From a virus: 29,769 nt of DNA. Where the stretch lies: positions 1 through 29,769 of IMG/VR virus record IMGVR_UViG_3300020578_000313; one strand, 5' to 3'. Under the pieces are notes generated by a model. It was not told where the DNA came from, did no database searches, and worked only from the letters and a program-made list of their open reading frames with translations. A program made the translations under genes and the position numbers. This document shows, piece by piece, positions 1 to 29,769 of this stretch. Numbering within the stretch: the stretch's first letter is position 1; every line of letters starts with the position of its first letter.

Positions 1-27
1 ATCCTGAACTTCTCCAAGACTGATAAA

Positions 28-225
28 ATGCAATTCCAAGTTACCTACATTGAGTTTGATTTTGATGGTGATGATGAACTAACTCCATATGACATGGATT
101 ATATCACCTCACTCTATGTTGGTGAGATTTATGATGCTGAAGATGAAGAGGATCTAGTTGAAGAGATCACATGTGCATCAGGTTGGTGTATCAAATCCAT
201 TGATTATCGTCATGTGTTAAAGTAA
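28..225 (+). CDS. small acidic hypothetical protein, 65 aa
   Basis: I cannot assign a function. The 65-residue product is acidic in its middle (a D/E-rich stretch around residues 12-46) and ends with a Cys-Trp-Cys-containing segment (CASGWCIKSIDYRH). Proteins of this look, with an opening like MQFQVTYIEFDFD, are familiar among small cyanophage proteins, but I recall this only as a family resemblance. The frame is open back to base 1, so a longer gene entering from the left cannot be excluded. ATG at 28 is preferred because the protein makes sense from there, although no clear Shine-Dalgarno sequence precedes it. The next gene starts two bases after the stop, which suggests co-transcription. 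Confidence 0.75.
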   Translation: MQFQVTYIEFDFDGDDELTPYDMDYITSLYVGEIYDAEDEEDLVEEITCASGWCIKSIDYRHVLK

Positions 226-226
226 A

Positions 227-448
227 ATGATTGCCCTAATGAAGAAGAACAAAGTTTTCAAGATTGAGTTATGTCAAGAGGATGCAAGAAGGATTATCCT
301 TGCCCTTGATACTTATAAGCAACAGTATAACAAAGTGATTGAGCAGTGTGATACTGAAGATCAGAGAAGTGTGGCATGGTTAGAGTGGTCTTATATCAGT
401 GAGTTGGCATATATGATGGAGGACATTTTAGATGTAGAACAGTGGTGA
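227..448 (+). CDS. small hypothetical protein, 73 aa
   Basis: Function is unknown. The protein is probably mostly helical: residues 13-40 (IELCQEDARRIILALDTYKQ and onward) and 45-70 look like two amphipathic helices rich in Glu, Gln and Leu. There are no signal peptide, membrane segment or catalytic motifs. An internal ATG at 239 (MKKNKVF) is an alternative start. The gene follows its neighbour almost without a gap. It is the last gene before the large non-coding regulatory region, so the upstream transcription unit probably ends near here. Confidence 0.75.
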   Translation: MIALMKKNKVFKIELCQEDARRIILALDTYKQQYNKVIEQCDTEDQRSVAWLEWSYISELAYMMEDILDVEQW

Positions 449-485
449 AATGTTCATTCCGTACATTGTTATAGAAATCAAATAA

Positions 486-505
486 ATGTATAAAAAAATA
501 TACAT
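486..505. repeat. AT-rich inverted repeat (7-bp stem)
   Basis: ATGTATA (486-492) and TATACAT (499-505) are perfect inverted arms around a six-A loop. It lies 37 bases after a stop codon, so it could be a weak transcription end or an easily melted element. It has no G+C-rich stem or U-tract, so it is not a standard intrinsic terminator. Confidence 0.5.
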
Positions 506-508
506 GAG

Positions 509-560
509 TTTTCCACAGTTTGTGTTAATTCTGTGGAAAAAGTGTGAATTATGTGTATAA
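509..560. promoter_or_regulatory. inverted pair of DnaA-box-like sites with degenerate phased copies
   Basis: TTTTCCACAG at 509-518 and CTGTGGAAAA at 531-540 form a perfect 10-bp inverted repeat. Each contains the cyanobacterial DnaA-box consensus TTTTCCACA. On the same strand as the second copy, TGTG-starting near-matches follow at 521, 543 (TGTGAATTA) and 552 (TGTGTATAA), so the TGTG starts lie at 521, 532, 543 and 552. The exact boxes are seen directly. DnaA binding is inferred from the consensus described for Synechococcus and Synechocystis. Confidence 0.65.
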
Positions 561-591
561 TCTAGTGAATGTCTCTAAATGTCATCCAGTG

Positions 592-620
592 TTGTGATCT
601 TGGCCCCCATTGTATCACAA
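592..620. repeat. inverted repeat TTGTGAT/ATCACAA
   Basis: TTGTGAT (592-598) and ATCACAA (614-620) are perfect inverted arms around a 15-base spacer containing a run of C. The right arm lies against the -10 hexamer of the minus-strand promoter, so it could be an operator. The spacing is too wide for a CRP or NtcA site. Confidence 0.4.
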
Positions 621-637
621 ATCCTCCCAAAAGTCAA
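609..637 (-). promoter_or_regulatory. divergent sigma70-type promoter on the minus strand
   Basis: Read on the minus strand, TTGACT (637-632) is followed after exactly 17 bases by TACAAT (614-609), with TGA directly before it, which makes an extended -10. This matches the bacterial housekeeping promoter pattern in 10 of 12 hexamer positions. Transcription would run leftward across the DnaA-box pair at 509-540 and into the end of the 227-448 gene. No convincing gene lies downstream on this strand, so the transcript would be antisense or structural RNA. Confidence 0.5.
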
Positions 638-686
638 CACCCCTGGGACACATTCAGAGGTGGCACATTGCCCCTTGACAGTATAG

Positions 687-695
687 TTTTCCACA
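687..695 (+). promoter_or_regulatory. DnaA-box-like site TTTTCCACA
   Basis: This is an exact TTTTCCACA on the plus strand. It lies four bases before the first copy of the CTCAGTATAARACAGTGA repeat. The second copy of that repeat also follows DnaA-box sequence directly, so box plus repeat seems to be a duplicated unit. Confidence 0.6.
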
Positions 696-699
696 GGGT

Positions 700-717
700 C
701 TCAGTATAAAACAGTGA
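700..717. repeat. 18-bp direct repeat, copy 1
   Basis: CTCAGTATAAAACAGTGA occurs here and again, with a single A-to-G change, at 807-824. Shorter CTCAGT copies occur at 740 and 839. The copies are non-coding and interleaved with DnaA-box-like sites, so they behave like iterons or operator sites. Confidence 0.7.
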
Positions 718-764
718 GAACACAGTAAGCATCAGCAATCTCAGTGTCAATAGGTATAAGTTAC

Positions 765-807
765 TTGTGGAAAACTTGTGAATAATTGTGGAAAACATGT
801 GGAAAAC
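765..807 (-). promoter_or_regulatory. phased tandem array of four DnaA-box-like sites
   Basis: Four units follow one another without gaps: TTGTGGAAAAC, TTGTGAATAA, TTGTGGAAAAC and ATGTGGAAAAC. The embedded nine-base boxes start at 766, 777, 787 and 798, so they are spaced 11, 10 and 11 bases, about one DNA turn. Three are exact reverse complements of TTTTCCACA. The second, TGTGAATAA, is one base away from the E. coli-type box. Same-face spacing suggests cooperative binding of DnaA or a phage-encoded iteron protein. The region could be a phage origin or a regulator of the early promoter just downstream. Confidence 0.7.
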
Positions 808-824
808 TCAGTATAAGACAGTGA
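807..824. repeat. 18-bp direct repeat, copy 2
   Basis: CTCAGTATAAGACAGTGA matches the copy at 700-717 at 17 of 18 positions and abuts the last unit of the DnaA-box-like array. It sits about 30 bases before the -35 hexamer of the plus-strand promoter, a suitable position for a regulator-binding site. Confidence 0.7.
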
Positions 825-855
825 TGATATGTGTGGGTCTCAGTGTATACAAGAC

Positions 856-884
856 TTGACAAATTGCAGTGCCTGTGCTATAAT
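856..884 (+). promoter_or_regulatory. full-consensus sigma70 promoter (early type)
   Basis: TTGACA (856-861) and TATAAT (879-884) are both perfect and separated by the optimal 17 bases. TGC directly before the -10 gives an extended -10 element as well. In T4-like phages, early genes are read by unmodified host RNA polymerase from promoters of this kind. It would start transcription near 891 and drive the overlapping small genes from 972 onward. Confidence 0.85.
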
Positions 885-912
885 GAATTCGCAGGTATTT
901 TGTGTTATTATG

Positions 913-930
913 TTACCCTTTGTGGGGTAA
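913..930 (+). promoter_or_regulatory. leader hairpin in the early transcript
   Basis: TTACCC (913-918) and GGGTAA (925-930) form a perfect 6-bp stem with a 6-base loop in the predicted untranslated leader. The same bases encode a mini-ORF, ATG at 910 to TAA at 930 (MLPFVG). The hairpin ends where an alternative start codon, ATG at 930, begins, so it could affect translation. Confidence 0.45.
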
Positions 931-971
931 TGCGAAAAATCCAAACTACCCTAACCTACAGAGGTGACAAA

Positions 972-1193
972 ATGCTAGATCAATATCAAGTTCATAAAAA
1001 AATTTTTTCCCTGGTAAAAAATCCTGTGAGGTTGATCTATGAGAACCTCTATGGCACAACTATTGGCCCCTTGGATGAATTGTGCTATATTGGTGTTTGC
1101 CTGTGGGAGGGATTAAATATTGTTGGGTTGAATGTAATGAAACAAGGGTCCCATTGTATAAAAAAATTTTCCCAGGGTAAAAATGGTTTATAA
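972..1193 (+). CDS. small basic hypothetical protein, 73 aa
   Basis: Function is unknown. It is the first gene after the strong sigma70 promoter. ATG at 972 is preferred because GAGGTGAC precedes it at good spacing. The in-frame ATG at 930 (MRKIQTTLTYRGDK added) has a poorer context and starts inside the leader hairpin, and a GTG at 831 would lie upstream of the promoter. The 73-residue protein has basic ends (HKKIF near residue 8; KKFSQGKNG at the C terminus) and a hydrophobic middle around residues 33-54 that could touch a membrane. Its position suggests a host-takeover or early role, but this is inferred only from the promoter. Confidence 0.6.
   Translation: MLDQYQVHKKIFSLVKNPVRLIYENLYGTTIGPLDELCYIGVCLWEGLNIVGLNVMKQGSHCIKKFSQGKNGL
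994..1020. repeat. A/T-tract repeat, copy 1
   Basis: A run of seven A then six T is followed by CCCTGGTAAAAA. A close relative is at 1158-1183. A-tracts of this kind bend DNA. Both copies lie inside the 972-1193 gene and encode KKIFSLVKN and KKFSQGKN. Confidence 0.4.
1158..1183. repeat. A/T-tract repeat, copy 2
   Basis: Seven A then four T followed by CCCAGGGTAAAAA resembles the copy at 994-1020. This copy also supplies the AGGG ribosome-binding site for the gene starting at 1183. Confidence 0.4.
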
Positions 1194-1362
1194 GTTGATT
1201 GCAAGGGACAGGGTATTTTGTGAGGGTACACTGATTGAGTGTCAGAAATGTCTCACTGGTATTTCCCAGATGATTAGTGCAGGGTTTTCTACTGATTTTC
1301 AAGTACAGGAGTTTTTAATTGTGAATGATTGTGAGGTGAAGAATGACACATCCAACAAATGA
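1183..1362 (+). CDS. small hypothetical protein, 59 aa, overlapped on both sides
   Basis: Function is unknown. ATG at 1183 follows CCCAGGGTAAAA, a good ribosome-binding site. The 59-residue protein (start MVYKLIARDRVFCEG) has four cysteines, including a Cys-x2-Cys (ECQKC, residues 19-23). That could bind a metal only with a further pair, which is not clearly present. It overlaps the preceding gene by 11 bases and the following one by 20, typical of compact phage early operons. The overlap and its own ribosome-binding site support a real gene despite its size. Confidence 0.65.
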   Translation: MVYKLIARDRVFCEGTLIECQKCLTGISQMISAGFSTDFQVQEFLIVNDCEVKNDTSNK

Positions 1363-1558
1363 TTTTAATTGGCAAGAGATTGCAGAAGAAGGATTTGTAG
1401 AATGGTTCAATCAAGACTGTGGACCTTATACATGGCAATGTGAATACTTCTATGGTGATTGTGAGGTAGAAGACGAGAAGACTCGTAAAGATCTATTATA
1501 TAAATGGTTACATGCTGCATTTGTTGCAGGTTATGAGTTGGGAAGAAATCATGTATAG
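1343..1558 (+). CDS. acidic hypothetical protein, 71 aa
   Basis: Function is unknown. GAGGTGAAGA just before the ATG is a strong ribosome-binding site. The protein is acidic and rich in aromatic residues (FNWQEIAEEGFVEWF near the start; GPYTWQCEYFYGDCEVED in the middle) and ends in a helical segment (LLYKWLHAAFVAGYELGRNHV). Small Trp- and Tyr-rich acidic proteins of this style occur in cyanophage small-gene clusters. There are no catalytic motifs. Its last 8 bases overlap the next gene. Confidence 0.75.
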   Translation: MTHPTNDFNWQEIAEEGFVEWFNQDCGPYTWQCEYFYGDCEVEDEKTRKDLLYKWLHAAFVAGYELGRNHV

Positions 1559-1922
1559 TACACCAGTCAGAGGAACAGCAAACAAGAACTTAAAATTAAA
1601 TTGGTGGGAATATTGGATTGGTCATTGTTGGATGACTGGTTGGCAATCTATTTCCATGACATTTAGAATTTGGTCTGATCTAATGACGAGCAATTATAAA
1701 GATTATGCACTTTTCAAAGAGGATGACCCTGAATCAGAATGTATTGAATGGTTCTGGGCATCTCTCAATGAAGATGATGTTTATCCCAAAGAATTTCTGG
1801 AACATCTGATGCAACTGGCAGATGATGTGAAAACTGGTAAGGAAGAAGTCATCCCCCTGGATGAGGATTTCTTCGATAGACTAAAAGACCTTGTAAAAGA
1901 CGTAGAGTTGAATGATGAATGA
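1551..1922 (+). CDS. hypothetical protein, 123 aa
   Basis: Function is unknown. The frame is open from 1512, but ATG at 1551 (MYSTPVRGTANKN) is the better start: GGAAG precedes it at normal spacing, and it gives an 8-base overlap with the previous gene. The N-terminal half is Trp-rich (LNWWEYWIGHCWMTGWQ, residues about 16-32), which may be a membrane-associated or packed aromatic segment. The C-terminal half is acidic and helical (residues about 60-123). No catalytic motif is visible. Confidence 0.7.
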   Translation: MYSTPVRGTANKNLKLNWWEYWIGHCWMTGWQSISMTFRIWSDLMTSNYKDYALFKEDDPESECIEWFWASLNEDDVYPKEFLEHLMQLADDVKTGKEEVIPLDEDFFDRLKDLVKDVELNDE

Positions 1923-2085
1923 TGAACATTATGGGTGGGTGATCAATACTCACTATGATTGGTTGAATATGCTCATGAAAATGGAAAAACATAAACCTCA
2001 TAGGTTTGAGGAATTTCAGTACTCAAAGAATACCATCTATCATTACTTGGATAGACTTCAGCATGAACAGAATCTTCATGATTGA
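1915..2085 (+). CDS. small hypothetical protein, 56 aa
   Basis: Function is unknown. The 56-residue protein (start MNDEHYGWVINTHYDWL) is rich in His, Tyr and charged residues, with a likely C-terminal helix (IYHYLDRLQHEQNLHD). ATG at 1915 overlaps the preceding gene by 8 bases. An adjacent in-frame ATG at 1912 would add one residue. It continues the overlap pattern of the small genes before it, which is the main reason to accept it. The next small reading frame overlaps its end by 8 bases. Confidence 0.65.
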   Translation: MNDEHYGWVINTHYDWLNMLMKMEKHKPHRFEEFQYSKNTIYHYLDRLQHEQNLHD

Positions 2086-2167
2086 ACCTTTTCTTGTAGG
2101 AGCGATAGCTCTCTCAATAGGAACAATAAGAGGAGCAATATCTCTCTCATTGACAAGAGATAAATAA
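2078..2167 (+). CDS. possible 29-aa membrane mini-protein
   Basis: ATG at 2078 opens a 29-codon frame (start MIEPFLVGAIALSIGTIRG) ending at TAA 2165-2167. Residues 4-15 are hydrophobic and could form a short membrane helix, and a second such segment follows the Arg at residue 18. It overlaps the previous gene by 8 bases, as its neighbours do. No good ribosome-binding site is visible, so translation would rely on coupling. Its end coincides with promoter and hairpin elements for the next gene. It may be real or chance. Confidence 0.4.
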   Translation: MIEPFLVGAIALSIGTIRGAISLSLTRDK

Positions 2168-2190
2168 AGCAGTATCATGTGATGTGATAC
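2139..2190 (+). promoter_or_regulatory. composite promoter: sigma70-type plus late motif, flanked by hairpins
   Basis: TTGACA (2150-2155) and TATCAT (2173-2178) lie 17 bases apart, a near-consensus sigma70 promoter. Inside the spacer is ATAAATA (2160-2166), matching the T4-like late promoter core TATAAATA. Two perfect inverted repeats flank them: TATCTCT/AGAGATA (2139-2145, 2156-2162) and GTATCA/TGATAC (2172-2177, 2185-2190). The glycosyltransferase gene starts 29 bases later. It may therefore be read in both early and late infection. Confidence 0.55.
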
Positions 2191-2218
2191 CTACTTCATC
2201 AATATTTGATCTATTTTT

Positions 2219-2980
2219 ATGGCAAAAGGATTTACTGTAAAAGCAAAAAAACCTCCTGAACCAGAAGAACAATCACTCTTTGATATTCAAGAGTGCCTAG
2301 AACGCATTAGAGGAAAGAAAATTGTGTTCTGTCTTCCTGGACGTGGTGTTTCATATATCTTCCTCAAGAATTTCGTGCAACTGTGCTTTGATTTAGTACA
2401 AGCAGGTGCAAGTATTCATATTTCTCAAGATTATTCTTCCATGGTGAACTTTGCACGTTGTAAAGTTCTAGGTGCTAATGTTCTTAAAGGACCTGATCAG
2501 GTGCCCTGGCAAGGTAATCTAGAGTATGATTACCAACTTTGGATAGATAGTGACATTGTATTCAATACGGATGCCTTCTGGGCAATTTTCGCAATGGATA
2601 AGGACATTGCTGCTGGTTGGTATGCCACAGAAGATGGTAGAACCACCTCAGTTGCACATTGGTTAGATGAATCAGACTTCAAAAACAATGGTGGCGTCAT
2701 GAATCATGAAATGGTTGATACCATTTCCAACAGAAAGAAACCATTTACTGTAGACTATACTGGTTTTGGTTGGGTTCTGATCAAAAAAGGTGTATTTGAG
2801 CATCCAGAAATGAAGTATCCTTGGTTTGCACCTCAGATACAAGTCTTTGAGTCTGGTGAAGTACAAGATATGTGTGGGGAAGATGTATCATTCTGTCTTG
2901 ATGCAGTCAGAAAGTGTGGTTTTGAGATTTGGTGTCATCCACAAGTACGTGTAGGACATGAAAAAACAAGAATCATCTGA
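2219..2980 (+). CDS. GT-A fold glycosyltransferase
   Basis: Likely transfers a sugar from a nucleotide-sugar donor in the host cytoplasm. The acceptor is unknown. Residues 34-70 (KIVFCLPGRGVSYIFLKNF, then ISQDYSS) look like the first beta-strand and nucleotide-binding region of a GT-A fold. WIDSDIVF at 108-115 carries the Asp-x-Asp metal and donor motif (D110, D112). GEDVSF at 220-225 matches the acidic catalytic segment, and His247 near the C terminus could be a metal ligand. This is a cyanomyophage family I recognise as family 2/A-like. It has its own composite promoter. The following gene overlaps its end by 23 bases. Possible targets are virion proteins, phage DNA or host surface glycans. 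Confidence 0.85.
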   Translation: MAKGFTVKAKKPPEPEEQSLFDIQECLERIRGKKIVFCLPGRGVSYIFLKNFVQLCFDLVQAGASIHISQDYSSMVNFARCKVLGANVLKGPDQVPWQGNLEYDYQLWIDSDIVFNTDAFWAIFAMDKDIAAGWYATEDGRTTSVAHWLDESDFKNNGGVMNHEMVDTISNRKKPFTVDYTGFGWVLIKKGVFEHPEMKYPWFAPQIQVFESGEVQDMCGEDVSFCLDAVRKCGFEIWCHPQVRVGHEKTRII

Positions 2981-3140
2981 TCTTTATGACATTTATTGTG
3001 AGGGAAGGAAAATTTATACTTCCCTCACTGAGGAAGAAATGTTCGATACAATGGATGATCTGTCTCAACAGTATTATGAGACAGGGGTTCCCAAACCAGA
3101 GGACCTTATGATAGAATTGGTAAGAAGTTTAGAGGCATAA
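2958..3140 (+). CDS. small hypothetical protein, 60 aa
   Basis: Function is unknown. The acidic 60-residue protein contains DLYDIYCEGRKIYTSLTEEE (residues 8-27) followed by a helical Asp/Glu-rich tail. Small proteins with a similar DLYxxYCxGxxIYTxL pattern occur in cyanophages, as far as I recall. ATG at 2958 overlaps the glycosyltransferase gene by 23 bases. AGG lies only a few bases before it, so translation is probably coupled to the upstream gene. Confidence 0.7.
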   Translation: MKKQESSDLYDIYCEGRKIYTSLTEEEMFDTMDDLSQQYYETGVPKPEDLMIELVRSLEA

Positions 3141-3143
3141 CTC

Positions 3144-3287
3144 ATGGCAAAGCGTCCATCACTGACTAACAAAGTGGTCATTGAGCACAAACCCAAGAAG
3201 ACTCGTCAAGGTCGTTCACAGCACACCATTCTCTCTGCCACCTCTCGTAATGGCAGGAAGAAGCGTTACAGAGGTCAAGGTCATTGA
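3144..3287 (+). CDS. small, very basic conserved protein, 47 aa
   Basis: Function is unknown, but the sequence looks strongly constrained. The 47-residue protein opens MAKRPSLTNKVVIEHKPKK and ends in an Arg/Lys-rich tail (NGRKKRYRGQGH). I recognise it as a small basic protein common in cyanomyophages. Its charge suggests binding of RNA, DNA or ribosomes. GAGG precedes the ATG at about eight bases. Arginine is mostly CGT, unlike the AGA-rich AT-biased genes around it, which hints at high expression. It lies in a different frame from, and ends just before, the SET-domain gene. Confidence 0.8.
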   Translation: MAKRPSLTNKVVIEHKPKKTRQGRSQHTILSATSRNGRKKRYRGQGH

Positions 3288-3288
3288 T

Positions 3289-3651
3289 GTGTTATTAATA
3301 GATTATTATATTGAAAAAAGTCCAATTCATGGATTTGGTGTATTTGCCTCAAAATTAATTGCAAAAGGAACTAAAGTATGGGAATTTACACCTGGCCTTG
3401 ATAGAGAATGGACTCAAGAAGAGTTTAAAACTCTACCAAACAAAGCACAAGAATATATACTACATTATGGATGGTTAGATCCACTCACAAATATGCATCG
3501 ATTTCCTTTTGATCATGATCGATTTATTAATTGGAGTCATAATCCAAATGTTGGTGGTACAAGTGATGAAATTTTTGCACTAAAAGACATTCAAGAAGGT
3601 GAAGAATTAACTTTTCCATTTGAAGAAGATGCTCTATCAAAGATAAACTAG
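3289..3651 (+). CDS. SET-domain protein (possible lysine methyltransferase)
   Basis: SET proteins transfer methyl groups from S-adenosylmethionine to lysine side chains. Here SPIHGFGVFA (residues 11-20) matches the N-terminal SET signature. RFINWSHNPN (78-87) aligns with the canonical RFxNHSCxPN cofactor site, and GEELTFPFEE (104-113) with GEELTxDY. Two changes stand out: His-to-Trp and Cys-to-His in the first site, and Phe where the catalytic Tyr usually is. The enzyme may be specialised or inactive. I chose GTG at 3289 (120 residues), because AAGG lies eight bases upstream and it begins just after the previous stop. The frame also allows TTG at 3181, but that overlaps the 47-residue gene entirely. 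The substrate is unknown. Confidence 0.75.
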   Translation: MLLIDYYIEKSPIHGFGVFASKLIAKGTKVWEFTPGLDREWTQEEFKTLPNKAQEYILHYGWLDPLTNMHRFPFDHDRFINWSHNPNVGGTSDEIFALKDIQEGEELTFPFEEDALSKIN

Positions 3652-3657
3652 GTCAAA

Positions 3658-3876
3658 ATGATTCAGTTAAACCCACAAATCCCAGTTTTGACTCCAAAAG
3701 GGTCAGGTTGGGCATTTTTTTTAATTGATAGATCTCAAGAACATGACCTTGAGTGGGTAGTTTTCCTAGATAATGGTGGATACTGTTGGACCTTTAAGAA
3801 CTCAGACATAAGAATTCAGAAAAATTTAACTTTTCATAGGGATAAAATTGATGATTTCGGGATAGAAACCCCGTAA
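3658..3876 (+). CDS. conserved hypothetical phage protein, 72 aa
   Basis: Function is unknown. The opening MIQLNPQIPVLTPKGSGWA followed by DLEWVVFLDNGGYCWTFKN and DIRIQKNLT resembles a small protein family I know from several phages. It looks like a compact all-beta domain. AGG lies a few bases before the ATG, six bases after the SET gene stop, so the two are probably co-translated. CGGG/CCCG inverted arms at 3858-3861 and 3870-3873 overlap the stop region. Confidence 0.75.
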   Translation: MIQLNPQIPVLTPKGSGWAFFLIDRSQEHDLEWVVFLDNGGYCWTFKNSDIRIQKNLTFHRDKIDDFGIETP

Positions 3877-3880
3877 AAAG

Positions 3881-3903
3881 TTCTAATTCACTTTGAATTA
3901 GGA
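3881..3903 (+). promoter_or_regulatory. hairpin covering the next gene's ribosome-binding site
   Basis: CTAATTC (3883-3889) and GAATTAG (3895-3901) are perfect arms, and pairing extends outward to 3881 and 3903 through one G-U pair. The right arm includes the AGGA used by the gene starting at 3907. The folded RNA would hide the ribosome-binding site. Confidence 0.5.
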
Positions 3904-3906
3904 AAA

Positions 3907-4143
3907 ATGTCCAACTTACCAGTAGATAGAGACCAAAATTACATGTACAGCATGTGGGGGACTACAAAATTAGTCACTGATTATGGTCAACCACATAAAA
4001 TCCTTAAAGAAATTACCCATGAAGAGGTTCATACTGACCATTATCTAAAAGAACAGGCAGAAATGCATGAGAAAATTAGAAATGATGAAGATTATGATGA
4101 TTGGGAGTATGGAACTGAGCCAACATATGGTAAACCACAATAA
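3907..4143 (+). CDS. acidic hypothetical protein, 78 aa
   Basis: Function is unknown. The protein is hydrophilic and rich in Asp, Glu, His and Tyr. It opens MSNLPVDRDQNYMYSMWGTT, has a helical middle (residues about 37-58) and a disordered acidic tail (EDYDDWEYGTEPTYGKPQ). There is no membrane segment or known motif. AGGA precedes the ATG but falls within a hairpin. The stop codon lies inside the late promoter motif for gp25, so this is the last gene before the late structural block. Confidence 0.7.
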   Translation: MSNLPVDRDQNYMYSMWGTTKLVTDYGQPHKILKEITHEEVHTDHYLKEQAEMHEKIRNDEDYDDWEYGTEPTYGKPQ

Positions 4144-4146
4144 ATA
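4140..4146 (+). promoter_or_regulatory. late promoter motif ATAAATA before gp25
   Basis: ATAAATA matches the core of the T4 late promoter TATAAATA, recognised by the phage sigma factor gp55. It overlaps the stop codon of the previous gene and lies 25 bases before the gp25 start. It probably opens the structural operon. Confidence 0.6.
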
Positions 4147-4171
4147 AAAGTAACTATTCTAGTAATGTCAA

Positions 4172-4573
4172 GTGCCTTTAGAGAATATATCAAAAGGTTT
4201 TAAGGATATTAGTTTGTCTTTTTTAAGACATCCAGTAACCAACGACATTGCAGTGATCAAAAATGAAGATGCCATCAAAAAGGCAGTTGTGAATTTGGTT
4301 AGAACTAAACTTGGCGAGAGGTTTTTTAACTCTTTACTTGGTTCTGATGTAGAAAGTTATCTCTTCGAATTAGCAGATAGTGGAGTGGTTGATCCATTGA
4401 AAGATGAGATCACCACTCTTTTAAATAACTTTGAACCAAGAATCACCACTAGAAAAGTTGATGTTGATATTCCACAAGATAGTAATGAGTTAATTGTAAC
4501 AATTTACTTTGATATTATAGGAATTGCACCAACGCAGATCGTAACCTTCATATTACAACCCACTAGGTACTAA
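4172..4573 (+). CDS. 25: baseplate wedge subunit gp25
   Basis: gp25 is part of the conserved core bundle of the contractile-tail baseplate wedge, together with gp6 and gp7 and joining the sheath. At 133 residues it is almost the length of T4 gp25 (132). It has the GPW/gp25 family features: an N-terminal GFKDISLSF strand, the helix KKAVVNLVRTKLGERFF, a Gly/Asp stretch (LLGSDVESYLFE), and the hallmark EPRI motif in NNFEPRITTRKVDV (residues about 89-102). The start must be GTG at 4172. The nearby ATG at 4165 is out of frame and stops after 12 codons. The stop overlaps the gp6 start (TAATG), so translation is coupled. Confidence 0.93.
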   Translation: MPLENISKGFKDISLSFLRHPVTNDIAVIKNEDAIKKAVVNLVRTKLGERFFNSLLGSDVESYLFELADSGVVDPLKDEITTLLNNFEPRITTRKVDVDIPQDSNELIVTIYFDIIGIAPTQIVTFILQPTRY

Positions 4574-6456
4574 TGGCATTTACAGAGTTTACCAACTTAG
4601 ATTTTGATCAAGTAAAAACTTCCATTAAGGATTACCTTAGGGCGAACTCCACATTTACTGATTTTGACTTTGAAGGTTCCAACTTTTCTGTCCTGATTGA
4701 TATTCTTGCATATAACACTTATATTACTGCCTATAACACCAACATGGTGGCAAATGAGGCATTCATTGATAGTGCAACAATCAGAGAGAATGTAGTATCT
4801 GCAGCAAGAAACATTGGTTATATACCCCTCTCTAGAAGGGCAGCGAAGGCAGATGTTTCCTTTGTGGTGTCTGGTATTAGCACAAGCATTAAAACAGCAA
4901 CCCTGAGGTCAGGACTGGTCTGTACAGGGGATCTAGATAACACAACATACATCTTTTCAACACCAGAAGATGTAACAGTTGGCGTAACTAATGGTGAAGC
5001 AACATTTAATAATGTAGAAATCTATGAAGGAACATATTTAACAAGAACATTTACTGTAGATACATCACAACCTAATCAAAAGTTTATTATTCCAAACCCA
5101 TATGTAGATACTTCTACAATTAGAGTCAATGTAACTAATGGACCAAATGATACTACAAAAGATGAATATGTTGCAGTAGACAATATTGTAGGAATTAACT
5201 CAGAATCTCAGATCTTTTTGATTCAAGAGGTCTCAGATGAAAAATATGAACTTTTCTTTGGAGATGGTGTTTTTGGAAAACAACTCAGCAATGGCGATCA
5301 AATCAATACCTCATACATTGTAACCAATGGATCCAATGGCAATGGAGCATCCAACTTTACATTCTCAGGTGAAGTTGTAGGTAATGATAACTCATCTTTA
5401 AGTGCAAAGGTTGGAATAGTAGTTACTAATCTTCCATCATCTAATGGAGATGATATTCAATCTTTAGAGTCAATTAGATATTATGCCCCAAGATTGTATT
5501 CATCACAATACAGAGCAGTAACTGCCAATGATTATGAAGCACTACTGCCATCAGTTTACCCAAATATTGAGTCAGTCACTGCATATGGTGGCGAAGAACT
5601 TGATCCACCACAATATGGTAAAGTATTCCTAGCAGTAAAACCAAAAAATTCAGATTATCTTTCAGAAGCAACAAAGGAAAGAATTCTAGAAGATCTTAAG
5701 AAGTACACAATTGCAGGCATCAAACCAGAGTTTGTAGATATTAATGTCCTTTACGTGGAACTTGATTCTACATTCTATTACAATTCTAATTTTATTGGAT
5801 CAGTAGATAACTTAAAAACTCAAGTTATTACTGCAATGGATAAATTTGCATTATCACCAGATTTAAACAAATTTGGTGGAAGATTTAAGTACAGCAAAGC
5901 AATTAGAATTATAGATTCTACTAATAAGGCTATTACATCAAACATTACCAAAGTTAAGATAAGACGTAATGTTGGCGTAATCTTAAATCAACCAACTCAA
6001 TATAAAGTCTGCTTTGAAAATAGATTCAGTGCCCTTTCTGCAGGATATAATATTAGATCAACTGGATTCTATATCAAAGATGTAAATAAGGTAGTTTATA
6101 TTACAGATATTCCAAATAGTGACATGAAAACTGGTAATTTATACTTGTTCTCTACTGATGGAAAGACTGTAACCACAGAATCTAAAAAGGTAGGAACAGT
6201 CAATTATATCACTGGTGAATTAGATATAGATAATATAAATGTAACCTCAACTTTGAGACCAAATAACATCATTGAAATTGAAGCTACTCCATATTCTAAT
6301 GATATTATTGCCAAGAAAACAATTTATCTAAAACTAGATGTTGGTGCAAGTAATTTCTCACCAGTTAAAGACATTATTTCTTCTGGAGAAAATGCATCTG
6401 GAAGTAGGTTTGATCCAGAATCAAGTTATTCAACTGATAAAAAAGTAAGAAGCTAA
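4573..6456 (+). CDS. 6: baseplate wedge subunit gp6
   Basis: gp6 is the dimeric ring-forming protein that ties the baseplate wedges together. The 627-residue product is close to T4 gp6 (660). Residues about 55-95 (NMVANEAFIDSATIRENVVS, then AARNIGYIPLSRRAA) carry the Baseplate_J-like N-terminal signature, and FFGDGVFGKQL around 227-237 is the typical strand-turn of this family. The middle has beta-rich insertions. A region near 315-330 (RYYAPRLYSSQYRAVTANDY) is also conserved in J-like proteins. It follows gp25 with a one-base overlap and precedes the gp7-position gene by four bases. The assignment rests on motifs and gene order. Confidence 0.93.
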   Translation: MAFTEFTNLDFDQVKTSIKDYLRANSTFTDFDFEGSNFSVLIDILAYNTYITAYNTNMVANEAFIDSATIRENVVSAARNIGYIPLSRRAAKADVSFVVSGISTSIKTATLRSGLVCTGDLDNTTYIFSTPEDVTVGVTNGEATFNNVEIYEGTYLTRTFTVDTSQPNQKFIIPNPYVDTSTIRVNVTNGPNDTTKDEYVAVDNIVGINSESQIFLIQEVSDEKYELFFGDGVFGKQLSNGDQINTSYIVTNGSNGNGASNFTFSGEVVGNDNSSLSAKVGIVVTNLPSSNGDDIQSLESIRYYAPRLYSSQYRAVTANDYEALLPSVYPNIESVTAYGGEELDPPQYGKVFLAVKPKNSDYLSEATKERILEDLKKYTIAGIKPEFVDINVLYVELDSTFYYNSNFIGSVDNLKTQVITAMDKFALSPDLNKFGGRFKYSKAIRIIDSTNKAITSNITKVKIRRNVGVILNQPTQYKVCFENRFSALSAGYNIRSTGFYIKDVNKVVYITDIPNSDMKTGNLYLFSTDGKTVTTESKKVGTVNYITGELDIDNINVTSTLRPNNIIEIEATPYSNDIIAKKTIYLKLDVGASNFSPVKDIISSGENASGSRFDPESSYSTDKKVRS

Positions 6457-6460
6457 TAAA

Positions 6461-9400
6461 ATGAATCAAGAAAAGAAAGTAGTCAAGATTAGTGACGTAA
6501 TTGAAAATCAAATTCCAGAGTTTTTATTAGCAGAAAATCCAAACTTTGTAGAATTTTTAAAGCAATATTATATTTCACAAGAATTTCAGGGGTCTTCCAC
6601 TGATCTTGCAGAAAACCTTGTTTCATATAAAAATATTGATGCTTTTAATGCAGACAATTTAATTAAAGATACTACACTGACTGTAAATGTAGAATTTTTC
6701 GATGATGTTATTAATGTAGAATCTACTAAAGGTTGGCCAAGAGAATATGGTCTTCTAAAAATTGATAATGAAATAATTACATATACTGGTATTACTACAA
6801 ACACATTCACTGGATGTATAAGAGGATTCAGTGGTATAGAATCACTGACAACCAAAAATAATCCAGAGTTTCTTACATTCAGTTCAACAGAGTCTGATGA
6901 ACATGCATCAGGAGCAACTGTAGTCAATCTAAGTAATTTATTTTTACAAGAGTTCTTTAAAAAAATTAAGTATCAATTTGCTCCTGGATTTGAAGAACTT
7001 GAATTTGATTCACATGTAAATCCACAAAATTTCATAAGCAAAGTAAAATCTTTTTATCAATCAAAAGGAACTGATGAAGCTTATAAGATTTTGTTCAAAG
7101 TTCTATGGAATAAAAACGTAGAAATCTTAAAACCCCAAAAGTTTTGTTTCACTCCTTCAGATGATAAGTGGGTGGTTACTGAAACATTCTTATGTGAATA
7201 TGTCAGTGGAAATCCAATTAATGTAAAAGGTGAAACACTATATCAAGATGAATTTGCAGATGAAGAGGTTTTACCTGCTAGTGGTTCAATTTATGAAGTA
7301 GAGGCATATCCAATTAATGGAAATACCTTCTATAATCTTAAAATTTTTGCAGGGTATTCAAATAACTTAAATCCAAAAGGATCTATTTCAGGAACTTTTA
7401 ATCCTACATCAAAAACTTTTGTTATTGATAATGTAGAACCTAATGCAACTGAAGTTTTTGTAGATTCTACTATTGGATTTCCTAAGTCTGGAACTGTTTT
7501 AATAGGATCTAATACTGTCACTTATACTGATAAAACAAATGATCAATTTTTGAACTGTTCTGGTATTGGATCTGGTATTGTAAGAGGATCAAAAGTTTAT
7601 GCAAGGAATTTTGCATATGCTTATGAAGATGGTGATAAAGATAAACCTGTAAAATTTAGAATTCATAATGTATTGTCTAAAATTGAGTCTAGTGATATTA
7701 AATTTGCTTATTCTGGAGATCCAATTAAAGTCACTGACATTGGAGATCCAAAGAGTTCAGTCTTTGTATCTTCTTTGCTTTACAATCATGCATTAAATGT
7801 TCCTGCTGGAATTGCCACATCTCAAATAACTGACTTTATTAGAAGTTTTACTAAACAAGCGTTTGATACTAATTCTGGATTAGTTTTAACCAAGTATGAG
7901 CATAACTTAAAATCAGGAGACACTGTTGATCTTTATGTTAAAAGCACAAATCAATTAGTTGCACCAAATCTCACTGTTAATACTGCATTAAAAAATGAAT
8001 TTAGTGTTCAGCAAATAACTAATCCTACATTCTTAGGAAAAGAAATTTTCTTTAGAAGAAGAATTAAAAAAACAAAGTCTCCTGCAAATAGCATAGAATC
8101 CATTAGTAACAAATTTATTGCCAACATTCAAGATTCTTTTTCTGATTCAGATAACTACTATTTAACTTCTAATGGATTGCCATCTTATGAAATCAATCCA
8201 TACAAAAGAGAAGTTGACTTTTCTGTTACTGATATAGATTTAAATGGCGGTCATAATTTTTATAGTGGAGAATTAGTTACTGTAGTTGGATATGGAGTGA
8301 GTGGATCATTCTCTAATCAAATTGGAATTTCTACAGGGGTTAGTTATTATGTTTCCAGAGTTAATAGTAATAAAATAAGAGTTTGTGAATCTAGAGAAAA
8401 TGTAGGATTGTCTTCTTATATTAATTTTATAGAATATAATAGTGCAGGAATTGAAACTGCAAATATTAATCAATTAAAGTTGATTAGTTCTCCATTATTT
8501 AATAATAATTTTACTACATCAAAACTGTTTAAAAAACTTCCAAAAGTTCCAGAATATCCACCAACTAAATTAAAAACTCAGGCAGGACCTGTTGGTATTT
8601 TTGTCAATGGAATTGAAATTCAAAATTATAAGTCTTTTGACAAATTATACTATGGAAAAATTGATAATATTACAGTTCTAAATGGTGGAAATAATTATAG
8701 TTTACTAAATCCTCCAAAGTTTAAAATTTTCAATGGAACAATAGAAGATACTCAGACTAGATTACTTCCACAATTAGTGGGCAAATTAAAACAAATTGAC
8801 GTTATTGATTCTGGATTTGATTATGTAGAAGTTCCAACTGTTACAATTCAAGGTGGTAATAATTCAGAAGTAGTAACAGAAGTAAAACTTAAAGAGTCTT
8901 CTAACATAATTACTTTCAACTCAACTACTAAGGATACAGTAGTCAGCACTGCTACTAGTAGTTTTGTTTTGGGGTATCAACATAGGTTTGTAACTGGAGA
9001 ACCAGTAATCTACAAAACTTTTGGCACTAGGCCAATTGGTATTGGGACTGCAACTACAGATGGAACTTTACTTGATGGTTCTGTTTATTATGTTGTTAAT
9101 ATTGGAGCAGGAACTTCTTTTAGAATTGCAAAGAGTAAAGAAGATGCTTTTTCTTTAACAAATACTTTAAAATTAAGAACTAATGGAGGAGGAATAAATC
9201 AATTCATTTCTTTAGAAAAAAGAAACCTTATAGATGAAGTTAGAATTTTAGAAAATAATAAACATTTTCAATATAGAAAACTTTCAACTGGCCCAGAAGG
9301 AATCAATATATATGATGATGTAATCACCATACCAAATCATGGATTTGAAACTGGTGAAGAAATTAGGGTCACTGTGGATGGAACTTATCTTGAGGGATTA

Positions 9401-12400
9401 GAACCAAGTCAATATTATTATATTGTTAAACTAGATAATGATAAATTTAAATTATCATCAACTAAAAATGCAATTAATTATGTTGATATAATTAGCACTG
9501 ACTTTTCTACTACCTATTTCTTTGAATATTCTCCAATTAGAGTAACTATTCAGGGAAGCCTAACAGTATCTGGTGTCTCTACTATTGGATATAATGCAAC
9601 TTTAGTTCCTGTAATTGAGGGTTATGTAGATGGAGTTCAAGTACAACAAGGTCTAGCACAACCAGCAAAATCTGATTTAGGATCTAAAGAAATTATCAAT
9701 TTCAATAATAGTCCTACAATTTTACCATTAGAAGGATCTGATGCAGTCATAGAACCTCTGATTGTAGATGGAAGGGTTAACCAAGTTGTAGTTAAATCCC
9801 AAGGAAAAAATTACTTCAATAATTTTGAACTAGTAGTAAGAGGAGACGGATATGGAGCAAAACTATCTCCAGTAATAGTAAATGGTAAAATTACTGATGT
9901 AAAGATTGTAAATGGTGGGGCAGGGTACACTCAAAATGCAACTTCAATTAGAATATCCCCATTAGGATCTGGAGTAAAATTAAAAGCAAATCTTCAAAGT
10001 TGGACTATTAATGAAGTAGATAAACTTGGATATACTAATGTAGAAAAGGGAATTCTTTTTGGCAAAAAATATTCATTGTTTGGAAATGTGTTTGGACTAT
10101 TTTTCCTAAACACAGACATAAGAACACAATTAGGAATTTCACAGACTCCAACAGCACACTCTCCAATAGTTGGGTGGTCTTATGATGGATGCCCAATTTA
10201 TGGTCCATTTGGATTTACTAATGCAGATGGCACTGGTGGATTGTCTAGAATGAGAAGTGGTTATAGCAAAACCAAGATTAGTCCATCTTCATCATTTGAT
10301 TGTATAGAAGATTATAAGTTTACAAATAGTGGAACACTTGATAAGCATAATGGTAGATATTGTGTAACTCCTGAGTATCCAAATGGTGTTTATGCATACT
10401 TTTGTACTTTAGATAACAACAATATTCCAGAGTTCCCATATGTCATTGGAGATGAATACAACTTTACTCCAAATCCTGAAAACTTTAATTTAAAATATAA
10501 TCAAACTATCAATTTCAACACATTAGATATTGATAAATGCACTAAACCCTATAGAATAGATGATAAAGAAAGTGGATATGAATATTTTAATTTCTTGGAA
10601 AGTGGGATTGTTAATGATGCTATTACTACAGATTCTACTCAAGGAAAAGTAGATAGTCTACTAATAGCAGATAGTGGATCTAATTATGAAGTAGGAGATT
10701 CCATAGTATTTGACAATACTGGAACAGGTGGTTCTGGGGCATTGGCAAAAGTAATAGAAGTGTCTGGGGTAGGAGTAAATACTTTCAGAAGCACTTCAAC
10801 AACATTTAATAATGTAACCTTTACATCTGATAATGGTAAAATAGTTGCTATAACTACATCTTCACATGGATTAATAACTGATTATTATATTAGTATTTCT
10901 GGATTGTCTACATCAATTTATCCAGATGCACAAGGATTTAAAAAGATCACAGTAGATCAGATTACAGTAGGTCTATCAACTTTCTTACCAGATAGCACTG
11001 TCACTGGATTAGTTACATCTATTCAAATTAAAGAATCTATTTCCAACTTTAAGGTAGATTCTAAGATTAAAATTGAAAATGAAACACTAACTATTATAGG
11101 AATTGATAAGATAAACAATTTAATCAATGTATTAAGAGATTCTGGATCTCCAGGACACCTTCAAAATACACCAGTAACGCTACTGCAGAATGAATTTACT
11201 TATGATAATTCATTAAAGTATGTTTTACCTGAACCAAATATATCTTATTATTTTAAATCCTCAGACGCAGTTTCTGTGGGACTTGGAACTACTCCAGGTT
11301 CAGGAAATACTTTATCCATAGTTCCATTTGGTCCAGGGGTTTCTGAAACTAAATTTGTAAGAACTGCTGGAATTTTCTTACCTGGACACCAATTTAAAGA
11401 TGGAGAAAAGGTAACATATACTTCATCTACATCAACTATAGTCAGTAATTTTGGCAATCTAGACCAAATTGCAAATCTTTATATTGTAAATCTAGAAGAC
11501 AATGTAGTTGGATTGGTAACAGACAAGAAAAATATTAAAAATTTGACTAATCTACTGTATTATAGTGCTGCAGGAACTGGAAACACTCATAAATTTACTA
11601 CAAACAGACAAGTAGTTACTGGAATTGCAACAATTACCAATGTAATAGTATCTACTGCAGCAACTCATGGATTGTCTGTGGGAAATATTGTTAAACTTTA
11701 TGCCACATCTGGCATAACAACTGATTTTGTAGTTGGATATTCTACAGCAACAAAGAGAGTGTCTGTAAACTCATCAACTAATCCAAGAATTGATGTTTAT
11801 GAAAATGACATAGTTAGATTTGATATAACTTCTGCAACTCTAGGTGGAACAGAATTTAATTTCTACACTGATCCAAAATTTGAAAATAAGTATTTTGGAA
11901 CTGGAAGTGGCATTGAAGTATCAAAATCTGCGAATTATGTAACATTAGAAATATCAGATCATACACCAAGACTTTTATACTACAACTTAGCATCAACAAC
12001 TAAACAAGTTTTTTCTGATACTACAGTAACTAATGCTAATACTTTGGTTATCAATAAGAGTGCATATAACAATAGTGGATTTATAAGTACATGCACTTCT
12101 AACACATTTACTGTCAATTATCCATTAAACTTAGAAAGACCAAGATATACAAGACCAACCTCTACATTATCATATAGTGTGTTATCTACTGGAATTAAGG
12201 GAGCAATTGTTGCTACTAGATTTAATTCTAAAGGGAGCAATTATAGAAAAATTCCATCTATTAAAGGTATAGTGACCAAATCTGGTACTGGTGCTTCTTT
12301 AATAGCAAATAGCAATAGTATTGGAAAAATTAAAAATCTACAAATTTTAAATACAAAATCAATTTACCCATCAGATAGAACTCTGAGTCCAATATCCAAT

Positions 12401-14716
12401 ATTTTCTCTACTGTAAGAGTAAAAGATAATTTTCAGGTTGGTAATGTTTCAATTTTAAGTGGTGGTAGAAATTATCTGACCCCTCCAATTTTAAAATTAT
12501 ACAATAAGAAAGAAAATACTATTATTTCAAACTTCTCTGCAGCTGCTATCTTAAAAGATAGTTTTGTAGACTCTGTAACAGTATTAAATCCAGGATCTGG
12601 ACTTAAATATACAGATAATCAAGTTATCACTACAAATCATACTAATGGAATTAGAATTTTAGGAGTTTCTGCTTCTGGAGTTTCTGCTCCATTCTTGGTT
12701 ACTTTGACTTTAGAAACTCCACTAGTTGGATTTACCACTGACAATCCTTTAGATATTAAAGTTGGTGATAAAATTTTAGTAGAAGGTGTTCAACACATTA
12801 TTGGAACTGGATACAATTCAAGCAATTATGAGTATGAACCATTTACAGTAACTTATGTAGATCAAGCATTAAGTTCACCAGATGCTGCTCAAATTAGATA
12901 TGAATTGAATACCAATCCAGGATCATTTGTAGAAGCAGGATCATTTGATGCTAAAGTAGTAAAATATGATTATGTGCCACAATTTGAAGTCTCTTTAGTA
13001 GAAAGTGAGTTCTTTAATTCAGAAAAAGTTGATGGTGCTCAAATTATAGATAATGACAACAATACAAAAATTACCAACTTAATTAAAGTAAAATCTGCAG
13101 ATAGTTTATCCAAAGATCAAGTAATTTTTGGACAATCATCCAGATCAAGAGGGAAAATCTTTAGTATTGATAATTTTACAACATCTTTCAAGGTAGATTC
13201 TAGTGTTTCTGAAGAGGTAGGTTGGAAAGACTTTAAAGGAAATCTATCTTCAATTCTTCAAAAATTACCAGATAATGACTATTATCAAAAATTCTCATAT
13301 TCATTAAAGAGTAAAGAACAGTTTGTAACTTGGGATCCTATTGTTTCTGATTTGTCTCATGTTTCTGGATATAAGAAATTTGGAGATTTGATCATTGAAT
13401 CCATTGGTGTTGGAAGTAGTTTGCCAATTAAGTCTGATGCACTTTCTCAAATTAATGTCTTCTTAGAAGGATATGGAAATGTAAATACTGTTTCTGGATT
13501 TGATTTAGTTTCTGAAGAAGATGTTGATGATAATAATGGAGATTACTCTGAATATCTGAAATTTAAGAGCAAAAAACTATCAAACTTCTTATTATCTGTA
13601 GAAAATAGAGTCCTTTCTATAGATGATATTTCTGGATTATTTGATAATGATACTTTCCCAGTTGTAAGTATTCCAATTGATACAGTTGATTCTAATAATA
13701 CAACTGTACTAAAATACATATTCTTTATTGCATCAACCACATCATTCTTTGGAACTTTTGAAATTCCACAACTACTTGAAGTATTTGTCACTAGGAATGG
13801 AAATGATGTAAATCTAACATCATATGCTTATTACTATAGTGGAGAAAATAATCAAATTACAGTTCTTGGCGATATTGAATCTGATGTTAATGCTACAAAC
13901 TTTGATGAAATTGTAATTTCATTCTTACCAAAGAGTCCATTCAACAGTTATGCAATTAGAGCAATTAAAGAAGTTGCTCAAACTAGTGTTGGGATTACTA
14001 CTCAACATATTGGATATAATAAAAACATTGAAGTTACTGTTGGATATGCATCTTCAGCATCTCCAACAACTCAGGTTTTATATTCAATTCCACAATCAGA
14101 GTGTAAGTCTGGAACTGTTTTCTTAGGAATTTCTTCCACAACAAAATCAGTACAACATGCCATTGAAATGTCATTCATAAAAGTGGATAATGACATTAAT
14201 TATAATGTGTATTCAGAACAAAATTACATGAATCTTGGATCTGTTGGTATTACCACTAATGGATCTAACATTGAATTTACTTTTGATCCAGTTGCTGGAA
14301 TAGGAGTTACAGTACATGCTAATTTAAATCTTTTAGTTAATACCCTTGCATCTCCAAATATAGTATTGAATGAATTAACTAGATTAGAAAGTGATGTAGT
14401 TACTTTCTCTGGCACTGGTCCTCAAACCATTGCTAGTGTAACTGATGATTTTGCTGCAAGTAAATTAACTTTAGAAATTGAAAAGACTGTAGGATTAACC
14501 ACAGAAAGATGTTTGGTTCAATTAGATACAATTCATTTTGAAAATTATTTAAACATCACAGAATATGGATTTACAGGCAATCTCCAATTAAATGAGTTTA
14601 CATTTGATTCTACTTATAATTCTGGAACAGGAATTTACATTTTAACAATGGAAGCAGAAGACTCTGCAAACTATGTGGTTAAGTTCTATCAAAGAAGCAT
14701 ATCCAACCCTAATTAA
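6461..14716 (+). CDS. giant baseplate wedge-like structural protein in the gp7 position, with YHYH domain
   Basis: By position between gp6 and gp8 this should be the wedge component corresponding to T4 gp7, but it is 2751 residues against 1032 in T4. Residues 1-230 form a conserved head (VIENQIPEFLLAENPNFVEF near 13-32; NPQNFISKVKSFYQSKGTDE near 187-206) that likely anchors it to gp6. Much of the rest is beta-rich repeats: an IDNEIITYTGI module near 101-111, TGEPVIY...YYVV modules, and Gly-x-Gly/Asn-Tyr-x-x-Pro repeats (for example near 743, 1150, 1405 and 2000). Residues about 1225-1335 form a YHYH-type domain (HSPIVGWSYDGCPIYGPFG from 1233) with the namesake motif changed to YAYF (1311-1314). 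It may be a long peripheral arm. Homology to T4 gp7 itself is not proven. Confidence 0.8.
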   Translation: MNQEKKVVKISDVIENQIPEFLLAENPNFVEFLKQYYISQEFQGSSTDLAENLVSYKNIDAFNADNLIKDTTLTVNVEFFDDVINVESTKGWPREYGLLKIDNEIITYTGITTNTFTGCIRGFSGIESLTTKNNPEFLTFSSTESDEHASGATVVNLSNLFLQEFFKKIKYQFAPGFEELEFDSHVNPQNFISKVKSFYQSKGTDEAYKILFKVLWNKNVEILKPQKFCFTPSDDKWVVTETFLCEYVSGNPINVKGETLYQDEFADEEVLPASGSIYEVEAYPINGNTFYNLKIFAGYSNNLNPKGSISGTFNPTSKTFVIDNVEPNATEVFVDSTIGFPKSGTVLIGSNTVTYTDKTNDQFLNCSGIGSGIVRGSKVYARNFAYAYEDGDKDKPVKFRIHNVLSKIESSDIKFAYSGDPIKVTDIGDPKSSVFVSSLLYNHALNVPAGIATSQITDFIRSFTKQAFDTNSGLVLTKYEHNLKSGDTVDLYVKSTNQLVAPNLTVNTALKNEFSVQQITNPTFLGKEIFFRRRIKKTKSPANSIESISNKFIANIQDSFSDSDNYYLTSNGLPSYEINPYKREVDFSVTDIDLNGGHNFYSGELVTVVGYGVSGSFSNQIGISTGVSYYVSRVNSNKIRVCESRENVGLSSYINFIEYNSAGIETANINQLKLISSPLFNNNFTTSKLFKKLPKVPEYPPTKLKTQAGPVGIFVNGIEIQNYKSFDKLYYGKIDNITVLNGGNNYSLLNPPKFKIFNGTIEDTQTRLLPQLVGKLKQIDVIDSGFDYVEVPTVTIQGGNNSEVVTEVKLKESSNIITFNSTTKDTVVSTATSSFVLGYQHRFVTGEPVIYKTFGTRPIGIGTATTDGTLLDGSVYYVVNIGAGTSFRIAKSKEDAFSLTNTLKLRTNGGGINQFISLEKRNLIDEVRILENNKHFQYRKLSTGPEGINIYDDVITIPNHGFETGEEIRVTVDGTYLEGLEPSQYYYIVKLDNDKFKLSSTKNAINYVDIISTDFSTTYFFEYSPIRVTIQGSLTVSGVSTIGYNATLVPVIEGYVDGVQVQQGLAQPAKSDLGSKEIINFNNSPTILPLEGSDAVIEPLIVDGRVNQVVVKSQGKNYFNNFELVVRGDGYGAKLSPVIVNGKITDVKIVNGGAGYTQNATSIRISPLGSGVKLKANLQSWTINEVDKLGYTNVEKGILFGKKYSLFGNVFGLFFLNTDIRTQLGISQTPTAHSPIVGWSYDGCPIYGPFGFTNADGTGGLSRMRSGYSKTKISPSSSFDCIEDYKFTNSGTLDKHNGRYCVTPEYPNGVYAYFCTLDNNNIPEFPYVIGDEYNFTPNPENFNLKYNQTINFNTLDIDKCTKPYRIDDKESGYEYFNFLESGIVNDAITTDSTQGKVDSLLIADSGSNYEVGDSIVFDNTGTGGSGALAKVIEVSGVGVNTFRSTSTTFNNVTFTSDNGKIVAITTSSHGLITDYYISISGLSTSIYPDAQGFKKITVDQITVGLSTFLPDSTVTGLVTSIQIKESISNFKVDSKIKIENETLTIIGIDKINNLINVLRDSGSPGHLQNTPVTLLQNEFTYDNSLKYVLPEPNISYYFKSSDAVSVGLGTTPGSGNTLSIVPFGPGVSETKFVRTAGIFLPGHQFKDGEKVTYTSSTSTIVSNFGNLDQIANLYIVNLEDNVVGLVTDKKNIKNLTNLLYYSAAGTGNTHKFTTNRQVVTGIATITNVIVSTAATHGLSVGNIVKLYATSGITTDFVVGYSTATKRVSVNSSTNPRIDVYENDIVRFDITSATLGGTEFNFYTDPKFENKYFGTGSGIEVSKSANYVTLEISDHTPRLLYYNLASTTKQVFSDTTVTNANTLVINKSAYNNSGFISTCTSNTFTVNYPLNLERPRYTRPTSTLSYSVLSTGIKGAIVATRFNSKGSNYRKIPSIKGIVTKSGTGASLIANSNSIGKIKNLQILNTKSIYPSDRTLSPISNIFSTVRVKDNFQVGNVSILSGGRNYLTPPILKLYNKKENTIISNFSAAAILKDSFVDSVTVLNPGSGLKYTDNQVITTNHTNGIRILGVSASGVSAPFLVTLTLETPLVGFTTDNPLDIKVGDKILVEGVQHIIGTGYNSSNYEYEPFTVTYVDQALSSPDAAQIRYELNTNPGSFVEAGSFDAKVVKYDYVPQFEVSLVESEFFNSEKVDGAQIIDNDNNTKITNLIKVKSADSLSKDQVIFGQSSRSRGKIFSIDNFTTSFKVDSSVSEEVGWKDFKGNLSSILQKLPDNDYYQKFSYSLKSKEQFVTWDPIVSDLSHVSGYKKFGDLIIESIGVGSSLPIKSDALSQINVFLEGYGNVNTVSGFDLVSEEDVDDNNGDYSEYLKFKSKKLSNFLLSVENRVLSIDDISGLFDNDTFPVVSIPIDTVDSNNTTVLKYIFFIASTTSFFGTFEIPQLLEVFVTRNGNDVNLTSYAYYYSGENNQITVLGDIESDVNATNFDEIVISFLPKSPFNSYAIRAIKEVAQTSVGITTQHIGYNKNIEVTVGYASSASPTTQVLYSIPQSECKSGTVFLGISSTTKSVQHAIEMSFIKVDNDINYNVYSEQNYMNLGSVGITTNGSNIEFTFDPVAGIGVTVHANLNLLVNTLASPNIVLNELTRLESDVVTFSGTGPQTIASVTDDFAASKLTLEIEKTVGLTTERCLVQLDTIHFENYLNITEYGFTGNLQLNEFTFDSTYNSGTGIYILTMEAEDSANYVVKFYQRSISNPN

Positions 14717-14717
14717 A

Positions 14718-14724
14718 ATAAATA
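14718..14724 (+). promoter_or_regulatory. late-promoter-like motif ATAAATA
   Basis: ATAAATA lies in the 17-base gap before the next gene. It is only nine bases from the ATG, so a transcript starting here would have almost no leader. It may be weak or a chance match in AT-rich DNA. Confidence 0.3.
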
Positions 14725-14733
14725 CTTTAAAAA

Positions 14734-17484
14734 ATGCCTACGCAAGATATTGGTGCAATCTATACTCCTTCCATTTTTGGTAGAACGTCATTTCCCTTAC
14801 AGCATAAAGGAGATCCAATTTTCTTTAAGAAATTTGATGCAGCAAATTCAGCGATAGTCAGTTTACCAAATGATACCATTTATATTCAAAATCATTTTTT
14901 CAAAACTGGAGAACCACTAAAGTATACATTTGCAACTGGTTCTGCTATTGGCATTGATAGTTCTAGTCCAGGAGCAGGGTCTACCTTAACATCACTTCCT
15001 GGAATTGTATATCCAGTAGTGGTGGATAAAGATAGATTTAGAGTTTCTCTTGCTTCTTCATTGGCATTGAACAATCAATATGCAGATTTAATTTCTTTAG
15101 GAATTGGCACTCAGCATTCTTTTGAAGCATTTAAGCAAAATACCAAGTGTTTAATTAGTATAGACAATATTATTCAGTCTCCAATTTCTGTAGCAGCAAC
15201 TGTTGGTATTGTAACTTATTCTAATATTGGAATCACTGTAGATAAAATTAAAAACATTAGAATTGGCACAAATATTAGAATTGGAATTGCAACTGTTGCT
15301 CAAGAAATAGTCAAAGTTTCTGCAATTAATTATGCAACTAAGCAACTTTCAATATCTAGAGGAATTGAAATTTTAGGAACTCCTCAAATTAATTTTACAG
15401 ATGAAAATGTTTTATCTTCATATGCAGAAATTCTTTCTGGAAATTATAACATAGTAAAGGATAAAATCTTTTTCACTGCTGCTCCTTTAGAGGGAACTAG
15501 CACCAACTTCTTTATTCCATTAAGTGATATTGATTTTGGATTTCACAGTTTTTCTATATTGACCAATGATTTAAAAACTGGATCAGAAATATTTTTCTTC
15601 TCAAATAACCCCCCACAAGAATTAGAAAATGGGAAAAAATATTATATTATTAGAAATGGTAACAATAATTTTAGTTTGGCTGCAACTTTTGTAGATTCTC
15701 TAAATGGAGTAAAAATTCAATTTACTAATCAAAGTGGAAATCTTTTTCCTGTAGATGGATTTCAATTATTTGCAGTATCCTCTAGAGATAACAGTAACTT
15801 TGAGGGAAGAGTATTCTTAAAGTCAAATTATGATGGAAATTATGTATTTGATGATCTTTCAGAACAGTTTACAGGTATTACCAGTTCATTTGAATTAAAA
15901 GTTTCTGGTATAAGCACTGTAGGGATTAAATCTGATAATGGTATAGTATTAATTAATAATGTCTTCCAATATCCAGAATTTGATGAAGCATTTGTATACG
16001 AAGAAGGTGTAGGAATTACAAGTATTACATTCTTAGGATCTGCAGCATCTAAACCTTATGATGTGAATGTAAAAGGTCTTCCAAGAGGTGGAATTATCAT
16101 TTCCTATGGATCTACTGGTGGATTTAATTATCAACCCCTTGTTGCTGCTGCAGGAACAGCTATAGTGTCTGCTGGTGGAACTATTGAGTCAGTTTTAATT
16201 AACACTCCAGGTTCTGGGTATAGATCTGGAATTACAACTTATTATGTAACATTTGATGATGGTGAAGGAAATGGATCTGGGGCTTTAGGAGAAGCACAAG
16301 TTAATAATGGGCAAGTTGTTTCAGTAGGGATAATTACTGGAGGTAGTGGATATTTAGTAGGACTTTCTACATACACTGCCAGATTTGATTCTCCTATCCC
16401 ATATGAAAATGTACCTTTATCTGGATCTGCAGCAGGAATAGGAGCTTCTGTTTCATTTGAAATTACTCCACAAGGAAGCATTGAAAAACTCATATTCTCA
16501 AATCGTGGATATAATTATAGAACTGAAGAAATTTTAACTCCTGTTGGGATTTTAACTTCTGCATCTCATAATCCTGCTACTGACCAATTAAAAATTAATC
16601 TTCAAGAAGTTGCTAAAGATGATTTTTCTGCTTGGAATATTGGCATATTGCAAAAATTAGATGATCTAACCAATAAAGTTAATGGTAGAAGAAAAGTATT
16701 TACTTTAACTGAAACTATTAATAATAAGTCCAGAAGAGTAAGTTTAGAATCTGAAGTAGGATCAGAAATAGAACTTGCTTACAATTTATTAGTTTTTGTC
16801 AATGATGTCCTCCAAACTCCAAATAAATCATACACATTCACTGGTGGATCCCAAATTACATTTAGTGAAGCAATCCCTACAGGAAGCACTCTGAAAGTTT
16901 ATTTTTACAAAGGTGCATCTACAGATGCTCAATTCTTTACCAGTAGACTACAGATTAAAGAAGGTGATAAATTGCAACTTGCACAGCATATTTTTGGAGT
17001 TCCACCAGTTGGCCAAAAACCAAGAACTGTTGTTAGAATTTTAAGTTCAGATACATTAAGAACAGAAGTATATGATGATGTTGGAATTTCTGCATCTTCA
17101 GACCAACTAAGGTCAATTGCATGGACTCCTCAAAATAGAGATCTAATTATCAATGGAGAATTTGTAAGTAAAGCAAGAGAGCAACAAGAATCTGGAATTA
17201 CATCATTTACTAAACTAACAGACAATATTATTGTTGGAATAAACACAGTAGGAATATCTACTGCTGATGGAGTCTTTATTGGTATTAACACTGATGTTAT
17301 TGGGATTAACACTATTTCTGGAATAGGATCTTTAGTTCAAATTAAAGACTATGTAGAAGGTCCATATCTTGGTGTTGGTGTTACTGTTGTTTCTATTGGA
17401 TCAAGTTTTGTAGGTCTTTCTACAACCTCATCATCTCCAAGTGGAACTAACTTAACTTCAATTTCTTTCTATAGAGTCAACTAA
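14734..17484 (+). CDS. virion structural protein, beta-repeat rich, 916 aa
   Basis: Probably a baseplate-peripheral or fibre protein, judged by its place between the gp7-position gene and gp8 and by modules shared with both. It opens MPTQDIGAIYTPSIFGRTSF. Residues about 50-115 hold a TGEPLKY...YPVVVDKDRFRVS module, with a diverged copy near 285-325 (TGSEIFFF...KKYYIIRNGNNNFSL). Residues about 490-550 hold NTPGSGYRSG and ITGGSGYLVG repeats. The C-terminal part has a region VFVNDVLQTPNKSYTFTGGS (near 687-706), which looks like a repeated beta-sandwich of phage tail proteins, and ends in a Gly/Ile/Ser-rich beta region. I see no catalytic motifs. I cannot match it to a specific T4 protein. Confidence 0.85.
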   Translation: MPTQDIGAIYTPSIFGRTSFPLQHKGDPIFFKKFDAANSAIVSLPNDTIYIQNHFFKTGEPLKYTFATGSAIGIDSSSPGAGSTLTSLPGIVYPVVVDKDRFRVSLASSLALNNQYADLISLGIGTQHSFEAFKQNTKCLISIDNIIQSPISVAATVGIVTYSNIGITVDKIKNIRIGTNIRIGIATVAQEIVKVSAINYATKQLSISRGIEILGTPQINFTDENVLSSYAEILSGNYNIVKDKIFFTAAPLEGTSTNFFIPLSDIDFGFHSFSILTNDLKTGSEIFFFSNNPPQELENGKKYYIIRNGNNNFSLAATFVDSLNGVKIQFTNQSGNLFPVDGFQLFAVSSRDNSNFEGRVFLKSNYDGNYVFDDLSEQFTGITSSFELKVSGISTVGIKSDNGIVLINNVFQYPEFDEAFVYEEGVGITSITFLGSAASKPYDVNVKGLPRGGIIISYGSTGGFNYQPLVAAAGTAIVSAGGTIESVLINTPGSGYRSGITTYYVTFDDGEGNGSGALGEAQVNNGQVVSVGIITGGSGYLVGLSTYTARFDSPIPYENVPLSGSAAGIGASVSFEITPQGSIEKLIFSNRGYNYRTEEILTPVGILTSASHNPATDQLKINLQEVAKDDFSAWNIGILQKLDDLTNKVNGRRKVFTLTETINNKSRRVSLESEVGSEIELAYNLLVFVNDVLQTPNKSYTFTGGSQITFSEAIPTGSTLKVYFYKGASTDAQFFTSRLQIKEGDKLQLAQHIFGVPPVGQKPRTVVRILSSDTLRTEVYDDVGISASSDQLRSIAWTPQNRDLIINGEFVSKAREQQESGITSFTKLTDNIIVGINTVGISTADGVFIGINTDVIGINTISGIGSLVQIKDYVEGPYLGVGVTVVSIGSSFVGLSTTSSSPSGTNLTSISFYRVN

Positions 17485-17490
17485 TAAATA
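17484..17490 (+). promoter_or_regulatory. late promoter motif ATAAATA before gp8
   Basis: ATAAATA overlaps the end of the previous gene's stop codon and lies 22 bases before the gp8 ATG, a normal distance for a T4-like late promoter. Confidence 0.6.
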
Positions 17491-17500
17491 AACATAAAGA

Positions 17501-17510
17501 TACACGTGTA
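17501..17510. repeat. 10-bp perfect palindrome before gp8
   Basis: TACACGTGTA is a perfect palindrome, only two bases before the gp8 start codon and just downstream of the late promoter motif. It occupies the position of the ribosome-binding site, and no Shine-Dalgarno sequence is visible there. Confidence 0.6.
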
Positions 17511-17512
17511 AA

Positions 17513-19051
17513 ATGTCAGCGATAGTTACTGATAAACTAAGAATTGTTAATTGCTCTAACTTCATTAGTGATGTTGCTACAGGAAGATATTATATTTTCT
17601 TAGGTTTACCAAACGCCACTTATTTTGATAACTCTTGGGATTCCAATCCACCAGATCCTGTTGATAATACACTGTATATAAACTCATATAGAGACACCAT
17701 TCTTGGTGTTAAAAAGGTAAATTCTTCAGATGTTGTAAGAGTAGTTAGAAAAATACAATGGAAGAGTGGAAAAAAATATGACATGTACAGGCATGATTAT
17801 AGTGTATACAACACTGCTCCAGTAACTTCTGCCACTAGATTATATGATGCAAACTACTACGTTGTAAATAAAGATTATAGGGTTTACATTTGTATTAACA
17901 ATGGATCTGCTCCATCAAATGATAATGCTGGTATTATTTCAACACAAGAACCTTTACATACAGATCTAGCACCAAGAAAAGAAAGTGATGGATATGTATG
18001 GAAATATCTTTATACTTTAACTCCAGCAGATGTATTAAAATTTGATTCTACTGAATATGTAAGTGTTCCTAATGATTGGACAACTACAACAAATGAAGAA
18101 ATTGCAAGAGTTAGAGATAATGCTGTAGATGGAAAAATTGAAACTATCTTAATTGAACAACAGCAAATTTATAACTTTTTTGGAACTTTAACTAATGTTC
18201 CCATCAGGGGAGATGGAACTGGAGGATTGGCTTCAATTACATTTGATGAGGAATCAAAACCAGTTTTAGTAGAAGTTACTAATGGTGGGGCAGGATATAC
18301 CTTTGCAACATTAGACTTAGATTCAGTTTTACCTTCTTTGACTGGGAACAAAGCAATCTTTAATGTTATTATTCCCCCTCCAGGAGGTCATGGTGGAAAT
18401 GTGTATGATGAACTGGGAGCAAACAGAGTATTGGTCTATGGAAGAATTGAAAATGATCCAACCAACCCAGACTTTGTAGTAGGAAATCAATTTTCCAGAG
18501 TAGGAATTATTAAAAATATTAAAAACTTTGGATCATCTACATTTTTTACTGGATCAAGTGGATCTGGAGTTTATGCTGCTAGAATTACAACTGATTCTAT
18601 TGCAGAATCATTAGATTCTGCAATGGTACAAACTACAAGTGGTGCTAAAGGAACTTTAGTCAGTTTTGACTCAACTACACAAGTTGCTAGATACATTCAA
18701 CCAAGAACAAACTTAATTGATACTTATGCTATTGGTACTAAAATTGTAATTGATTACAATTATGTTGACACATCTACAGGAATTCAAACTGCTACAGGAT
18801 ATCAATTATCAGAATTTTCTCCTACTAGCTTTACTGTAGGAAGCAGTAATTATGATATAGATACTGGATTCAATGGTGATACTGTAACTGTTGGTTCTGT
18901 GACTTATTACTTAGGTCAAGGATTTAATGGGGGACTGGCATCGCCAGATATAAATATAAAGAGTGGTGAAATCGTCTACGTAGATAACAGATCTTCTGTA
19001 ACTAGAGCATCACAGCAAAGAGAAGACATTAAAATCATTTTAGAATTCTAA
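17513..19051 (+). CDS. 8: baseplate wedge subunit gp8
   Basis: gp8 is a dimeric subunit of the baseplate wedge, bound to gp7 and gp6 in T4. Matches to T4 gp8 are visible: an N-terminal AIVTDKLRI segment, DGYVWKYLYTLTPADVLKF (159-177, like DGYVWEYLF in T4), EYVSVPNDW (181-189), and a C-terminal VYVDNRSSVTRASQQREDI (488-506, like YMENRPP in T4) ending in IILEF. At 512 residues it is longer than T4 gp8 (334). The extra length lies in residues about 225-480, which include a VTNGGAGYTF repeat (256-264) and the PPPGGHGGNVYDELGANRV segment (288-306). It is probably led by the late motif just upstream, and is followed after four bases by the DUF4815-type gene. Confidence 0.92.
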   Translation: MSAIVTDKLRIVNCSNFISDVATGRYYIFLGLPNATYFDNSWDSNPPDPVDNTLYINSYRDTILGVKKVNSSDVVRVVRKIQWKSGKKYDMYRHDYSVYNTAPVTSATRLYDANYYVVNKDYRVYICINNGSAPSNDNAGIISTQEPLHTDLAPRKESDGYVWKYLYTLTPADVLKFDSTEYVSVPNDWTTTTNEEIARVRDNAVDGKIETILIEQQQIYNFFGTLTNVPIRGDGTGGLASITFDEESKPVLVEVTNGGAGYTFATLDLDSVLPSLTGNKAIFNVIIPPPGGHGGNVYDELGANRVLVYGRIENDPTNPDFVVGNQFSRVGIIKNIKNFGSSTFFTGSSGSGVYAARITTDSIAESLDSAMVQTTSGAKGTLVSFDSTTQVARYIQPRTNLIDTYAIGTKIVIDYNYVDTSTGIQTATGYQLSEFSPTSFTVGSSNYDIDTGFNGDTVTVGSVTYYLGQGFNGGLASPDINIKSGEIVYVDNRSSVTRASQQREDIKIILEF

Positions 19052-19055
19052 GAAA

Positions 19056-22000
19056 ATGCCCCAAAGTACAGATTTAAATAAGTCTCCTTATTATGATGAT
19101 TTTAATGAGGATAAGAACTACTATAAGGTTTTATTCAAACCAGGAATTACTGTACAAACAAGAGAATTAACAAATTTACAATCTATTCTTCAAAATCAGA
19201 TTGAAAAGTTTGGGTCTAAATTCTTTACTGAGGGTTCTATCGTAATTCCTGGGGGATTTGCTTTTGATGACACCTTCAATGCTGTAGAAATTGAAGATAC
19301 TTATAAGGGCATTTCTTTAGAATCTTACTATGAAAATTTAATTGGCAAAATTTTAGTTGGTAAAATTTCTGGGGTAACTGCTAAGGTAGTAAAAGTAGCA
19401 GCAAAAGATGAAACTGGAGTTGCTACAACATTATTTGTAAAATATCAAAGTCCATCTCCAACAGACTTTGCATCTGAAGTTTTTGTGAATGGGGAGGAAT
19501 TAATTACAAATTCAGATGTTGCTGTTGGCAACTCATTTATTTTTTCAGGTGGTGAGGTAGCAAAAATTGCGTCTCCACTTGGTAAAAGTGCAACTTCAGT
19601 AGGATCTGCTGCTAAAATAGATGATGGTGTATATTTTATCAGAGGATACTTTGTAAATGTTTTAGCAGAAACAATTATTTTAGAACCATATTCAAATACT
19701 CCATCTAAAAGAGTTGGACTATTAATTACAGAAGAAATAATTGATTCTAATTTAGATTCAAGTTTAAATGATAATGCACAAGGATTTTCAAACTTTGCAG
19801 CTCCTGGTGCAGACAGATTAAAAATTACTGCTACATTAACTAGTAAAGAACTAGATGATTTTTATGATGATGACTTTGTGGAACTGTTTAGGGTAGAAAA
19901 TGGTGTCCTAAGAAAAATAAGATCTCAATCAGATAGTGCTTTTATTGAAGATATCCTTGCAAGAAGAACTTTTGATGAATCTGGTAATTATTATGTACAA
20001 CCTTATACTGCAGATGCATTAAATTCACTTAATAACAGACTTGGAAATGATGGATTATACTATGATGGACAATTAACATCTTCTGGAAGTGTTCCATCTG
20101 ATGATTTAGGTGTTATTAGAATTTCCCCAGGTAAATCATATGTAAAAGGATATGAAATTTCTTCAACAGAGACAGTAGTAGATTTTCCAAAACCAAGAAC
20201 TACAAAATCTATTCAATCTTCATCAAGCAATTTTTATGCTGGTAATGTATTAAAGATCAATAATGTTACCAATATGCCAAACATTGGCATTACAACTAAT
20301 GCTTTAATTGAACTGTCTAACCTTAGATTATCCAATAAAGTTTCTGTAGGTGGAACTATTGGATATGCAAGAATCTATGATTTTGAATCAAATAACACAT
20401 CATATTCAAATGAGTCAAGTCAGTTCAACTTGTATCTATTTGATGTTCAAACTTATACAAACATAGTAGCAACTGCATCCACTACTGCTATGGCAGTAGG
20501 ATCATATGTTCAAGGTAAAGGTAGTGGTGCTGCTGGATATGCTAAAACTTTTACAGGTGCTGAAGTTTCTTTATATCAAGTTTCTGGAAAGTTTATCACT
20601 AATGAAAAACTTATCATTGATGGCACTGAATCTAATGTTTCAGTTGGAACTGTAACTGATTATTCAGTTAATGATATTAAATCAATCATAACCACTACAC
20701 CTACAGGTGCTACAGGTTTTACTGCAGACTCTGTTCTGTCAAAAACAGATAATTTAGTTGGACCATTCAATGTAGAAGTATACTCTGCAACTGGAATTGC
20801 TACTATAACTAGAGCAGATGGTGCAACATTTGCTAATACTTTTAAAGTGGGCGATATTGTAAAGTATGAAAGGTCTGGGATTACCTCTTCAGTTTATGCA
20901 AGAGTAACTAGCATCAATAATTTAAAGACAAAAGTAACTATAACTGGTGTGTACACTGTTCCTAATGTATGTACTGGGGATCTTGGATCTGGAACTCTTT
21001 CAATTCAAAATATTGCTAAAGCATCAGCAGAAATTTTAAGATTAGATGATTCTTCTTTATATTCTTCATTAGCAAATGCTAATATTGCAAATGTTGATCT
21101 TTTAAATTCTAATATCTATGTTAGAAAGCAATACTTTGGACTTACTAAAACAAGCAATGCAATAACTCTTCCTGATTTGGGTGGAACTGATTATGTGTAT
21201 GCACCATTTGATGAAGAAAGATATATTGTAGTTAACAATGATGGTAGCATTGAGTCACTGTCTGATTCTAATTTAGTTCTAAATGCAGGAAGTAAAACTG
21301 GAACTTTGAGTGGATTAAGTGGAACTGCAGGTCCATGTAAACTTATAACTACTCAAATTAAGTCAAATGTTTCTCCGAAATACAAAAAGAGAAAGAGAGT
21401 TCAATCAATTGAAATTAATAAGACAAAATATTCTCCAGTAAGAAATGCTGGATTAACTAACTCTAGAGTTTATGGAATTAGAGTAGAAGACAAAGAAATC
21501 AGTTTAAATGTTCCTGATATCTTAGAAGTTCATGGAATTTTTGAGTCTGCATCAACTGGAACTCCAGCACCACCTTGGATTGCAATTACAGGTCTCAATA
21601 GTCCAAATAACAACACCAATGATTTAATTCTTGGTGAACTTGTTATTGGGCAGCAATCTGGGTCAGTGGCAGTTTATGCTCAACAAAAAGCAGGATCACA
21701 ACTGTATATCATTTATAAATCAGATCAAAGATTTAGATCTGGTGAAAAGGTATTATTTAAAGAGACTGGATATGAAGCTACAATATCAAGTGTAGATCCT
21801 GGGGATGCTAATGTATTAAGTGACTATATTGTAGACAATGGGCAAAGAAAACATTTCTATGACTTTGGAAGAGTCAAGAGAAAAGATCTTGCTAAAGAAC
21901 CTGCTGGTAGATTAAAAATTTACTTTGATTATTTTGATTATGAAAGTACAGACTCTGGTGATGTAGTTACTGTTAACAGTTACCCAGGAACAATTAATAA

Positions 22001-25000
22001 AGAAAATCTAGCAATATATGAAGGTGTTAGAAACACTGATACTATTGACTTAAGACCTAGAATTGTACCATATGATTCAGGTCCTTTACTAAGTCCATTT
22101 GAATTTGGGGCAAGAAGTTTTAATACTTCTCACTTGAATGCATCTCAAGTCATGGTTTCCAATGAAAGTTTTATATTTGACTATGATTTTTATCTTCCAA
22201 GAGTAGATAGGCTTACATTATCAAAAGAAGGTATTTTTGATCTAGTTTTAGGGGAACCTGCAGAACTACCAGTTGCTCCAGAAATTTCAACTGAAGTATT
22301 AGAAGTTGCTACAATTGTCAGCATCCCTTATGTCTATGACATAAAAAGAGATGTAACTATTGTCCTTGCAGACCATAGAAGATATACTATGTCTGATTTG
22401 AGAGACTTAGATTCTAGAATTGCTAGTTTAGAATACTATACTTCTCTTTCTTTACTTGAAGTTTCTACTCAAAATCTTCTCATTGAGGATGAATATGGAT
22501 TTAATAGATTTAAATCTGGATTTTTTGTAGATAACTTTGGCAGCTACAATACATCAGATATTGAAAATCTATCATATCAAGCTTCTATTGAAGACAATAC
22601 TTTATCTGCTCTTTCTACTCAAGATAGAATAGATCTTTCCTTATTTAATTTTGATAATCAAGTTTCTATTGAAGAAACCAACCTAACCAATACAAATTCA
22701 AATGGGTTAAAGAGAACTGGCAGACACTTATCTCTTAATTATACAGAAGTAACAGAAGTAGATCAACCTTTTGCAAGTAGAATAGTTAATGTAAACCCAT
22801 TTAATATTGTGACTTGGACAGGTGCACTTTCACTTTCTCCAAATGCAGATACTTGGACAGTATCTTCAGACTTGGGAACAAGAATGGTAGCAAACTGGCA
22901 CAGAAGAGGAACTTCAGAAATTGTCACTGAAGTTGCTTCTATTCCTTATATTAGATCAAGAAATATTCAATTCACTGGAACCAGATTAAAACCAAAAACA
23001 AGATTCAATTTATCTTTTGCTTCTGTAGATCTTTCCTCATCAAATGCTGGAAAGACTTATGCATTCCCCAAACTTCTTGAAATTAATTCTGTTGTTGGAG
23101 TATTTAGAGTTGGAGAAACCGTTATAGGTTCTACAACTTCTGGAGATGTTATTAGATTTAGAATTTGCACTCCAAATCATAAGTCTGGAGACCACATATC
23201 TCCATCTGCCACCTTTAAAATTAATCCATATTCCCCATCAGTAGGGATTTCAACTTTATATGGTCCACAATCAACATTCTTAAACATTGATACTTCTTCT
23301 TTACAAGTATCTAATGTATCTGCATTCAGTGGAAATGCTGTTGTAGGGATGAGTCTATATGGATTGGAAAGTGGAGCTTCAGCAAAAGTAGCAGATAATA
23401 GACTCATCACAGATGACAATGGTACTGTTATTGGTAGCATTTTTATTCCAGATCCACAGGGAACTAATCCAAAATTTGGAACAGGTTCATCTTTAGTAAA
23501 ACTGTCCACTACTCAACCTGCACTTGGTGTTCCAGGAGAAACTGTAAGTTTTGCAGAAGCAACTTTTACATCTGCAGGAACTAATGTAAGAACTGGAAGA
23601 ATTGTTTACTATGATCCTCTTGCACAGACTTTCAATGTGGAAGAAGAAAATGGAATTGTTCCATCATCAGTAGATGTTTTCTTTGCTTCTAAATCTGATT
23701 CTATTCCAGTTACCTTACAAATTAGAGAAGTATCTTATGGAATTCCTGGTGGTCCAGACAAAATTGTTGGTGGTTTAGAAAAATCACTACTACCTGCAGA
23801 TGTTAAGATAAGCACTGATGGGACAGTTCCCACTACATTTACATTTGATTCTCTAACAAGATTAGAAGGTGGAAGAGAATATGCTGTAGTTCTTCTCTCT
23901 GATTCAGATGAATATAATGTCTGGATCGCTAGAATGGGAGAAGTTGAAATTACTACTAGAAATTCTCCAGAAGTTGAAAAGGTTATTATCAATAGTCAAC
24001 CCTCTATGGGAAGTCTATTCAAATCACAAAATGGTACAACTTGGACACCAAGCCAAGAAGAAGATTTGAAATTTAAACTTAAGAAGTGCAAATTCAGTTC
24101 TTCTGCTGGAACTGCAAGATTCTATAATGCCAAAGTAGAAGTTGATACTTTAGAAAACCTGTTACCAGAGAATCCAATTTTCTCAATTTCCACATCAGCA
24201 TCTTCACTGAATGATGGAAGGCACATGTTAGTATTCCATCCAAACCATGGAATGCATTCAATCAATAATCAAGTACAAATTAAAAATGTTCAATCAGATT
24301 TAGTTCCAACTAAACTTTCAGTTTCTTATGGTAGCACTGAGTCTGGTCCAATTACAATTGCCAGCACAACTAACTTTGGAACATTTGATGGACAACAAGT
24401 AAGTCCATCAAACCCAGGATATATTAAAATTGATAATGAAATTATCAGATATGAAGGTGTAGGTGCTGGTCAACTTCTAACTATCACTAGAGGATCTTTA
24501 GATACAGTTACTGCTCCTCATGACATTAACGCATTTGTTTATAAGTATGAATTCAGTGGGGTATCTCTTGCAAAGATCAACACAACTCATGATGTTGTAG
24601 ATTCACCAAAACCAACTATTGATAACTATTATATTCAAGTTGCTGCTGGTGCATCATTTACTGAATCTAAATTTGGAGGTGGATCTAGAGTTTATGCCTC
24701 AAGAAACAAACAGTTTAATAGAGTTCAACTAAATCCATTTTTTGTAGAAAACTTTAATAAGACTTCAACTGTTGGAAAAATTAGAACAGTCTCATCAACA
24801 AGTGTAGATGGATCTGAAACTTCTTTTGTAGACAAAGGATTTGAAGATATTGATATTAATGCAGTAAACTTCTTAGACACTCCAAGAATGGTTTGTTCTA
24901 GAGTAAATGAAATTCAATTCCTAAACAATACTCAATTTACTGGAAGTAAGTCATTTACTTTAGAGTTAAATCTATCTACAGGAGATGAAAACCTTTCTCC

Positions 25001-25508
25001 AATTATAGATTTGGAGCAGACATTCATTACAACTAGAAATTACAGAATTAATCAACCAGTAGGATTGAGTTCTTATGCATCAGATGGTTCTGTGAATTCA
25101 AACTTAGATGATCCTCATGCATTCTCTCATATTTCTAAGAGAATTGATCTAACACAATCTGCTAATGCCCTGAAAGTTCTATTCTCTGCATATAGACATT
25201 CATCTTCAGATGTAAGAGTTCTCTATAAACTTTATAGAAATGATTCTCCAGATGAAGATCAAGTATGGGAATTATTCCCTGGTTATTTAAACTTAGATGT
25301 AAATGGTAATGTAGTTGATGAAAATGATAATGATGGAAGACCTGATGTTAGAGTTCCAAGTAGTGATCTTGGAGGATATAGAGATTACACGTTTAGTGCT
25401 GATAATCTTCCAGAATTTACTGGATATCAAATTAAAATAGTGGGAACATCTAACAATCAGTCTTATTCACCTTTAATTAAAGATTTAAGAGCAATTGCAG
25501 TTAAGTAA
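19056..25508 (+). CDS. giant virion structural protein, DUF4815-type, 2150 aa
   Basis: A large virion protein found in T4-like marine phages, probably in the outer baseplate or fibre network. T4 has gp9 and gp10 at this position, but I cannot show homology. The N terminus (SPYYDDFNEDKNYYKVLFKP, then GITVQTRELTNLQSILQ) and ISPGKSYVKGYEIS (near 350-365) are typical of DUF4815. DLRDLDSRIASLEYYTSLSL (near 1113-1132) is a probable coiled coil. DPLAQTFNVEEENGIVPSSV (near 1518-1537) begins a conserved carbohydrate-module-like sandwich. KIDNEIIRYEGV near 1791 repeats a module of the gp7-position protein. The C terminus (FTGYQIKIVGTSNNQ, then LIKDLRAIAV) is typical of the family. The stop overlaps the next start by one base. 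Confidence 0.87.
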   Translation: MPQSTDLNKSPYYDDFNEDKNYYKVLFKPGITVQTRELTNLQSILQNQIEKFGSKFFTEGSIVIPGGFAFDDTFNAVEIEDTYKGISLESYYENLIGKILVGKISGVTAKVVKVAAKDETGVATTLFVKYQSPSPTDFASEVFVNGEELITNSDVAVGNSFIFSGGEVAKIASPLGKSATSVGSAAKIDDGVYFIRGYFVNVLAETIILEPYSNTPSKRVGLLITEEIIDSNLDSSLNDNAQGFSNFAAPGADRLKITATLTSKELDDFYDDDFVELFRVENGVLRKIRSQSDSAFIEDILARRTFDESGNYYVQPYTADALNSLNNRLGNDGLYYDGQLTSSGSVPSDDLGVIRISPGKSYVKGYEISSTETVVDFPKPRTTKSIQSSSSNFYAGNVLKINNVTNMPNIGITTNALIELSNLRLSNKVSVGGTIGYARIYDFESNNTSYSNESSQFNLYLFDVQTYTNIVATASTTAMAVGSYVQGKGSGAAGYAKTFTGAEVSLYQVSGKFITNEKLIIDGTESNVSVGTVTDYSVNDIKSIITTTPTGATGFTADSVLSKTDNLVGPFNVEVYSATGIATITRADGATFANTFKVGDIVKYERSGITSSVYARVTSINNLKTKVTITGVYTVPNVCTGDLGSGTLSIQNIAKASAEILRLDDSSLYSSLANANIANVDLLNSNIYVRKQYFGLTKTSNAITLPDLGGTDYVYAPFDEERYIVVNNDGSIESLSDSNLVLNAGSKTGTLSGLSGTAGPCKLITTQIKSNVSPKYKKRKRVQSIEINKTKYSPVRNAGLTNSRVYGIRVEDKEISLNVPDILEVHGIFESASTGTPAPPWIAITGLNSPNNNTNDLILGELVIGQQSGSVAVYAQQKAGSQLYIIYKSDQRFRSGEKVLFKETGYEATISSVDPGDANVLSDYIVDNGQRKHFYDFGRVKRKDLAKEPAGRLKIYFDYFDYESTDSGDVVTVNSYPGTINKENLAIYEGVRNTDTIDLRPRIVPYDSGPLLSPFEFGARSFNTSHLNASQVMVSNESFIFDYDFYLPRVDRLTLSKEGIFDLVLGEPAELPVAPEISTEVLEVATIVSIPYVYDIKRDVTIVLADHRRYTMSDLRDLDSRIASLEYYTSLSLLEVSTQNLLIEDEYGFNRFKSGFFVDNFGSYNTSDIENLSYQASIEDNTLSALSTQDRIDLSLFNFDNQVSIEETNLTNTNSNGLKRTGRHLSLNYTEVTEVDQPFASRIVNVNPFNIVTWTGALSLSPNADTWTVSSDLGTRMVANWHRRGTSEIVTEVASIPYIRSRNIQFTGTRLKPKTRFNLSFASVDLSSSNAGKTYAFPKLLEINSVVGVFRVGETVIGSTTSGDVIRFRICTPNHKSGDHISPSATFKINPYSPSVGISTLYGPQSTFLNIDTSSLQVSNVSAFSGNAVVGMSLYGLESGASAKVADNRLITDDNGTVIGSIFIPDPQGTNPKFGTGSSLVKLSTTQPALGVPGETVSFAEATFTSAGTNVRTGRIVYYDPLAQTFNVEEENGIVPSSVDVFFASKSDSIPVTLQIREVSYGIPGGPDKIVGGLEKSLLPADVKISTDGTVPTTFTFDSLTRLEGGREYAVVLLSDSDEYNVWIARMGEVEITTRNSPEVEKVIINSQPSMGSLFKSQNGTTWTPSQEEDLKFKLKKCKFSSSAGTARFYNAKVEVDTLENLLPENPIFSISTSASSLNDGRHMLVFHPNHGMHSINNQVQIKNVQSDLVPTKLSVSYGSTESGPITIASTTNFGTFDGQQVSPSNPGYIKIDNEIIRYEGVGAGQLLTITRGSLDTVTAPHDINAFVYKYEFSGVSLAKINTTHDVVDSPKPTIDNYYIQVAAGASFTESKFGGGSRVYASRNKQFNRVQLNPFFVENFNKTSTVGKIRTVSSTSVDGSETSFVDKGFEDIDINAVNFLDTPRMVCSRVNEIQFLNNTQFTGSKSFTLELNLSTGDENLSPIIDLEQTFITTRNYRINQPVGLSSYASDGSVNSNLDDPHAFSHISKRIDLTQSANALKVLFSAYRHSSSDVRVLYKLYRNDSPDEDQVWELFPGYLNLDVNGNVVDENDNDGRPDVRVPSSDLGGYRDYTFSADNLPEFTGYQIKIVGTSNNQSYSPLIKDLRAIAVK

Positions 25509-25741
25509 TGATTAAACATTATGCAAAAGTTGAGGGGCATTCTCATTTACTTAGAGATTTAGAAACAAATGCAATTATTAATACTGACACATTTACATCA
25601 GATCATTATAGTAAATTAAAACATAAAAGAAACTCAGAAAAATTAAAGATAGAAAATTTAGAGAATGAACTAAAATCAGTTAGATCTGATTTAGATGAAA
25701 TTAAAACTTTATTAAGAGGTTTTTTAAATGAATCCAGATGA
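25508..25741 (+). CDS. small coiled-coil protein, 77 aa
   Basis: Function is unknown. Residues 1-28 (MIKHYAKVEGHSHLLRDLET onward) form a short conserved-looking head. Residues 33-72 are a strong coiled-coil candidate (Lys/Glu/Leu heptads through KIENLENELKSVRSDLDEIK). Proteins with the same VEGHxxLxRDxxTxAIINTD head occur between the large structural gene and gp13 in cyanophages, in my recollection. The ATG overlaps the DUF4815-type gene's stop by one base (TAATG). The next gene overlaps its end by 14 bases. A small virion or assembly role is inferred from position only. Confidence 0.8.
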   Translation: MIKHYAKVEGHSHLLRDLETNAIINTDTFTSDHYSKLKHKRNSEKLKIENLENELKSVRSDLDEIKTLLRGFLNESR

Positions 25742-25904
25742 AATAGAACTTGATACAATTGATAAATTATTTGAATATGAAAAAATATCTAGAGAGTTAG
25801 ATTCTTGTGCAGATTTAAATTATCTAAGAAATTTTTGTAAGTGTTATTTGAAACTCTATATGAAACAACAAGAAGTTGTTGCAAACATGGCTAAATCACT
25901 CTAA
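25728..25904 (+). CDS. small hypothetical protein, 58 aa
   Basis: Function is unknown. The frame (start MNPDEIELDTIDKLFEYEKI) overlaps the coiled-coil gene by 14 bases, with AGAGG just before its ATG. It is acidic at the N terminus and helical throughout, with three cysteines (residues 27, 37 and 39; FCKCYLKLYMKQQEVV in the second half). I recall similar short proteins in cyanophages but know of no function. Its stop codon lies inside the late promoter motif of gp13. Confidence 0.75.
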   Translation: MNPDEIELDTIDKLFEYEKISRELDSCADLNYLRNFCKCYLKLYMKQQEVVANMAKSL

Positions 25905-25907
25905 ATA
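25901..25907 (+). promoter_or_regulatory. late promoter motif CTAAATA before gp13
   Basis: CTAAATA, a common cyanophage form of the late promoter core, overlaps the previous stop codon and lies 19 bases before the gp13 ATG. Confidence 0.6.
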
Positions 25908-25926
25908 GTTAAAAAGTAAAAAAATA

Positions 25927-26757
25927 ATGGCAAAACCTGCATCAAGACAACAATTAATTGATTACTGTCTAAGGAAACTTGGTGCTCCTGTTTTGGAAAT
26001 CAATATTGCTGAAGAGCAACTAGATGACTTGGTTGATGATGCTCTTCAGTATTTCCAAGAAAGACATTTTGATGGTGTTGCAAAAGTATTTTTAAAGTAT
26101 AAAATTACCGAAGAAGATAAGCAAAGAGGTAGAGCAAGAGGAGGAGAATCCTCAGCAGGGATTGCAACTACTTCAGTCACAACTTCTTTGGGAACATTTA
26201 GTTGGGAAGAAAATAGTAATTATATTCCAGTTCCAGATACAGTATTAGGAATTGAAAGAGTGTTTAAGTTGGACAATAGAACTATTGCATCCAACATGTT
26301 TAATGTAAACTATCAACTTTTTTTGAATGACATTTATTGGTTTAGTTCAACTGAAATGTTGAATTACTATGTTACCAAAAGATACCTAGAAGATATAGAT
26401 TGGATTGTTAATCCACAAAGACAAATTAGATTTAATAAAAGACAAAATAGACTATATTTAGATATCAGTTGGGATTCTATTCCAGCAGATCAATATTTAC
26501 TAATTGAGTGTTATAGGATTTTAAATCCAAATGAATTTACTAATGTCTATAATGATTCTTTCCTGAAGATGTATTTGACTGCTTTAATTAAAAAACAGTG
26601 GGGACAAAATCTAATTAAGTTCCAGGGAGTTAAACTTCCTGGTGGAGTTGAATTGAATGGAAGACAAATTTATGATGATGCAGTTAGAGAATTGCAACAG
26701 ATTAAAGATACTATGATGATAGAGCATGAATTACCTCCACTAGATCTGATTGGATAA
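25927..26757 (+). CDS. 13: neck protein gp13 (head completion)
   Basis: gp13 binds the portal vertex after DNA packaging and, with gp14, closes the head and forms the tail attachment site. The 276-residue product (T4 gp13: 309) has the conserved N-terminal region SRQQLIDYCLRKLGAPVLEI (6-25) and the acidic helix EEQLDDLVDDALQYFQERHF (29-48). A Trp- and Tyr-rich centre follows (SWEENSNYIPVPDTVLGIERV, near 95-115; YFxxDIDWIVNPQRQIRFN-like region near 155-175). It ends in a helical tail near ELNGRQIYDDAVRELQQIKD. It is led by a late motif. The gp14 gene begins two bases after its stop. The assignment is by family motifs and order. Confidence 0.93.
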   Translation: MAKPASRQQLIDYCLRKLGAPVLEINIAEEQLDDLVDDALQYFQERHFDGVAKVFLKYKITEEDKQRGRARGGESSAGIATTSVTTSLGTFSWEENSNYIPVPDTVLGIERVFKLDNRTIASNMFNVNYQLFLNDIYWFSSTEMLNYYVTKRYLEDIDWIVNPQRQIRFNKRQNRLYLDISWDSIPADQYLLIECYRILNPNEFTNVYNDSFLKMYLTALIKKQWGQNLIKFQGVKLPGGVELNGRQIYDDAVRELQQIKDTMMIEHELPPLDLIG

Positions 26758-26759
26758 TT

Positions 26760-28136
26760 ATGTTAAATCCTTTCTTCATACAAGGAACTTCTGGTGAACA
26801 AGGTCTTGTTCAAGATCTAATTAATGAACAATTGAAAATGTATGGCATTGAAGTTTATTACATGCCAAGACAAATTGTAACGAAAGGAAAAATTATAAAA
26901 GATGTTTTGTATTCCAAATTCAAAGCAGCATTTCCAATTGAAGCATATCTTTCCACTTATGAGGGATTTGATTCTAACAGCATTTTGATGAGTAAATTTG
27001 GTGTCAGAATTACTGACCAAATGACGCTGGTGATTTCTAAAGAAAGATTTGATATGTATATTGGTGAATTAATGAAAGTTATTCCTGATGTAACTAATAC
27101 TTCTAGACCTAATGAAGGTGACTTAATTTATGTTCCATTATCAGATAGTATAATGGAAATTAAATATGTTGAAAATAGAAAACCATTTTATCAACTGCAA
27201 AAAAATTATGTTTATGAACTGAGATGTGAACTATTTGAATATGAAGATGAAGAAATTTCTACAGGCATTAAAGATCTTGATGATAACTTTAAAGATGTTG
27301 GTTATGGTGCAGTTTTAACTCTCGCAGAACTTGGTTCAAATGCAACTGCATATACTGGAATTACTTCTGGAGCAGTTCAATTTATTGATATTATTAATGG
27401 TGGATATAGATATTCAACTCCACCTTCTTTAGTTGTTACATCTCCACTAAGCGGAATAAAGGCAACTGCAGTTGGAGTGGTCACAAGTGCAAGAATTCTT
27501 ACAAGTGGAAAGAGTTTGAGTAAAGTTTACATAGAAAATTCAGGAAGAGGATATTCATATTCAAAACCACCATCTGTAAGTTTCTTTGGTGGTGGTGGAT
27601 ATGGTGCTAGTGTAAAAGTTGGAATTGCTACCACAGGAAGCATTGGCATTATCACACTGACTTATGCTGGTAAAGGTTATTATCAAAAACCAACAGTAAC
27701 AATATCTTCTCCAGGAATAGGAGGAACAGTTGCTATTGCAGAAGCATTTTTGGATGGAAATGGAGGAATATCTACAATCAGAATTGTAAATGCTGGTTAT
27801 GGATATACTGGGGCACCCACTATTACTATTAGTGCAGGATCTACAGTGTCATCTGGAAATTATATTTTTGGAGAAACAATAAGGGGATCTATTTCTTTAG
27901 CATCTGGTTTAGTCAAAGATTGGAATCCAGATAGCAGACAACTAAAAGTTGCTGGTATGGGAACAGACTTTAGAGTTGGTGATATTGTTGTGGGAGCAGC
28001 ATCCACTGCAACATATATAATTCAAAAGTATCAAACATATGAGCTTGTTGAATCTTATGATACCAACAAGGAAATTGAGGAAGAAGGAGATTCAATTATA
28101 GATTTTACAGAGATAAATCCCTTTGGGGAAGTTTAA
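26760..28136 (+). CDS. 14: neck protein gp14 with a repeat-containing insertion
   Basis: gp14 completes the neck above the tail terminator. The N-terminal part (MLNPFFIQGTSGEQGLVQDL, then YGIEVYYMPRQIV at 28-40) and the C-terminal tail (TNKEIEEEGDSIIDFTEINP at 435-454) match the gp14 family. At 458 residues it is far longer than T4 gp14 (256). Residues about 190-425 hold the extra part: four repeats of a Gly-x-Gly/Arg-Tyr-x-x-x-Pro type at about 212, 260, 302 and 344, 42-48 residues apart, then a GETIRGSISLASGLVKDW / GDIVVGAASTA segment (371-417). The insertion probably projects from the neck as a beta-repeat decoration. Confidence 0.9.
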   Translation: MLNPFFIQGTSGEQGLVQDLINEQLKMYGIEVYYMPRQIVTKGKIIKDVLYSKFKAAFPIEAYLSTYEGFDSNSILMSKFGVRITDQMTLVISKERFDMYIGELMKVIPDVTNTSRPNEGDLIYVPLSDSIMEIKYVENRKPFYQLQKNYVYELRCELFEYEDEEISTGIKDLDDNFKDVGYGAVLTLAELGSNATAYTGITSGAVQFIDIINGGYRYSTPPSLVVTSPLSGIKATAVGVVTSARILTSGKSLSKVYIENSGRGYSYSKPPSVSFFGGGGYGASVKVGIATTGSIGIITLTYAGKGYYQKPTVTISSPGIGGTVAIAEAFLDGNGGISTIRIVNAGYGYTGAPTITISAGSTVSSGNYIFGETIRGSISLASGLVKDWNPDSRQLKVAGMGTDFRVGDIVVGAASTATYIIQKYQTYELVESYDTNKEIEEEGDSIIDFTEINPFGEV

Positions 28137-28143
28137 CTAAATA
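28137..28143 (+). promoter_or_regulatory. late promoter motif CTAAATA before the collagen-like gene
   Basis: CTAAATA starts directly after the gp14 stop and lies 19 bases before the next ATG, the same geometry as at gp13. Confidence 0.6.
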
Positions 28144-28162
28144 AAATAAACTACCTGTAATA

Positions 28163-29371
28163 ATGGCAAGGCAAATAATATCTACAGGATCTGTCCCAAA
28201 TGATGGAACTGGCGATACCCTACTTCAAGGGGCTAGTAAGATTAATCAAAATTTCAATGAAATTTATGCCACTTTTGGAGATGGGACAAATTTAACTCAA
28301 ATTATTGGAAACAGAGGACCTCAAGGTGTACAGGGACCTCAAGGTATTCAAGGCCCTCAAGGTGCTCAAGGATTTCAAGGTTTTCAAGGACCTCAGGGAG
28401 TTCAAGGTCCTCAGGGTGTAGTTGGAAATATTGGACCACAAGGAAATATTGGACCTCAAGGTGCTCAGGGAGATTTGGGTCCAATTGGTCCTCAAGGCAA
28501 AACAGGATTACAAGGTTTCCAAGGTCCTCAGGGAGAAGGACCTCAAGGTGCACAAGGTTCTTCTGGTCCTCAAGGCATTCAAGGACCTCAAGGTGCTCAA
28601 GGTGTCCAAGGTGCTACTGGTGCTACTGGTGGTACAGGTGGCACTGGTGCACAAGGTGCTCAAGGTGCTACTGGCGCTACTGGCGCTACTGGTGCTCAAG
28701 GTGTACAAGGATCTACTGGACCTCAAGGAATTCAAGGACCTCAAGGAGAATTAGGACCTCAAGGTGCACTTGGTCCACAGGGAGTACAAGGACCTCAAGG
28801 TGTACAAGGTCCTCAAGGTTTTCAAGGAGATATTGGTCCTCAAGGATTTGGACCTCAAGGTGCTCAAGGTGTAAGAGGACCTCAAGGTGAACAAGGACCT
28901 CCTGGTGGACCTCAGGGAGCTCAAGGTGAGGTTGGACCTCAGGGTATTAGTAAGTGGATAGAAACCCCTGTAGGAATTCACACTTTTGTCAATGTCGGTA
29001 TAGGAACCACAAATCCACAAACACCATTACAAGTTGAAAGATATGGTGTAAAGACTGGACTTGGAACATTTAATGCCTCTGCTGGAATAGCAACAGACAT
29101 TGATACTTTTACAATTTCTACAACTGATTTTAAGACTGCAGAATACACATTACACTTTATCCATTCTTCCAATATTCAGGCACAAAAAGTTCTTGTGATG
29201 CAAAATGGAACAACCGCATACTCACAAGAATATGGTGTTATGTCGGAACCAAATTTAATTGTTTCGGTCGGAGCAACAATCTCCTCTGGTGTATGTAAAT
29301 TGCAAGTAACACCAGAAACAGGAATTAGTGGTCTAACGACTTATAGATTTACAAGAGAGACGATGTTATAG
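28163..29371 (+). CDS. collagen-like fibre protein, 402 aa
   Basis: Probably a trimeric thin fibre on the virion. Residues 1-48 ([20 protein letters not shown] onward) are the usual attachment head of cyanophage fibre proteins. Residues 49-263 are Gly-x-y triplets, mainly Gly-Pro-Gln and Gly-x-Gln, with a Thr/Ala section ([16 protein letters not shown] and similar) in the middle. The triplet phase breaks at three points ([19 protein letters not shown]), which could be flexible joints. Residues about 265-402 are a globular C-terminal domain ([20 protein letters not shown], ending [11 protein letters not shown]) that I recognise from other cyanophage structural proteins and that may nucleate trimerisation or bind the host. 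Pro is at the x position, so animal-type hydroxylation is not implied. Confidence 0.88.
28309..28951 (+). repeat. collagen triplet DNA repeat
   Basis: Nine-base units related to GGACCTCAAGGT are repeated many times, coding Gly-x-y triplets. The long reading frames seen on the other strand and in other frames here come from this periodicity. Such repeats can change length by slippage or recombination. Confidence 0.85.
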
Positions 29372-29384
29372 GTAGTATAAAACA

Positions 29385-29769
29385 ATGGAAAAATTTTCAA
29401 ATTCTCAAACATATGGTTTAGAAGCTGTTGAATATCCAACAGACTCAAACAATAAAAAAATATATGCGGTTGGATGTCAATCCCCAGAAGACTGGCAATA
29501 TATTCATGAAGTTTTAATGCAAGATGGAACTCTAGAAGATAATATTCCTAAAGATTCTATTGAATGTTATGATCAAAAAGATCATAGTTTAACAAGAGCA
29601 GTATATCTTTTAACTGACAAAGAAGCAAAGGAACTTCTTAACCATCCAAAAGTATTGTATGTTCATGAAAATTATGAAAGTTATCCACAAAAATATAAAG
29701 CACCACCAGAAGAATTAAAATTAGGTGCAGTTAGAAATTATCGTTATCCAGAACCAGGTCCAAAACAAT
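29385..29769 (+). CDS. partial gene, propeptide-like start, possibly subtilisin-family
   Basis: The gene runs off the right edge after 128 codons. It opens MEKFSNSQTYGLEAVEYPTD. Residues about 25-110 resemble the inhibitory propeptide (I9 type) of subtilisin-like proteases: a strand-rich start (KIYAVGCQ), then YLLTDKEAKELLNHPKVLYV and HENYESYP. The catalytic domain, if present, lies beyond the window, so the peptidase call is an inference. An alternative is a structural protein that kept only the propeptide-like fold. It starts 14 bases after the collagen-like gene and is probably co-transcribed. Subtilisin-type genes have been annotated among cyanophage structural genes, in my recollection. 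Confidence 0.75.
   Translation, partial: MEKFSNSQTYGLEAVEYPTDSNNKKIYAVGCQSPEDWQYIHEVLMQDGTLEDNIPKDSIECYDQKDHSLTRAVYLLTDKEAKELLNHPKVLYVHENYESYPQKYKAPPEELKLGAVRNYRYPEPGPKQ

Follow-up and report, generated by a model that had tools for sequence, protein, structure and literature searches.

The baseplate wedge protein at the gp7 position of this T4-like cyanophage fragment carries the C-terminal half of a YHYH domain (PF14240). We interpret it, with a probability of roughly 0.7, as a degenerate and probably metal-free copy that was captured once, lost its histidines and was retained for a structural role. An ancestral cyanophage gp7 (VrlC-type wedge protein) would have acquired the domain a single time and early. 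The N-half, with the GH-P and Y-H-x-H histidines that are co-conserved in cellular and free-standing phage relatives, would then have decayed, and the beta-rich C-half (HSPIxGWxYDGxPIYGP ... DY ... LDxxNGRxCVTPEYPxGxYAYF) would have been held under strong purifying selection, its most likely role in the wedge being that of a rigid, folded unit or of an interface. Nearly all cyanophage gp7 proteins would have retained this structural module. More tentatively, at somewhat under even odds, nearly all of these gp7s may contain a domesticated pseudo-enzyme, that is, an ancestral YHYH metal protein without its histidines that became an essential part of the wedge and whose fold has no solved structure, some of the same phages also carrying intact free-standing YHYH proteins.

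Genomic context and domain assignment

In the window (the whole stretch of 29,769 nucleotides analysed), the genes are ordered gp25, gp6, the 2751-residue carrier ORF and a gp8-like ORF (Table 1). This order, together with the match of the carrier to phrog_2885 in PHROG ('baseplate wedge subunit', E 0), supports its gp7 position; it thus shares with the cyanophage gp7/VrlC wedge proteins both homology and a place downstream of gp25-gp6. The whole gp7 query matched 466 phage records, nearly all annotated as cyanophage, and the domain query matched 463, part of which may be free-standing YHYH genes. The next ORF (14734-17484) matches the C-terminal part of phrog_2885 (positions 3531-3890, E 7.7e-149), and the giant gp7 found in P-SSM2 and other phages therefore appears to be divided between two ORFs here. 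The short module just upstream of the YHYH core is built of strands in the AlphaFold model, whose residues 1-50 have pLDDT 80-91, and gave short, low-significance matches to many baseplate proteins in BFVD.

A profile search placed PF14240 in the gp7-position protein at E 2.4e-22 and 80.3 bits (cut-off 25), a score far above chance that marks a real domain. Of the full-length profile (positions 1-193) only the later part is covered, the match starting at position 88, past the site of the namesake YHYH. Both C-half motifs, HSPIxGxxxDGxPIYG and LDxxNGR, are found in the protein. These results bear out the sequence-only reading in its proposal of a YHYH-type domain within a baseplate wedge protein, and the strings it quoted are present, including HSPIVGWSYDGCPIYGPFG and the YAYF at 10391-10402, which belongs to NGRYCVTPEYPNGVYAYF, ending at aa 1314.

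Table 1 Features of the gp7 region in the window
Feature	Position	Strand	Remarks
gp25	4172-4573		upstream of the gp7-position ORF
gp6	4573-6456		upstream of the gp7-position ORF
gp7-position (VrlC-type) baseplate wedge protein, carrier of the domain	6461..14716	+	2751 aa; phrog_2885
Short beta-rich tail module (VVKSQGKNYFNN...VNGGAGYTQN..)	9788..9976	+	apart from the YHYH core, just upstream
GNVFGLFFLNTDIRTQL, probably what erosion has left of the true YHYH segment	10082..10132	+	from position and comparison with sister gp7s
PF14240 (YHYH), C-terminal half	10145..10429	+	aa 1229-1323; profile 88-188 of 193
HSPIVGWSYDGCPIYGPFG	10157..10213	+	aa 1233-1251; holds H1233 and D1242
LDKHNGRYCVTPEYPNGVYAYF, second motif	10337..10402	+	YAYF is the normal subfamily state, no altered YHYH

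The two tyrosine motifs are separate sites

The sequence-only reading had taken YAYF for an altered form of the namesake motif. In the profile, however, the namesake YHYH, which is invariant, belongs to the N-half (about 74-77), the half missing here, and the second motif lies at about 178-182. The free-standing protein AOO13851.1 of phage S-RIM14, which has both YHYH and YAYF at two separate places, served as a test of the register: its peptide ending in GRYHYH aligned to profile positions 6-77 and its LDIHNGR..TYAYF peptide (LDIHNGRYCVTPEYPDGTYAYF...) to 158-184, which identifies YHYH and YAYF as different sites.

For a wider comparison we used 80 cellular loci, mostly from Bacteroidota with Planctomycetota and Acidobacteriota, which yielded 78 distinct domain sequences. 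A scan of genome contigs with the domain of the gp7-position protein alone found no relative; an alignment-based scan succeeded. At the second motif the 78 sequences read 77 Y/1 F, 66 A/12 C, 78 Y and 76 F/2 Y, so that 76 of them have Y-A/C-Y-F (one F for the first Y allowed), a count to be read knowing that the scan patterns excluded the YAYF residues yet are biased towards the YAYF subfamily. Judged from these alignments, YAYF is the normal state of the subfamily and no loss, because sequences with an intact N-half Y-H-x-H, cellular ones and AOO13851.1 alike, also read YAYF or YCYF. Other subfamilies have TYHYVLT, GYHYHVT or MYHYVLT at the second motif, with the N-half YHYH present in the same sequences. 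A loss of metal binding through a change of the namesake YHYH to YAYF could draw on some Verrucomicrobiota-type-set and Bradyrhizobium sequences, in which the second motif is YHYH or YHYV, but it is contradicted by the intact Y-H-x-H sequences that carry YAYF or YCYF (76/78 cellular sequences ending in F, and AOO13851.1); it is refuted as stated for the YAYF subfamily, and we consider it highly improbable overall.

Loss of the N-half histidines in gp7

Copies within gp7 were sorted from other YHYH domains by the gp7 match of the remaining protein with the domain masked, which gave 57 copies; a second scan added 77, for a total of 130 distinct copies. Cellular sequences conserve three N-half histidines almost without exception (model positions H69 and H77 in 77/78 each, H79 in 78/78), the latter two being the histidines of Y-H-x-H. 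In the 57 gp7 copies these histidines are lost, with H77 and H79 each at 0/57 and H69 at 2/57 (29-36 of the 57 being unaligned there), and none of the 130 distinct copies has Y-H-x-H within 100 aa upstream of the core. The GH-P histidine is lost alongside. At the namesake site gp7 copies read YSHL, YAHL, YGQV and similar, and in the gp7 of the window, which likewise lacks the motif, the site is unrecognisable. Of the free-standing phage proteins aligned at these positions, all but one either have both H69 and H79 or lack both, which suggests that the two belong to one site. The lost H69, H77 and H79 are the likely ligands of the predicted metal, and the gp7 domain probably lacks the metal site. 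The earlier proposal of a structural module that had lost metal binding thus probably stands, supported by the 0/130 count, but for another reason than the one given: the loss concerns the N-half Y-H-x-H and GHP histidine, and YAYF or YCYF is usual at the second motif.

A remnant of the N-half is still visible in many gp7s, as GGEYAHLSNPQRLR (syn9 type), YGLQYSHLYAPRKLRESL (Bellamy type) or EYGYGHVANPKALR, where cellular sequences have GEYHHHLNPRCL. The HMM alignment of the syn9-type gp7 spans it (fDtakG...GEYAHLSNPQrLR against fDsakghp...geYHhHqnps), and we therefore prefer erosion to a simple deletion of the N-half. In the gp7 of the window, the GNVFGLFFLNTDIRTQL segment gave no significant alignment, the HMM match beginning at model position 106. 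A truncation artefact was rejected as the origin of the missing N-half, the ORF being open across it and sister gp7s holding an alignable remnant. Five of the 130 copies lack even the HSP histidine (VSNIIGW, ISGIIGW, VSKIIGW), which takes the decay one step further.

Retention of the C-half

Outside the N-half the domain is conserved. H112, D121 and D192 are present in 57/57 gp7 copies and D181 is D in 54 and E in three; all four are invariant or nearly so across 175 sequences. The gp7, phage and cellular copies agree in this for H112 and D121, which correspond to H1233 and D1242 in the gp7 of the window. These four residues could form a different site, and a still-active, tail-associated metal hydrolase built on them would explain their invariance. 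For the YHYH domains of tail and baseplate proteins, a Zn2+ site and a hydrolase function have been predicted from a conserved His triad plus Asp, to which the passage concerned assigns no positions (Iyer et al. 2021, PMC7824862). Set against that signature, gp7 retains H112 and D121 but has lost H69, H77 and H79, which are jointly lost also in some free-standing phage proteins, and the HSP histidine is itself missing in the 5/130 copies noted above; we regard an active hydrolase as quite unlikely.

The AlphaFold model of the window's domain is confident in the C-half (pLDDT mostly 83-97), with mostly 38-59 in the N-half, and its C-half has the same strand order as the model of an intact phage YHYH domain (pLDDT 83.9, pTM 0.83). 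Foldseek matched it in BFVD to the intact S-RIM14 YHYH protein (E 1.3e-10, 3.3 A, 120 columns) and to that of P-TIM40 (about 3 A, 120 columns). Neither the window's model nor the intact one matched a PDB fold (Foldseek, VIA-align), and searches of PDB sequences with the domain and with the profile found none. Giant-virus YHYH-like proteins (BFVD A0A5B8IDC5 and A0A5J6VJS1, from Mimiviridae sp. ChoanoV1 and a Megaviridae sample) also match the window's model.

In a comparison with four relatives over 1500 aa of gp7, the core (aa 1235-1345) contains the most identical 100-aa windows. Its dN is 0.10-0.30 against 0.22-0.52 in the flanks, the ratios being rough with dS near saturation (about 0.7-1.1 in the core). 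In a tree of 130 columns, in which many forks are unresolved, a branch with SH-aLRT 88 separates the gp7 copies from the other sequences. Receptor-binding tips are usually not strongly conserved, the reverse of the gp7 core. A receptor- or glycan-binding baseplate module, of which the sequence-only reading had raised the receptor-binding form, is disfavoured by this conservation and by the lack of a PDB fold match, and we judge it unlikely, although a receptor role has been suggested for YHYH domains, which in pelagimyophages were grouped with carbohydrate-binding and host-recognition domains (PMC7029224), and lectin-domain fusions are reported in PMC7824862. The role of the gp7 YHYH core would instead be structural.

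Relation to known YHYH proteins

The tail and baseplate fusions described in PMC7824862 share the Pfam domain and protein class with the gp7 copies but are predicted Zn2+ hydrolases, whereas the gp7 copies are without the N-half histidines. AOO13851.1 has nearly identical C-half motifs (HSKIVGFCYDGYPVYGP, LDIHNGRYCVTPEYPDGTYAYF) but a full N-half with CGGHPEQNGRYHYH, whose histidines are absent from the window's gp7. P-SSM2 gp7, syn9 gp101, Bellamy gp111 and the S-PM2 protein share the place after gp6, the embedded half-domain and YAYF or YCYF. Overall identity to cyanophage gp7/VrlC proteins is about 28-32%, and in many of these the remnant is less eroded (YSHL, YAHL). As the YHYH domain in tail and baseplate proteins is already published as a predicted Zn hydrolase, what is new here is that the gp7 branch has lost the triad; no statement that gp7 copies lack the metal site was found in the open-access literature searched, subscription journals being outside its scope. 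The comparison corrects the confusion of YAYF with the namesake YHYH, sets a probably metal-less gp7 branch apart from intact free-standing tail proteins, and cautions that not every phage YHYH domain should be taken for a metal hydrolase. It also draws attention to a widespread fold without a detectable PDB relative that very abundant marine phages have in their baseplates.

Several other YHYH proteins were encountered. AOO13851.1 (S-RIM14, 2207-3928) continues from the YHYH domain into a C-terminal region of the alpha/beta hydrolase type that resembles PHA depolymerases (weak, sub-threshold matches). In phages DSL-LC01 (2777-4144) and S-RIM14 (5212-8763) an insert separates the two YHYH halves; that of DSL-LC01 has a cupredoxin-like look (Pfam E 0.003-0.007, below cut-off; motif YYYICQFHSLMQG) and that of S-RIM14 (YYFCYNHANM) has no Pfam match. 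ORFs of 3209-7476 aa with YHYH domains occur in the bacterial bin Flavobacteriales TMED113, possibly as binned phage contigs.
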